NCBI GenBank assembly: GCA_022650895.1
Contig: JALCQC010000006.1
Coordinates: 1-64,000, forward strand
Reading direction: 5' to 3'
Length of the DNA stretch: 64,000 nucleotides
Origin: Bifidobacteriaceae bacterium
Lineage (GTDB): Bacteria > Actinomycetota > Actinomycetes > Actinomycetales > Bifidobacteriaceae
A model generated the notes under the pieces. It was not told where the DNA came from. It did no database searches and worked only from the letters and a program-made list of their open reading frames with translations. Position numbers and translations under genes: made by a program. Positions 1 to 64,000 of this stretch are shown here, one piece after another; the stretch's first letter is position 1; each line of letters opens with the position of its first letter.

Positions 1-33
1 CGTCAACTGTGATAGCTGAGGTAACTGCGGCAC

Positions 34-1227
34 TCATTTCCCGAATTCCGAAGGGTTCCGCAGAAGATGGTCGATGGCTGCCGCGGCCGCTCCGCTGAGA
101 ATGGGGTCTGCGGGGAGCTGGGAGAGTGTGATCGTCGTGGATTTCCGTAGATCCGGGAGGACGCGTTCCTCGACGACGGCGTTGACGCTGTCAAGAAGCA
201 GCTGGCCGCCGGCAGCGAGAATGTCTCCCATGATGATGTGGTGCGGGTTGTAGGCGTTGATGATGGAAACGCAGCCGTAGCCCACATAGCGTCCGATCTC
301 TTTCACAAAACCGCGCGCCTCAGGATTGCCGTTGTCCGCAAGGGCGCAGAGTTGGGTCACTGCTTCCGAATGGGTGAGTTCCGCTGCGTTGGGAACAAGA
401 TGAGGGTAATTGGCGACGAGGGTCCGGTGGATGCTGATCGCGGAGCAGTAGCGTTCGAGACAGCCATGGTTGCCGCACTCGCACGTGGGGCCGTTCACGT
501 CGATACTGATGTGTCCGATTTCTGTCGCGGCACCCTGCTGTCCATTGATGAGAACTCCATTTTCGATGATTCCAACGCCGATGCCTTCGCCCAAAATGTA
601 GTAGGCGAGGGAAGCTGAATCCGAAGTGGGATCGAAGAGACTCTGCGCCAGTGCTCCGGCTCGTGCGTCCTGTTCGATGATGGTGGGTACGGAGAACGCC
701 GTCTCGAATTCATCCTTGAAATTGATTGATCGCCACGCCGGCATGTTCGTCATGATGGCGAGACGTCCCAGGTTGCGCAAGTACGGTCCGGGGACGGCAA
801 TTCCAACGCTGAGGATCGAGTGGTCTTCGGCGATGAGCGCCCTGACCTTTTCCCTGACGGCATGGAGCGATTCCGTGGCCTCCGTGTCTGCCGCCGGTGG
901 AAAGACGTGATGGGTTTGGAGATTGCCGCCGATGTCGAAGACGCCGAGTTCGATGCGGCTGCGTGCGAATTTCACGCCGATGACTTTGTATTTGGTGGCG
1001 TCGACGCTCAGTCCTACCGCGCGCCCGTTCTTCGATGCGGAGGCTTCGCTTGACTCGGTGAGAACGCCGAGTTTGATGAGTCTGCTGGTGATGATCGTGA
1101 CAGCTGCGGGTGTGAGACCGAGTTCCCGCGCTGCTTGAGCGCGTGAGCTTGAAGGGTGGTCATAGAAGAAACGGATGACTCGGGAGGGGTTCGTGATAGG
1201 TTTCGAGAAACTGTTGCGCCGCGTCAT
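34..1227 (-). CDS. ROK family transcriptional regulator (NagC/XylR-like)
   Basis: N-terminal winged-helix region, ROK fold, CECGNHGCLE zinc motif; divergent from xylA. Confidence 0.9.
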   Translation of the reverse strand: MTRRNSFSKPITNPSRVIRFFYDHPSSSRAQAARELGLTPAAVTIITSRLIKLGVLTESSEASASKNGRAVGLSVDATKYKVIGVKFARSRIELGVFDIGGNLQTHHVFPPAADTEATESLHAVREKVRALIAEDHSILSVGIAVPGPYLRNLGRLAIMTNMPAWRSINFKDEFETAFSVPTIIEQDARAGALAQSLFDPTSDSASLAYYILGEGIGVGIIENGVLINGQQGAATEIGHISIDVNGPTCECGNHGCLERYCSAISIHRTLVANYPHLVPNAAELTHSEAVTQLCALADNGNPEARGFVKEIGRYVGYGCVSIINAYNPHHIIMGDILAAGGQLLLDSVNAVVEERVLPDLRKSTTITLSQLPADPILSGAAAAAIDHLLRNPSEFGK

Positions 1228-1560
1228 CGCTGCTCCTTATCAAGGTTGTTAACTCATTTAATATTAATTAATTTAATAATACTTTCCATTATGGGCGTGT
1301 CGTAGAACGCCTCATTTCATGAAGAAATAATGATTTTGCGTTTAATTATTAGGAGTTTTTTTATGTATATCTGCTGAAAGTGAAGAGCGGCAATAGTGCC
1401 AAATGACTGCAATCTCAACGTTCTTTAGCAGATTTCCGACGTATATTCCTATAAATTCATTCGATTGACAATATCGGGGGATTGGTGGAAGATAGCAAGT
1501 AATGGCACGGAGCATCCGCTTCGGGTCTGAAAAATAAACACGATGATGTGAGGAGTAATC

Positions 1561-2907
1561 ATGGCTCTGTGGGATATCGATAAGATCCCGTTCGCCGGCA
1601 AGTCCGCCGACGAAAAGGAAGGTCTCGCCTTCCGTTACTACGATGCCGACCGCGTTGTTGCCGGCAAGAAGATGAAGGATTGGCTGCGTTTCGCGGTTGC
1701 GTACTGGCACACCTTCGACCAGCGTTTGGTGGATCCCTTCGGAGATGGCACTGCCGAGCGTCCTTATGACAAGTACACGGATCCGATGGATTTGGCACTT
1801 GCAAAGGTCGATTACGCCTTCGAGTTCTACACCAAGATCGGTGCACCGTACTTCTGCTTCCACGATCGCGACATCGCGCCAGAGGGCGACACCCTGCGCG
1901 AGACCAACGCCAACCTGGACAAGGTTGTCGACAAGATCGAAGCCAACATGAAGGCCACCGGCGTGAAGCTGCTGTGGAACACGTCGAACCTCTTCACCAA
2001 CCCGCGCTTCGTTTCCGGCGCAGGTTCCTCTCCCTTCGCTGACATCTTCGCGTACTCGGGCGCACAGCTCAAGCACAGCCTGGAGATCGGCAAGCGCCTC
2101 GGCGCAGAGAACTATGTGTTCTGGGGAGGCCGCGAAGGCTACGAAAACCTCTGGAACACCCAGATGAAGCGCGAGCAGAGCCACATTGCAGAGCTCTTCC
2201 ACATGGCGGCAGACTACGCCAAGGAAATCGGCTTCGACGCACAGTTCCTCATCGAGCCCAAGCCGAAGGAGCCGACGAGCCATCAGTACGATTACGATGC
2301 AGCAACCGCCATCGCCTTCCTGAAGACCTATGACCTCGACGGCATCTTCAAGCTCAACCTTGAGGGCAACCACGCAAACCTCGCTGGCCACAGCTACCAG
2401 CACGAAATCCGCGTTGCGCGTGAGGCCGGCTTCCTGGGCTCCCTCGACGCCAACCAGGGTGACAAGCTCATCGGTTGGGACATGGATGAGTTCCCGTCGG
2501 ATCTCTATGAGACCACTTCCGTGATGTGGGAAGTTCTCGAAGAGGGTTCGATTGGCCCTCACGGTGGTTTGAACTTCGACGCCAAGCCACGCCGCTCCTC
2601 CTTCGAAGCGAACGATCTGTTCCGCGCGCACGTCGTCGGCATGGATTCCTTCGCTGCTGGCTTGCTCGTCGCTGCCAAGATGCACGAGGATAAGTACATC
2701 GAGAACCTGCAGGCAGAGCGTTACAGCTCCTACGATTCCGGCATCGGCGCAAGCGTCGAGAACGGCACCGCAACGCTGGCTTCCCTCGAGGATTACTCGC
2801 TCGACAAGACTCAGGCCGATCTGCGCGCCGCAACGCACTCCGATCACCTCGAGGCTGTCAAGGCCACCATCAACAACTACATTGTTGATGCACTCTCCGA
2901 GGCCTGA
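1561..2907 (+). CDS. xylA: xylose isomerase
   Basis: Full-length XylA-like protein ([31 protein letters not shown] motifs); RBS gaggag upstream of ATG. Confidence 0.97.
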
Positions 2908-2990
2908 TCTCGCAGTTGTTTGCTGACCTTCTGATCTTCCGGCCTCGTGGTTGGTGGATTGGAAGGTGAGTTTCCGATCATTCCATACGA

Positions 2991-3022
2991 ACGGGTCCGT
3001 CCTAGTGACGGGCCCGTTTTTT
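2991..3022 (+). terminator. intrinsic terminator downstream of xylA
   Basis: ACGGGTCCGTC-ctagt-GACGGGCCCGT followed by TTTTT. Confidence 0.85.
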
Positions 3023-3052
3023 GTGTCTGTAATGTGGCCTAGAGGACTCGCT

Positions 3053-4081
3053 TCATTCGGTGTCCGTGAGCTTGCGGGCACTGTCTCGTTGGATCAATGT
3101 GGTGGGCAGGATGACTCTTTTTGGCCCGTCGCCACCTGTCCTGGCATCGATCAGCATGCGTACCGCCGATGCCGCCATGTCGTGGAGGGGCTGGCGGATT
3201 GTCGTCAGTGCGGGTCCCATGAACTCCGACAGCTGGAGATCGTCGAAGCCGATGACGGACAGGTCCTGTGGTATGCGGATGTTCAGTCGCCGTGCGGCTT
3301 CGTACACGCCCATGGCCTGCAAGTCGCTCCCTGCGAAGATGGCGGTCGGCCGATTTTCGGAATCCTTCAGAAGCTCGATTCCTTTTCGGAAGCCTCCCTC
3401 GGTAGTGAAGTTTCCGATTTTGATGAGGGAGGGTTCCACGGTAAGGCCACGTTCCTCGATTGCCGCTGAATAGCCGTCGAGGCGAGCCTTTGAGCACATC
3501 ATTTCCTGTGGTCCGGTGATGATGCCGATGCGGGTATGCCCCAACGACAGCAGATGCCGTGTGGCGATGAGGCCGCCGGTCCAGTTGTCGGAGAGAACGG
3601 ACATGTTGTCCGGTGCGGGGTCGCCGGAGGGGTCCACCGTTGCAAAGGGAATGCCGCACCGCGCCAGCTTTCTTTTCTCCGGGGGAGTGAGATCCGAAAA
3701 GACGAGAATGATTCCGTAGGGTTGCCTGTGCAGAACGCCTTCGATCCATTCGGGATCTGGGTGTGTGCGGCTCCCGTTTTCGCTGATGACCACATTCAGC
3801 CCATGCTTGTGTCCCTCTTTGACGGCACCGTTGAGGAGCTGGAGTCCCCAAAGATTATCAAATCTTTCAAAGACGATCTCGATGAGATCACTGTTCGTCA
3901 CCGAGCTGCCGCGCCTCTGATAGTCGTTCTTTGAAAGTAGTTTTTGAACTTTCGAACGAGTGGCGTCTGAGACGTCGGGACGACCGTTGAGTACTTTCGA
4001 AACAGTGGAGAGTGAAACGCCGGCTTTCTTTGCAATGTCGGCGAGTTGGACTTTTTTGGAGGAGTTGGAATCAGAGGCCAT
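3053..4081 (-). CDS. LacI family transcriptional regulator
   Basis: N-terminal HTH (VQLADIAKKAGVSLSTVSKVLNGRPDVS); ATG at 4081 with GGA-rich RBS preferred over the track start at 4165. Confidence 0.93.
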   Translation of the reverse strand: MASDSNSSKKVQLADIAKKAGVSLSTVSKVLNGRPDVSDATRSKVQKLLSKNDYQRRGSSVTNSDLIEIVFERFDNLWGLQLLNGAVKEGHKHGLNVVISENGSRTHPDPEWIEGVLHRQPYGIILVFSDLTPPEKRKLARCGIPFATVDPSGDPAPDNMSVLSDNWTGGLIATRHLLSLGHTRIGIITGPQEMMCSKARLDGYSAAIEERGLTVEPSLIKIGNFTTEGGFRKGIELLKDSENRPTAIFAGSDLQAMGVYEAARRLNIRIPQDLSVIGFDDLQLSEFMGPALTTIRQPLHDMAASAVRMLIDARTGGDGPKRVILPTTLIQRDSARKLTDTE

Positions 4082-4113
4082 TTTTTTCCTTTTTTGCAGT
4101 TTCCTCAATTGTA

Positions 4114-4130
4114 TTACGAAAGTTTCGAAA
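4114..4130. promoter_or_regulatory. candidate LacI operator upstream of lacI-type gene
   Basis: TTACGAAAGTTTCGAAA; 14-mer TTACGAAAGTTTCG shared with 4324-4337. Confidence 0.6.
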
Positions 4131-4322
4131 AGCAAGGAGGGAAATATTTTTGTGAACGTTATCATCCATGAGATAGCAACGTTTTGATAATGAGGGCTTA
4201 GAAACGCTGGAATAACGCAATTCTTTAGAAAGCGACAAGCTGCAGCGAAGTGTCGATTCCCTTAGTTTGACCGACGAACAATCTATTGGTATTCTGAAGT
4301 TAATCGAAAGAGTTCAAAAAGA

Positions 4323-4341
4323 TTTACGAAAGTTTCGCAAA
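4323..4341. promoter_or_regulatory. candidate LacI operator upstream of sugar ABC operon
   Basis: TTTACGAAAGTTTCGCAAA, same 14-mer core as 4114-4127. Confidence 0.6.
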
Positions 4342-4505
4342 AACTTTCCGTTCTTCCGTTGACGTGAGGGCGGCATTGCAAATCTTTGGAGCTTTTTCGA
4401 AAGGTCAGGACGACCTGGCTTCCTGTTTTTCACGCGGGACATGGGAAGCGAAGTACGGTCTCAGACCTCACAAGAGGTTCTGTCGATGAGGACAAAGGAG
4501 AAGAC

Positions 4506-5804
4506 ATGAGACTGAAGCCATTTATTGCAGCTGCAGCGGCCGCCGCTACTTTGTTGAGCATGGGGGCGTGCGGTAACAGCTCCAGCTCGGCAGACGGTAC
4601 GGACGCCGACGGAAATGTTGAAATCACGATGTGGCACAATTCAACCACGGGAGAAGGAAAACAATATTATGAAGACCTTGCGAAGGCCTTCGAAAAGAAA
4701 TACCCGAATGTAAAGATCAGTATTCAGGCCATTCAGGATGAGGATTTCAAGGGTAAGATCCAGACGGCTCTGCAGGATCCGGACAGCGCTCCTGACATCT
4801 TCTTCCAGCGCGGTGGCCAAGAGATGCAGAACATGGTCGATGCCAACCAATTGCTGGATCTCACGGACGTCATCAGCTCTGAAACCAAGGAAGCTGTTGG
4901 CAGCGCCATTGATGCGGGAAGTATCGACGGCAAAGTCTATGGACTTCCTTTCACTGTGACGCCTGGAGGCATGTGGTACTCCAAGGATTTGTTCAAGCAG
5001 GCGGGCATTTCCGAACCTCCAACGACGTGGGACGAGTTGAAGACGGACATCACGAAGCTCAAGGATGCTGGTATCGCACCTGTGGCGCTGGGTGCCAAGG
5101 ATGCGTGGCCAGCGGCACACTGGTGGTATTGGTCCGCATTGCGAGAATGCTCCACCGATACCTTCAACAAGGCTATGGAGTCTAAGAACTTCGACGATGA
5201 ATGCTGGGAGAGGGCAGGCAAGGATGTCCAGGAGATTCAGAAACTTGATGCCTTCAACGATGGCTATCTGACCACTTCCGCACAGCAGGGTGCGAACTCT
5301 TCCGCTGGTCTGCTGGCTAACCACAAGGCAGCCATGGAGCTGATGGGCGCTTGGGAGCCTGGCGTTCTCAAGGATCTGACGGCCGACAAGAAGGAAATGG
5401 CCGATCTCGGTTACTTCCAGTTCCCCTCCATCGACGGTGGTGAAGGCGATGCTAAGGCTCTGATGGGTGGAGCTGACTCCTTCTCCTGCGGTGCGTGGGC
5501 TCCCAAGAAGGTCTGCGGTGAATTCCTTGACTTCTTGCTGACCAAGGATAATCAGGAAGCGTGGGTAAAGGCTTTCTCCGCACCTCCGGCCAACAAGGAG
5601 GCTCAGTCCGCAGTTACAGGTGATGCTCTGAAGGAAGCGCTTGACGCCTACAACAACTCTTCCTCCTACTCCATGTGGCTCGATACTCTGTTCGGCACGA
5701 ACGTCGGTAACGCTCTGAACTCCAGCGTGGTCAACATGCTGGCGGGCAAGGGCACTCCGGCCGATATCACCAAGGCCGCTACTGACGCTGCCGCCAAAGG
5801 ATGA
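4506..5804 (+). CDS. sugar ABC transporter substrate-binding lipoprotein (family 1)
   Basis: Lipobox LLSMGAC, extracellular solute-binding fold; ATG 4506 with aaggag RBS. Confidence 0.93.
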   Translation: MRLKPFIAAAAAAATLLSMGACGNSSSSADGTDADGNVEITMWHNSTTGEGKQYYEDLAKAFEKKYPNVKISIQAIQDEDFKGKIQTALQDPDSAPDIFFQRGGQEMQNMVDANQLLDLTDVISSETKEAVGSAIDAGSIDGKVYGLPFTVTPGGMWYSKDLFKQAGISEPPTTWDELKTDITKLKDAGIAPVALGAKDAWPAAHWWYWSALRECSTDTFNKAMESKNFDDECWERAGKDVQEIQKLDAFNDGYLTTSAQQGANSSAGLLANHKAAMELMGAWEPGVLKDLTADKKEMADLGYFQFPSIDGGEGDAKALMGGADSFSCGAWAPKKVCGEFLDFLLTKDNQEAWVKAFSAPPANKEAQSAVTGDALKEALDAYNNSSSYSMWLDTLFGTNVGNALNSSVVNMLAGKGTPADITKAATDAAAKG

Positions 5805-5845
5805 TTGAGTTCAGTGATGCAACGGAAGTAACTGAGTAAAACAGG

Positions 5846-5879
5846 TGGGGCTTCCGGTTTCCTCGGAAGCCCCATTTTT
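5846..5879 (+). terminator. hairpin plus T-run between SBP and permease genes (attenuating terminator)
   Basis: TGGGGCTTCCG-gtttcct-CGGAAGCCCCA-TTTTT, 11-bp perfect stem. Confidence 0.8.
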
Positions 5880-5896
5880 CTCGAAGGGATCCTGAA

Positions 5897-6937
5897 ATGG
5901 AGATGTCAGTGTCCGGCAGCAACGAGGCTGTCGGTGGGACGGTACAGAGCAAAGCCAGCCGTCCGAAGAAAAAGATAGTGCCCGATAAGTGGCGCAATGG
6001 TTTTGAGATTACCGTCCTCTCTGCTCCGGCAATCATAATTTTCCTAGGCTTCGTTATTTTGCCGGTCATCTTGGCTGCCTACTACGGTTTTTTCCAGTGG
6101 AAAGGCTACGGAAGTCCTTCGGTCAACGGAAAGTTTGCGGGATTCCAGAATTACATCACGATCCTCACCGATCCAACATTCCAGGCAGCGGTAGGCCATA
6201 ATTTCTTCATCGTCGTCATGTCGTTGGTGGTGCAAGGGCCTCTCGCCATTCTCTTCGCTCTGCTGATGAACCAAAAGATGAAGGGACGTGCGCTCATTCG
6301 CACACTGATCTTCGTTCCCTACGTTGTGTCGGAAGTCATCGTCGGAACCGGCTGGTCCCTCATTCTGCAAAGCAATGGTGCGCTCAATGATATTTTGCGC
6401 AAAATAGGTCTGAGTGGCGCAGATTGGATCGCGGATCCGAAAATTGCTATATGGACCCTTCTCGTCGTCATTTCGTGGAAGTATCTCGGATTTGCAGTCA
6501 TTCTGATGCTTGCAGGTATGCAATCCATCCCTGAGGAGCTTTACGAGGCAGCTCGTGTCGATGGCGCAAGCTTCTGGCAGATGCAGTGGAGAATCACCCT
6601 ACCGTTGCTGGGCCCCACCATCAGGCTTTGGGCATTCCTCTCGATCATCGGCTCGCTGCAGCTCTTCGATTTGGTCTACATCATCTGGGGACAATATGTG
6701 TCCTCCACCGCAGGAACGTCAACGATGGCCACCTATATGGTTCTCGAAGGCCGCGGTGCAGGAAACTACGGCTATGGTTCGGCCGTGGCCGTTGTCCTCT
6801 TCGTCATCTCCCTCGTCGTAGCTCTCATCTATCAGAAGTTTGTTCTCAGTCGCGATCTCGAGGGTGCGATCACCGATGAGAAGACGGAGAAGAAGCGTCG
6901 CGAAAAGGCTGCAAAAGCAGCACGGAAGGCAAGGTGA
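5897..6937 (+). CDS. sugar ABC transporter permease (MalF-type)
   Basis: Hydrophobic TM segments, EAA motif EELYEAARVDGASFWQMQWRITLPLLGP. Confidence 0.93.
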   Translation: MEMSVSGSNEAVGGTVQSKASRPKKKIVPDKWRNGFEITVLSAPAIIIFLGFVILPVILAAYYGFFQWKGYGSPSVNGKFAGFQNYITILTDPTFQAAVGHNFFIVVMSLVVQGPLAILFALLMNQKMKGRALIRTLIFVPYVVSEVIVGTGWSLILQSNGALNDILRKIGLSGADWIADPKIAIWTLLVVISWKYLGFAVILMLAGMQSIPEELYEAARVDGASFWQMQWRITLPLLGPTIRLWAFLSIIGSLQLFDLVYIIWGQYVSSTAGTSTMATYMVLEGRGAGNYGYGSAVAVVLFVISLVVALIYQKFVLSRDLEGAITDEKTEKKRREKAAKAARKAR

Positions 6938-7860
6938 GCACCATGTCGTCAGCAACTATTTCCGCAACAAAAGCGCGTAACGGCAACGGCAGTCGTAAGA
7001 ATGGAAAAAACAAGGGGAAAGGCGATTTTCATTACTCGCCAAAGACTCCGTGGGGACATCCCATAGTCTATTTCTTCGCGCTGATCCTTGTCGCCGTCTG
7101 TGTGCTTCCGGTTCTCTACATCATCATCGGTGGCTTCAGGTCCAACTCACAGATCACGCAGTCTCCCTCAGGCTTCCCAAATCCTTGGGAGATCGACAAC
7201 TATATTTCCGTGCTGAAGGCCCCCACCTTCTGGGTGGAGATGATGAACTCCCTCATCGTCGCCGTCTTCGTGATGGTTGGCACCGTTGCGTTGGGACTCA
7301 TGGTGAGCTTCGTGATCGCACGCTACAGGTTCAAGCTCAGTGGGGCCATGTACTCCCTCTTTTCTGCGGGACTGATGTTCCCAATCACCGTAGCGATCAC
7401 TCCTCTGTATCTGCTGCTGAGGAATCTGGGCCTTGTCAACTCCCTTCCGGGCCTGATACTTCCGGAAATCGCTTTTGCACTTCCGCAGACCATCATCATT
7501 CTGGTTCCTTTTCTCAAGGCAATTCCAGATGAATTGGAGGAGGCGGCCGCACTCGACGGGTGCTCTCGTTTGGGATTCTTCTGGAGAATGGTCATTCCAC
7601 TGGCCATGCCGGGGGTCGCGACGACGGGCATTCTGGCCTTCGTCAACAGCTGGAACAACTATATGCTTCCGTTGTTCCTGCTCAACAGTGAATCGAAGTT
7701 CACGCTTCCTCTCGGTGTGCAGATGTTCAGTTCTCAGTATGCCGTCGATACCGCGCGTGTTCTGGCCTTCACCTCAATGTCGATGATTCCGGCACTGCTG
7801 TTCTTCTCGGTCTTCCAAAAGCAGATCGTGGGAGGCCTTACCGGAGCCATCAAGGGCTGA
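6934..7860 (+). CDS. sugar ABC transporter permease (MalG-type)
   Basis: EAA motif DELEEAAALDGCSRLGFFWRMVIPLAMPG; overlaps upstream stop by 4 nt. Confidence 0.93.
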   Translation: MSTMSSATISATKARNGNGSRKNGKNKGKGDFHYSPKTPWGHPIVYFFALILVAVCVLPVLYIIIGGFRSNSQITQSPSGFPNPWEIDNYISVLKAPTFWVEMMNSLIVAVFVMVGTVALGLMVSFVIARYRFKLSGAMYSLFSAGLMFPITVAITPLYLLLRNLGLVNSLPGLILPEIAFALPQTIIILVPFLKAIPDELEEAAALDGCSRLGFFWRMVIPLAMPGVATTGILAFVNSWNNYMLPLFLLNSESKFTLPLGVQMFSSQYAVDTARVLAFTSMSMIPALLFFSVFQKQIVGGLTGAIKG

Positions 7861-7955
7861 TCTATGGCGATGAATCGGCAGGAATCTTCCTGCCGATCCT
7901 GCCGAAACACTTTCGTAGAGGTCTTCCATGAGTGGGCCCCCTTAAAGGAGAAGTC

Positions 7956-9584
7956 ATGCAGATTTCAAACCCAGTTCTCAAGGGTTTTTATGCCGATCCG
8001 TCCATGATTCGAGTGGGCGACACCTACTACATCGCGAATTCGACCTTCGAATGGTTCCCAGGCGTTCAGCTCCACCAGTCGAAGGATATGGTCCATTGGC
8101 AGGTTCTTCCTGCGGCTCTGAACACCACGACCCTGATAGATATGCGGGGCAATCCGGCATCCGGAGGGATCTGGGCTCCCGATCTCTCATACTCGGAGGG
8201 GAAATTCTGGCTTGTCTACACCGATGTCAAGGTGGTGAACGGTGCCTTCAAGGACTGCACCAACTATCTCACCATTGCTGAGGACATCAACGGGCCGTGG
8301 TCCACCCCCGTGAAACTCAATGGGGTGGGCTTCGATGCGAGTCTCTTCCACGATGACGACGGCCGTAAATACCTCGTTCAACAAACATGGGATCATCGTG
8401 AATACCGTCATGCCTTCAACGGCATCACCCTGACCGAATTTGACCCTTCCGCCATGAAGCTTATGCCCCAAACGGCCAGAACGCTCTGGCCGGGGGACAA
8501 GTACAAGGTTGTGGAGGGGCCGCATCTCTATCGCAAGGACGGTTACTATTATCTCTTCGCGGCGGAAGGCGGAACGTCGTATCCCCATCGCGAGGTAGTG
8601 GCCCGTTCGATGACTCTCGATGAGCGCTCCTTCGTGGACATGCCGAACAATCCCTTCATCACCAATTTCGATACGCCGGAATCCTACCTGCAGAAGCAGG
8701 GCCACGGTGCTCTGGTGGATACGCCGTCGGGGGAGTGGTACTACGCCTCGCTGTGCGGGCGTCCGTGGCACCATGACACCGAACCGGCCGGAGACCCTCG
8801 TGGCTGGTGCACGCTCGGACGTGAGACCTCTCTTCAGAAAGTCGATTGGGACGATGACGGCTGGCCCTTTGTAATGGGTGGGCACGGCGGTACGCGTTTC
8901 GTGGAAGCTCCGAAGGATGCCATCGAAACCGTTCCGATTCCTTCCACGAACGATCAGCACGATGAGTTCGATTCCGAAACTCTTGATCCTGCATGGAACA
9001 CCCTCCGTGTGCCGTTTACGGAGACGATGGGAACGGTTGGAAACGGAAAACTCGTTCTCAGGGGGCAAGGATCTCTATGCAATCACTTCGACCTTTCCCT
9101 CATTGCCCGTCGGTGGCAGGCGTTCGATTTCAACGCCGAAACCGCCGTGAGTTTTGATGCGCGTGATTACCAGTCGATGGCTGGCCTGGTGAATTATTAC
9201 AACGATCAGAATTGGTCATGGATCTTCGTCACACGGGATGAGGAGAAGGGACGTGTGATCGAGGTCGCGCAGAACGACCGCAACCACTACACCTCGTTCC
9301 TCCGAAATGCCGCCGTGGCGGTTCCTGAAGAGGTGGAGAAGGTCTGGCTTCGCACAAAGGTGCGCACGAGCACCTACACCTATGAGTACTCCTTTGACGG
9401 AGCCGAGTGGATACCGATTCCCGTGACGCTCGACGCAAAGATTCTTTCAGATGATTACGTGGTGCAGACATATGGCGGCTTTTTCACCGGTGCCTTCGTG
9501 GGATTGGCGGCCGTCGATTACGCCGGTTACGGCCAGGAGGCAACTTTCGATCACTTTGATTACCGCGAACTCGGTGACGAATGA
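7956..9584 (+). CDS. glycoside hydrolase family 43 beta-xylosidase
   Basis: NPVLKGFYADPSMIRVGDTYYIANSTFEWFPGVQLHQSKD N-terminus typical of GH43 beta-xylosidases; ATG 7956 with aaaggag RBS. Confidence 0.92.
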   Translation: MQISNPVLKGFYADPSMIRVGDTYYIANSTFEWFPGVQLHQSKDMVHWQVLPAALNTTTLIDMRGNPASGGIWAPDLSYSEGKFWLVYTDVKVVNGAFKDCTNYLTIAEDINGPWSTPVKLNGVGFDASLFHDDDGRKYLVQQTWDHREYRHAFNGITLTEFDPSAMKLMPQTARTLWPGDKYKVVEGPHLYRKDGYYYLFAAEGGTSYPHREVVARSMTLDERSFVDMPNNPFITNFDTPESYLQKQGHGALVDTPSGEWYYASLCGRPWHHDTEPAGDPRGWCTLGRETSLQKVDWDDDGWPFVMGGHGGTRFVEAPKDAIETVPIPSTNDQHDEFDSETLDPAWNTLRVPFTETMGTVGNGKLVLRGQGSLCNHFDLSLIARRWQAFDFNAETAVSFDARDYQSMAGLVNYYNDQNWSWIFVTRDEEKGRVIEVAQNDRNHYTSFLRNAAVAVPEEVEKVWLRTKVRTSTYTYEYSFDGAEWIPIPVTLDAKILSDDYVVQTYGGFFTGAFVGLAAVDYAGYGQEATFDHFDYRELGDE

Positions 9585-11509
9585 AACTTCCGAAGCTGCT
9601 TTCCGATGGATGCGTGATCCAGCAGGGAGCGGGATCACGCATCTGGGGGTGGGCGGAACCAGAGACCACGGTAAGCGTTTCCCTGCAGTCCGCCCGAGCG
9701 GAAGCGGTCGCTGACTCTTCTGGAAGGTGGGAAGCAGTGGTCGGGCCCCTCGATGCGGGAGGTCCGTATGATCTGTGTGTTTCCTCTCTCGGTGAGGAAT
9801 CAGATGGGAGCGGTGCGAAAGAGGAACTGCACCGTTCCTGTTATGTCGGTGAAGTCATTGTGTGCTCGGGGCAGTCCAATATGGAATTGTCGATGGGCTG
9901 GCTGCATCGTCGGTATGCATCGGAATTTGGGCGGGCACCAGACCCCTATCTTCGCCAGTACAAAATAGACGAATGCCATAGTTTCGAGAAGACTCTCGAC
10001 GACCATGTCAGTGCATGCTGGTCGGGCTGTTCTTCTCAGACGCTGAACGATTTCAGTGCGTTGGGCTACTTTCTGGGTCGGCAGTTGCGGAGACGGTTGA
10101 ACGTTCCTGTGGGGCTGATCAACGTGGCGGTAGATGGCTCGACCATCGAGGGGTGGATGGACGCCTCCACCCTCGCGACTTTCCCCGGTATCTTGTCTCA
10201 GCTTGACGGGTATGCCACGGATGCTGCTGCGCGCCAGAGGTCGCAGGAGAGCCTTGAGGCCATCGCCCGGTGGTATGGTCGCCTCGACTGGGAAGCCACG
10301 GACCGTTCTGTCCTTTCGGGGGTCGCTGGCCCGGTTCCGTGGAAGGCTCTTGAGATTCCCTGCAGATTGGAAGAGGCAGCTGAGGAACTCGTTGAATTCA
10401 ACGGGCTGGTGTATCTGAGGCGAACCGTTGAGGTGTCCTCACTGCAAGCATTCCTTCCCGCAATCCTCGATCTTGGAACCTTGGTGGATGCCGACACCGT
10501 CTACGTCAACGGACATCGGGTGGGACACAGCGATTATCAGTATGAGCGCCGAGAATACCCTGTTCCCGAGGGCGTACTTCATGCCGGTGCGAACGAGATT
10601 CTCATCAGCCTTGTCTGTGAGCGTGGTGGTGGGCGTGTCACTGCAGGCAAGCGTCATGAGCTCATCATGGGGAAAGAGAGCATCGATCTCGATGGTGAAT
10701 GGGAATACTGTGTGGCGAGTCGCCTCACTTGTCCCTGCCCGGCCGAAGACTTCATTCGCTGGAAACCCACTGTTCTCTACAAGGGGATGCTGGCCGCGTG
10801 CCAGACGATGACCGTGCGTGCGGCAGTGTGGTATCAGGGAGAATCCAATGCAGGGCATCCCGATGACTACGAAGCGTTGCTGACTGCGCTGATCGGACAG
10901 TGGAGAGCGCAATGGCATCAGAATAATCTGCCTTTTTACATTGTGCAGCTTCCGAATTTCAGCATCGACTTGGTGGAGGACGGCGGGTGGTCCACCATTC
11001 GCGAGGCACAGCGCCACGTCGCCAACACGTTGCCGCAGGTGGAAACCATCGTCTCACTTGACGCTGGTGAATGGAACGACCTGCACCCAGAAAACAAGGA
11101 AATCATAGCCGTTCGTACAGCCTCTGCCATGCTCGCGCAGTTGTACGGTTATGGATCGTGGAATCCTGCAAAATTCGTGCATGCTGCACTGCCTATCCCG
11201 TCTGTCTCCTTGACAAACGGGGATGCTGGTGTGAGGCACATCGAGCTCACTTTCGATGACGGCAAGGGTGGCGATACGGAACTCACCACGCTTGACGGGT
11301 GTCCCACCCGGGAATTTAGCATCGCCTGGTCCGACGGATGTTCTCTTCCGGTTCCTGCGCGAATCGAGGGTAACAAGGTCATCATCGACCTTCCCGATGG
11401 ACGCCCGCCGCACTACGTTCGGTACGCATGGAGGAACGCTCCATCTCGTGGACTTCTCTGCAGTAAGGACGGTCTTCCGGTGTCGCCGTTCATCTGGAAG
11501 GTGCGCTGA
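9581..11509 (+). CDS. sialate O-acetylesterase-like / carbohydrate acetylesterase (SGNH)
   Basis: VCSGQSNMELSMGW and VWYQGESNA motifs; 4-nt overlap with GH43. Confidence 0.88.
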   Translation: MKLPKLLSDGCVIQQGAGSRIWGWAEPETTVSVSLQSARAEAVADSSGRWEAVVGPLDAGGPYDLCVSSLGEESDGSGAKEELHRSCYVGEVIVCSGQSNMELSMGWLHRRYASEFGRAPDPYLRQYKIDECHSFEKTLDDHVSACWSGCSSQTLNDFSALGYFLGRQLRRRLNVPVGLINVAVDGSTIEGWMDASTLATFPGILSQLDGYATDAAARQRSQESLEAIARWYGRLDWEATDRSVLSGVAGPVPWKALEIPCRLEEAAEELVEFNGLVYLRRTVEVSSLQAFLPAILDLGTLVDADTVYVNGHRVGHSDYQYERREYPVPEGVLHAGANEILISLVCERGGGRVTAGKRHELIMGKESIDLDGEWEYCVASRLTCPCPAEDFIRWKPTVLYKGMLAACQTMTVRAAVWYQGESNAGHPDDYEALLTALIGQWRAQWHQNNLPFYIVQLPNFSIDLVEDGGWSTIREAQRHVANTLPQVETIVSLDAGEWNDLHPENKEIIAVRTASAMLAQLYGYGSWNPAKFVHAALPIPSVSLTNGDAGVRHIELTFDDGKGGDTELTTLDGCPTREFSIAWSDGCSLPVPARIEGNKVIIDLPDGRPPHYVRYAWRNAPSRGLLCSKDGLPVSPFIWKVR

Positions 11510-11647
11510 GGAACAGCGCTGGCGGCGAGTCGACCGCTCGCAGCGTCCCACAATCCGCGTACTCTCGGCATGGAGCCACTGAGCTCCCATAAGCCTATTC
11601 GTAGCAGCGTCATGGAAAATGCGCTGATGATTCCGTGGAGGGAATGG

Positions 11648-12244
11648 ATGCAACGAAATCTTGAAAAGCTTCTTGCCGAGAACGAAGACGTTCGTCGTCT
11701 TTTCGCCGGTGAGCCCATGCAATATCGCAAGTCGGAGATTCTGCCGGAGCTGACGTGGGAAGCGCAATCGACCTGCGCGAAGATCAACCGCATCTTCTTC
11801 GACGATAATGACGAGGCCATGCGACTCTTTCACGAGCTCGTTCCCGGCGCCGGGGAGGGCATCGATTTCCGTCCTCCCATCAACCTCGACTACGGCATCG
11901 GTCTCACCATCGGGGATCGCACCTTCATCAACAAGGACTTTCTCATCGTGGGCGGCGGCTACATCACCATCGGCGAAGACTGCCTCATCGGTCCGCGCTG
12001 CAGCATCTACACTCCGAACCACGCCTTCGCACCCAAGCCCCGGCTTGAGGGTTGGGAGCACACCACGCCCGTCACCGTGGGCAACAACGTCTGGCTTGGC
12101 GGATCTGTGACTCTTCTTCCCGGCGTCAGCATCGGCGACAACACCATCGTGGGTGGCGGTTCCGTGGTGAGCCATGACATTCCCGCCAACTCCATTGCAG
12201 TCGGCAATCCCTGCAGAGTGGTCAAGGAACTGCCGCAGGAGTAG
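11648..12244 (+). CDS. sugar O-acetyltransferase (LacA/Maa-type, left-handed beta-helix)
   Basis: Hexapeptide repeats GEDCLIGPRCSIYTPNHA..., GNNVWLGGSVTLLPGVSIGDNTIVGGGSVV; start at 11648 (GGAGGG RBS) preferred over 11570. Confidence 0.88.
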   Translation: MQRNLEKLLAENEDVRRLFAGEPMQYRKSEILPELTWEAQSTCAKINRIFFDDNDEAMRLFHELVPGAGEGIDFRPPINLDYGIGLTIGDRTFINKDFLIVGGGYITIGEDCLIGPRCSIYTPNHAFAPKPRLEGWEHTTPVTVGNNVWLGGSVTLLPGVSIGDNTIVGGGSVVSHDIPANSIAVGNPCRVVKELPQE

Positions 12245-12397
12245 TTTTCCCGAAAGGGCGTGCTGAAGAGCTCCTCGCTTTTATTTTTTCTGCGGGCTAG
12301 CCACGGATACGACAAGAGGCGCTGACGGGCGGATATTTGCGGGTATTGAACTTAGTAGTTACTCGCGCGCACATTCGACCTGACGGCGCCTCTCGGC

Positions 12398-12424
12398 ATA
12401 TGGGTCTTCGGACCCATATTTTTC
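12398..12424 (+). terminator. intrinsic terminator
   Basis: ATATGGGTC-TTCG-GACCCATAT followed by TTTTC; 9-bp stem with UUCG tetraloop. Confidence 0.85.
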
Positions 12425-12441
12425 TTGCTTTATTTATCTAT

Positions 12442-13932
12442 TTATGCCCGCCATTTCGCGTATTGTGCATAGACTTCCTCGGTCGGTTCGTCGTGGAAGG
12501 TCTCCTCAATGGTGACGGGCCAGGCCGGAGCCTCTTCCTCTCCGCTGAGGACCCATGCGGCCTGCCGTGCTGCGCCGATGGCGACGTATTCGTCCGTCGC
12601 GGGAACTTGGATATCCATACCCCAGATCGAGGGAGCGAGTTTGCGCACGGCCGGCGATTTTGCGCCGCCTCCGATGAGCAGAAGCCTGGTGATCGGGACT
12701 CCCAGAGCACGCAGATCCTCCAGGCAGTCACGCTGGGTGCAGAGCAACCCCTCGACGAAGGCGCGGGCGATGTTGGCGCGAGTGGTGTTGTGCAGCGTCA
12801 TTCCCATGAGTCTCGCGTTGTCAGTGGGGCGGTTCGGCGTGCGTTCGCCGTCGAAGTACGGAATCAGTGAGATACCTTCGGCACCGGGTTGTGCGGAGAA
12901 CGCGATCTCGGCGAGTTCATCGTAATCGACGTCCAAGGCGTGGCAGCCGGCATCCAGAATGCGCGAGGCGTTGATGGTGCAGGCGAGGGGAACGAAACGC
13001 CCCGTCACGTCGGCGAAGCCGTTGAGTGCGCCGGTGGTGTCATAGACGGGATTGTCGGAGATCGCCGCAGCAACTCCCGACGTTCCCAACGAGATGGAGA
13101 CGTCACCGGGAACCATGGAGAGACCGAAGCTCGCCATGGCGTTGTCACCGCCGCCGGGTGCGAGAAGGCAGCCGCCGTCGACGGCGTTGCCCGCAATGGC
13201 CGGTGAGGCCGTGACGGCGGCAGCCTCGCGGGGAGAGAGCACCTGGGGAAGGATCACATCGTGGCGGCCCAAGGCCATATCGAGCAGATCGGTGCGGTAT
13301 TCGTTGGAGGCGGGGTCGAAGTAGCCGGTGCCGGAGGCGTCGGAGCGGTCCGTGAACAGGTGGGAGAGCGCCTCCTTGCCTGCCTCTTCCGTTTTCTGCG
13401 GGCCATACCCGGCGATGCGCCAGCTCAGCCAGTCATGAGGAAGGCAGATCGCTGCGATCTTGGCGGCGTTCTCTGGCTCGTTCTCCGCAACCCACCGTAC
13501 CTTCGTGATGGTGATGGAGGAGATGAGGGAGGTTCCGACGGCTTTCACCCAGGCCGCTGTACCAGTCTTTCTGAGTTCTTCCTCGTCGTTGGTGTCGCTG
13601 GATCCCAACTCCTTGATGAGCTCCTCTGCCTGTGGCGCGGAGCGCATGTCGTTCCAGAGAAGGGCTTCTCGGATTACCCGGCCATGGGAATCCAGAAGAA
13701 CCATACCGTGCTGCTGCCCGCCCACCGCGAGCGCGGCCACGTCGTCGAGGCCACCGGCCTTTTGTGCGGCTTCCTTGAAGGCGTCCCACCAGGCCTCGGG
13801 GTTGACGCTCGTTCCATCGGGATGCTTGGCGCTGCCGAAGCGCACGGTCTTTCCCGTACGTGCATCGGTGACCCGGACCTTGCACGACTGCGTTGATGTA
13901 TCGATTCCAGCTACAAGCACTTGCTCAGACAT
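12442..13932 (-). CDS. xylB: xylulokinase
   Basis: FGGY kinase (VAGIDTSTQSCKV, GGQQHGMVLLD, LLIGGGAKSPAVRK); ATG 13932 with GGGAGGAAAT RBS. Confidence 0.95.
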   Translation of the reverse strand: MSEQVLVAGIDTSTQSCKVRVTDARTGKTVRFGSAKHPDGTSVNPEAWWDAFKEAAQKAGGLDDVAALAVGGQQHGMVLLDSHGRVIREALLWNDMRSAPQAEELIKELGSSDTNDEEELRKTGTAAWVKAVGTSLISSITITKVRWVAENEPENAAKIAAICLPHDWLSWRIAGYGPQKTEEAGKEALSHLFTDRSDASGTGYFDPASNEYRTDLLDMALGRHDVILPQVLSPREAAAVTASPAIAGNAVDGGCLLAPGGGDNAMASFGLSMVPGDVSISLGTSGVAAAISDNPVYDTTGALNGFADVTGRFVPLACTINASRILDAGCHALDVDYDELAEIAFSAQPGAEGISLIPYFDGERTPNRPTDNARLMGMTLHNTTRANIARAFVEGLLCTQRDCLEDLRALGVPITRLLLIGGGAKSPAVRKLAPSIWGMDIQVPATDEYVAIGAARQAAWVLSGEEEAPAWPVTIEETFHDEPTEEVYAQYAKWRA

Positions 13933-14115
13933 ATTTCCTCCCATGAACACAACAGTGTGGATTAGGTAGTTAAACCATAAAACTAATTCTACTCTGATGG
14001 GTAACTATTGGGAAACCAGACACTTTAATTCATAGGCTATCCTTGAATTAGTTAATAGAGGAAGAGAACATGTCTCTTTCGTCTCGCGTCTGTTTCTGCT
14101 CTGAAGGGGTGGCTT

Positions 14116-15342
14116 ATGTCCAAGTTACGGAAGATTAATCAGGATAACTTGCGTGAGCACAATCTTTCGGTAGTCATGAGCACCTTGCTTTCTTCCGCCG
14201 TTCCTCTCAGCCGCGCCGACATCGCAAAATCAACTGGATTGACGAAAGCGGCTATGTCGCTTCTCTCGGACATTCTTCTCAAAAACGAAGTCATCCGACA
14301 GCTCAAGCCGTCGACGGAATCCACCTACGGACGGCCGAGCACCCCGCTGCAATTCAATCCGCGTAGATGGGCCGGCATCGGTCTACAGATCAATACTGAC
14401 GGATACGGCTACACCGTTCTCGATCTTGCTGGTGGTGCAGTGCGGACCGAATGGATCAGCGAGCCTCTCATCGAAGTGACGCCTGAGGAGATTTTCGAGA
14501 AGCTCGATCGCATGGTTCGCCCGGTCGAGCGGGACATGAAACAGATGGGCTACACCCTGTGCGGGGCGGGACTGGCATTGCCCGGCCTCGTCGAGGGGAA
14601 CAAGCGCCTGCTCATTGCCAAGAATCTTGGCTGGACCAATGTCGATCTCACCCAGTTCGGCGTCGTGCGCCGTCTCGACGCCAAGGCTGACAACGAGGCG
14701 AATCTCGCGGCTCAGGCGCAGATCTCCGGATATGCGGCGCATTCGATCTCCGATGAGATGCCGTTGGACTCCTCGTCCTCCTTCATCTACATCTCCACCG
14801 ACATCGGCATCGGTGGCGCCTTTGTACGTGACGGTCAGGTCATCTTCGGTGACCATGATTTCGGCGGTGAACTCGGCCACGTCTCCGTCGACTGGAGAGG
14901 ACCGAAATGTCCGTGCGGGCGCCATGGCTGCCTGGAAATGTACGCTGGACGGCGCGCCCTTGTCGAGGCTGCGGGAATTGCGACGGGAGAGGAAGCGGCA
15001 AAAACCGATTCCATCAACAGGTTGTTGGATGCATGGCGTGAGGGCGAGCCCAAGGCGGTCCTCGCCATTGATCAGGGGTTGTCCGCCATGGTGTCGGTGC
15101 TGTCCTCGGCCGTCAACATCCTCGACATTGACACGATTGTGCTTGGAGGCTTTTGGTCCCGTTTCGACGATGCCTTGGCGCACTTGCTGGAACGCCGTAT
15201 CCAGTCACAGGTCTTGGGAAGGGAATCGATGAGGATCCGCGTTCTCATGCCGACGGTGGCGGATCATCCCTCCTTGGCGGGTGCCGCGGCGACGGGCCTG
15301 CGTCAGCTCATCGATCACCCTTTGCGATTCCTCACGGTGTGA
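14116..15342 (+). CDS. ROK family transcriptional regulator (XylR-like)
   Basis: N-terminal HTH, CPCGRHGCLE motif; divergent from xylB. Confidence 0.92.
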   Translation: MSKLRKINQDNLREHNLSVVMSTLLSSAVPLSRADIAKSTGLTKAAMSLLSDILLKNEVIRQLKPSTESTYGRPSTPLQFNPRRWAGIGLQINTDGYGYTVLDLAGGAVRTEWISEPLIEVTPEEIFEKLDRMVRPVERDMKQMGYTLCGAGLALPGLVEGNKRLLIAKNLGWTNVDLTQFGVVRRLDAKADNEANLAAQAQISGYAAHSISDEMPLDSSSSFIYISTDIGIGGAFVRDGQVIFGDHDFGGELGHVSVDWRGPKCPCGRHGCLEMYAGRRALVEAAGIATGEEAAKTDSINRLLDAWREGEPKAVLAIDQGLSAMVSVLSSAVNILDIDTIVLGGFWSRFDDALAHLLERRIQSQVLGRESMRIRVLMPTVADHPSLAGAAATGLRQLIDHPLRFLTV

Positions 15343-15420
15343 GTTCACGGCGCGGTCTCGTGTGCTTTCTCACTGGGTGAAGGGGAGGATAAGGAACCTC
15401 GGAACTGGTGGGGTGCTTTC

Positions 15421-15975
15421 CTAGTGGAGCTGCTTCATCATGAGGAGATCGCGCTGTGGATCGTCACCGACTTGGAAGACGTGATCTCCGCAGAATTCGA
15501 ATCCGGACTTTTTGTACAATCCCTGCGCTGGCACGTTGTGTTCCCAGACGCCGAGCCACATCGCACTGCGCTTTTCCTGACGGGCGATCTTCTCGGCCAT
15601 GGCCATGAGAGCCGTTCCCAGGCCCCGATGCTTGTATGCAGTGCGTAAGTAGAGGCGCTGCACTTCGAGGGTGTTGTCGCCCATCTGCTCTGTTTGGGCA
15701 GCGCCCACATTGAGCTTAAGATAACCCGCCACGGCTCCCTCTACATGGACGAAGTAGAAACGGGAGTCGGGATTGAGAAATTCTTTGCGCAGTTCGTCGA
15801 CATTGTAGGCTTCGTCGAGAAACGTCTTCATGTCGTCGGGGTCGGTGATGGCGATGAAGGTGTCGTAGAACGTCTCGCGGCTGATGTCGCTGAGTTTCGG
15901 CAGCTCTTCTTCGGTGAGCGGGTCAATTGAGTAGGCGGGTTTCAACAGCGTTGCCGAGCTGGTGGAGGATGTCAT
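15421..15975 (-). CDS. GNAT family N-acetyltransferase
   Basis: Motif LQRLYLRTAYKHRGLGTALMAMAEKIA. Confidence 0.88.
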   Translation of the reverse strand: MTSSTSSATLLKPAYSIDPLTEEELPKLSDISRETFYDTFIAITDPDDMKTFLDEAYNVDELRKEFLNPDSRFYFVHVEGAVAGYLKLNVGAAQTEQMGDNTLEVQRLYLRTAYKHRGLGTALMAMAEKIARQEKRSAMWLGVWEHNVPAQGLYKKSGFEFCGDHVFQVGDDPQRDLLMMKQLH

Positions 15976-16059
15976 GCGCGTGTGGTCATTCCTAAATTTG
16001 TTTATATCTATCAAGTAACTGTTATCGAATAAGCAGCTATTGAGTTTTTCGTGAGTTAT

Positions 16060-16602
16060 TTAGTCGTTTGTTGTTGTTTTCGTGTCGAGAAGGGTGTAAC
16101 TGAAGAGAGCCGCCCGTGCATTGTCGGCGGTACCCTGTGCGAGAAAGCGCCGCGCCAAGGCCATCCGCTCGACAGTCGTGGCCGCGAGTGGCGAGGGAAG
16201 TGCAGCGGGGGAGAACCATCCGGACTCCGTGTTTTCGCCGTCACCCGTTCCGGGCGTGTGGTTGCCGTTCGGCGCCAGTGAACAGATGAACAGATGGTCT
16301 AGGTATTGCGCCTGATCCCCGTTGTCATAGGTCAGCATTTTCGGCGACGCTTTTACCGATGCCAGGAACTGCGGAACGCACTCGACACCGGTCTCCTCCT
16401 TGACTTCGCGGATGACGGTGTCGGCAGGCTCCTCGGCGGGCTCGTTGATGCCGTAAATGAGTGCCCATTCTCCTGTGTCGGCACGGCGTGCCAGCAGAAT
16501 CTCACCCTGGGAGTTTTGCACATAGGCAGTGACGCCGCTGAGCCAGAGGGGCGCATGCCCGATGTGTCGGCGAAGAGTGAGGATGAAGGAGGGCGTGGTC
16601 AT
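16060..16602 (-). CDS. NUDIX hydrolase
   Basis: Nudix box GINEPAEEPADTVIREVKEETGV. Confidence 0.9.
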   Translation of the reverse strand: MTTPSFILTLRRHIGHAPLWLSGVTAYVQNSQGEILLARRADTGEWALIYGINEPAEEPADTVIREVKEETGVECVPQFLASVKASPKMLTYDNGDQAQYLDHLFICSLAPNGNHTPGTGDGENTESGWFSPAALPSPLAATTVERMALARRFLAQGTADNARAALFSYTLLDTKTTTND

Positions 16603-16696
16603 GGGCAGAGCTTTCCGAACTGCGGGTACCGCTGGATGAGTTGGCGGCACCCGCAGATCATAGAGTGAATTCTCGTTATCTCGTTAGTAGTTGGCG

Positions 16697-18304
16697 TTAG
16701 TCCTTGGCGTTGAGCGCGGTTGCGGCACGCTCTGCCATCCACTCTTCGACACCGTCGGGGTCGGAGGGGATGAGGGTGCGGCTGAGCCACTCGGGACCAT
16801 TCTCCGTCATGAGGACGTCGTCTTCGATGCGGATGCCGATGCCGCGGTACTCCTCGGGAATCAGCAGATCGTTATCGCGGAAGTAGAGGCCGGGCTCGAT
16901 GGTGAAGATCATTCCAGGGGTGATTTTCGCGTCCTGATAGGACTCGTACCGCGCCTCGGCACAATCGTGGACGTCGATGCCGAGATGGTGCGCCACTCCA
17001 CAGGCGAGCCAGCGACGGTGCTGCTGGCCCTCGGGGCGGAGAGATTCCTCCACAGGGACAGGAAGCAGACCCCATTCGTGCAGGGATTCGGCGATGGAAC
17101 GCATGCACGCGTGATGGATGTCGGAGTAGGTGTGGCCAGGCTGTGCGGCCTCAAAACCAGCCTGCTGGGATTTCAACACGGCTTCGTAGAGACGGCGCTG
17201 CAGTGGGGAGAATTTTCCGGAGACAGGGAAGGTGCGGGTGATGTCTGCGGTGTAGAGGCTGTTGACCTCCACTCCCGCATCGATGAGCAGCATATCCTGC
17301 TTCTGAACCGAACCGGTGTTGCGCATCCAATGGAGTGTCGGAGCGTGGGCACCCGAAGCGACGATGGTGCCGTAGCCGACATCGTTGCCCTCTTCACGTG
17401 CCACGGAGTTGAAAGCGCCTTCGAGCATGCGCTCGCCGTGTTCGGAGCCCACCGCTGAAGGAAGGGTGCTGAGAATCCGGTCGAAGCCATGCTTGGTGGC
17501 GGTGATTGCCTTGCGCATCTCGTTGACTTCGTAGGAATCCTTCACCATGCGTGCGGTCGCAGCGACTTCGTGGAGGAGGTCATCATCGGAATCGTTGGCG
17601 CCGGGATCGGGGAAGCCGTTCTGTTCGCGGACGGTTTCCACCATCGTGGTGATCGCAGGATCCGCCTCCTTGACCACACGGAGACGCACGCTGCCTTCGC
17701 CGGTTCCGACGTTCTTCGCTATCGCGTCGGAAAGCTGTGAGATGTCACGGGTTTCGAAGCCGGTCATCGTCGAGAATTCGTCGAGACCGGGGCGTGGACC
17801 CACCCAATACTCGCCGTAGACCGCCGAGCGGTAGTAGTCGCGCGTGGTGTGATCGGCGCGGGGGTGCAGGTACAGAACGGGGGTGTGTCCTCCGGTAGCG
17901 GAGGAGCTGGAATCGCCGTCAGCGTCGTTCGGTTCGAGAACCAGCACGGCTCCCGCTTCATAGTCCTGGCCGAGGCCGGTGTAGTACGCGAAGGTGGTGT
18001 CAGGCCGGTACGGGTAGTCGCAGTCGTTGTTGCGCACCTTGGCCACGCCTGCCGGGATGACCAGACGATCGCCGGGGAAGTGGCTGCTGAGCGCCTTGAG
18101 GCGTGCAGGAGTGAATCGGGAGGATTCGAGAGGCTGCGTGTCGCTGGCTTCCTCTCCCCATCCCTGCTTCATGAATTCCCTGAAGGCGGGGGAGTCGGGG
18201 CGCAGCGATCGGTTATTCACACGGTCCGAGATGTCACTTTCTTGATGCTTGATCTCTGCATGGCGCGCAGGGGTTTCCACTGCCTGATTCTTGGCGTTAT
18301 CCAT
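16697..18304 (-). CDS. pepP: Xaa-Pro aminopeptidase (M24B)
   Basis: Metal-binding residues in LLIDAGVEVNSLYTADITRTFP, GVAHHLGIDVHD, PGMIFTIEPGLY; ATG 18304 with ggaagg RBS. Confidence 0.92.
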   Translation of the reverse strand: MDNAKNQAVETPARHAEIKHQESDISDRVNNRSLRPDSPAFREFMKQGWGEEASDTQPLESSRFTPARLKALSSHFPGDRLVIPAGVAKVRNNDCDYPYRPDTTFAYYTGLGQDYEAGAVLVLEPNDADGDSSSSATGGHTPVLYLHPRADHTTRDYYRSAVYGEYWVGPRPGLDEFSTMTGFETRDISQLSDAIAKNVGTGEGSVRLRVVKEADPAITTMVETVREQNGFPDPGANDSDDDLLHEVAATARMVKDSYEVNEMRKAITATKHGFDRILSTLPSAVGSEHGERMLEGAFNSVAREEGNDVGYGTIVASGAHAPTLHWMRNTGSVQKQDMLLIDAGVEVNSLYTADITRTFPVSGKFSPLQRRLYEAVLKSQQAGFEAAQPGHTYSDIHHACMRSIAESLHEWGLLPVPVEESLRPEGQQHRRWLACGVAHHLGIDVHDCAEARYESYQDAKITPGMIFTIEPGLYFRDNDLLIPEEYRGIGIRIEDDVLMTENGPEWLSRTLIPSDPDGVEEWMAERAATALNAKD

Positions 18305-18410
18305 TGGTTTCCTTCCATCTTTTAACGCCATATTAGCCATGCGCTGCGTCATCCTTCTCGCCGTGAGCGTGAGAGTGCTGAAAGTGGAGGGATCTTACTA
18401 AGATGAAGCG

Positions 18411-19877
18411 ATGGCACCGATGGGTGCCTCAAGCCCTCTTTTTATGACGGAATGGGAAGCAATAGTGTCACTTGAACATCCACAAACCTCGGATCTGACG
18501 ATGCAGCAGGTATATCGCGAAATCATGAAGCGGGCCCCGGAGCACGCTCCTCAGCCGAGTTTGGAGCGAATGAGGTACGTGCTTGATCTCCTCGGCCATC
18601 CCGAGCAGTCATTCAAAACCATCCACATCACCGGGACGAATGGCAAGGGGTCCACGGCACGGCTTGCCGAAGCGCTCGTGCGGACCTATGGCCTGCGGAC
18701 CGGTTTGTACACCTCGCCCCACCTCGAGGCGGTGAATGAACGCATTGCCATCGACGGCCAGCAGCTTTCCGATGAGAATTTCATCGATATCTATGAGCAG
18801 GTCATCGACTTCATCAATCTCACCGACAAGCACTCCCTTGAAAACGGTGGTGCGCGTATGAGCTTCTTCGAGGTCCTGACCACCATGGCCATCTGGGCTT
18901 TCGCGGATGCTCCGGTTGATGTCGCTGTCATCGAGGTCGGCATGGGCGGCCTCTGGGATGCCACCAACGTCATCGACGCGGACGCGGCAATCATTGGTCC
19001 CGTCGGCATGGACCACATGCAGTGGCTCGGTGACACGGTCGAGAAGATCGCCACGGAGAAGTCCGGCATCATCAAACCGAATTGCACCGCCATCATCGGC
19101 CCACAGGAACATGAGTCCGTCGAAAAGATCCTCGGCGACAAGGCCCGCGATACCGCCGGCGTGACGTTGCTGCGAGATGGTGAGGAGCTAGAGGTCACGA
19201 CCCGTGTTCCGGCGGTCGGCGGGCAGATGGCGACGCTGCGGACTCCCAACGGCACGTACGAGGATGTCCCGATTTCCCTCTTCGGTGAGCACCAGGCCCA
19301 CAACGCTTTGGCGGCGCTCGCCGCGGCCGAAGTAGTGCTTCCCGTCAGCGGAACGCTCGACGGTGATCTGGTCTCCGAGGCCTTCGGCTCGGTCAAGGTC
19401 CCCGGGCGCATCGAAGTGGTGCGCACCTCGCCCACCATCATCATCGACGGCGGCCACAACGTGCAGGCGGTCACCGCTCTGCGCAAGGCCATCGAAGAGA
19501 GTTTCGACTTCCGTCAGCTCGTCGGCATCGTCTCCATGATGGGGGACAAGCAGGTGGAGGAGGTCCTCGGCATTCTGGAGCCTCTGCTGTCGCAGATCGT
19601 GGTGACGCAGAATTCCGAGACGGACCGCGTGATGCCTGTGGACGACCTTGAGAAGGTCGCCATTGGCGTCTTCGGCCCGGACAGGGTGACCAAGGAGGCG
19701 ACCATGCCCGATGCCATTGCGAAGGCGGTCGACCTTGTGGACACCGAGGACGAACTGGGTGTGGGCTACGGTCACGGCGTTCTCATCACCGGCAGCTTCG
19801 TCACGGCGGGCGACGCTCGCCTCCTTCTCAAGGAAACGCCGAACAAGGATCTCATGAAGAAGAAGTCTGAAAGATAA
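18411..19877 (+). CDS. folC: bifunctional folylpolyglutamate synthase/dihydrofolate synthase
   Basis: Mur ligase-type P-loop TGTNGKGSTARL, LDLLGHPEQSFKTIHI; start uncertain. Confidence 0.92.
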   Translation: MAPMGASSPLFMTEWEAIVSLEHPQTSDLTMQQVYREIMKRAPEHAPQPSLERMRYVLDLLGHPEQSFKTIHITGTNGKGSTARLAEALVRTYGLRTGLYTSPHLEAVNERIAIDGQQLSDENFIDIYEQVIDFINLTDKHSLENGGARMSFFEVLTTMAIWAFADAPVDVAVIEVGMGGLWDATNVIDADAAIIGPVGMDHMQWLGDTVEKIATEKSGIIKPNCTAIIGPQEHESVEKILGDKARDTAGVTLLRDGEELEVTTRVPAVGGQMATLRTPNGTYEDVPISLFGEHQAHNALAALAAAEVVLPVSGTLDGDLVSEAFGSVKVPGRIEVVRTSPTIIIDGGHNVQAVTALRKAIEESFDFRQLVGIVSMMGDKQVEEVLGILEPLLSQIVVTQNSETDRVMPVDDLEKVAIGVFGPDRVTKEATMPDAIAKAVDLVDTEDELGVGYGHGVLITGSFVTAGDARLLLKETPNKDLMKKKSER

Positions 19878-19883
19878 TTCGGC

Positions 19884-22800
19884 ATGTACCTCAAGGAACT
19901 CACGCTGCGGGGATTCAAATCCTTCGCCTCCGCCACAACACTGCGCTTCGAACCGGGCATCACCGCCGTGGTGGGGCCCAACGGTTCGGGTAAGTCGAAC
20001 ATCGTTGACGCCTTGGCGTGGGTGATGGGCGAACAAGGGGCGAAGACGCTGCGTGGTTCCTCCATGGAAGATGTGATTTTCGCGGGAACCTCGTCGCGTC
20101 CTCCTCTCGGGCGCGCCCAGGTTTCCCTCACCATCGACAACACCGACCACGCACTCGACATCGAGTACTCCGAAGTAACCATCTCCCGCACCATCTTCCG
20201 TTCCGGCGGTTCCGAATATGCCATCAACGGCTCTCCGGTGCGTCTTCTTGACATCCAGGACCTGCTGAGCGACACGGGACTCGGTTCCCAGATGCATGTC
20301 ATTGTGGGGCAGGGCCGCCTCTCCTCCATCCTGCATGCGGATCCGGCGGGACACAGGGCCATCATCGAAGAAGCGGCGGGTATTCTCAAACACCGCAAAC
20401 GCAAGGAACGTTCCCTGCGAAAGCTCAAGTCCACACAGGACAACCTTGCACGACTCGACGATCTTCTCTCCGAAATCAACCGTCAACTAGGACCCCTGGG
20501 ACGCCAAGCCAGAATAAGCAGGCGAGCGGAAGGCATACAGGTCACCATTCGTGACGCAAAGGCCCGGCTTCTGGCCGACGACGCTTCGCAGCTTCACGCC
20601 CAGCGTGAGGCGAACCGCGCAGCTTTGGGAGAGATTCGCTCCCGTCTGGGTACGCAGCAGCGTGAGTTGGCGCGAACGAAGCTGCACATTGAACAGCTGG
20701 AGCAACAGAGCTCCGAGACGAATCCCCTCATCACCGGTCTGACGGACTCCATGCACCGTCTTTCTCAGATCGACGAACGTTACGCCGCATTGGCCTCTCT
20801 TGTTGAGGAACGTGAGAGAACCACGCGATCGCAAGAGGGCAACAGGCCCACGGCCGATCCCGAAATCCTGGAGGCGCGTGCCTCCGATCTTGATATGCAA
20901 GCGGAGAAGCAGACGCACGAAGCACAGAATCTCAAGGTCGCACAGGAGAAGGCGACGGAGGCGCGGGCGAGCACCGAAGCCCAACTCGCCGCAGCACGCC
21001 AGACGCTTGCACAGCTGAGACGCAGCACCAAAGAGCGTGAAAGCAACGTGGCGCGGCTGCAGCAGTTGATGACGCGGCAGGAGACGCTGTTGGACTCATC
21101 TGCGAAGCGCACCGCCGATTTCAAGGCGCAGCAGGCGTCGGTGGCGGAACAGCTCAGTGCGGTGAGTGCGGAGATCGATAATCTCAAGGCACAGGCCGCT
21201 ACATTGGAAACGCAGAATTCCGATACGGATGATGAGATTGGAACCGCACTGGCAGGAGCTCAGGACGAACTGCAGAAACTGCGTGACGAGCAGCAGGGCA
21301 TCGAGAAAACGAAGATCCGTCTCGAGGCGCGTGCCGAAGCGCTGAAGGACACCGTGGATCAGCGACGCACAAGAACGAGTCTTGCCAGGGAGACGCGTGT
21401 GCACTTGCTTGGAAGCGTGGCCACCTTCATTCATGTCGAGGAGGGGTGGGAGGAAGCCATAGCATGCGCGCTGAATCACTTCTCAAGCGCCATGGTGGTT
21501 GGAGAGGTCCACGACCTTGAAACGGCTCTCGCCATCGCACGGGAGAAGAAAACCGAGCAGACGGCATTACTGGCGCCATGGACGGCTTACCACCAGGCAT
21601 CGGCTGCAAAGTCACCGCGTGACCCATTGCAGGCTGGCGCGCCGAACGGTGCACAGACTGATCTGAGAAGTGATCTGGGTACTGACGTGCAAGCTGATTC
21701 GCGGGAGTCTGGAAGCGGCGTCATACGCCCCGCTGCTTCCCTTGTTTCGCCGGCGCAGGCGGCGACAGAGACCTCCGCCGGTATCGTCGCTGCCATCAAA
21801 CGTCTTCTCGCAGGTGTTGGAGTAAGTGAGACGTGGCGTTCGGCCCAGGAATTCATGCGGCGAGAGCATGAGGCAGCAAACCTTCAGCAGGGCAGTACGG
21901 AAGGCGCAAGTGTAGACGGCAGCGGAGTCTGGCGAGAGATCGTCACAAAGGACGGTGAGATCGTCACCGCCATGGGAGTGGTGACGACTCCACGCTCCGC
22001 ACCCAGCGACCTCAGCTTGGTGGCACGCCGACAGAAGTCCCTGGAGGAATCCGCACAGCTGTCCCAGCGGCTTGCTGCATTGACGGAGTCGATCGGGCAG
22101 GCGCAGGAGCGGGTGGATTCTCTGAAATCTCAGCTGGCCACACTCACCGCGCTGCGCACCGAGCGGAAGGCAAAGGCGCGCGAAGTCGCGACGGCTGTGA
22201 AGATGCGGGATAGACAGGTGGAGGAGTATCGTCGCCGGCAAACGCACATCAGTCAGTCGCTGGATTCCATTGCCAAGGAGGTTCTCGCGGCTACCGCCAA
22301 GCGCGATGAACTTGCAGCGGCCCTTGAACAGGCCCGTGAAAGCGGAGACGATTCCTTCAGCCTTGAAGACTTCGAAAAACGCGAGTCGACACTCGAAAAG
22401 GATCTTTCCTCCGCCCGCGAAGCCGAAATGGCGGCAAAGATGGCGGCGGCGGAGGCTTCACGCAAACAGGACTCGTTGAGTCGTCAGGCGCGCATGCTCC
22501 ACGATGACGCCACCCATGCAGCTACCCAGCGACGGGATTACGAGGCTCGCCAGAAGCGACGCCAGAGAATGCTGAAACAACTCGGTGAGCTTCTCGACGA
22601 GATTTCTGGGGTTCGGTCCCTCCTCGCTACGTGCATCCGTCAGGTGAAGGAAAAACGCGAGGCCGCACAGGCACAGGCGTCCGTGCATGACGAGGAGCTG
22701 ACGCAGCTGAGGCATCGGCGCAATGAGTTGGAACCCATCGTCGAGCGCCTCACGGCGCAGGAACACGAGAACGACGTGAACCGGGAACGCTACGCCACTC

Positions 22801-23639
22801 AGTTCGGCCAGCTCACCCAGAAGATCAGCGATGAGCTCGGCATGCAGATGGAGGCGCTTATCGAGGAGTACGGACCGGACAAACCCGTTCCCGTCCTCGA
22901 TGGGCAGGGAGAACCTATTCCAGTGAGCGACGAGTCGCCTGAGACCTACCAAACGGTTCCCTATGTGCGTTCCGAGCAGGAGAAACGCCTGCGCAAGGCT
23001 GAAGCTGACGTGTCCAAATTGGGAAAGATCAACCCTCTGGCCATGGAGGAATTCGATGCGCTCCAGGAGCGTCACAGCTATCTCAACGAGCAACGCAACG
23101 ATGTTGCGCAGTCACGCGACAACCTGATGCGTATCGTCAAGGATCTGGACGCCACCATGGAACGTGTTTTCAAGGAGGCGTTCGACGATGTGGCCGAGGC
23201 CTTCGAAAAGATCTTCGCGGTGCTTTTCCCCGGTGGCACCGGACGGTTGCGCTTGGAAAACAGCGATGACCTCCTCAACACCGGTGTTTTGGTAGAAGCG
23301 AGCCCTGCGGGAAAGCGGGTCAAGCAGTTATCGCTGCTCTCCGGCGGAGAGAAATCGTTGACGGCGCTGGCCTTGCTGCTGGCGGTCTTCACTGCGCGCC
23401 CCAGCCCGTTCTATGTCATGGACGAAGTGGAGGCGGCCCTCGACGACATCAATCTCACCCGTCTTTTGGAGGCGCTGAAGCAGCTGCGCGAACATGCACA
23501 GCTCATCATCATCACCCATCAGCAGCGCACCATGGCCATAGCGGATGCTCTCTATGGAATCACCATGCGTTCGGACGGGGTGACGGCGGTTATCTCTCAG
23601 AAGATGGAGAAGACGGCAGCGGCGACTTCAGCGGAGTAG
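19884..23639 (+). CDS. smc: chromosome segregation protein SMC
   Basis: Walker A GPNGSGKSNIVDALAWVMGEQGAKTLRG, coiled coils, hinge, LSGGEKSLTALALLLAVF signature, DEVEAALDDINL Walker B. Confidence 0.97.
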   Translation: MYLKELTLRGFKSFASATTLRFEPGITAVVGPNGSGKSNIVDALAWVMGEQGAKTLRGSSMEDVIFAGTSSRPPLGRAQVSLTIDNTDHALDIEYSEVTISRTIFRSGGSEYAINGSPVRLLDIQDLLSDTGLGSQMHVIVGQGRLSSILHADPAGHRAIIEEAAGILKHRKRKERSLRKLKSTQDNLARLDDLLSEINRQLGPLGRQARISRRAEGIQVTIRDAKARLLADDASQLHAQREANRAALGEIRSRLGTQQRELARTKLHIEQLEQQSSETNPLITGLTDSMHRLSQIDERYAALASLVEERERTTRSQEGNRPTADPEILEARASDLDMQAEKQTHEAQNLKVAQEKATEARASTEAQLAAARQTLAQLRRSTKERESNVARLQQLMTRQETLLDSSAKRTADFKAQQASVAEQLSAVSAEIDNLKAQAATLETQNSDTDDEIGTALAGAQDELQKLRDEQQGIEKTKIRLEARAEALKDTVDQRRTRTSLARETRVHLLGSVATFIHVEEGWEEAIACALNHFSSAMVVGEVHDLETALAIAREKKTEQTALLAPWTAYHQASAAKSPRDPLQAGAPNGAQTDLRSDLGTDVQADSRESGSGVIRPAASLVSPAQAATETSAGIVAAIKRLLAGVGVSETWRSAQEFMRREHEAANLQQGSTEGASVDGSGVWREIVTKDGEIVTAMGVVTTPRSAPSDLSLVARRQKSLEESAQLSQRLAALTESIGQAQERVDSLKSQLATLTALRTERKAKAREVATAVKMRDRQVEEYRRRQTHISQSLDSIAKEVLAATAKRDELAAALEQARESGDDSFSLEDFEKRESTLEKDLSSAREAEMAAKMAAAEASRKQDSLSRQARMLHDDATHAATQRRDYEARQKRRQRMLKQLGELLDEISGVRSLLATCIRQVKEKREAAQAQASVHDEELTQLRHRRNELEPIVERLTAQEHENDVNRERYATQFGQLTQKISDELGMQMEALIEEYGPDKPVPVLDGQGEPIPVSDESPETYQTVPYVRSEQEKRLRKAEADVSKLGKINPLAMEEFDALQERHSYLNEQRNDVAQSRDNLMRIVKDLDATMERVFKEAFDDVAEAFEKIFAVLFPGGTGRLRLENSDDLLNTGVLVEASPAGKRVKQLSLLSGGEKSLTALALLLAVFTARPSPFYVMDEVEAALDDINLTRLLEALKQLREHAQLIIITHQQRTMAIADALYGITMRSDGVTAVISQKMEKTAAATSAE

Positions 23640-24348
23640 TTCTCAGTGCCTTCGCTCTCCGAATGGACTCCTGGGCGAGTTCGAACTGGGCGTCGACGAC
23701 TGGCCTCTTCGTGTAGGGGAAGGCCTCCGCGAGAACGGAGAGTTCCGTGCACCCGAGGATGACGGCATCGCAGCTTGTTTCCGCGAACATCGCGTCGAGG
23801 GTGGAGAAATAGAGATCTCTGTCGAGATAATTCTTCTTCTTTATGTCCTCGTAGATGAGGTAGGTCACCTTGTCCTGTATGGCATCGGGGGGTGCGATGA
23901 AGTCGTATCCGGCGGCCTCGATCTCTCGCCGGTACACGCCTTCACGAATGCTTCCGACGGTTCCAAGGAAGCCGATCCGCGGGTTTGTCGCTGCAGGATA
24001 GCGCTTGGAGAGGCTTTCCACCGCCAAGTGGGGCATGTGCAGGATGGGGACGGGCGTGGAGGCCTGGAACTCATCGTAGAAGTAGTGTGCCGTATTGCAC
24101 GCGAGAACGATGAAGCTCGCTCCGATCTGCGTTGCCTTAGCGATGTCGTCGAGGATGAAGGGCAGGGGATTGGGGTTCGACTGGTCGAGGATGTACGCCG
24201 TCCGGTCGGGAACGCTGGCGTCGTTGAACACTACATAGTCGAGGAATTCCTGATCGGACTGTGCGTGTGTGTATTTGTTGACGAGCCGAACATAACTTTC
24301 CGTGGCGATGGAACCCATTCCTCCCAGCACGGCGAAGAAATTCTTCAT
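23590..24348 (-). CDS. aspartate/glutamate racemase family protein (probable aspartate racemase)
   Basis: FAVLGGMGSIAT, catalytic Cys motifs LACNTAH and LGCTELS; ATG 24348 (or TTG 24363 overlapping upstream stop). Confidence 0.88.
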   Translation of the reverse strand: MKNFFAVLGGMGSIATESYVRLVNKYTHAQSDQEFLDYVVFNDASVPDRTAYILDQSNPNPLPFILDDIAKATQIGASFIVLACNTAHYFYDEFQASTPVPILHMPHLAVESLSKRYPAATNPRIGFLGTVGSIREGVYRREIEAAGYDFIAPPDAIQDKVTYLIYEDIKKKNYLDRDLYFSTLDAMFAETSCDAVILGCTELSVLAEAFPYTKRPVVDAQFELAQESIRRAKALRTTPLKSPLPSSPSSER

Positions 24349-24359
24349 ACCTGGACCTG

Positions 24360-25688
24360 TCAATCCTTTTTCTCGACGAAGTACTTCCTGTAATTCTTCG
24401 TATAAATGTAGAACATGTAGCGAATCTGAAGCCAGCGGCGGAACGACATGTCCCGAGAATATTCAAGTGTCGTTCCCCAGTTGCCGTTGTTGAGCATCTC
24501 CTTGGCCTTCTGCTTGTCGGCGTTGTCGCACACGTACTTGTGGAAGATGGAGCGGGGGATTTCGAGCCAGAGCTTGGAACCGTGCGCGTAGAGGGTCTTG
24601 CCGTCGAAGGGGGTGTCTTCGACAAGATCCTCAACGAAATACTGCGCCAGGTTGCAGCCGTTGAGGGTGACGAAGTAACTGGAACGGCCTTGCCGCAGAT
24701 TGATTTCGAACAGCTTGTACTCGCCGTCACGGCTGTCGTACTTCATGTCGAAATTGGCGACGCCGGAATACTTGATCTCCTCGAGGAAGTGTTTGATGCG
24801 GTCGAAGACTTTTTGGTTGAAGTCAGGCGCGATGACGGCGTAGTTTCCCACGGCCACGGGTGTGGGATCCTCCAGAAGCGGGTGACCAAGGAACATCATG
24901 CGCACGCGGTGATGCTGATCCACGTAGGCGTTGAGGACCCGCATGTTCGAGTCGTCTCCGGGAATGAAGTCCTGAATGATGAGCTTCCCTGTGTAGCCGT
25001 TGGCGTAGATCTTGCCCACGACGTCGTCAAGCTCCTCGGGGGTATTGATGATGTAGGCCTTCTTGCGCCCCTCGAAATCCACGGTGAGATATTGAACGGA
25101 GTCCGCAGGCTTGAGCGCCACCGGGTAGCCGAAGGGAAGAGTGTGGTGTGCCCCCGCTGCGGCCTCCTCTTTCGTCACGGTGAAAGTGAGGGGGTGTGGC
25201 AGGTTCATGGTGTCGCAGAGCTCGTAGAAGCTGGCCTTGTTGCTGAGCTGCTCGGTCAGTGCGGGGTCAAGGGTGTTGAAGACGAAGTAGGGGGAGAGCT
25301 GTTCGGAGCATTGCGAGAGTAGGGTGCTGTAGGTGTCTCCGCACGGAATGATGAGATATTTCGTGGTGGGATGTTCCTTGCGCAGCCGCTTGCCCAGGGT
25401 GACCATGGAGGTCCGGAAGGTCTCCAGCTCATCGAAGTGGTCGATGAGGGTGACCGTCACGATCTTGCTGTACTTGGTCGGGGAGAGCTGGAAGTGAGCA
25501 AAGGCCCAGGAGGTGATTCCATATGCCTCGTGGAAGGCGCGTGCCATGCCGTAGACATTGATGTCGCTGCCCAACAGGATCGGTTGGAATTTACTTCCGG
25601 CGGCGTTCTGTGCCGATTTCGGTGCTTGCGTTGTTTGTGCTGCCTGCGTTGATTCCGTCATCGGTGCGTTCTCTGTCTGTTCACTCAT
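24360..25688 (-). CDS. ATP-grasp carboxylate-amine ligase (D-aspartate ligase-like)
   Basis: ILLGSDINVYGMARAFHEAYG, VALKPADS..., IIQDFIPGDDSNMRVLNAYVD, FEINLRQGRSSYFVTLNG; ATG 25688 overlaps murE stop (TAATG). Confidence 0.85.
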   Translation of the reverse strand: MSEQTENAPMTESTQAAQTTQAPKSAQNAAGSKFQPILLGSDINVYGMARAFHEAYGITSWAFAHFQLSPTKYSKIVTVTLIDHFDELETFRTSMVTLGKRLRKEHPTTKYLIIPCGDTYSTLLSQCSEQLSPYFVFNTLDPALTEQLSNKASFYELCDTMNLPHPLTFTVTKEEAAAGAHHTLPFGYPVALKPADSVQYLTVDFEGRKKAYIINTPEELDDVVGKIYANGYTGKLIIQDFIPGDDSNMRVLNAYVDQHHRVRMMFLGHPLLEDPTPVAVGNYAVIAPDFNQKVFDRIKHFLEEIKYSGVANFDMKYDSRDGEYKLFEINLRQGRSSYFVTLNGCNLAQYFVEDLVEDTPFDGKTLYAHGSKLWLEIPRSIFHKYVCDNADKQKAKEMLNNGNWGTTLEYSRDMSFRRWLQIRYMFYIYTKNYRKYFVEKKD

Positions 25689-27232
25689 TATTCCTCTTTT
25701 TCCTCTTCCACCATGTGCTTGACGATCGCCAGATCGGAGGCATAGGGTACATGCTTTCCCTTGACTTTGAGCCATTTCTCATCACCCTTGCCGATGACGA
25801 GCAGCACGTTGAGCCTGTCTGCATGCGCACGAGCATCGCTGAAAGCGGCACGAATCGCCTCGGCGCGGTCATCGATAATGCTGACGTCGAGCTGTGGGTT
25901 GGTGACGTAGCCTGCCATTTCGACGCTGATGGCATGTGGGTCTTCGAAATCGCTGTCCTCAGGAGCGAGGATGAGATGGTCCGCACCTTCACTCGCCGCC
26001 TGCGCCATTCCCTGACGCCGATCAAGCGCCTTTCCTCCGGCGGTCCCGGTCACCACGGTGATGCGTGCGAGGGGATGGTACTCGTGGACGAAGTCGATGA
26101 GGCTTTTCAAGCTGATGTAGTTATGGGCGTAGTCCACATAGGCGATGATGCCGTCGGCGCTCGTGAAGCGTTCCATGCGTCCGGGGATCACGATGGGTTC
26201 CACGGCGTGTAGGGCGGCGGTTTCCGTTGCTGCGACACCGCTGACCCGTGCGATGGCGACGGCCGCCAGAGCATTCGCGTAGTTGAAGTCTCCCTCGATG
26301 CTCAGGTGGAAGTGCCCGAGCGGAGCGGAGATCTTCTCGGTGTTGTCGGTGAAGGCCGAGCCGTCCAGCGTCACGGCAGACGCCTGGAAATCGGCATGCA
26401 CGCCGTCGACGCCGAAGGTGGTGACGGAGGCTCGTGCCCTCTGTGCCGTCTCGCGCAGAAGTTGTGATTGTGGCAGACCTGCGTTGATAACGGCCGCGTG
26501 GCAGTTCTGCAGCAGTCTGCGCTTGCAGTAGAAGTAATCCTCGAAGGTGGGGTGTTCGACGGGGGAGATGTGGTCCGGAGAGATGTTGAGGAAGGCTCCC
26601 ACATCGAAGGTGATGCCGTAGACGCGGTTCATCTTGTACGCCTGAGAGGAGACCTCCATCACCAGGTGCGTCATGCCTGCGTCAAGGGCCTCGCGCATCA
26701 TACGGAACAGATCGAGTGACTCCGGCGTCGTCAGCGCCGAGTCGAAGGAGTCGATGCCGTTGAGGCAGGTTTGCTCCGAACTCATGAGGGCTGTCTTGTT
26801 GCCGGTGTGCTGTTTGAGAATGGCATGGGTGAGATAGGCGGTCGTCGTCTTGCCCTTGGTGCCGGTGATACCGATCAGGAAGAGTTCGTTCTGCGGATTT
26901 CCGTAGAATTGGGCACCCAGCAGCGCCATCGCTTTGTGAATGTCATTGACGATGAGTCCTAGGGCCTTGGTGGTTGCGGAATATTCGACCTCAGAGACAT
27001 AGCAGGGCAGTCCCTTTTCGTCGATGTTTTCGAGATATTCCTCGTGGAAGTTGCCCTTGCAGAAAAGAAGCGTTTCCCCGTCCACGGAGCGTGTGTCGTA
27101 GGATACCGACGTGAAGGTGAGAGACGGAAGTTTCTTCGGGTCAAGAAACCACTCTTTCTTCCCAACGACCTCACGCAATAATCCATGTGCGCTCAACACA
27201 TCATAGGCGGTGCGCAGTTCCATCGATGGCAC
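25688..27232 (-). CDS. murE: UDP-N-acetylmuramoyl-tripeptide synthetase (MurE family)
   Basis: P-loop GITGTKGKTTTAY, MEVSSQAYKMNRV, VDYAHNYISLKSLIDFV, VVTGTAGGKALDRR. Confidence 0.92.
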   Translation of the reverse strand: MPSMELRTAYDVLSAHGLLREVVGKKEWFLDPKKLPSLTFTSVSYDTRSVDGETLLFCKGNFHEEYLENIDEKGLPCYVSEVEYSATTKALGLIVNDIHKAMALLGAQFYGNPQNELFLIGITGTKGKTTTAYLTHAILKQHTGNKTALMSSEQTCLNGIDSFDSALTTPESLDLFRMMREALDAGMTHLVMEVSSQAYKMNRVYGITFDVGAFLNISPDHISPVEHPTFEDYFYCKRRLLQNCHAAVINAGLPQSQLLRETAQRARASVTTFGVDGVHADFQASAVTLDGSAFTDNTEKISAPLGHFHLSIEGDFNYANALAAVAIARVSGVAATETAALHAVEPIVIPGRMERFTSADGIIAYVDYAHNYISLKSLIDFVHEYHPLARITVVTGTAGGKALDRRQGMAQAASEGADHLILAPEDSDFEDPHAISVEMAGYVTNPQLDVSIIDDRAEAIRAAFSDARAHADRLNVLLVIGKGDEKWLKVKGKHVPYASDLAIVKHMVEEEKEE

Positions 27233-27303
27233 ATTTCCTCCTTATAGTCCTCAGAACTGTTTTAGGCTACACCACCGCACTGCGATGTTGAGAAGAGTCT
27301 TTC

Positions 27304-28050
27304 TTACATCCACCGTGTTGACACGGGATGACGACCTTTGGAAAGAAGCCATTCGTTGAATTGCTTGGCCCACCGCGCATGTGCGTCGCGCTGCCAGGCC
27401 ATGAGGTTTCCGACGGCGACGTTGCCAGCCTGCGGGTAGAGCGTCGATATCGGTGCGATGAGGTCAACGGCGGCGATGGTGTCGGCGGTGGCGTCGTGGA
27501 AATCCCCATACGGATGAACGCCGTAGTAGAAGGTGGTATCCGTGAGCGTGCGCTTTCCGCGGCGGTGGGAGACCTCGCGATCGATGACCAATGGGTCGAC
27601 CACCAGATAGTCGCTCAGTTGCGTGCGCTCGCGGAGGGTGGGGAGCTTCCATCGTTTCAGATCGTTTTCGATCATCTGTACGTCGAAGTCCGCGTTATAG
27701 GCCAGAAGCGGGATGTTCTTCTTCTGGGCGAGTGAAATGACCTGTGCGATCTCTTCAAGGGCCTTCTCCGGTTCCTCGCCGTGCTCTTGCAGGTATTCAT
27801 CCGTGAATCCGTTGACGGCGCTGGCGCCGCTGGGAATGGGGCGGTGGGGGTTGATGATCCATTCTCCGACGACGTCGCCCTCATGTCCCGTTGCGGGATT
27901 GCGTAGGACCAAGGTGGCGGAGACGATGGCGTCACGTGCGGGGGATACCCCGGTGGTTTCGGTGTCGAAACCGAGAAGATAGGAGTCTTTCAACGTGGTA
28001 TCGGTGGTCTGCAATGGCAAGGCATCAACGGCAGAGAGTATCTGAGACAT
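27304..28050 (-). CDS. exonuclease domain protein (DNA pol III epsilon/DnaQ-like)
   Basis: DEDD exonuclease motifs GFDTETTGVSPARDAIVSA, LLAYNADFDVQMI. Confidence 0.88.
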   Translation of the reverse strand: MSQILSAVDALPLQTTDTTLKDSYLLGFDTETTGVSPARDAIVSATLVLRNPATGHEGDVVGEWIINPHRPIPSGASAVNGFTDEYLQEHGEEPEKALEEIAQVISLAQKKNIPLLAYNADFDVQMIENDLKRWKLPTLRERTQLSDYLVVDPLVIDREVSHRRGKRTLTDTTFYYGVHPYGDFHDATADTIAAVDLIAPISTLYPQAGNVAVGNLMAWQRDAHARWAKQFNEWLLSKGRHPVSTRWM

Positions 28051-28149
28051 ACATAATATTGTGCGGCGTCAGTCCGACAAGCAGGGCGTGAAAAATCATG
28101 CCATGCCGATGTTCTCGCACAACTTGCTGAGAGGTGGCAGAATGTAAAG

Positions 28150-28842
28150 GTGGCAAAAAAGACGAGCATGAGCGCGAAACGCGAAGAGTTCCAGCGCCTT
28201 GCCGTACCTACACTCGACATGTTGTACCGCCAGGCCATGAAATACACGAACAATCCTGAGGATGCGCAGGACCTGGTGCAGGACACCTTCGAGCGCGGTT
28301 TCAAAGCTTTCTCTTCCTTCAAGAGAGGGACCAACATCGAGGCGTGGCTGACCACTATTCTGCGCAATGCGTACTTCAACCAGTACCAGAAGTCCAAGCG
28401 CAGGCCTCGTCGCGCCAATGACTCCACTGGAGAATACGACGACTGGGACATCTATGAGGCTTCGGCACACCAGTCCGAGGGGCTTCGTTCCGCCGAGGAT
28501 GAGTATCTTGACGCCTACGCTCCCGACGAGATCATGCATGCGCTTAACAATCTTTCGCCTGAACGCCGTCAGGTTTTCATCGACGCCGCCATCGACGGGA
28601 AAAGCTATCAGCAGGTGGCGGACGAGCAGGGAATCAAGATCGGAACGGTGATGAGCCGTCTCAACCGCGCACGCACCCAGCTGAAAAACGAGCTTGAACA
28701 GTACGCCAAGGATCGCGGCTATGTGGAGGAGACACCGGCGGAGGACTCGAAGCCGACCGCCGCCGCCAGCACTACCGGAGAACAGCCCAAGCGCAAGAGA
28801 GCAAGACAAGCGCAGAAAAGCAAGAGCGGGCTTACAGCATAA
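28150..28842 (+). CDS. sigH: ECF RNA polymerase sigma factor, SigH/SigR (ECF12-like)
   Basis: Region 2 MLYRQAMKYTNNPEDAQDLVQDTFERGFKAFSSFKRGTNIEAWLTTILRNAYFNQYQK and region 4 LSPERRQVFIDAAIDGKSYQQVADEQGIKIGTVMSRLNRARTQL; GTG start. Confidence 0.9.
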   Translation: MAKKTSMSAKREEFQRLAVPTLDMLYRQAMKYTNNPEDAQDLVQDTFERGFKAFSSFKRGTNIEAWLTTILRNAYFNQYQKSKRRPRRANDSTGEYDDWDIYEASAHQSEGLRSAEDEYLDAYAPDEIMHALNNLSPERRQVFIDAAIDGKSYQQVADEQGIKIGTVMSRLNRARTQLKNELEQYAKDRGYVEETPAEDSKPTAAASTTGEQPKRKRARQAQKSKSGLTA

Positions 28843-28975
28843 ATTATCTTCACAGTGAAATACACGTCCGCCCGCGGGTGATAATAAAGACATGAGAAAA
28901 GGGGTTCTCTTCCGTACAGTGCGTTGAATCAGGTGCGGATCCCATTGAGTGCAGTTGTCGAAGGAGTTGATTGTG

Positions 28976-29383
28976 ATGAGGATTGAGTCCTCCACCACCG
29001 AAATGATGGTGAGCCGCGATGGAGTCGTGGAACGCCACGAGGAAATCGTGACCATGACGAGCTCTCCGTGTTACGACCTCGAGCGTATGGATGATTTCGA
29101 CGATCTCTACCAATGTGGTCTGGCACGGGCACAACGCCTGGGACAGATGGATGCCTTCACCGAGCGGTTCAATGCAGAGACCTGCTGCGATGCCCGTGAA
29201 AAGGCCATGATCGAGGCGCTGAAACAATATCTGCGTCCTCAGCAGGCTCCTGCGACTCTTTTGGGGCGTGTTCTCCATTGTCTCGACCGTCTTTGCGACG
29301 AGGAAGACGTAGAGGATGATTCAGCAGCAACCCCAACGTCAGTTTCCACGCACCGTCCGGAGCAGCGGCGTCTGACTGCATAG
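28976..29383 (+). CDS. putative divergent RsrA-like anti-sigma factor
   Basis: Next gene after sigH on the same strand; AAGGAG RBS; FTERFNAETCCDAREKAMIEALKQYLRP aligns by eye with the RsrA zinc-helix region but lacks a canonical HX3CX2C. Confidence 0.6.
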   Translation: MRIESSTTEMMVSRDGVVERHEEIVTMTSSPCYDLERMDDFDDLYQCGLARAQRLGQMDAFTERFNAETCCDAREKAMIEALKQYLRPQQAPATLLGRVLHCLDRLCDEEDVEDDSAATPTSVSTHRPEQRRLTA

Positions 29384-29520
29384 AGGCTTGGTTGTCTGGA
29401 AGTTGGGAAGCAATCAGCAGCGATAACGGCTAGCGGCGATATACGGCACTGGTTCGTCACATAGAATCCCGAAATAAGAATCCCTGAAATACCTGAAATA
29501 ATTAAGACTTTGAAATACTA

Positions 29521-29562
29521 ATAAGGAACCCCCCGAAGCTTTAGCTTCGGGGGGTTCCTTAT
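29521..29562. terminator. bidirectional terminator between convergent genes
   Basis: Perfect 20-bp inverted repeat ATAAGGAACCCCCCGAAGCT-TT-AGCTTCGGGGGGTTCCTTAT. Confidence 0.85.
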
Positions 29563-29593
29563 GTCTCTCACCATGAAGTGAAAGACTCACGAA

Positions 29594-29668
29594 TCAGGCA
29601 TTTGGCCTCTTGCCGTGATTTGCAGCCTTCTTACGGCGGTCACGACGCATACGTCCGCGCTTTCCCAT
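29594..29668 (-). CDS. 50S ribosomal protein bL37 (24 aa)
   Basis: Hand translation MGKRGRMRRDRRKKAANHGKRPNA*; AAGGAG RBS 6 nt upstream of ATG; matches the actinobacterial bL37 pattern (xKRGRKxRD...ANHGKRPN). Confidence 0.88.
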   Translation of the reverse strand: MGKRGRMRRDRRKKAANHGKRPNA

Positions 29669-29764
29669 TGTTCACTCCTTACTTCGCTGATAAGCCTTGG
29701 GAATTGTCTCATAACCTCCGTACAAGCACAAGCCGACACGGAGGTCATGAGGGTTGTTCGGTAA

Positions 29765-30718
29765 CTAGTCGATGCTCCGTGCAGAGTAGCGAACGGTAGT
29801 TGAGAAGCTTTCGCCGGGCTCGACGCGCTCAAGGTTCTTACCGGTGCGGAAGGCATTCGCATAGGCTGTCATGGGCTCGACCGCGACGCCTGCCGGGCGG
29901 ATTTCCTCGGGGAAACCGGTTCCTGTGCAGACCTGCCACGCGTTGACGGTGTTGTCGCCGCTCAGACGCACCTGGATGCCGTCGGGACGTGTGAAGACAG
30001 CAGTCGTGGAACCGTCGCCGATGTATTCGACACCCGTCCACGCATCGTCGAATCCCTTGCCTTCCATGCTTGGATTGGTGGTGAGGTCATACTTGGTGCC
30101 AGTCACGTCTTCGGTGCCGTTTGGAATGAGACGGTCATTCACGGTGACGTGCTTGCTGGCATGCAGCTCGAGGTGGCAGGCGGCATTGTCCTCTTCAATG
30201 GCGTCACCGGTGTTGTGCTTGCCGTTGGACAGCCATGGGTGAATTCCGAAGGCCCATGGAGCTGGCTTCTCATCATTGTTGAACACGGTGACGGACTGGG
30301 AGAGACCATCGTCCGAGAGCTCGTAGTGAACGAAGACGGTGATGTCGAAGGGGTAGCTCGGAATGGCGGGAGCGCGCCAGCTGAGCTCGACGGAGGACTC
30401 CGTCAGGCTCTCCAGCTTCCAGAAGTAGCGGTATCCGAATCCATGAAGGGAAGTGTTGCGCTCTACCTCATCAATGGGCAGCTGATATGTTTTTCCTTCG
30501 AAAGTGTACTGGCCATCCTCAACACGGTTTGGATAAGGAACCAGAACATAGCCATTGCAGCAGGGAACCGTCTCATTGGGGTCGAAAGAGGCAATGAGAT
30601 CCTTACCCTTCCATTGGAGCGTACGGAGGTTCGCACCGAGTTCAGTGACGACTGCCGAATAGTCTCCGAAAGAGATGGAATATTGGTTGCCTGTGCGAGG
30701 CTTGAAAATCTTTGACAT
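29765..30718 (-). CDS. aldose 1-epimerase family protein
   Basis: Galactose mutarotase-like: NRVEDGQYTFEGKTYQLPIDE, SLHGFG, GIHPWL. Confidence 0.88.
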   Translation of the reverse strand: MSKIFKPRTGNQYSISFGDYSAVVTELGANLRTLQWKGKDLIASFDPNETVPCCNGYVLVPYPNRVEDGQYTFEGKTYQLPIDEVERNTSLHGFGYRYFWKLESLTESSVELSWRAPAIPSYPFDITVFVHYELSDDGLSQSVTVFNNDEKPAPWAFGIHPWLSNGKHNTGDAIEEDNAACHLELHASKHVTVNDRLIPNGTEDVTGTKYDLTTNPSMEGKGFDDAWTGVEYIGDGSTTAVFTRPDGIQVRLSGDNTVNAWQVCTGTGFPEEIRPAGVAVEPMTAYANAFRTGKNLERVEPGESFSTTVRYSARSID

Positions 30719-30810
30719 TGCTACTCCTGTGTAGATCCACTAAAACATTTCCCAGTTTAGGACCGTCCCCGAACCTTGGCGTCTTCCGCGTACCGTAAAA
30801 ATTACGATAT

Positions 30811-31314
30811 TCACCATTTTGCGATATCGACGGCCTGTCCCTTCGTGACCTCGAGCAAGTCTGTGGGAGAGAGGGCGATGTCGAATCCGCGCTTTCCGCC
30901 AGAGACCAGGATCTCAGGCGCATTCATCGCTGAGAGATCGAGAAACGTACGGTGTCTGGTCTTCTGTCCGAGAGGTGAGATGCCGCCGACGACGTAGCCG
31001 GTCGCCTTCTCGGCCTCATGCGGATCGACCATGGTGACTTTTTTGAGACCAGCGGCTGCGGCAAGTTTCTTGAGATCGAGGTGACCGCTGACGGGGACTA
31101 CTCCGACGACAATCTCCCGCCCGTCTCCTGCGAGCAGGGTCTTGAACACGTGGGTAGGGTCCAGGCCGAGTTTACGGGCCGCCTCGATGCCGTAACCTTC
31201 TCCCATGTCGTCGGAGGAATGCTCGTATTCCAGTGTGCGGAAAGCGACTCCCGCCTTTTCCAGTTGAATGATTGCTGGTGTGGAACCGGACTTCCCGTGC
31301 TTTTTCTTTGCCAT
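30811..31314 (-). CDS. ybaK: Cys-tRNA(Pro) deacylase, YbaK family
   Basis: YbaK/EbsC motifs VFKTLLAGDGREIVVGVVPV, GYVVGGISPLGQK, LDLSAMNAPEILVSGGKRG; ATG 31314 preferred. Confidence 0.9.
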   Translation of the reverse strand: MAKKKHGKSGSTPAIIQLEKAGVAFRTLEYEHSSDDMGEGYGIEAARKLGLDPTHVFKTLLAGDGREIVVGVVPVSGHLDLKKLAAAAGLKKVTMVDPHEAEKATGYVVGGISPLGQKTRHRTFLDLSAMNAPEILVSGGKRGFDIALSPTDLLEVTKGQAVDIAKW

Positions 31315-31459
31315 GAACTCTTGAGTCTCCTTCTGTGTTTCACGATTCATGCGGCGCTAGATCACATAGTACGAGCTTCACTTCAGGAACGTCATCATCA
31401 CTCACGTCAGTTAAGTTCTAAGAGTCTGTGAGTCTGTGGAATCAAAGCCTCATTTAATA

Positions 31460-31493
31460 GATGACCCCCGCAGGTTTTCCTGTGGGGGTCATC
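31460..31493. terminator. terminator hairpin
   Basis: GATGACCCCCGCAGG-tttt-CCTGTGGGGGTCATC, 15-bp stem with one G-U, between ybaK-side and gap. Confidence 0.8.
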
Positions 31494-31567
31494 TTCACAC
31501 GAATCCAGATTAATGGAGTTTGTGTTTACTACAGTGAGCCGGATGGCTCATCTCGGAATTCGGCCGA

Positions 31568-32620
31568 TCACTTCTCCGAAAGCTCTGCAAAGTGGAGAAG
31601 GGTACGGATCATGTTCGAGGTGAAGCCGTACTCGTTGTCATAGAAGGCAACGGTGCGGACCAGCTGCTTCGTGCCGGCGTCGACGACATCGGTCTGGGTC
31701 GGGTCAAAGACGCCACCGTGGGTGTCGCCGATGATGTCCGAGGAGACGATGCTGTCAGCGTTGTAACCGTACGTAGGATCATCGGAGAAGCGCTCCTTGA
31801 AGGCCTCGTTGATCTCGTCGACGGTGACATGCTCACGAAGGGTGGTCGTGAGCTCGGTGACGGAGCCGGCAGGAAGGGCGACGCGCTGTGCGTGTCCCTT
31901 GATCTTGCCGTCCACGGAAGGAACAACCAGACCGATGGCCTTGGCGGCACCGGTGGAGTGCTCGATGGTGTTGACAGCGGCTGCACGGCCGTTGCGAAGC
32001 TTCTTGGCAGGACCATCCATCAGGGCCTGGGAAGCGGTGTAAGCATGGATGGTGGTCATGAGGCCATTCTCGATGCCCCACTTCTCATCGAGGAACTTGA
32101 CCATTGCCGCGAGGGAACCAGTGGTGCAGGAACCGGTGGAGACAATCGTGTCCTCAGGAGTGAGGGTGTCAAGGTTGACGCCTGGAACGACAGTCGGAAC
32201 GCCTTCGCCCTTTGCAGGAGCGGAGATGAGAACCTTCTTGGCACCAGCCTTTAGGTGAGCGGAAGCCTTGTCCTTGGAGGTGTAGAAACCAGTGGACTCC
32301 AGAACGAAGTCAACGCCATCGTTCTTGACCCACGGAAGCTGAGAAGCATCCTTCTCGGCGTAAACGGTGTATTCCTTGCCGTCCACGACGATGGAGGTAT
32401 CGGTCGCAGTGACCTCAACGGTGGAACCATCGGAATGCTTGAACTTGCCCTGCGCGGAATCGTACTTCAACAGATAAGCCAGCATGGAAGGAGTGGTCAA
32501 ATCGTTGATTGCTGCGACCTCGATGCCGTTAGCCTCGCCACGCTCCTGGAGCTCAAAGATACGGCGGAAAGCCATACGACCAATGCGGCCAAAGCCGTTA
32601 ATACCAATCTTTACTGTCAT
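31568..32620 (-). CDS. gap: glyceraldehyde-3-phosphate dehydrogenase, type I
   Basis: KIGINGFGRIGRMAFRR, STGSCTTGSLA catalytic region (Cys), NEYGFTSNMIRTL. Confidence 0.96.
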   Translation of the reverse strand: MTVKIGINGFGRIGRMAFRRIFELQERGEANGIEVAAINDLTTPSMLAYLLKYDSAQGKFKHSDGSTVEVTATDTSIVVDGKEYTVYAEKDASQLPWVKNDGVDFVLESTGFYTSKDKASAHLKAGAKKVLISAPAKGEGVPTVVPGVNLDTLTPEDTIVSTGSCTTGSLAAMVKFLDEKWGIENGLMTTIHAYTASQALMDGPAKKLRNGRAAAVNTIEHSTGAAKAIGLVVPSVDGKIKGHAQRVALPAGSVTELTTTLREHVTVDEINEAFKERFSDDPTYGYNADSIVSSDIIGDTHGGVFDPTQTDVVDAGTKQLVRTVAFYDNEYGFTSNMIRTLLHFAELSEK

Positions 32621-32837
32621 TTATCATTCTCCTGAAAAGAACGGGGCATTACGAACGTCTGTGCGGTTCACAACACGGCCAGAACCACTGCGTACATTCT
32701 CATGCCAGCTTGTATGAACAGTTCTCATGCTACTTCGTTCTCTGTACTTTTCCTCTGGGCACACACGGGAATAATGGCGTATCCACGCGGGTCATTCCAA
32801 GGACTCGTTCCGTCGGTGCACAGACGCAGAAGTAGAT

Positions 32838-33197
32838 CTACTTCAGCAGATTCTTCTCCCACTCCGTCGCTTTGAAGCCAACGAGCACGCAATCACTGCC
32901 GACGAACACCGGACGCTTGATAAGCATGCCGTCAGAGGCGAGGGTTTCAAGCGCTTCATAAGTGCTCATCGTGGGAACGAGATTCTTCAGCCCCCGCTCG
33001 CGGTAGGCGGTTCCGGTCACATTGAACCATCGACGGAGAGAGACGCCGCTGCGCACATACCATGCAGCGAGTTCCGCATACGTGGGCTGTTCCTTGCGGA
33101 CGTCTCGCGTCACATAGTCGATGCCGTTTTCATTGAGCCATGCGCGCGCCTTGGCGGAACTGGAACACGTTGAGAGTTGAACGAGGAGGTTTGTCAT
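32838..33197 (-). CDS. ArsC/Spx family protein
   Basis: Thioredoxin-like CSSSAKARAWLNENGIDYVTRDVRKEQPT, IKRPVFV; ATG 33197 overlaps upstream stop. Confidence 0.85.
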   Translation of the reverse strand: MTNLLVQLSTCSSSAKARAWLNENGIDYVTRDVRKEQPTYAELAAWYVRSGVSLRRWFNVTGTAYRERGLKNLVPTMSTYEALETLASDGMLIKRPVFVGSDCVLVGFKATEWEKNLLK

Positions 33198-33946
33198 AGC
33201 GCTAGCAATGAGGAGACATGGGTGGTGAGGGTACCGAAACTCTGTGCACGGGAACGTTTCAGTTCCACCGACTCGGGCAGGCTGTTCTGTGGAAGTGTGA
33301 CGATCAGCGAACCGGTTCCCACGCCGATGGTGGCAGGTCGTCCAGTGAATTCGTTGCTCACGCCGAGGGGAAGTGTGTTGTGGAACTGCCCATCGCTCAC
33401 CTCGTATTTGAGACCGTGGAGGCACACGTGCTGTGCCGTGTCACTGAAAGCGAAGACCGAGACCATCTCGGTCGGTGTCGCCGACTCCGCCGAAAAATGG
33501 AGTTGCGCCCCTGAAATCGCGGTGATGACGTTTTCGGAGGAGTGGAGAAAACCCACGCCACCGTGTTCCGCGATGGAGACGAGAAGCTGCAGATTCGCGA
33601 TGGTGTGATCGATGCGTCCGCCAAGCCCACCATATATATGGAAAAGCGAGTATTTCCTCTCCCATCCCAATTTGACCGCAGATGTCATATCGGTGTCGTC
33701 CTTCTCCGCAGGAAGGGAGATGACGGTGCTCGTAGGTGAATCGGAGGAAAGGGGAGTAGCACTCACAGAATCAAAATCGCCGACGACGATGTCGGGCGTC
33801 AGTGTGTGTGCACGCAGGAAATCGAGGCCACCATCCGCTGCGATGAGACAGTCCTGTTGCGCTTGCGGCGTTCGGGGAACGACGTCGTTGACGCCCGCAC
33901 CCACGATGATGCACGAGGGATCCTCTTGGGGTTTCATCCTTCTCAT
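33194..33946 (-). CDS. thiamine diphosphokinase
   Basis: AADGGLDFLRAHTLTPDIVVGDFDS, PAEKDDTDMTSAVKLGWERKY, GGLGGRIDHTIANLQLL. Confidence 0.9.
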   Translation of the reverse strand: MRRMKPQEDPSCIIVGAGVNDVVPRTPQAQQDCLIAADGGLDFLRAHTLTPDIVVGDFDSVSATPLSSDSPTSTVISLPAEKDDTDMTSAVKLGWERKYSLFHIYGGLGGRIDHTIANLQLLVSIAEHGGVGFLHSSENVITAISGAQLHFSAESATPTEMVSVFAFSDTAQHVCLHGLKYEVSDGQFHNTLPLGVSNEFTGRPATIGVGTGSLIVTLPQNSLPESVELKRSRAQSFGTLTTHVSSLLAL

Positions 33947-34070
33947 GGGACCTCCTCCGGTCGCGACATGGAACTGTCATCGGGCTGTCATGGAACTGCG
34001 TATAAAAAAAGAGTATGACGATTCCTCGCCTCCAGCTTAATTGTCGCAAAAAATGAAGGAATATGGAGGT

Positions 34071-35027
34071 ATGACAAACGACGAACAGACACAAACTTCC
34101 ACCGATACGGCATATTTCGCAGGTGGGTGCTTCTGGGGGATGGAGCATTACTTCCAGCAGGTGAAAGGCGTTCTTTCGGTTGAATCCGGCTACGCGCAAT
34201 CGAGCGTTCCGAACCCCTCGTATGAGTTGGTCTGCAGCGGAGCCACCGATGCCGCAGAAACGGTACGGGTCACCTATGATCCTCGCCGTGTCAGTCTCAA
34301 GGTACTGGCCTTGCTGATGATCGATGTCATCGATCCCTATTCGACCACAGGCCAGGGCAATGACATCGGCAGGCAGTACCGTTCCGGTTTCTTCTGGACG
34401 TCGCACGAGCAACGGCAGGTGTTCGATCAGGTGATTGAGGAATTCAATCTCCGCTCCCAACAACCGGCGGGCATCGAAGTCACTGCATTGCGCAACTTCT
34501 ACGCCGCCGAGGAATACCACCAGGACTACCTTGACAAGAATCCGAATGGTTACTGCCATATCTCGTGGGAGAAGATGAACTCCGTCGCCCAACGGCAGAA
34601 GTACATTGAGCGCATCGCTCAGCTAACGCCCCTTCAATATGCAGTCACACAGGAGGCGGCCACCGAGCGTCCGTTCGACAATGAGTACGACGCTCTCTAC
34701 GAACCCGGAATCTACGTTGATATCGTCAGTGGCGAGCCGTTGTTTGCTTCCTCCGACAAATTCGATTCGGGATGCGGCTGGCCGTCCTTCAGCAAGCCCC
34801 TCGATTCCTCAAAGCTCGAGTATCGTGAGGATCAAAAGGTTCCAGGTCGGCTTCGTACCGAGGTTCGTGTGGTGGATTCCGGCATACATCTGGGACATGT
34901 CTTCGATGATGGGCCTTCGGAACTGGGCGGAAAGCGGTACTGCATGAACACTGCCTCGCTGCGTTTCATTCCAAAGGACCAGATGGAGGCCGAAGGCTAC
35001 GGTGAATACCTGAGCCAGGTTCATTAG
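34071..35027 (+). CDS. msrAB: bifunctional peptide-methionine sulfoxide reductase MsrA/MsrB
   Basis: MsrA motif [12 protein letters not shown] and MsrB motifs [32 protein letters not shown]. Confidence 0.95.
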
Positions 35028-35036
35028 AAAAACGCA

Positions 35037-35096
35037 CGACAACCAGAGGAGCAACGCTGCCAAGTGAGTTTCAGCGCGTTGCTCCTCTGGTTGTCG
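35037..35096. terminator. long inverted repeat (terminator-like) upstream of infC promoter
   Basis: 21-bp perfect inverted repeat CGACAACCAGAGGAGCAACGC / GCGTTGCTCCTCTGGTTGTCG with 18-nt loop, no T-run. Confidence 0.65.
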
Positions 35097-35103
35097 GAGC
35101 GTG

Positions 35104-35112
35104 TGGTATTAT
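35104..35112 (+). promoter_or_regulatory. candidate extended -10 promoter for infC operon
   Basis: TGGTATTAT (TGn-TATTAT). Confidence 0.5.
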
Positions 35113-35118
35113 CTACAA

Positions 35119-35327
35119 GGCTTGAGAAATCAAGAAAGTGGAATTTCCCACCTGGAGGCTTTTCATGGTCTCGGGTTGAAGTAGGCATTTATCAGCTTGC
35201 TGAACGGCAGAGTGCCGGCTTTGGAGTGCATCATTGCATGAAAGTCGCTGTGCTGCCTGTTTGTGGTGCTTTTAAGTGTTGCTTTGGGGGAACTCCGCAC
35301 AACCAGAAATGATTGATTGGAGTCATC
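35119..35327 (+). promoter_or_regulatory. infC long 5' leader with uORF and start-region near-copy
   Basis: About 210 nt between predicted promoter and infC; uORF 35238-35312; TTGGAGTGCATCATTGC resembles TTGGAGTCATCATTAGC at infC start. Confidence 0.5.
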
Positions 35328-36044
35328 ATTAGCGACGAACTGAACATTAACGAGGACATCCGCGCCTCGCAGGTACGCCTCATCGGCCCGAATGGCGAGC
35401 AGGTGGGCGTCATTGCGACCACGGTGGCACTGAACCTTGCGAGAGAAGCGAACCTTGATCTTGTCGAGGTCGCTCCTAACAGCAAGCCCCCGGTGGCGAA
35501 GCTCATCGATTACGGCAAGTACAAGTACACGGAAAAACTCAAGCAGCGTGAAGCACGCCGCAACCAGAGTACTGCTGAAATCAAGGAGATCCGCTTCCGT
35601 CTGAAGATCGACGATCACGATTTCGAGGTCAAAAAAGGCCATGTCGTGCGGTTCCTCAAGGGCGGCGACAAGGTAAAGGTCACCATCATGCTTCGTGGGC
35701 GTGAGCAGTCGCGTCCCATCGGAGGCGTGGAACTGCTCCAGCGTCTGGCGCAGGAGGTGCAGGAACTCGGATCCATCGAGTCCCGCCCCCGTCAGGATGG
35801 CCGCAACATCATCATGGTGCTTGCGCCAAAGGGCAAGAAGGTCCACACTCAGTCCGAGCAACGTCGTCGTGGCGATCAGTCACGTGCAGAGCGTCAGGCA
35901 CGTCAGGCGGCACGCTTGGCGGCAAAGGGTGGAAACGGCGTTGACGAGACGTCGGCAGCCGAACCGGTTCGCACGGCGAAGAACAAAACTTCTAACGAAG
36001 AATCAACAACCAAGGAGAGCAGCGATGCCAAAAATGAAGACTAA
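35328..36044 (+). CDS. infC: translation initiation factor IF-3
   Basis: [28 protein letters not shown]...; probable ATT start (35328) with GGAG at 35319-35322; track uses TTG 35313. Confidence 0.92.
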
Positions 36045-36219
36045 GACAGCAGCGGCCAAGCGTATCCGCGTCACCGGAACGGGCAAGCTGATGGCTGCAG
36101 GTACCTCAATGCGCCACAACCTGGAGCACAAGTCCTCCAAGAAGCGCCGCGAACTGTCCCGCGATCAGCACATCGCGAAGGATCAGCAGAAGCGCATGAA
36201 GAGGCTCCTTGGACTCTGA
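36025..36219 (+). CDS. rpmI: 50S ribosomal protein bL35
   Basis: [64 protein letters not shown]; overlaps infC 3' end by 20 nt. Confidence 0.95.
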
Positions 36220-36263
36220 GTCGCAAGCGAATTAGGAACTTTTAGGAAAGCAGAGGATAAAAG

Positions 36264-36647
36264 ATGGCACGTGTGAAGCGCTCAGTGAATGCAAAGAAGA
36301 AGCGTCGCGTAGTACTCGAGAGGGCTTCGGGTTACCGTGGCCAGCGCTCCAGGGTCTACCGCAGGGCAAAGGAGCAGCTGCTCCACTCCTTCAACTACAA
36401 CTTCCGCGACCGCAAGGCGCGCAAGGGTGATTTCCGCAAGCTGTGGATCACTCGTATCAACGCTGCAGTTCGCAGCGAGGGCATTACCTACAACCGTTTC
36501 ATCCAGGGACTGCGCTTGGCTGGCATCGAACTCGATCGTCGCGCTCTCGCCGAGCTCGCCGTTTCGGATCCTGACACCTTCAAGGCGATCGTCGCCGAAG
36601 CGAAGAAGGCTCTCCCCGACGACGTGAACGCGCCGGTTGCCGCCTGA
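36264..36647 (+). CDS. rplT: 50S ribosomal protein bL20
   Basis: [42 protein letters not shown]. Confidence 0.97.
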
Positions 36648-36724
36648 CACCATGTGATTCATGATCACTCATGTAGTCATGATTCATGTGGGTCGCGTGT
36701 GATAAGCAGCGATTCTGTATGGTG

Positions 36725-36759
36725 AAAGAACTCCGCCCGATTTTCGGACGGAGTTCTTT
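36725..36759 (+). terminator. intrinsic terminator after rplT
   Basis: AAAGAACTCCG...CGGAGTTCTTT 11-bp stem extended by CCG/CGG. Confidence 0.8.
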
Positions 36760-36785
36760 GCATAGTCAGTGAAAGGAGGAAGCGG

Positions 36786-37706
36786 GTGGCGCAGGATGAT
36801 TTCGATGACCTTCTCGAGCAATTCCTCGTTCATATTGGTGTGGAGCGCGGCCTGGCGGCCTCAACGGTCGCGGCCTATACGAATGATCTCCATCGCTACA
36901 TTGCGTGGCTGGCAGGGCAGGGGAAGACGAGAATCTCTCAGGTGGAGACGGCGGACGTCGAAGCCTTCGTAGCCTCACGAGGAGAGGTCAGCCCCCGCAC
37001 CCGTGCCCGCGAACTGGCTGCCATTCACGAGCTTCACCGCTTCGCATGTTCACAGGGAATCGTTCCTGCCGATGTCTCCGAACGCGTGAAGCCTCCGAAG
37101 GCGGCGAAGGACTTGCCGGAGGTTCTCACCATCGACGAGGTCTCCTCCCTTCTTGAGGCAGCAAGCGTGGGGGAGGGTACGGATCCCATATCCTTGCGCG
37201 ACAGGGCGCTGCTCGAATTCATGTATGCGTCGGGCGCCCGCGTCTCTGAGGCAGTGGGAACGAATCTCGGCGATATCGATCTGGAGAACCGTCTGACGAG
37301 ACTGATGGGAAAGGGCAGCAAGCAACGCCTCGTCCCCATCGGCTCCTTTGCCGTGGAGGCGATGGAAAGGTATCTAAACGCCGGGAGGGGACCACTGATG
37401 AGGAAGGCAAAAGGCACTCCTGAACTTTCCGCTGTGTTCCTCAACAAACGTGGCAGGCGACTGAGCAGGCAGTCTGTCTGGGAGATACTTCAGACGACGG
37501 CGAAGCGTGCGCACATCACCAAGAAGATTCATCCCCACTCGTTGAGACACTCCTTCGCCACGCACCTCATTCAGGGTGGTGCGGACGTGCGAACTGTGCA
37601 GGAGTTGCTGGGTCATGCCTCGGTTACCACCACTCAGATCTATACGCACATCAGTCCTGTTGGATTGATTGAAGCCTATGTCTCCGCTCATCCTCGTGCA
37701 CGGTGA
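36786..37706 (+). CDS. xerD: site-specific tyrosine recombinase XerD
   Basis: N-terminal SAM-like domain, catalytic LYATGxR-type region, HSLRHSFATHLIQGGADVRTVQELLGHASVTTTQIYTH; GTG start. Confidence 0.93.
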   Translation: MAQDDFDDLLEQFLVHIGVERGLAASTVAAYTNDLHRYIAWLAGQGKTRISQVETADVEAFVASRGEVSPRTRARELAAIHELHRFACSQGIVPADVSERVKPPKAAKDLPEVLTIDEVSSLLEAASVGEGTDPISLRDRALLEFMYASGARVSEAVGTNLGDIDLENRLTRLMGKGSKQRLVPIGSFAVEAMERYLNAGRGPLMRKAKGTPELSAVFLNKRGRRLSRQSVWEILQTTAKRAHITKKIHPHSLRHSFATHLIQGGADVRTVQELLGHASVTTTQIYTHISPVGLIEAYVSAHPRAR

Positions 37707-37835
37707 TCTCATCACCTGAGTGCATCTGAATGTGTTTAAGCGACACTGATAGGTTTAATGCACAGTGTTGCTTTGTCTGTCCTTTGCCCGAGAAACGGTG
37801 TAACTGAGGGCATTGTGTTTGTTAGAGTGGACTGT

Positions 37836-38675
37836 ATGCCAGTAGATCTTTTGGGACGTACCTATGAGACGTTTCGCGCGCCGGAGCCGTTGACCCAGCA
37901 TGGGCCGGCCACGGTCATTGCCATGTGCAATCAAAAGGGTGGGGTGGGAAAGACCACCAGCTCCATCAATATCGCAGGAGCGCTCAGCCAATATGGCCGT
38001 CGCGTTCTCATCGTGGATTTCGATCCGCAGGGCGCGGCAACGGTGGGACTTGGCATCAATGCGAATGCCGTCGACAAAACGATCTACACGGCCTTGTTCC
38101 AACCGAAGACAGACATTCACGAGATGGTGGCGCACACGCGTTTTCCCAATCTCGACATCATCCCCGCTAACATCGATCTTTCCGCGGCGGAGGTGCAACT
38201 GGTCACCGAAGTCGGGCGTGAGCAGATTCTCGCGTCCACGCTGAAGCCACTTGTTGGCGAATATGACGCCATCATCATCGATTGTCAGCCGTCTCTGGGT
38301 CTGCTCACCGTCAACGCGTTGACGGCAGCGAACGGAGTCCTCATCCCCGTTGCCACGGAATTCTTCGCTCTGCGCGGTGTGGCTCTGCTCATGCAGTCCA
38401 TTGAAAAAGTCCAGACGCGCATCAATCCCAGTCTGGATATCTTCGGTGTTCTGCCGACAATGTATACGCATACCCTGCACTCCGAGGAGGTCCTGCAGCG
38501 CATCTACGAGGCGTTCAAGGACAAGGTGTTCCACACCGTCATCTCCCGGTCAGTGAAGCTTCCGGACGCAACCGTTGCGGCAGCGCCCATCACCATGTTC
38601 GCTCCGGAACACAAGGTGGCAAAGGAATACCGCGAAGTCTCCCGCGAGCTCATCGATCGCGGCGTCATCGCGTGA
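37836..38675 (+). CDS. parA: ParA family ATPase
   Basis: Deviant Walker A CNQKGGVGKTTSSINIAGAL, VDFDPQGAATVGLG. Confidence 0.93.
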   Translation: MPVDLLGRTYETFRAPEPLTQHGPATVIAMCNQKGGVGKTTSSINIAGALSQYGRRVLIVDFDPQGAATVGLGINANAVDKTIYTALFQPKTDIHEMVAHTRFPNLDIIPANIDLSAAEVQLVTEVGREQILASTLKPLVGEYDAIIIDCQPSLGLLTVNALTAANGVLIPVATEFFALRGVALLMQSIEKVQTRINPSLDIFGVLPTMYTHTLHSEEVLQRIYEAFKDKVFHTVISRSVKLPDATVAAAPITMFAPEHKVAKEYREVSRELIDRGVIA

Positions 38676-39490
38676 CAGAGACCGAGCGGCCCGAACATGG
38701 CTTCACCGTCGCGACGGAGGCTTATCAGGGGCCGTTTGACGTTCTGCTGAGTCTCATCGCACGCCGCGAGCTCGAAGTCACACAACTCGCCCTCAGCGAC
38801 ATCACCGAGGAGTTCATCTCCTACGTCAGTGCGATGGATCTGGATTCTCATGCGGACGAGGCCTCGGAATTTCTCGTGGTGGCCTCCATTCTGGTGGAGG
38901 CAAAGAGCGCCGCTCTGCTGCCAGACTCGGAATCAAGCCCTGACGATGAACAAAGCCTTGAGGCTCTGCGGGAGCGGGATCTCCTTTTCGCTCGCCTGCT
39001 GCAATACAAGGCGTTCAAACAGGCAGGGGAGAGTCTCAGAGCCAGGTTTGCGCGGAATTCTGGCCGTTACGATCATCATCCACAGCTCTCCGATGCGGTG
39101 CAGCAGTTGTTGGAGCAGGTGCAGTGGACGCTCAGCCCCTATGACTTTGCCCTTCTTGCCGCACAGGTTTTCCGCAATGCACCTCCTCAGGAGGTGGCGC
39201 TGAAACAGCTGCATGTGCCGTTAGCGGATTTGCAGGAGGAATCGGAGAAGGTGCGGAAGGCACTTTCCGCACACCGCGGACACTCCGTCACCTTTGAGGA
39301 ACTCGTTGCCGACACCACCAACAAAGGTCAGGTGGTGGCCCGTTTCCTCAGTGTGCTGGCGTATTTCAAACAAGGATTCGTGCAGTTCAAGCAGGAGGCC
39401 CCCTTCGAACCGCTCCGGCTGCGGTGGGTCGCCACGGATGAGGAATTCGAGCGGTATGGTGACGTCGTGAAGACTCAAGATTTTGCCTGA
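38672..39490 (+). CDS. scpA: segregation and condensation protein A
   Basis: FDVLLSLIARRELEVTQLALSDITEEFISYV, between parA and scpB. Confidence 0.93.
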   Translation: MTETERPEHGFTVATEAYQGPFDVLLSLIARRELEVTQLALSDITEEFISYVSAMDLDSHADEASEFLVVASILVEAKSAALLPDSESSPDDEQSLEALRERDLLFARLLQYKAFKQAGESLRARFARNSGRYDHHPQLSDAVQQLLEQVQWTLSPYDFALLAAQVFRNAPPQEVALKQLHVPLADLQEESEKVRKALSAHRGHSVTFEELVADTTNKGQVVARFLSVLAYFKQGFVQFKQEAPFEPLRLRWVATDEEFERYGDVVKTQDFA

Positions 39491-39575
39491 ACCGAGAAAG
39501 ATCTTGAGCTGGGAAAGATCCCGAACTGAGGAAGATTGAGAAAGATGTGGAGTGAGGGAGGGGAGGAGAAGCCTG

Positions 39576-40247
39576 ATGTCCGGTGAAAATGACTACGCGG
39601 ATTTCGATGTCGAGGATTTCCCAGGAGGCTTGCGTGCCTGTCTGGAGGCAGTGCTGATGAGCGCGGAAGAACCACAGAAAGAACAGGATCTTTCACACTT
39701 CTTTCGTGCTTCCACCGATGAGATCCACGAGGCCTTGCTCGCACTCTCTCACGAGTACGACGAACAGAACCGTGGCTTTGAGCTTGTCTCCTCCGTTCGT
39801 GGGTGGCGCTATGTTTCGCGCGCCGCTTTCGAACCGGTCGTTGCGGCATGTGTGGCGGACAAGCAGACGAATCGTCTGTCTCAGGCAGCTTTGGAGGCGC
39901 TTGCCATCATCGCGTACAAGCAGCCGGTCACCAGAGCACAGGTTTCCTCCATCCGTGGTGTGAGCTCCGATGGGGTCATTCGTTCATTGCTTCTGCGGGG
40001 GCTTGTGGTGGAGATCGGGGAGACGGCGGAGACGCGTGCCCGCTTCCTGACGACCACCGATCTCTTCCTTGAGAAGATAGGCCTTCCCAGCGTGGACGAC
40101 CTACCTGCATTGGCACCTTTTCTGCCGGACCGCGACGATGCCCTTGACAATGCTCTTGACGATGACGCGAGCGCTTCTGAGCAAAGCAACGACACCGATG
40201 CCACAGAACCAAAGCAGGCTTACAACCGGTACTTCGATCATTTGTAA
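39576..40247 (+). CDS. scpB: segregation and condensation protein B
   Basis: LEALAIIAYKQPVTRAQVSSIRGVSSDGVIRSLLLRGLV. Confidence 0.94.
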   Translation: MSGENDYADFDVEDFPGGLRACLEAVLMSAEEPQKEQDLSHFFRASTDEIHEALLALSHEYDEQNRGFELVSSVRGWRYVSRAAFEPVVAACVADKQTNRLSQAALEALAIIAYKQPVTRAQVSSIRGVSSDGVIRSLLLRGLVVEIGETAETRARFLTTTDLFLEKIGLPSVDDLPALAPFLPDRDDALDNALDDDASASEQSNDTDATEPKQAYNRYFDHL

Positions 40248-40393
40248 ACCGTCAGTGGTTTTGCAAACCCTGTGATTTTGTAAGACGCCTGTAATAGAGT
40301 GACGGCGAAGGCAAAACGTCTTCGCCATTTCTGTTCATAAGGCATGCGTAGCTCTGCTTCGCAATGCTTTCAATACGGAAGGTCATCATACAA

Positions 40394-41758
40394 ATGAATA
40401 ATCATGGCACAGCGCACCCTTCTTCAGGTGCAACGGTCTCGTTGACGCGCAACCAGCGTCTGGATCGACTGTCTTTTAACAAAGCCCATGCAAAGCTTCT
40501 CACCGCTTCGGGAATCGGCTGGGCACTCGACGCGATGGATGTGGGACTCGTCTCCTTTATTGTGGCCGCCATCGCCACGGATCCGCACTTCATGCTCACC
40601 TCCTCCGAGAAATCATGGATTCTCTCCATCGGTTTCCTTGGCATGGCAATCGGCGCGTGGGTAGGCGGTCTTTTCGCCGATAAGTTCGGACGAAAGGAAG
40701 TCTTTACAGCCACCCTCATCATCTACGGGCTGGCGAACGGCCTCATGGCCGCATCTGTCTCGCTGCTGATGCTGCTCATCCTGCGCTTCGTGGTCGGGCT
40801 CGGACTGGGAGCCGAACTCCCCGTCGCCTCCACTCTTGTCAGCGAATTTTCTCCTGCGGCCCACCGGGGACGGATGACGGTTCTCCTCGAGTCCTTCTGG
40901 GCTCTTGGCTGGATTCTGTCGGCTGTCATCGGCTATTTCGTTGTGCCGAACTTCGGTGACAACGGCTGGCGCTGGGCGCTCCTCATCGGTGCACTGCCGA
41001 CGCTGTACGCCATCATCTCCCGCTTCCATCTGCCGGAATCGGTGCGCTTCCTGGAAGAACAGGGCAGGGATGCCGAAGCGGAAGCCTCCGTCCGTTACTT
41101 CGAGAAGGCCGGGGGAGTCGAGCCCGTTCCTTCCGCAAAAGCCGTTCCCCTTCCGAAAATCAAGGCGCGGGAACTTTTCTCGGCGGCCTACAGCAAGCGG
41201 ACGATCGCCATTTGGCTCACGTGGTTCTTCGTCAACTTCTCCTACTACGGAGCCTTCCTGTGGATGCCCTCGTTGCTGGCCGATCAATTTGGTTCTCTCA
41301 CCACCTCGTTCGGCTACGCTCTCATCATCTCCCTAGCACAGCTGCCCGGTTACTTCCTCGCCGCTTGGCTGGTGGAGAAGGTCGGCCGACGTGTCTGCCT
41401 TGTCAGCTTCCTCGCCGTGTCTGCAGTCTGCGCCGCCTTCTTCGCTCAGGCGAATTCGGTGGCGGCCGTCCTTGTGTGGGGCATGCTGCTTTCGGCGTCG
41501 AATCTCGGGGCGTGGGGTGTCTTGTACGCGGTGACTCCGGAGATTTACCCCACGCGGTTGCGTGGAACGGGTGCCGGTGCGGCCGCGGCCTTCGGACGTG
41601 TGGCCTCGATCGTGGCTCCGCTGCTTGTTCCTCTATTCCTGCAGTGGGGTGGGGGCTCCAAAACCCTGACGTTCGCGATTTTCGCCGGGTCCTTCGTTCT
41701 GGCCTGTGTCTTTTCCGCATTCCTTCCGGAAAAGCGTGGTGAGGTTCTGGAAGACTGA
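40394..41758 (+). CDS. MFS transporter
   Basis: 12-TM-type hydrophobicity, GGLFADKFGRKEVF, PEIYPTRLRGTGAGAAAAFGR. Confidence 0.9.
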   Translation: MNNHGTAHPSSGATVSLTRNQRLDRLSFNKAHAKLLTASGIGWALDAMDVGLVSFIVAAIATDPHFMLTSSEKSWILSIGFLGMAIGAWVGGLFADKFGRKEVFTATLIIYGLANGLMAASVSLLMLLILRFVVGLGLGAELPVASTLVSEFSPAAHRGRMTVLLESFWALGWILSAVIGYFVVPNFGDNGWRWALLIGALPTLYAIISRFHLPESVRFLEEQGRDAEAEASVRYFEKAGGVEPVPSAKAVPLPKIKARELFSAAYSKRTIAIWLTWFFVNFSYYGAFLWMPSLLADQFGSLTTSFGYALIISLAQLPGYFLAAWLVEKVGRRVCLVSFLAVSAVCAAFFAQANSVAAVLVWGMLLSASNLGAWGVLYAVTPEIYPTRLRGTGAGAAAAFGRVASIVAPLLVPLFLQWGGGSKTLTFAIFAGSFVLACVFSAFLPEKRGEVLED

Positions 41759-41800
41759 CGGCAGACTGCTGCTGAATCGATGGCGGAACGATTTCGCCAG

Positions 41801-41835
41801 AGCCGATGGTGGAACAGGGAACCCCACCATCGGCT
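41801..41835 (+). terminator. terminator hairpin after MFS gene
   Basis: AGCCGATGGTGG...CCACCATCGGCT 12-bp stem. Confidence 0.65.
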
Positions 41836-41999
41836 TAAATGTGTTCTTGGTCACAGCGAGAAAGCCTTGTTACCGGCCTGTTCTCTCCCTGCGATAAGTA
41901 CCATCGTAAAAAGTCGAGGAAGCTATGTAGTATTCTGAAGGTTTGTTATCTAGTAGTTCTGTATTTGTTTCAAATGCACCACAGTAAAGAGGTTGCCTT

Positions 42000-43934
42000 A
42001 TGGCAGTGCGCTCCGATATCCGTAACGTTGCAATCGTCGCCCATGTTGATCATGGCAAAACGACGCTTGTTGATGCGATGCTCAAGCAATCGCATGTTTT
42101 CTCGGAGAGGGAGAAAGTACCTGATCGAGTCATGGATTCCGGTGATCTTGAGCGTGAGAAGGGCATCACCATTCTCGCCAAGAACACGGCAGTGAAGTAT
42201 CAGGGACCCCTTGCTGCGAAACTCGGCGAGCCCGATGGCATCACCATCAACGTCGTCGATACCCCCGGCCACGCCGATTTCGGTGGCGAGGTTGAGCGCG
42301 GCATCTCCATGGTCGACGGTGTTGTCCTTCTCGTCGACGCCTCCGAAGGTCCGCTCCCGCAGACTCGTTTCGTGCTGCGCAAGGCACTTGAGGCAAAGCT
42401 TCCCGTCATCCTGGTCATCAACAAGACCGATCGCCCCGATGCCCGCATCGATGAGGTCGTTTCCGACACCTCCGATCTGCTGCTCGGCTTGGCGCAGGAT
42501 GTCTCCGAAGAGGGCATCGACCTTGACCTTGATTCCCTTCTGGACCTGCCCGTCATCTACGCGGCGGCGAAGGCCGGTCGCGCCTCCGTGAACCAGCCTG
42601 CCGATGGCACTGTTCCGGACAACGACAATCTTGAGCCTTTGTTTGAGTGCATTCTCAACAACATCCCCGCGCCTGAATATGACGAGGAAATGCCGCTTCA
42701 GGCTCATGTCGCCAACATCGACGCCTCCGACTTCCTTGGACGTCTTGGTCTTGTCCGCATCTACAACGGGACACTCGAGCAGGGTAAGACCTACGGCCTG
42801 TCTCGCGTGGACGGCTCCATCGAGAGCTTCAAGGTTTCCGAACTTCTGCGCACCGAGGGCTTGGAACGCGTTCCTACCCCATCCGCAGGACCCGGAGACA
42901 TCGTGGCCGTCGCAGGTGTGAACGACATCATGATCGGCGAAACGATTGTTGATCCTGATGACCCTCATCCGTTGCCTCTCATCCACGTTGACGATCCCGC
43001 GATCTCCATGACCTTCGGAACCAACGATTCTCCACTGGTCGGCACTGAGGGCAAGGATCACAAGCTCACCGCCCGCATGATCAAGGACCGTCTTGATCGC
43101 GAACTCATCGGAAACGTCTCCATCAAGGTGAAGCCGACCGAGCGCCCCGACGCCTGGGAGGTTCAGGGCCGTGGCGAACTGGCACTGGCCGTTCTGGCGG
43201 AGCAGATGCGCCGCGAAGGCTTCGAACTCACCGTCAGCCGTCCTCAGGTCGTCACCAAGGTTATCGATGGCAAGGTGAACGAGCCAATGGAGAACACCAC
43301 CATTGACGTCCCGCAGGAGTACATGGGCGCTGTCACGCAGCTCATGGCCGCCCGCAAGGGTCGCATGGACTCCATGACGAACCATGGCTCCGGTTGGGTT
43401 CGCCTCGAGTTCACGGTTCCTTCCCGTGGTCTCATCGGCTTCCGCACCCAGCTGCTCAGTGCCACGCGCGGAACCGGTATTTCCTCCTCCATCTCGGCGG
43501 GCTACGCTCCCTGGACAGGCGATATCAGCATTCGTCAGAATGGTTCCATGGTCTCCGATCGTCAAGGTACCGCAACCCCGTATGCCATGCAGCGCCTGCA
43601 GGCACGTGGAAACTTCTTCGTGCAGCCACAGTCGACGGTGTATGAGGGTCAGATCGTCGGCATCGGTAACAAGCCCGGTGACCTTGACGTCAACGTGACC
43701 CTTGAAAAGCACATGACGAACATGCGTTCCGCCACCGCCGACATTCTTGAGACTCTGACTCCTCCGATTCAGATGAGCCTTGAAGAGTCGCTCGACTTCG
43801 CCAACGACGATGAATGCGTCGAAGTCACGCCGGAGTCCGTGCGCGTTCGTAAGATCATTCTCGATCGCGATGCATGGTACAAGTGGCACGCACGTCAGCA
43901 CAGGGCTTCCCAGAAGCAAAAGCAGAATAAGTGA
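42000..43934 (+). CDS. typA: translational GTPase TypA/BipA
   Basis: [56 protein letters not shown]. Confidence 0.97.
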
Positions 43935-43987
43935 CGCTTCGGCGTACGTCGCCAACGCTGTCACAGCTGTCCTTGTGAAGTAGCACT

Positions 43988-44019
43988 CGACCCGCACCCC
44001 TTGATTGGGGTGCGGGTCG
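43988..44019 (+). terminator. terminator hairpin after typA
   Basis: CGACCCGCACCCC-ttgatt-GGGGTGCGGGTCG, 13-bp perfect stem. Confidence 0.75.
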
Positions 44020-44056
44020 TGCCATTCTTGAGGGAGTGGAAAAGGATGGAGGCAGT

Positions 44057-44575
44057 ATGAATTCCGTGCATAAGGAGAGTCAGTCTGCGCAGTCGGTGCC
44101 GGTGCGCCGCGAATGGCAACAGTCAGCCATGCCTGCGCGGCATCCCGTCCGCGATGTCCTCGTCATCGTTGTCTCTGCAGCGGTCTCAGGCGTCGTCGGC
44201 ACGGTGCTTCACCGTTCCGGGGCGGATCTCAACATTCCCTGGGGACTTCTCGCCGCTTTCGGGTTAATTTTCTTCAGCACGTGGCTGGCACGTCGGCGTG
44301 TCGGCGCCATCGGTGTGGGGTTCCATCTCATCTTCTGCAGTGCGGTGATCTGGGGACTGGCGCTGACGGAGGGACCGGGAGGCGATATCCTCGTTCCCGT
44401 GGCATCCGAGGCTTTTCTTACCTTCTTCAGTCAAAATGCTGGCTACATCTGGCTCTTCGGGTGCGTGCTGGTTCAGTTTGCAGTTCTTTTGTTCCCCCAC
44501 AGCTTCTTCGAGCCGGCAGTGGATGCTCCTGCACACGTCGTTCGCAGAGGCAGAGATAGGGTTGAAGAACGATGA
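44057..44575 (+). CDS. small membrane protein of unknown function
   Basis: Four hydrophobic segments; 4-nt overlap with pheA. Confidence 0.75.
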   Translation: MNSVHKESQSAQSVPVRREWQQSAMPARHPVRDVLVIVVSAAVSGVVGTVLHRSGADLNIPWGLLAAFGLIFFSTWLARRRVGAIGVGFHLIFCSAVIWGLALTEGPGGDILVPVASEAFLTFFSQNAGYIWLFGCVLVQFAVLLFPHSFFEPAVDAPAHVVRRGRDRVEER

Positions 44576-45537
44576 CGGCGCAGCGAACACAGCGAAAACT
44601 GCACTTTCTGGGTCCACTTGGCTCCTTCACCCATGCGGCGGCAGTTGAAAATCTTGCACGGTTCGAAGAGCGTTTCGGCGCCGAATTCACCCTGGTTTCG
44701 CACCGAACGGCTGCGGAGGTGTTCGCCGTCATCTCTCACACGGATGATTATGGGCTTCTGGCCTTTGAAAATAACGTCGAGGGCTATGTCGTTCCCAATC
44801 TTGATTCCCTCATCGATGCGGATGACGTGGTGGGGGTCGACAGGGTGGGTCTGCCCGTGGCCTTCGATGCCTTCACTCTTCCTCGGCACGCTGAATTGAG
44901 GGAAGTGGCGGCTCACCCCCATGGCTTGGCCCAGTGCAAAACCTTTGTGGAAAAAGCGGGATACACGGAGGTTCCCGCCACGTCCAATGCCGAGGCCTGT
45001 CAGCATCTCACCGAGCACAGGGTGGGTTTGGGCCCACGGATCTGCGGTGAGCTCTACGGTCTGGAGACGTTGGAACGCAACGTTCAGGACTATCAAGGCG
45101 CCCGCACTGATTTTCTACTTCTCTCGGGACGCGACAATGCGCAAAAATACCTGGCCCAGGCCCGCAGCGGGGGAGTCTCCCGGTTCGAGACCGTGCTGGC
45201 GTTTGTCCCGCTCAGCACGGGGCCGGGGGTTCTGGCCAACGCTCTTGACATCATGCGCGACTCAGGATTGAACATGACGAGTTTCATCTCGCGTCCCATC
45301 AAGGGGCATGACGGAACCTACAGTTTCATTGCCACTTTCGATGCCGCTCCCTGGCAGAAGCGTTTTGTCACAGCGGTGACGACCCTGTTGGAACGTGGCG
45401 ACTGGGTGCGTTCCCTGGCGGTGTACGAACGGCCGGAGCATGTGTCGCCTCCCGTCGAAACATGGATGCTTCCCACTGGAGGGGTGCGCGATGCACACGC
45501 TCCACAGGCGAACAGAGAATTGTTGTGGGGCGAATAA
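44572..45537 (+). CDS. pheA: prephenate dehydratase
   Basis: LGPLGSFTHAAAVENLARF, ENNVEGYV, ACT region GPGVLANALDIMRDSGLNMTSFISRPIKG. Confidence 0.93.
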   Translation: MTAQRTQRKLHFLGPLGSFTHAAAVENLARFEERFGAEFTLVSHRTAAEVFAVISHTDDYGLLAFENNVEGYVVPNLDSLIDADDVVGVDRVGLPVAFDAFTLPRHAELREVAAHPHGLAQCKTFVEKAGYTEVPATSNAEACQHLTEHRVGLGPRICGELYGLETLERNVQDYQGARTDFLLLSGRDNAQKYLAQARSGGVSRFETVLAFVPLSTGPGVLANALDIMRDSGLNMTSFISRPIKGHDGTYSFIATFDAAPWQKRFVTAVTTLLERGDWVRSLAVYERPEHVSPPVETWMLPTGGVRDAHAPQANRELLWGE

Positions 45538-45546
45538 GGAGCAAAA

Positions 45547-46692
45547 ATGCGCAATTTACATGATCACTCTCTCAGCGACATGCAGGCGACGGACCCTTCG
45601 TTGGCGTCGCCAATTTTGGTCAGTGCCCACAAGATCGCCATCGCGGGGCTGGGGCTTATCGGGGGATCCATTGCGCGGAGACTGGTGGAAAACCATCGAT
45701 TCGTGACGGCGTGGAACCATTCGACGCGTCCCTATGAGGCCGCACGTGGTCTGGGAATACAGTGCGTTGACTCTCTTGAGACCCTTGTCGCCGGAAATCC
45801 CGATGTTCTGATCCTGGCGTTGCCCCTCGAGGTGATGGGAGAGGCACTGTCTGTCATCGCGCCCTTGATCAAAAAAGGAACGACGTTGACGGATGTGGGC
45901 AGCGTGAAAGGTCCTGTCCGCGATGAGGTGAAAAAAGCGGGGCTCGAAGATCATTACGTTGGGGGTCACCCCATGGCAGGCAATGAACTTTCAGGTTTCG
46001 AAGCCTCCGACTCGGCATTACTCGAGGGCGCATTGTGGGCGCTCACTTTCGACGACCATACCGAATACTCTCGTTTTCTCACCATCGCCGACATGGTGAC
46101 GAAGGGCTTGAAGAACTCTGTCATCGCCATCGACGACACGACTCATGACCGTGCTGCAGCGCTCATCTCGCACATGCCGCATGTCGTGTCGACGGCGCTG
46201 GCGAATGAGCTGGTCGATGGTTCGTATGCGGCCCCGTCGATTGCCCTCGCTCTCATGGCAGGGTCGTGGAGAGACATGACCAGGGTGAGCCTCACAGATC
46301 CGCAGCGCACACGTGCCATGGTCGAGCTCGATGCAGCCAACGTCGCCCAGTTGCTTCATTCGATGGCGCAGCGCCTGGAGGATATGGCAATGTTGCTCAC
46401 CGAGGAGGAGAAGGAGGGGAAGGGGAGTGCTCAAATTCACGAGAAGGTGCAGGAGTTCTTCACCCGCTCGGACCCCTTCAGAAGTTACAAGCATAGGGTC
46501 GCAGCTGGCACGGCGGACTGCCCTCCCACGTCTCTCCTTCTGGAGGAGGGGAACTGGCGGCGTCAGCTCCTTGATTCGGCACTCAGGGGTGAGCGGGTGG
46601 TCGACTTTCTCACCACCCATGAGGCGCAGGTCATCAGGCGGCCTCTCTCGACGGAGGAGACGGAAAAGGCTTGCGCTCGGGAACAGGCTTGA
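45547..46692 (+). CDS. tyrA: prephenate dehydrogenase
   Basis: Rossmann KIAIAGLGLIGGSIARRLVEN, TDVGSVKGPV, GGHPMAGNELSGFEASD. Confidence 0.93.
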   Translation: MRNLHDHSLSDMQATDPSLASPILVSAHKIAIAGLGLIGGSIARRLVENHRFVTAWNHSTRPYEAARGLGIQCVDSLETLVAGNPDVLILALPLEVMGEALSVIAPLIKKGTTLTDVGSVKGPVRDEVKKAGLEDHYVGGHPMAGNELSGFEASDSALLEGALWALTFDDHTEYSRFLTIADMVTKGLKNSVIAIDDTTHDRAAALISHMPHVVSTALANELVDGSYAAPSIALALMAGSWRDMTRVSLTDPQRTRAMVELDAANVAQLLHSMAQRLEDMAMLLTEEEKEGKGSAQIHEKVQEFFTRSDPFRSYKHRVAAGTADCPPTSLLLEEGNWRRQLLDSALRGERVVDFLTTHEAQVIRRPLSTEETEKACAREQA

Positions 46693-46906
46693 TGATGACT
46701 ATTGAGTCCGAGTCCAGCCGCACGGTTTCTGCAGGGCGCGATCCGTCGCGTGAGGGATCACGGTCGAGAACGAGGGTCATGCCATCCCACGAACGGACAT
46801 GACCCAGGTAATCGGAATATTTCATACGGCCATCATGAGGATCGATTCCGGCCTTGGTTCGGACGACGATGCGCACTCCGCTGGGGATGGTTTCAGGAAG
46901 TCTCAT
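46634..46906 (-). CDS. small conserved hypothetical protein (possibly DUF6725)
   Basis: MRLPETIPSGVRIVVRTKAGIDPHDGRMKYSDYLGHVRSWDGMTLVLDRDPSRDGS...; 59-nt convergent overlap with tyrA. Confidence 0.7.
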   Translation of the reverse strand: MRLPETIPSGVRIVVRTKAGIDPHDGRMKYSDYLGHVRSWDGMTLVLDRDPSRDGSRPAETVRLDSDSIVIIKPVPERKPFPSPPSREAA

Positions 46907-46974
46907 AGAATCAGAGTAGAGCGCCGCCGGCACGGAAGACAGAGCGCCGTGTCAGGGAATGTAGGAGGAATGAA

Positions 46975-48009
46975 GTGACGGAACAGGCAAGGATCGACGA
47001 GGGGGACAGAAGCGATCTTCCCTCTGTGCCGTTACCGCCGTTGCCTGTCGAATGGTCTGGTCACGTGGAGGATTATCTCACTCATCTGCGTGTGAACCGC
47101 GGTCTGAGTGGCAACACCGTGAAGGCGTATGCATCGGACATTGAACAATGCCTTCGTCTTCTTCATCGGCGTGGAGTCGAGGATCTTTCGGAAGTGGATA
47201 TCCGCGAAATCCGTAGTTGGCTGGCACACGAATCCAGAACGTTGGCGGCATCGAGTCTTGCACGAAAAACGGTGGCCGTCCGTTCGTTTTTCACGTATCT
47301 GTTTGACCGTGGCATCATTCCCGCCAATCCTGCGGCGACTTTGATGACACCGCAGCTGAGCAAGCCGTTGCCCACGGTTCTAAACGAGGAGCAGGCGGGC
47401 CTCATGATGGACGATGCGGATGCCACTGCTGACGCCGCGGCCAGTACCGCCTTCTCCTCCGACGCCACAGGCGACGAGGAAACGAAAGTTTCTCCACGCA
47501 TTGTTGCCGAGCGGTTGCGAGACGCTGCCATGGTGGAACTTCTGTACGCCACGGGAATGCGTGTTGCCGAACTGACGGGCATCGACCTCAACGATATCGA
47601 TCTCGCTGCTCGAACCGTCAAGGTCCATGGAAAGGGAGATAAGGAGCGGGTAGTTCCCTTCGGAGCGCCTGCTGCGAAGGCGGTGGCGGAGTGGTTGGAG
47701 CGGGGCCGCGGCGAACTCGAAGCGAAGAATTCGGGACGAGCAGTGTTCCTTGGAGCTCGTGGAGGACGCATCAATCAGAGGCAAGTTCGGCAGGTTGTCC
47801 ACGAACAGGCGCGGCTCGCTGGGGTACCGGACATCGGTCCGCATGCGCTGCGTCACTCCGCAGCCACCCACCTGTTGGACGGGGGAGCGGACCTTCGTGA
47901 AGTCCAGGAGATGCTGGGACACTCTTCGCTGGCAACGACACAGCGCTACACTCATGTTTCCATTGAACAGCTGAGGGCACGCTACCGTCAGTCCTTCCCG
48001 CGCGCGTGA
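46975..48009 (+). CDS. xerC: tyrosine recombinase XerC
   Basis: LLYATGMRVAELTGIDLNDIDL, GPHALRHSAATHLLDGGADLREVQEMLGHSSLATTQRYTH. Confidence 0.93.
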   Translation: MTEQARIDEGDRSDLPSVPLPPLPVEWSGHVEDYLTHLRVNRGLSGNTVKAYASDIEQCLRLLHRRGVEDLSEVDIREIRSWLAHESRTLAASSLARKTVAVRSFFTYLFDRGIIPANPAATLMTPQLSKPLPTVLNEEQAGLMMDDADATADAAASTAFSSDATGDEETKVSPRIVAERLRDAAMVELLYATGMRVAELTGIDLNDIDLAARTVKVHGKGDKERVVPFGAPAAKAVAEWLERGRGELEAKNSGRAVFLGARGGRINQRQVRQVVHEQARLAGVPDIGPHALRHSAATHLLDGGADLREVQEMLGHSSLATTQRYTHVSIEQLRARYRQSFPRA

Positions 48010-48223
48010 AATCTCAGTGCAAAATCCCAGTGCATAAAGTCTTTCGGGTTGTGGGTGGCATCTAGTGCAGAAAATGCGGAGAATATGAGGAGAAATACGG
48101 CAGACAATCCTGTTGTTTTTCTGTGAATGACCACATTATGGACATTTTTGAGGATATTTCTTGTAGGAGCGCTGACGGTGTTTACTCGTTTGAAATCAAC
48201 GGGAACTAGCTTTTGACACACTT

Positions 48224-48351
48224 GTTAGCAGGTAATCGCGTTCGTTCGAACGAACGGACGCCCTTGCGCGATTGTCTCCCCTTCGGGGACAATAGAGCTA
48301 ACGGCGACGAGGCCTATCTCTTCAGAAGAGAGGTGGGATCATCGCTTTTTT
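48224..48351 (+). ncRNA. candidate structured leader RNA / attenuator or sRNA upstream of oppA
   Basis: GTTAGC(48224-48229)/GCTAAC(48297-48302); AATCGCG(48234-48240)/CGCGATT(48267-48273); 18-bp palindrome 48239-48256; TTGTC-CCC-cttc-GGG-GACAA hairpin; terminator stem 48304-48345 plus TTTTTT. Confidence 0.55.
48304..48351 (+). terminator. intrinsic terminator upstream of oppA
   Basis: GCGAcGA...TCaTCGC outer and CTCTT-cag-AAGAG inner pairing followed by six T. Confidence 0.65.
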
Positions 48352-48396
48352 AGTATTGGCTATTGTGCCTGTACGAAAACCATTTGAGGAGTAATT

Positions 48397-50055
48397 ATGC
48401 AGAAGAGTTCAAAGCTTACGGTTGTAGTGGCCGCGCTTTCTGCTGCTGTCATGTCTCTGAGTGCCTGCGGTGGATCAAGTGACACCGCTTCAACTGACAC
48501 CAGCACAAGCGGCAACACTGACCAAGTCATGAGTGTGTACGGGTGCGAGCCAGCCAATCCACTTATCCCGACCAACACCAATGAGGTCTGTGGCGGTAAC
48601 CCCATCGATCTGCTGTTCGCCAAGCTCGTTGCCTATGATGACAAGGGCAAGACTGAGAACGAAGTCGCCAAGGAAATCAAGGCCTCCGACGAAAACAAGA
48701 AGTTCACCATCACACTGAACGATGGTTGGAAGTTCACCGATGGAACCGCCGTCACAGCCGAGTCCTTCACCAAGGCGTGGAGCTATGGTGCAAACGTCTC
48801 CAACGCTCAGCTGTCCTCCAGCTTCTTCCAGAACATCGTTGGTTTCAGCGATCTGCAGAAGAAGGGCGTCGACAAGAACGCACAACTCTCCGGCCTCAAG
48901 GTCGTTGATGACAAGACTTTCACTGTGGATCTGACCTCTCCAAGCTCGGTGTTCCCCACCTCTCTTGGATACAGTGCTTTCGCTCCGCTGCCTGATTCCT
49001 TCTTCAAGGATCCCAAGGCCTTCGGTGAGAAGCCGGTTGGCAACGGTCCGTACAAGTTCGAGTCCTGGACCCACAACGACTCCATTAAGCTCGTGAAGAA
49101 CGACGACTACAAGGGCGTTGCTCCTGCTCACAATGGTGGCATCACCTTCAAGATGTACACCGACACAGAGCCTGCCTATGCAGACGTCCAGGCTGGCAAC
49201 CTCGATGCACTGGAGACGGTTCCGGCATCGGCTTCCCAGACCTTCACCACGGACTCCAGCGTTCAGGCCTACAACAAGGCCGGCTCTGTCTTCCAGTCCT
49301 TCTCCTTCCCTGCCACTCTGAAGCACTTCGAGCTGGGAACCAAGGAAGGCACGCTGCGTCGTCAGGCGGTCTCCATGGCCATCAACCGCAAGCAGCTCGT
49401 TGATAAGGTCCTCGGTGGCATCGGTACTCCTGCAGTCGACTTCATCTCTCCTGTCATTCCAGGATATTCCGATTCCCTCAAGGGCAACGGCGTTCTGAAG
49501 TATAACAAGGACGAGGCCAAGAAGCTGTGGGCCGAGGCTGACGAGATCTCCAAGTGGACCGATTCCGACAAGCTGACCTTCGCCTACAACACCGATGGTG
49601 GAGCAAAGCCGGTCTATGACGCAATCGTCAACCAGGTGAAGAACACCCTGGGCATCAACGTTGCGACCAACCCTATTCCTACCTTCTCCGAGTTCCGTAA
49701 TTCCATCACCGCTCGCACGATGAAGTCCGCCTTCCGCACCGGTTGGCAGGCAGATTATCCATCGGCCGAGAACTACCTGAGCCCGCTGTACTCCAGCGCC
49801 GCTGCAGATGGTAAGGGCTCCAACGATGGAGATTACAAGAACTCCGAGTTCGACGCTCTGCTTACCAAGGCAGCAACCGCATCCGACGAGGATACAGCAA
49901 ACGAGAGCTATCACGCCGCAGAAGAGCTTCTTCTCCGCGACCTGCCCTCCGTTCCGCTCTATTACTCCAACGCAGCAGGCGTTGCCGCAAAGGGCGTCAA
50001 GGGCTTCAAGATGAACTGGAAGAATCTTCCTGTTTATCAGGAGCTGACTAAGTAA
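48397..50055 (+). CDS. oppA: peptide ABC transporter substrate-binding lipoprotein (family 5)
   Basis: Lipobox SLSAC, SBP_bac_5 features; followed by OppB, OppC, OppDF. Confidence 0.93.
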   Translation: MQKSSKLTVVVAALSAAVMSLSACGGSSDTASTDTSTSGNTDQVMSVYGCEPANPLIPTNTNEVCGGNPIDLLFAKLVAYDDKGKTENEVAKEIKASDENKKFTITLNDGWKFTDGTAVTAESFTKAWSYGANVSNAQLSSSFFQNIVGFSDLQKKGVDKNAQLSGLKVVDDKTFTVDLTSPSSVFPTSLGYSAFAPLPDSFFKDPKAFGEKPVGNGPYKFESWTHNDSIKLVKNDDYKGVAPAHNGGITFKMYTDTEPAYADVQAGNLDALETVPASASQTFTTDSSVQAYNKAGSVFQSFSFPATLKHFELGTKEGTLRRQAVSMAINRKQLVDKVLGGIGTPAVDFISPVIPGYSDSLKGNGVLKYNKDEAKKLWAEADEISKWTDSDKLTFAYNTDGGAKPVYDAIVNQVKNTLGINVATNPIPTFSEFRNSITARTMKSAFRTGWQADYPSAENYLSPLYSSAAADGKGSNDGDYKNSEFDALLTKAATASDEDTANESYHAAEELLLRDLPSVPLYYSNAAGVAAKGVKGFKMNWKNLPVYQELTK

Positions 50056-50086
50056 CACCGCGCCCTCTCGGGCACAGTCCATCATG

Positions 50087-50122
50087 GGGGAAGGCAGGGA
50101 GAAATCCCGGCCTTCCCCTTTT
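50087..50122 (+). terminator. hairpin plus T-run between oppA and oppB
   Basis: GGGGAAGGC-a-GGGA-GAAA-TCCC-g-GCCTTCCCC-TTTT. Confidence 0.8.
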
Positions 50123-50250
50123 GAAATTATGTAGTCTGTCCGCTCTTGTAGGGGTAACTGATAGACTACTGAACGTATATCTCCCAGTCGTGGTCTACGG
50201 ACGGTCTTGGAAGATTGAGTTTTTAATCATTAGTCCAAAGGAGAAGACCA

Positions 50251-51177
50251 ATGGGCAAATATCTTCTGCGGCGCATCCTGCAGATGATCCCAGTGGTGAT
50301 TGGCACAACGCTGCTCATCTACGCACTTGTTTTCGCGCTTCCGGGCGACCCCGTGGCAGCTATGTTCGGAGACAAGCCCGTCAACGCGGCAGTCGCAGCG
50401 CAGATTCGCAGCGAGTACAACCTCGACAAGCCATTCATCATTCAGTACCTCATCTTTTTAAAGAATGCTCTCACGCTTGACTTCGGCAACACCTTCGCTG
50501 GTCAGCCGGTGATCGCGGTCATAGGCCGCGCTTTCCCGGTCACGATCAAGCTCGCCATTATGGCCTTCGTCTTCGAAGCCGTCTTCGGTGTTGTGTTCGG
50601 AATTATTTCCGGTCTGAAAAAGGGCAAGTGGTACGACTCGGTCATTCTCATCGTCTCCCTCCTGCTGATCTCGGTGCCAACCTTCGTCACCGGCTTTGTT
50701 CTTCAGTATTTTCTGGGCGTCAAATGGGGGCTGCTGCCGGTCACTGCGGGTTCGAACCCAGGCTTCATTGATTTGCTCATGCCCGCATCCGTCTTGGGAA
50801 GCGTCTCGATGGCCTACATCATTCGCCTGACCCGTACGGAAGTCTCCTCCAATATTTCCGAAGACTACGTCCGTACCGCACGAGCGAAGGGCATGTCGAA
50901 CAAATCCGTCACGCTGCGCCATGTTCTGCGTAACTCCATGATTCCGGTCGTCACCTATCTGGGTGCGGACATCGGTGCGCTCATGGGAGGCGCCATGATC
51001 ACCGAGCGCATCTTCAACATCAACGGAATCGGTAACACGCTTTATCAGGGCATCATTCGTGGTGAGGGAACGCTGGTCGTCTCCATCGTCACCATTCTGG
51101 TGCTCGTCTTCGTCGTCTGCAATCTGGTCGTCGACATGTTCTATGCAGTGCTCGACCCGAGAATTCGTTACGTGTGA
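50251..51177 (+). CDS. oppB: peptide ABC transporter permease
   Basis: MGKYLLRRILQMIPVVIGTTLLIY, EDYVRTARAKGMSNKSVTLRHVLRNSMIPV. Confidence 0.95.
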   Translation: MGKYLLRRILQMIPVVIGTTLLIYALVFALPGDPVAAMFGDKPVNAAVAAQIRSEYNLDKPFIIQYLIFLKNALTLDFGNTFAGQPVIAVIGRAFPVTIKLAIMAFVFEAVFGVVFGIISGLKKGKWYDSVILIVSLLLISVPTFVTGFVLQYFLGVKWGLLPVTAGSNPGFIDLLMPASVLGSVSMAYIIRLTRTEVSSNISEDYVRTARAKGMSNKSVTLRHVLRNSMIPVVTYLGADIGALMGGAMITERIFNINGIGNTLYQGIIRGEGTLVVSIVTILVLVFVVCNLVVDMFYAVLDPRIRYV

Positions 51178-51186
51178 GGCAGGGAT

Positions 51187-52179
51187 ATGACAGATAACAC
51201 AATTTCTCCAGAATCCGCAGAGGCGGAAGAGTTCTTCATGGATCCACTGCCCGGTCAAGAGCGGTTTGTCGCTCCCGTCGACGAGACACCGCTCAAGGCC
51301 GTCGACTCCGTCGACGAGTCCGAACCGGCCACCAGCATGTGGACTTCGGCATGGATCGCACTTCGCAAGAATCCGCTGTTCATCTTTGCGGCGATTCTCA
51401 TCGTCTTCATCATCATCGTGGCGCTATTCCCTCAGCTCTTCACCCACAATGACCCCACGTACTGCAACCTCGACAACTCTCTCGGAAAGGCCTCGGGTTC
51501 TCACCCGCTTGGCTTCGATCAACAGGGCTGCGACGTGTATTCACGCGTGATCTACGGCGCACGCACCTCCGTGAGCGTCGGCGTTCTCACCACCATCATC
51601 GTTGTTGCCGTCGGGGGCTTCATCGGCGCCATTGCCGGTTTCTTCGGAGGCTGGATTGATTCCCTGCTGAGCCGCATCACCGACGTGTTCTTCGCCATCC
51701 CGCTTCTGCTGGGTGCCATCGTCCTTCTCCAGATGTTCCGCACCTCGGATTCCATCTGGAAGGTGGTGTTCGCTCTTGCTCTCTTCGGCTGGGTCCAGGT
51801 GGCTCGTATCACCCGTGGCTCGGTCATGGAGGCGAAGAATCTCGAATTCAACACGGCGTCGACAGCGTTGGGTTCAACGCCAATGCGCAACCTGTTCCGT
51901 CACGTACTTCCCAACGCACTGGCTCCGGTCATCGTGGTCGCGACCACCTCGCTGGGAACCTACATCGTTTCGGAGGCCACGCTGAGCTTCCTTGGCGTTG
52001 GTCTGCCGTCCACCACGGTCAGCTGGGGTGGAGATATCTCCACGGCGCAGTCGTTGCTGCGCATCAATCCTTCCGTGCTGTTCTATCCGTCTGCGGCACT
52101 GGCCATCACGGTTCTTGCCTTCATCATGATGGGCGACGCGGTCAAGGATGCTCTCGATCCTAAGAGCCGTACCGAGTGA
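51187..52179 (+). CDS. oppC: peptide ABC transporter permease
   Basis: LGFDQQGCDVYSRVIYGARTSVSVGV; EAA-loop; TLSFLGVGLPSTTVSWG. Confidence 0.95.
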   Translation: MTDNTISPESAEAEEFFMDPLPGQERFVAPVDETPLKAVDSVDESEPATSMWTSAWIALRKNPLFIFAAILIVFIIIVALFPQLFTHNDPTYCNLDNSLGKASGSHPLGFDQQGCDVYSRVIYGARTSVSVGVLTTIIVVAVGGFIGAIAGFFGGWIDSLLSRITDVFFAIPLLLGAIVLLQMFRTSDSIWKVVFALALFGWVQVARITRGSVMEAKNLEFNTASTALGSTPMRNLFRHVLPNALAPVIVVATTSLGTYIVSEATLSFLGVGLPSTTVSWGGDISTAQSLLRINPSVLFYPSAALAITVLAFIMMGDAVKDALDPKSRTE

Positions 52180-52193
52180 GTGGAGAAAAACCA

Positions 52194-54194
52194 ATGAGCA
52201 ATGAAACGAATAAACAAGTTCAGCAGGCCGCGCAGGAACCACTCCTTGAAGTCAAGGATCTGAGTGTTCAATTCACCACGGACAAGGGCCACCCCATCAC
52301 GGCGGTCTCCGACTCCTCCTTCACCGTCTATCCGGGTCAGTGGGTCGCGATCGTAGGGGAGTCGGGCTCCGGTAAGTCCACCTCGGCCATGGCGGTGCTA
52401 GGGCTCCTCCCAGGAACCGGAAAGGTCGTCGGAGGCAGCATCAAGCTGCACGGTGAAGAGTTGGTCGGCAAGTCCTCCAAGGACTATGAGAAGATTCGCG
52501 GCGTCCAGATGGGTCTCGTTCCTCAGGACCCCATGAGCAACCTCAACCCTGTGTGGCGTATCGGCACTCAGGTGAAGGAAGCGCTCAAGGCCAACAACAT
52601 GGACGTCTCCCGCGAGAAGCGTTCTAGCCTGTCGAAGGCGCTCAGCGATGCCGAGGTAAAGCTCAAAACCCGTGACGACGAACTCTTCATCGGTTCCCAG
52701 GAGCGTCCCGAGCTTCTTGCCGCAGCAAAAGCTGCCCTTCAGAAAGCAGGCGTCGCCTCCGTCGACGAGAAGATGGCCACCTTCGAAGAGACTTGGGTAA
52801 CGGGTTCACAGACGCGGTGGCTCGTGGCACAGGATCTCATCAAGGCCGGCGTCCCCGACGATGACGCGTGGGCAGTCGCAAAGGCTCACGTCACCGGTTC
52901 AAACATGGACGACCGCATTGCTGGCCTCCTCGCGGAGGCGGGATTGCCTGATGCGGCAACGCGCGCCCGTCAGTATCCCCATGAGTTCTCCGGCGGTATG
53001 CGTCAGCGCGCGCTCATCGCCATCGGCCTTGCTTCGCGTCCTGATCTCCTCATCGCCGATGAACCTACTTCTGCTTTGGACGTCACCGTTCAGAAGAAGA
53101 TTCTCGACCATCTGCACACTCTCACGGACTCCTTGGGAACGGCAGTGCTGTTCATCACCCACGACCTCGGCCTCGCTGCAGAGCGTGCGCAGCATCTCGT
53201 GGTGATGTACCAGGGAAGGGTCGTTGAGTCCGGCCCAAGCCTCGAGGTTCTTCAGCACCCTCAGCACCCCTACACCAAGCGATTGGTAAACGCCGCGCCG
53301 TCACTTGCCTCTCAGCGCATCATCTCCGCGAAGGAGCGTGGTGTCGATGCCGAGAGCCTCATGGAGCATCACACCAAGGGCGAGGAGACGCTGGAGCACA
53401 GCGAGCACATCATCACCGTCGACCATCTCACCAAGGAGTTCAAGCTCCCTCGCAAACGCGAGATGTTCAAGGCTGTGGACGACGTGTCCTTCTCGGTGAA
53501 GAGGGGAACGACCCTTGCCATCGTGGGTGAGTCGGGTTCTGGCAAGTCCACCGTGGCGAACATGGTCCTCCATCTGCTCGATCCGACGTCAGGGAAAGTG
53601 ACGTTCGAAGGACGGGATATCTCCACGTTCAAGTCCAAGGATCTGCTTGCCTTCCGCCGCCGCGTGCAGCCGGTCTTCCAGAACCCCTACGGTTCGCTTG
53701 ACCCCATGTATTCGATCTACCGTTCCATCGAGGAGCCGCTGCGAATTCACGGAATCGGAGACAGGAAGTCCCGTGTGAAGCGCGTTCGCGAACTTCTCGA
53801 CATGGTGGAGCTTCCCGAATCCGTGATGGGACGTTACCCCAACGAGCTCTCGGGCGGACAGAGACAGCGCATTGCCATCGCGCGCGCCATGGCGCTCAAT
53901 CCCGATGTCATCATCGCCGACGAGGCCGTGTCCGCACTCGATGTGCTGGTCCAGGACGAGGTTCTGCGCCTGCTTAACGATCTTCAGGCGGAGAGTGGCC
54001 TCAGCTATCTGTTCATCACCCATGATCTGGCAGTTGTCCGTCAGATCGCCGATGAGGTAGTGGTGATGCAGCATGGCCGCTTGGTGGAGCACGCCACAAC
54101 GGACGAGGTATTTGACCATCCTAAGAGGCAGTACACGAAGGATCTGCTCGACGCAATCCCCGGTGGCAAGCTTCAGCTGGGACTGGATTCATGA
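52194..54194 (+). CDS. dipeptide/oligopeptide ABC transporter ATP-binding protein, fused OppD-OppF
   Basis: Two Walker A motifs (GESGSGKSTSAMAVLG, GESGSGKSTVANMVLH) and two signatures (FSGGMRQR, LSGGQRQR). Confidence 0.95.
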   Translation: MSNETNKQVQQAAQEPLLEVKDLSVQFTTDKGHPITAVSDSSFTVYPGQWVAIVGESGSGKSTSAMAVLGLLPGTGKVVGGSIKLHGEELVGKSSKDYEKIRGVQMGLVPQDPMSNLNPVWRIGTQVKEALKANNMDVSREKRSSLSKALSDAEVKLKTRDDELFIGSQERPELLAAAKAALQKAGVASVDEKMATFEETWVTGSQTRWLVAQDLIKAGVPDDDAWAVAKAHVTGSNMDDRIAGLLAEAGLPDAATRARQYPHEFSGGMRQRALIAIGLASRPDLLIADEPTSALDVTVQKKILDHLHTLTDSLGTAVLFITHDLGLAAERAQHLVVMYQGRVVESGPSLEVLQHPQHPYTKRLVNAAPSLASQRIISAKERGVDAESLMEHHTKGEETLEHSEHIITVDHLTKEFKLPRKREMFKAVDDVSFSVKRGTTLAIVGESGSGKSTVANMVLHLLDPTSGKVTFEGRDISTFKSKDLLAFRRRVQPVFQNPYGSLDPMYSIYRSIEEPLRIHGIGDRKSRVKRVRELLDMVELPESVMGRYPNELSGGQRQRIAIARAMALNPDVIIADEAVSALDVLVQDEVLRLLNDLQAESGLSYLFITHDLAVVRQIADEVVVMQHGRLVEHATTDEVFDHPKRQYTKDLLDAIPGGKLQLGLDS

Positions 54195-55051
54195 GCATCA
54201 CCATCACGACGTCCAATGTCAATGGCATTCGGGCGGCGCATCGTAAGAACGTCGGGGAGTGGGTCGCAAAATCCCTCCCCGACGTCTGGTGTCTCCAAGA
54301 GGTTCGCGCTCCGCAGGAGAACGTCGACTCGATCGTTGAAGGTTTCGCCCTCCACTATGCCGAGCAGGGAAAGATCGAGACTCCGGATCAGTTGCACCGT
54401 ATCAACGAGGTCTGCAAGATCAAAGGTAGGGCGGGAGTCGCTCTGCTGACGACTCTGCCCGTTCTCGAAACGCGGTACGGGCTGCCCGGACTCACCGAAG
54501 ACGTGGACACGGGCCGCTGGATTGAAGCGGACGTTCGTATGCCCTCTGGCTATACGGTGACGGTCGTCTGCGTCTATGTCCACTCGGGAGATGTGGACGA
54601 TCCCAACAAGATGATGCAGAAGTATCGCTTCCTCGACCATATGATCGTTCGCATGGGCCAGCTTCAACGCGAGGCGGCCAACGGTGGTAAACAGGCGGTT
54701 CTCTGCGGCGACTTCAACATCGCGCACACCCCTCTCGACATCAAGAACGCCAAGGCCAATGTGAAGCACTCAGGCTTTCTGCCGGAGGAGCGCGCCTACG
54801 TAGACAAGTGGCTTGACGACGAGGAGTTCGTCGATGTCATGCGTTCTCTTGCCGGTCCGATTCAGGGACCCTACACGTGGTGGAGCCAACGCGGGCGGGC
54901 TTTCGACAACAATGTCGGATGGCGCCTTGACTACCAGTTCGCCACGCCGGAATTCGCGCAGACCGCTCAGGGCTTCGTGATCGACAAGGCACCAAGTTAT
55001 GCTGCGCGGTGGTCGGATCATGCACCGCTGAGCATCACATATAACGTTTAG
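54191..55051 (+). CDS. xthA: exodeoxyribonuclease III
   Basis: ITTSNVNGIRAAHRKNVGEWV, VWCLQEVRA, CGDFNIAHTPLDI, WSDHAPLSITY. Confidence 0.94.
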   Translation: MSITITTSNVNGIRAAHRKNVGEWVAKSLPDVWCLQEVRAPQENVDSIVEGFALHYAEQGKIETPDQLHRINEVCKIKGRAGVALLTTLPVLETRYGLPGLTEDVDTGRWIEADVRMPSGYTVTVVCVYVHSGDVDDPNKMMQKYRFLDHMIVRMGQLQREAANGGKQAVLCGDFNIAHTPLDIKNAKANVKHSGFLPEERAYVDKWLDDEEFVDVMRSLAGPIQGPYTWWSQRGRAFDNNVGWRLDYQFATPEFAQTAQGFVIDKAPSYAARWSDHAPLSITYNV

Positions 55052-55111
55052 AAACGCTGTGTAAAGTCAAACAGTGCAGTGTGCCTCACTGCAGACGGGC
55101 ATGGAGGAATT

Positions 55112-55915
55112 ATGGGACTTTTTGGGTTCGGCAAGAAAAAACATCACAAGGGCGAAGAGTCAGGCGAGGGGTCTGTTGCGCACGACACTGTCGAGAGTGA
55201 CAAAGACGACGTCTCCGATGACTCCGCCGAGACCAAAGGCTTCGACAATTTCCTTGATGATCCTGAGCGCGGTCCATGGGATGTGACGGAGGCACCGACC
55301 GAAGGAAAGTTCCTTGACCTCGGTGGCTTCAGACTCCCTGCGAAAGAGGGTATCTCCCTGCGACTTTCCGTCAGCCCGGACAAGACACGGGTGCTGGGGG
55401 TGACGGTTACTTACAAGGAATCGAGCTTGGAGTTGTCGGCTATCGCTGCGCCAAAGTCGCACGGCTTGTGGGATGAGATCTGCGCAGAACTCCTTGCGGG
55501 CGGCAAAGAGGCCAAGCAGACTGACGGGACTTTCGGCAAGGAAATCGAGCTGACCGTCACTGTCGCTGCGGGACGGACCGTTCCCACGCGTATCGTGGGA
55601 GTCGATGGGAATCGGTGGATGCTTCGGGGCATTTTCACTGGCAAGGCGGCCCGAGAAGGCGATCAGAAGGAGGCTTTGGATGACTTCTTCGCCTCCATCG
55701 TGGTCAACCGTGGTGAGGATCCGCTTGCTCCCAGGGACCCGTTGCCACTTCACCCTCCGGTCTCGCTTGATGCGGAGAACGACGACGCAGAGGATTCCGC
55801 CGCCGGTAACGATGCGGAGGTACCCGGAAAACCGAAAGGTCCGCTGACGCCTTTGCAGAACACAGAGGTGCAGCAGACGTTGAGCCGGGGGCCGATGTTC
55901 TCTGAAGTTCGTTAG
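55112..55915 (+). CDS. DUF3710 domain-containing protein
   Basis: GPWDVTEAP...LDLGGFRLP...; genomic context with DUF3159 and TRAM methyltransferase. Confidence 0.8.
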   Translation: MGLFGFGKKKHHKGEESGEGSVAHDTVESDKDDVSDDSAETKGFDNFLDDPERGPWDVTEAPTEGKFLDLGGFRLPAKEGISLRLSVSPDKTRVLGVTVTYKESSLELSAIAAPKSHGLWDEICAELLAGGKEAKQTDGTFGKEIELTVTVAAGRTVPTRIVGVDGNRWMLRGIFTGKAAREGDQKEALDDFFASIVVNRGEDPLAPRDPLPLHPPVSLDAENDDAEDSAAGNDAEVPGKPKGPLTPLQNTEVQQTLSRGPMFSEVR

Positions 55916-55947
55916 AGTGTGAGAAATGCGGGCCGGAAGGATCCTAT

Positions 55948-56769
55948 ATGAAAGCACATGATGATGCGTCATCATTGAGGTCCGGCATTGCTTCGGTTGT
56001 CGATGAGGATTTCTCTGTCAAGGACGCCATTGGGGGAGTGCGGGGAGCCATTGAGTCGGTCTTGCCCGGACTGGCTTTCGTCGTGGTGTTCGTTGCTACT
56101 CGAAATCTGGGAGTGACGGTCATCGTAGCTGCTTCCATCGCAGCCATTTGTGTGGTGGCGCGGCTGTTGATGCGTCAACAGGTGCGGTCGGCGTTGACAG
56201 GCGTGTTGTCCATCATCGTATGTCTCGTGTGGGCATGGCTGTCGAAGGATGCCAAGAATTTCTATCTTCCCGGTTTTCTCACCAATGCCTTCTGGATCAT
56301 TGTCCTCGTGGTTTCACTGGGGATCAGAATTCCCGGCATCGGTGCGCTCGTAGAGTTTGTCCGCAACCCTGTCACTTCGGGATTCAGACAGTGGGTGGAC
56401 GTGTGGCGCAGCGATCGGCACCTGCTGCGCGCCTACGTCGTGACCACATGGGTCTGGGTGGGGATGTTCGCTCTCAGACTCGTCGTACAGCTGCCGCTGT
56501 ACCTCATGGACTCGGTGGGCTTTCTTGGAACGGCACGGCTTGTGATGGGAGTCCCTCTCTTTGCGTTGACAATATGGATTTCGTGGATTTTCATTTCCCC
56601 ACAGATCCGTCGTCGTGAAGCACAGGAGGCCGCAAAAGCAGCTGTCCAAGCGGAAATCCTCGATATGGATACGGATACGGATACACACATGGTTACAGAC
56701 GCAGATACAGATACTGACGTAGACGCCAAAACAGACGTAAATACAGGTACAGGCGACGGCCAACAGTGA
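55948..56769 (+). CDS. DUF3159 domain-containing membrane protein
   Basis: VKDAIGGVRGAIESVLPGLAFVVVFVATRNL, multiple TM; degenerate DT-rich C-terminal tail. Confidence 0.83.
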   Translation: MKAHDDASSLRSGIASVVDEDFSVKDAIGGVRGAIESVLPGLAFVVVFVATRNLGVTVIVAASIAAICVVARLLMRQQVRSALTGVLSIIVCLVWAWLSKDAKNFYLPGFLTNAFWIIVLVVSLGIRIPGIGALVEFVRNPVTSGFRQWVDVWRSDRHLLRAYVVTTWVWVGMFALRLVVQLPLYLMDSVGFLGTARLVMGVPLFALTIWISWIFISPQIRRREAQEAAKAAVQAEILDMDTDTDTHMVTDADTDTDVDAKTDVNTGTGDGQQ

Positions 56770-56821
56770 TCATCGTCGGATGGCGATGATCGGAAGAGAT
56801 TGACGGAGACGGAAAGAAAAA

Positions 56822-58105
56822 ATGAGTGATTCTGAAAACACCACGTATGTTGTAGAGATTGAGCGCTTCGCCGATCAAGGCCGTTGCGTCGCCCACATCG
56901 AGGGCCGCGTCGTCTTTGTGCGTTTCGCACTTCCCGGCGAAACCGTGCGTATCGTTCTCGATGAGCCACACGATCGCGATGACAGGTTCTGGACCGGCGA
57001 GGTCACGGAAGTCATCAACGCTTCGGAATACCGTATCGGGCCGGCGTGGAAGTTGGCGGGGCCTCTTGTCGACGGAGGAGGTGTTGGCGGCGCGGACCTT
57101 GTGCACACGAATCTTGAAGGTCAGTTGGCATGGAAGAAAGCCGTCATCGACGATCAGATGAAGCGCCTCGGGGGGCAGCACACCGACGTCGACGTGGTTC
57201 GTGTCAAGGGTGATGCAGAACGTGGTGGTTTGGGTTGGCGTACCCGCATCGAGATGGTTGCCGACGAGCAGGGCTTTGCTTCGATGCGCCGCCGTGGCAG
57301 CCATGAGCGTGTTCGTTTGGACTCTATGCCCCTGGCGACGGATGGCGTTGCTCAGGTCGCTCGCGACAATTGCGTCTGGAACGGTGGGTTCGCCCCGGGA
57401 TCAAAGATTCGCGTGGCCGTCCCTGAGCCTGTGGAGGGTGCCTCCATTGGAGATAATTTCTCCGTGACCGTTGACGGTGAGCTGCGTGCGGGTTCCGAAC
57501 GCCTCGTCGAGAGGGTCGATGGTGCCGGACGCCGTGGAAAGACGCAGGAGTACGAAATCGAGGAATCGGGATTCTGGCAGGTCCACCGCAGAGCACCGCA
57601 GACCTTGGTGTCTGCCGTCATCTCTGCAGTGAGCAAGTATTCTCAGGGGACTCCGAAGGTTCTGTGGGACCTCTACTCAGGCTCTGGCCTCTTCACGGTT
57701 GCACTTGGAAACCAGTTCACCGCCGAAGGGCAGGGTCTCTTCAGTGTGGAAGGTGCACCGCACGCCGTTCACAGTGCCCGGCTGAACCTGACCGCTAGCG
57801 GATTGGAACGTGCGGTGACTAAACACGGCGACGTGTCACGAGTGCTGCGCACGGTTCCTCCGCGGTATTCCCACCCCGATGTCGTCGTCCTCGACCCTCC
57901 GCGTGCGGGAGCAAAGCGGACGGTATGCAAGCAGCTGGCCTACGCAAAGGTTCCCACCATCGTGTACGTGGCGTGCGACCCCACGAGCTTGGCCCGTGAC
58001 ACGGCAACCCTCACCAGCCTCGGCTACACGCTGTCGTTCATCAAGGCTTTCGACATCTATCCCATGACACATCATGTGGAGACTCTCGCGGTTTTCACTC
58101 TGTGA
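56822..58105 (+). CDS. TRAM-domain class I SAM-dependent RNA methyltransferase (TrmA/RlmD-like)
   Basis: TRAM-like N-terminus, LWDLYSGSGLFTVAL, VVLDPPRAGAKRTVCKQL, VYVACDPTSLARD. Confidence 0.92.
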   Translation: MSDSENTTYVVEIERFADQGRCVAHIEGRVVFVRFALPGETVRIVLDEPHDRDDRFWTGEVTEVINASEYRIGPAWKLAGPLVDGGGVGGADLVHTNLEGQLAWKKAVIDDQMKRLGGQHTDVDVVRVKGDAERGGLGWRTRIEMVADEQGFASMRRRGSHERVRLDSMPLATDGVAQVARDNCVWNGGFAPGSKIRVAVPEPVEGASIGDNFSVTVDGELRAGSERLVERVDGAGRRGKTQEYEIEESGFWQVHRRAPQTLVSAVISAVSKYSQGTPKVLWDLYSGSGLFTVALGNQFTAEGQGLFSVEGAPHAVHSARLNLTASGLERAVTKHGDVSRVLRTVPPRYSHPDVVVLDPPRAGAKRTVCKQLAYAKVPTIVYVACDPTSLARDTATLTSLGYTLSFIKAFDIYPMTHHVETLAVFTL

Positions 58106-58150
58106 ATCATCCTGCATTCTAAACTCTCTAGGAGATCGGAAGGAGCCTGG

Positions 58151-59185
58151 ATGCAGCGGAACCCCATCATCGATTCCTCGTGGTGCCTGCGGTATTTCAA
58201 GGTGCTCGTGGCAGTGCTGCTGACGGTGGGGTGCGTGGCATCGTTTGCCGGATGTGGCAGCTCTCAGAGTGCCATGCCGGAGCCAACACCATCGAACGTT
58301 ACCGTAGGGTTCGTGGGAATCGGCTCCACCCAGGGGGAGTGGGCGGCTTCCAGTGAAAAGAGGACAGTGGCAGGCCTACGTTCTTCGGGCTTTACCGTGA
58401 AGTATTTCAAAGCCACTTCGCTGGACCCCCAGAGACAGGTCAATGCCGTCACGAATTTCGTGAAGCAAAAAGTATCGGCCATTGTCATCACACCGCAGTC
58501 GACCAACATGTGGACGGATACCCTCGTCTCCGTTCGTCATGCCGGCATTCCCGTCATTCTGCTGGGTCAGAAGCCGGTGTCCGTGAAGGCCTATCTCTAC
58601 GATTCCTATATCGGTCCGTCAGGGTTTTCCGTCGGCAGGAAACTGGCCGACTGGGTCACGAATACCGCGAAAATCACACAGGCGGACAGTGCGGGGCAGC
58701 TGAAAACCCTGTATTTTCAGGCCCCACTCGTCTCTTCGTTCAGCTCAGATGTGCTGCATGCCTACAAGGCCGCTTCAACGGCCCTCGGTGATGGTGTGAC
58801 AGCCGTTGTGGGAAGTTGGGATACTCAGAAGGCGACCGCCATCGTAAAGAAAGCCATGAACCCCTTTTCGACTTCGGGGACGTCGGAAGACTTCCCCGAC
58901 ATTGTCATCGCCGGGAATTCCGAGATGGCACAGGCAGTGGAGAAAGCGGCGAAGGAGAAGGGAATCAGTCTCTCCGACGTCCCGCAAAAAGGTAGCATCT
59001 GCGTGCTCGGCATAGGGGCGGAGACGTCAGGTGACTCTGTTTCCTCCTCAGTGACGTGGAACGGCGACTATGCCGAACGCCTTGGGACGACGATCACGAC
59101 TCTGGTTGCGGGAGGTTCTGTGCAGAAGGACGATGCCGTGACTCTCACCGAAACAGATCCTCGCGGCGATCGTTCCATCGGATGA
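58151..59185 (+). CDS. sugar-binding periplasmic-type lipoprotein (RbsB/YtfQ-like), no adjacent transporter
   Basis: Lipobox SFAGC; VTVGFVGIGSTQGEWAASSEKRTVAGLRSSGFTVKYF, VSAIVITPQSTNMW. Confidence 0.82.
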   Translation: MQRNPIIDSSWCLRYFKVLVAVLLTVGCVASFAGCGSSQSAMPEPTPSNVTVGFVGIGSTQGEWAASSEKRTVAGLRSSGFTVKYFKATSLDPQRQVNAVTNFVKQKVSAIVITPQSTNMWTDTLVSVRHAGIPVILLGQKPVSVKAYLYDSYIGPSGFSVGRKLADWVTNTAKITQADSAGQLKTLYFQAPLVSSFSSDVLHAYKAASTALGDGVTAVVGSWDTQKATAIVKKAMNPFSTSGTSEDFPDIVIAGNSEMAQAVEKAAKEKGISLSDVPQKGSICVLGIGAETSGDSVSSSVTWNGDYAERLGTTITTLVAGGSVQKDDAVTLTETDPRGDRSIG

Positions 59186-59255
59186 TGGCAGGAACAGGGC
59201 GACCCCAGATATCGTCACGAAGAGTGGCATAGATGACGGCAAGGATGAAGGTCTT

Positions 59256-61772
59256 ATGGAAGAAACGCTAACGGAACAACCAACAGTGACTCCTGCGGCA
59301 GAGGAAAAGCCCACATTGCCGTACATAGAAGAGGACGGTCTGAGCACTGAGAAGGTGGAGGAACTCACCGCCGCCGGTGCCGTCAACCATCTCGATACAC
59401 AGACGTCACGTAGCTACAAGGACATCATTCTCTCCAATGTGTTCACTCTCTTCAACACCATCATTTTCGTGGCCATGATCTTGGTGATGATCGCAGGGCA
59501 GTGGCGTGACGCTATTTTCGGCGTTGTCATCATCGTCAACACAGGCATCGGCATCTTCACGGAGCTGAAGGCAAAGCGGGCGCTTGACAGCCTCAGCATC
59601 CTCGTCGCTTCACATGCGATGGTGCGCCGCGACGGCGAGAACAAAGAAGTTGCGCATGAGGACATTGTGCTCGGTGACATCCTGTGGATACGTTCCGGAG
59701 AACAGATTCCCGCCGATGCACAGATGCTGCATTCGTGGGGACTGGAACTCGATGAGTCCATGCTCACCGGTGAGTCTCGAACCGTTCACAAAAAGCCTGG
59801 AGATCAGGTGTTCTCGGGCTCGACGGCAGTGTCCGGCCTCGGTGTTGCCCGGGTCAGCGCAGTGGGTTCCTCCAGCTACGCGGCGACGCTGACAGCTAAA
59901 GCCAAGGTCTATAAAAAGGTTCATTCCGACTTGCAGGAGGGAATCAACAAGATCCTCAAGTACATGACCTACATCGTGATACCGCTGTGTCTTTTCCTCG
60001 CGTGGTCGCAAATCTCCGCGGTCGGTGGGTTGAGTCAGGCCTTCCAAACGGGAGCGTGGCGCGCTGCCACCGTCTCCGCAGTCGCGGGTGTCGTCGGCAT
60101 GATACCTGAGGGGCTCGTACTGCTCACCAGTTTGAATTTCGCTTTGTCGGCGATTAGGTTGTCACGTCAGAACACGCTGGTGCAGCAGATGGAATCCGTT
60201 GAGACGCTGGCACGCGTCGATTGCCTCAACCTCGATAAGACGGGGACGATCACGGACGGCGGCATCGTCTTCGACGGGCTTATCGCACTGTCGGGCAGCA
60301 TCGACGTCCTGAAGCAAGCGGCGTTCGACGTTCTCAACGAGGAGACGCCCAATGGCACCGGTGCGGCTGTCATAAAGGGCTTGAGAGAACAGGGATTTGA
60401 GAAAACCGCGGTAGAGAGCCGCATACCGTTCTCTTCGGCACGCAAGTGGAGCGCCATGCGACGCGAGGACGGTTCGACATGGTATTGCGGCGCTCCAGAG
60501 ATCCTTCTCTCAGCGCTGTCCGCACCCTATCCCGACGTTCGCAAGGCCGTGTCCAGCTATGCTCGCAAAGGCAAGAGGGTCCTGCTTCTGGCACAGGGGA
60601 GTGCGTCCGCTCAGACAGACTTCACCGAAGAGTCCCTCCCAGTGGACTTGAAACCCGAGGCAATCGTTCTGTGTAGTGAATCGATCCGTGAGGACGCCGC
60701 AGAGACCCTTGCGTATTTCCGCGATCAGGGTGTTCGCTGCCGCATCATCTCGGGAGACAATCCCGAGACCGTTGGTGCCATTGCGGAGAAGGTCAATCTG
60801 ATGGGGGAGAGCCATTCCCCGCGCGCTGTGGATGCGCGTGAACTGCCGAAGGATCCGGTCGCCCTAGCAGCCGCGCTCGAGGACATCGACGTGCTCGGCA
60901 GGGTCTTGCCCGAGCAGAAGAAGGCCATCGTCGACGCACTTCATCTGAAATCCCATGTGGTGGCGATGACAGGCGATGGCGTCAATGACTCTCTGGCCAT
61001 CAAGGAAGCGGATCTGGGAATCGCCATGGGCAACGCCGCTTCCGCTACGAAGTCGGTGGCACAGGTGATTCTGGTGGATTCGAAGTTCTCGCATCTTCCG
61101 GAAGTGGTGGCGCAGGGCCGCCGCGTCATGGCCAATATGGAACGCGTGGCGAGTCTGTTCCTTGTGAAGACCTGCTATTCGGCGATCATCGCCGTCGGAG
61201 TCGTCATCTCTGCGATTCCCTTCCCCTATCTTCCGCGCCATATGACCTACATCAGCGCGCTGACGATCGGCATCCCGGCCTTCATCCTGTCCCTTGCCCC
61301 CAATAATCGGCGGTATCGCAAGGGCTTTCTCTCTCGCGTGGTGCTCTTTTCACTGCCCAGCGGCATAGCGATCGGTGCCTGCACCTTGGCGGTTTCGCTG
61401 CTGCTTCCGAGCTATGCAGGCTGGAACGTGTTCGAGAACGCTCATCAGCTCACCGTGTTGCGTACGTGTTGCGCCATTGTCGTCTTCACCTTGGGAATCC
61501 TTGTGCTTGCCCGTGTCTCGAAGCCGCTCAATACCTGGCGTGGCGGCCTCGTCTTCGCCATTGCTGCGGTAGGCGTGATGGGTGCCTTCATTCCTGCGGT
61601 TTCACGGTTCTTCGCCATTGATCTCCCCGACGACATCGGCGGAATGCACCTGTTCATCGCACTGATTCTGTCCGTCATCGTGTTCATCGTCGTCCAGGCC
61701 ATCGTGCGGTGGGGTGTTCGTTGGATGAGACGACATTACCTGAGAACCCCCTACGAAATAAGAAGACGGTAA
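59256..61772 (+). CDS. cation-translocating P-type ATPase (HAD-IC; CtpE-like)
   Basis: DESMLTGESRTV, phosphorylation motif DKTGTITDGG, MTGDGVNDSLAIKEADLGIAMG. Confidence 0.93.
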   Translation: MEETLTEQPTVTPAAEEKPTLPYIEEDGLSTEKVEELTAAGAVNHLDTQTSRSYKDIILSNVFTLFNTIIFVAMILVMIAGQWRDAIFGVVIIVNTGIGIFTELKAKRALDSLSILVASHAMVRRDGENKEVAHEDIVLGDILWIRSGEQIPADAQMLHSWGLELDESMLTGESRTVHKKPGDQVFSGSTAVSGLGVARVSAVGSSSYAATLTAKAKVYKKVHSDLQEGINKILKYMTYIVIPLCLFLAWSQISAVGGLSQAFQTGAWRAATVSAVAGVVGMIPEGLVLLTSLNFALSAIRLSRQNTLVQQMESVETLARVDCLNLDKTGTITDGGIVFDGLIALSGSIDVLKQAAFDVLNEETPNGTGAAVIKGLREQGFEKTAVESRIPFSSARKWSAMRREDGSTWYCGAPEILLSALSAPYPDVRKAVSSYARKGKRVLLLAQGSASAQTDFTEESLPVDLKPEAIVLCSESIREDAAETLAYFRDQGVRCRIISGDNPETVGAIAEKVNLMGESHSPRAVDARELPKDPVALAAALEDIDVLGRVLPEQKKAIVDALHLKSHVVAMTGDGVNDSLAIKEADLGIAMGNAASATKSVAQVILVDSKFSHLPEVVAQGRRVMANMERVASLFLVKTCYSAIIAVGVVISAIPFPYLPRHMTYISALTIGIPAFILSLAPNNRRYRKGFLSRVVLFSLPSGIAIGACTLAVSLLLPSYAGWNVFENAHQLTVLRTCCAIVVFTLGILVLARVSKPLNTWRGGLVFAIAAVGVMGAFIPAVSRFFAIDLPDDIGGMHLFIALILSVIVFIVVQAIVRWGVRWMRRHYLRTPYEIRRR

Positions 61773-61823
61773 AACAGAAGGCATCGATACAGAACCTGAC
61801 ATTTTGACACCGTCGGAGGCACG

Positions 61824-64000
61824 ATGACACTCAAAGAAGACCAGCTGGGCACCATGGATGTGGCGGACACGACATATTCCTATTACGACATCACGTCGTT
61901 GACGGGCATATCGCATCTTCCGTACTGCTTGAAGGTGCTTGTAGAGAATTTGGTGAGGAACCTGGATGGCACGCACATCACGGAGGAGCAGGTCTCGTCT
62001 TTACTGAACTGGGATCCGCAGGCGCAGCCGAGTGAGGAAATCCAATTCAGTCCTTCCCGTGTGGTCATGCAGGATTTCACAGGTGTTCCCTGCATCGTTG
62101 ATCTTGCGACGATGCGTGACGCGGTCCGTGAACTCGGTGGGGATCCCACGGTCATCAATCCTCAGGTTCCCGCACAGATGGTCATCGATCATTCCGTCCA
62201 GATCGACGTGGCGGGAGTGCCGGGTGCCATCGAAAAGAACATGGACATCGAATATCAGCGCAACCGCGAGCGCTATCAGTTCCTTCGTTGGGGTCAGCAG
62301 GCCTTCCGCAACTTCAAGGTGGTCCCTCCGGGAACGGGCATCATTCATCAGGTCAATCTCGAATATCTGGCGCAGTCGGTGATGACGAAGGCCGCCGACG
62401 ATGGCACTACTCTGGCCTACTTAGATTCGTGTGTCGGTACCGATTCACACACCACCATGGTCAACGGTCTCGGTGTGCTCGGCTGGGGTGTGGGCGGCAT
62501 CGAGGCGGAGGCGGCCATGCTGGGTCAGCCCATCTCCATGCTGATTCCGCGTGTCCTCGGGTTCAAACTCTCCGGGCACATCCGTGAGGGTGTCACTGCG
62601 ACAGACGTCGTGCTGACCCTGACCGACATGCTGCGCCAACACGGCGTGGTAGGAAAATTCGTTGAGTTCTATGGCGAGGGAGTGGCGCAGCTGCCTCTGG
62701 CCAACCGTGCGACCATTGGCAACATGAGCCCTGAATTCGGCTCGACCTGCGCCATTTTCCCCATCGATGACGTCACCATCGACTACCTGCGCCTCACTGG
62801 TCGCTCGGAGGAACAGGTAAAGCTCGTGGAATCCTACGCCAAGGTGAATGGCCTGTGGCACGACGTGCATGCGGACGATTACGTGGAGCCGCAGTATTCC
62901 GAATACATGGAGCTGGATCTGGGCACGGTGGAGCCCTCGATCGCAGGTCCGAAGCGTCCCCAGGACCGCATTCCGCTGCGAGCGTCCAAGGAAACGTATG
63001 AGAAGACGCTTCCGGATTACTTGGGGGACCACGCCGGTCTCACTCCGGTTGAGGTGACGACGCAGAAGGGTACCTTTGGAGTCCATAACGGGCAGGTCGC
63101 CATCGCTTCCATCACCAGCTGCACCAACACCTCCAATCCGTCGGTCATGATCGCCGCTGGACTCCTTGCGCGGAAAGCGCACGCTCTGGGTCTGACGCCG
63201 AAACCGTGGGTCAAGACCTCCTTGGCGCCGGGTTCCCAAGTGGTCACTGATTACCTTGACAAGGCCGGTCTCACTTCCGACCTCGACGCACTGGGATATC
63301 AGCTTGTGGGATACGGGTGCGCCACCTGCATTGGAAACTCGGGTCCACTCGATCCGGCGATCTCGCAGGCGATCAACGACAATGATCTGACGGTGACGGC
63401 GGTGCTTTCGGGCAATCGCAACTTCGAAGGCCGCATCAGCCCCGATGTGAAGATGAACTATCTCGCTTCGCCGCCGCTGGTTATCGCCTACGCGCTGGCA
63501 GGCTCCATGGACTTCGATTTCGAAACCGAGCCACTGGGAACGAGCGATGCGGGAGATCCCGTCTATCTGCGTGACATCTGGCCCTCCAATGAAGAGGTGG
63601 AGAAGGTCGTTGATTCCACCATCTCACGTGAGATGTTCCTCAAGGACTACGCCTCCGTCTTTGAAGGCGATGAGCGGTGGAAGAGCCTTGACGTTCCGGC
63701 CGGCGACGCTTTTTCCTGGGACGATGATTCCACCTACGTTCGTAAACAGACCTTCTTCGAGGGATTTTCCCACGAGCCTGCCGCCGTCACCGACATCTCG
63801 GGGGCACGCGTGCTCGCACTGTTGGGGGACTCGGTGACGACGGATCACATCTCGCCAGCGGGTGCCATCAAGGCGTCAAGCCCGGCTGGACTGTATCTGC
63901 AGGATCACGGAATCACTCCGAAGAACTTCAACTCCTATGGCTCGCGTCGGGGTAATCACGAGGTGATGGTGCGCGGCACCTTCGGCAATATCCGTCTGCG
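61824..64000 (+). CDS. acnA: aconitate hydratase AcnA (truncated at window edge)
   Basis: Open to window end, so absent from ORF track; hand translation [23 protein letters not shown]..., [69 protein letters not shown]. Confidence 0.95.

Follow-up and report, generated by a model that had tools for sequence, protein, structure and literature searches.

RsrA of Streptomyces coelicolor is a textbook zinc-thiol redox switch, and its gene, like that of RshA in Mycobacterium and Corynebacterium (model TIGR03988), lies directly after the gene of a SigR/SigH-type ECF sigma factor. Helix I of other ASDs touches sigma4, and RskA and RseA, which are class I ASDs without a zinc motif, are membrane proteins of other ECF groups. 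In case of RsrA, the sigma factor is contacted by Leu50, Ala53, Val54 and Leu57 of helix III and by Val75 and Leu79 of helix IV, double alanine mutants at contact positions lower the affinity more than 100-fold, and Cys11 at the N-terminus is required for redox release (PMC4960319). ASD groups that mix zinc and non-zinc members have been described (PMC7406223). In C. glutamicum, sigH is under the control of housekeeping promoters and heat-stress genes belong to the SigH regulon (PMC3489674). In B. longum, the sigma-E BL1357 and its putative anti-sigma factor BL1358 are cited in heat and bile responses, in passages that contain no zinc, RsrA, promoter or regulon analysis (PMC10059941).

The window, i.e. 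the whole analysed stretch of 64,000 nucleotides from a Bifidobacteriaceae bacterium, contains a gene pair of this arrangement:

28150 to 28842, plus strand: SigH/SigR-type ECF sigma factor of 230 aa with a GTG start (TIGR02947, Sigma70_r2, Sigma70_r4_2)
28960 to 28966, plus strand: Shine-Dalgarno-like GAAGGAG of the 135-aa ORF, read in the sequence nine bases 5' of the ATG
28976 to 29383, plus strand: candidate zinc-less RsrA-lineage anti-sigma factor of 135 aa (ORF, Shine-Dalgarno-like site, orthologues, hhalign)

We consider it likely that the product of 28976-29383 is the anti-sigma factor belonging to SigH, that this factor descends from RsrA/RshA and is zinc-free but keeps the face of helices III and IV, that the pair is not autoregulated, and that SigH promoters lie at rpoD, rbpA, dnaK and clpB. 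The best model for the sigma protein is TIGR02947 (SigH_actino; E 1.8e-55, 187.6 bits; runner-up 2.4e-29), and the curated cut-off of this model (251.55 bits) is reached by the sigma proteins of none of the 151 Bifidobacteriaceae genomes, including that of the window. After a gap of 133 nt behind the sigma stop, the 135-aa ORF begins with the ATG at 28976, its stop ends at 29383, and it is a real coding gene. In comparison with a congener, it differs at codon positions 1/2/3 in 39/25/83 cases (134 codons), which is the pattern expected for a protein under selection. The protein has no obvious membrane segment, and Pfam and NCBIfam gave no meaningful match and no anti-sigma model for it or its orthologues; an Rfam search near the locus found no element, and a phage search no match. 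About 140 nt 3' of the anti-sigma gene, a strong GC-rich hairpin at 29521-29562 resembles a terminator on the minus strand and precedes an aldose-epimerase-like gene on that strand.

With a profile built from 28 orthologues, the anti-sigma gene was found in 127 of the 151 Bifidobacteriaceae genomes, sigH was detected in 131, and none of the 151 has the anti-sigma gene without sigH. The sigma gene lies immediately 5' in all 30 first loci and adjoins the anti-sigma gene in 61/62 named loci, the remaining one having a short flank, so that the position directly after a SigH/SigR-type gene, which the sequence-only reading had described for the window, is syntenic throughout the family. In many named loci, stop and start overlap by 4 nt (ATGA-type) or are separated by near-zero spacing. 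These named loci, which come from Bifidobacterium, Alloscardovia, Galliscardovia and Bifidobacterium metagenome bins, were obtained by an alignment-based scan of genome contigs, and searching the taxonomic family of the window yields these contigs as well; an initial protein-based scan had given no orthologue. Canonical RsrA (TIGR03988, cut-off 62.5 bits) is above cut-off in none of the 151 Bifidobacteriaceae genomes, while 49 of the 54 order genomes outside the family pass it, and in the 30 order-relative loci read, canonical RsrA always directly follows the sigma gene. Weak TIGR03988 matches in genus g2 were considered as a second zinc anti-sigma factor, but by eye the ORFs at these places resemble OsmC, and these matches are therefore taken as chance. 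In some Bifidobacteriaceae of 1.5-1.7 Mb that belong to genus g14, sigH is internally stopped or has no match, and the anti-sigma gene is also without a match. This pattern, with in-frame sigma stops in G140, G142 and G128 and with G106, G112, G171 and G179 also listed, represents an apparent joint loss of the pair.

A weak homology to the C-terminal half of RsrA is supported by profile comparison. The hhalign comparison of the 28 orthologues with 30 canonical RsrA sequences of the order gave P 2.1e-4 over 37 columns, and with 58 distinct core sequences P was 8.9e-5 at a score of 26.5, the best of 300 column shuffles reaching 23.8; across runs, P ranged from 8.9e-5 to 7.4e-4, with 30-37 columns and a probability of 46-60%. 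The matched stretch extends from helix III to helix IV, with EKAMIEALKQYLRPQQAPATLLGRVLHCLDRL against DQALKALIRRSC-EAAPDELRTRVLTRIT:

29192 to 29302, plus strand: helices III and IV, candidate sigma-binding half, residues 73-109 (hhalign; hydrophobic conservation)

The counterparts of the RsrA contact residues are M78, A81, L82, Y85, V99 and L103, and in the 58 core sequences five of the six contact-aligned columns are hydrophobic in 100%, compared to 72% for the remaining column (permutation p 0.0005). As the helices are amphipathic, such hydrophobic conservation shows a preserved face, not binding. Invariant among the core sequences are E, LRP, AP and L, of which the LRP and AP positions doubled as search anchor. 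The protein thus resembles RsrA and RshA in its C-terminal half (the AP..L...L region), in its hydrophobic sigma-contact positions and in being small and soluble, but its loop between helices III and IV is shorter (RPQQAP versus RxSCxxExAP of RsrA). One genus g3 genome (L018:1492-1926) has a long acidic insertion in the LRP-xx-AP loop between these helices.

At its other end, the protein carries an addition that is foreign to RsrA and RshA:

28979 to 29062, plus strand: N-terminal predicted beta-hairpin, residues 2-29 (AlphaFold2)

AlphaFold2 places its strands at residues 2-14 and 17-29, with pLDDT 73-85 for the block. The segment is T-rich, and a similar-looking segment is found C-terminally in L013 and in the canonical RsrA relative L051. 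In the monomer model, which has low confidence (pTM 0.33), helices 44-54, 67-70, 73-86 and 93-109 follow in the expected order. A natural in-frame read-through of sigma and anti-sigma at locus L007, with stops read as Gly, stood in for the complex, and its model was of low confidence and gave no clear complex (pTM 0.31). Foldseek of the low-confidence monomer model against the PDB gave no match, and the family profile, run against the sequences of solved structures, retrieved insignificant matches only.

The transcription of the pair appears to differ from that of RsrA and RshA systems. Of 26 order relatives, 25 carry a GGAAT/C-N18-GTT motif 5' of sigH (shuffles 2%), and no SigR-type promoter was found at a comparable position upstream of sigH in the Bifidobacteriaceae loci; by this comparison, the SigR-type autoregulatory promoter has been lost from the sigH operon of the family. 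A SigH-type promoter of the anti-sigma gene itself, in the style of C. glutamicum, was considered and rejected, as such motifs occur before this gene in 3/120 loci, below the 8 of shuffled sequences. What is found instead is a -10-like element immediately at the sigma start:

28138 to 28143, plus strand: CAGAAT, -10-like element 6 nt 5' of the sigma GTG (same arrangement across the family)

Such an element lies 4-8 nt before a sigH start codon in 50/60 family loci and 58/61 named loci, two sets that have genomes in common, and this placement suggests a leaderless sigH transcript from a housekeeping-type promoter. In this suggested mode of sigH transcription, and in the heat-stress genes of its predicted regulon, the system resembles SigH-RshA of C. 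glutamicum, where rshA however has its own SigH-dependent promoter and encodes a canonical RshA, neither of which is seen in the window pair.

As for that regulon, the motif GGGAATN17-19GTT gives 36 to 73 matches per genome and is too noisy, and a version with a nine-base -35 element was used. This motif, GGGAATAAT-N14-16-GTT, occurs at 30 places in 14/16 family genomes, about 23 of them directly 5' of rpoD, rbpA, dnaK or clpB. In the window genome, perfect or one-mismatch copies of GGGAATAAT-N15-GTT precede rpoD, rbpA and dnaK (promoter entries L138, L148 and L259):

G000:C6:88638-88664: SigH-type promoter GGGAATAA(T)-N-GTT upstream of rpoD
C17:6018-6044: SigH-type promoter GGGAATAA(T)-N-GTT upstream of rbpA
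C20:40569-40595: SigH-type promoter GGGAATAA(T)-N-GTT upstream of dnaK

The other eight one-mismatch copies in this genome are mostly chance by appearance, and clpB is preceded by a SigH-type promoter in the relatives L152 and L157. It seems that the SigH promoter code is alive in Bifidobacteriaceae, and the motif set represents its predicted regulon. The classic SigR target trxB has a SigR-type promoter in 7/8 order relatives versus 2/14 family genomes (entries L159-L185), in one of these two far upstream, and seems to be mostly gone from this regulon. With SigH-type promoters at rpoD, rbpA, dnaK and clpB, the circuit appears to serve heat and protein quality rather than disulphide stress. 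In Streptomyces, rbpA is a SigR target (PMC9205884).

The part of the protein in which RsrA carries its zinc site contains two further features:

29102 to 29137, plus strand: candidate helix I (DLYQCGLARAQR; alignment, sigma tree; match to RsrA helix I by eye only)
29165 to 29188, plus strand: degenerate zinc-motif position R-F-N-A-E-T-C-C, residues 64-71 (column counts, 58 core sequences)

Both lie outside the hhalign match, their alignment is a by-eye extension of it, and statements about them are thus inferred with support from position. In this alignment, R64 stands at RsrA His37, E68 at Cys41 and C71 at Cys44, and a counterpart of Cys11 is not visible by eye in the 135-aa protein. In the 58 core sequences, the Cys41 column is mostly Glu, Asp or Ser. 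An Hx3Cx2C motif was found in 0/93 distinct Bifidobacteriaceae anti-sigma ORFs, and judged from these ORFs the degeneration of the zinc site is family-wide rather than particular to the window genome. The sequence-only reading had quoted this segment as a degenerate zinc site, and the segment is indeed present. Its alignment of the protein with RsrA holds as profile homology, although the statistical match lies in the C-terminal half and the zinc motif is aligned by eye. The six cysteines that it had noted at other positions are residues 32, 47, 70, 71, 102 and 107; both congeners keep five of them (C70 is Ser in one), but a conservation of all six in orthologues is not found, C71 alone being common across the family (51/58).

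The window genus and deeper lineages have helix I, which is absent in most Bifidobacterium, in Alloscardovia and in Galliscardovia. In the sigma tree, the Bifidobacteriaceae sequences form one group, within which Bifidobacterium, Alloscardovia and Galliscardovia are grouped (support 100/98), and the lineages with helix I, including the window genus, fall outside this supported group, which argues that the zinc site was lost first and helix I later. Since a long branch separates the sigma factors of the family from those of the order, the tree is uncertain in its depth.

Could the protein still be a thiol or metal redox sensor that uses re-arranged cysteines in place of HxxxCxxC? We regard this as unlikely, albeit as an idea with several points in its favour. 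The re-arranged sets would be CxxxxxCC with two C-terminal cysteines in most Bifidobacterium, which have a cysteine set different from that of the window protein (CFDPxxCCD ... APxCL ... LDxC), and, for the window genus, CC, C102 and C107. Cysteines are indeed frequent in the 58 core sequences, with 40 at the His37 column (otherwise Arg, Gly or others), 46 and 51 at the two positions of the CC pair, the latter being the Cys44 column, 40 at the AP-x-C position and 32 at a C-terminal position, and RshA of M. tuberculosis has been reported to favour an Fe-S cluster over zinc (PMC3427169). The cysteine set, however, varies across the family, seven of the 58 core sequences have no cysteine in the motif at all, and the first cysteine is missing in the window genus. 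In genus g13, the CFDPxxCCD/APxCL/LDxC cysteines are all absent, and hence no cysteine is family-wide. The missing counterpart of the N-terminal Cys11 and the position of trxB mostly outside the predicted regulon further speak against a redox sensor.

It had also been suggested that sensing was lost for want of mycothiol. Mycothiol genes are indeed missing, as mshC and mshA are above cut-off in 0/61 family genomes, compared to 28/38 (mshC) and 21/38 (mshA) order relatives. Seven order relatives without an mshC match over the cut-off (among them G062, G068, G078, G079, G086 and G094) nevertheless keep canonical RsrA over its cut-off, and mycothiol loss was thus rejected as a sufficient cause: missing mycothiol alone does not explain the loss of the zinc site.

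If both the sensor and the autoregulation were lost, the protein might be a vestigial or repurposed remnant that no longer inhibits SigH, whose activity would then be set by its own expression or stability. The fast divergence of the protein, which has 25-40% identity between the window genus and other genera, and the disappearance of helix I in Bifidobacterium would fit to this, but the gene is retained in 127 genomes, each of which has sigH, the two genes often overlap, the substitutions are biased to third positions, and E, LRP, AP and L remained invariant, and we therefore judge such a remnant to be improbable. Still less probable is that an unrelated small protein replaced RsrA at the same place and resembles it by convergence or chance, as could be thought from the missing family-model match and from a profile match that is both weak and short, since the shuffle test, the same gene position and the preserved sigma-contact pattern argue against it.

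We thus return to the cognate anti-sigma factor of RsrA/RshA descent. Points against it are the weak homology over few columns, the lack of a match to any anti-sigma model, the low-confidence structure models and the absence of helix I in most Bifidobacterium. Mechanistically, the 135-aa protein would hold SigH by hydrophobic side chains on helices III and IV, i.e. by the face that RsrA uses, and would grip it without a zinc site. The zinc loss and the Cys11-Cys41/44 trigger disulfide of RsrA would not be usable for release, as judged from a partly by-eye alignment: with the counterparts of Cys11, His37 and Cys41 missing, an RsrA-type release would be excluded. The pair stands outside the SigH-type promoters, sigH carrying a conserved -10 element of housekeeping-like type next to its start codon, and SigH would still use the GGGAATAAT-N15-GTT promoters of rpoD, rbpA and dnaK (window genome) and of clpB (relatives). 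Our guess is that heat or unfolded proteins may bring about release by causing the anti-sigma factor to be lost or degraded. The protein probably acts in the manner of a class I anti-sigma factor, yet it lacks the zinc motif of ZAS proteins and, as everywhere in the family, stays below the TIGR03988 cut-off. If it inhibits, it would do so without a zinc motif like RskA or RseA, from which it differs by having no obvious membrane segment and by its SigH/ECF12-type position.

What was known before? ASDs without zinc have been described for other ECF groups (PMC7406223), and an anti-sigma factor beside an ECF sigma factor has been postulated in B. longum. BL1357/BL1358, an ECF sigma factor with a putative anti-sigma factor from the same family as the window pair, may be its counterparts. 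As far as the searched literature shows, the descent from RsrA, the loss throughout the family, the lost autoregulation and the predicted regulon are new.

It is quite possible, although we propose it tentatively, that an ancestor of the Bifidobacteriaceae turned the SigR-RsrA disulphide-stress switch into a proteostasis switch free of metal and of autoregulation. In such a conversion, the zinc sensor and the feedback promoter would have been dropped and trxB would have left the regulon, the face that binds sigma would have been kept together with the promoter code of rpoD, rbpA, dnaK and clpB, and a new release signal would have been adopted. According to a survey of 2022, the targets of the bifidobacterial RpoE, an ECF sigma factor, still need to be found (PMC9004370), and the conserved motif before rpoD, rbpA, dnaK and clpB makes this question directly testable. 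If a whole family of gut bacteria retains the sigma/anti-sigma pair but not the switch, a sigma-binding face can evidently outlive its sensor, and the Bifidobacteriaceae pair would give natural material for separating sigma binding from sensing.
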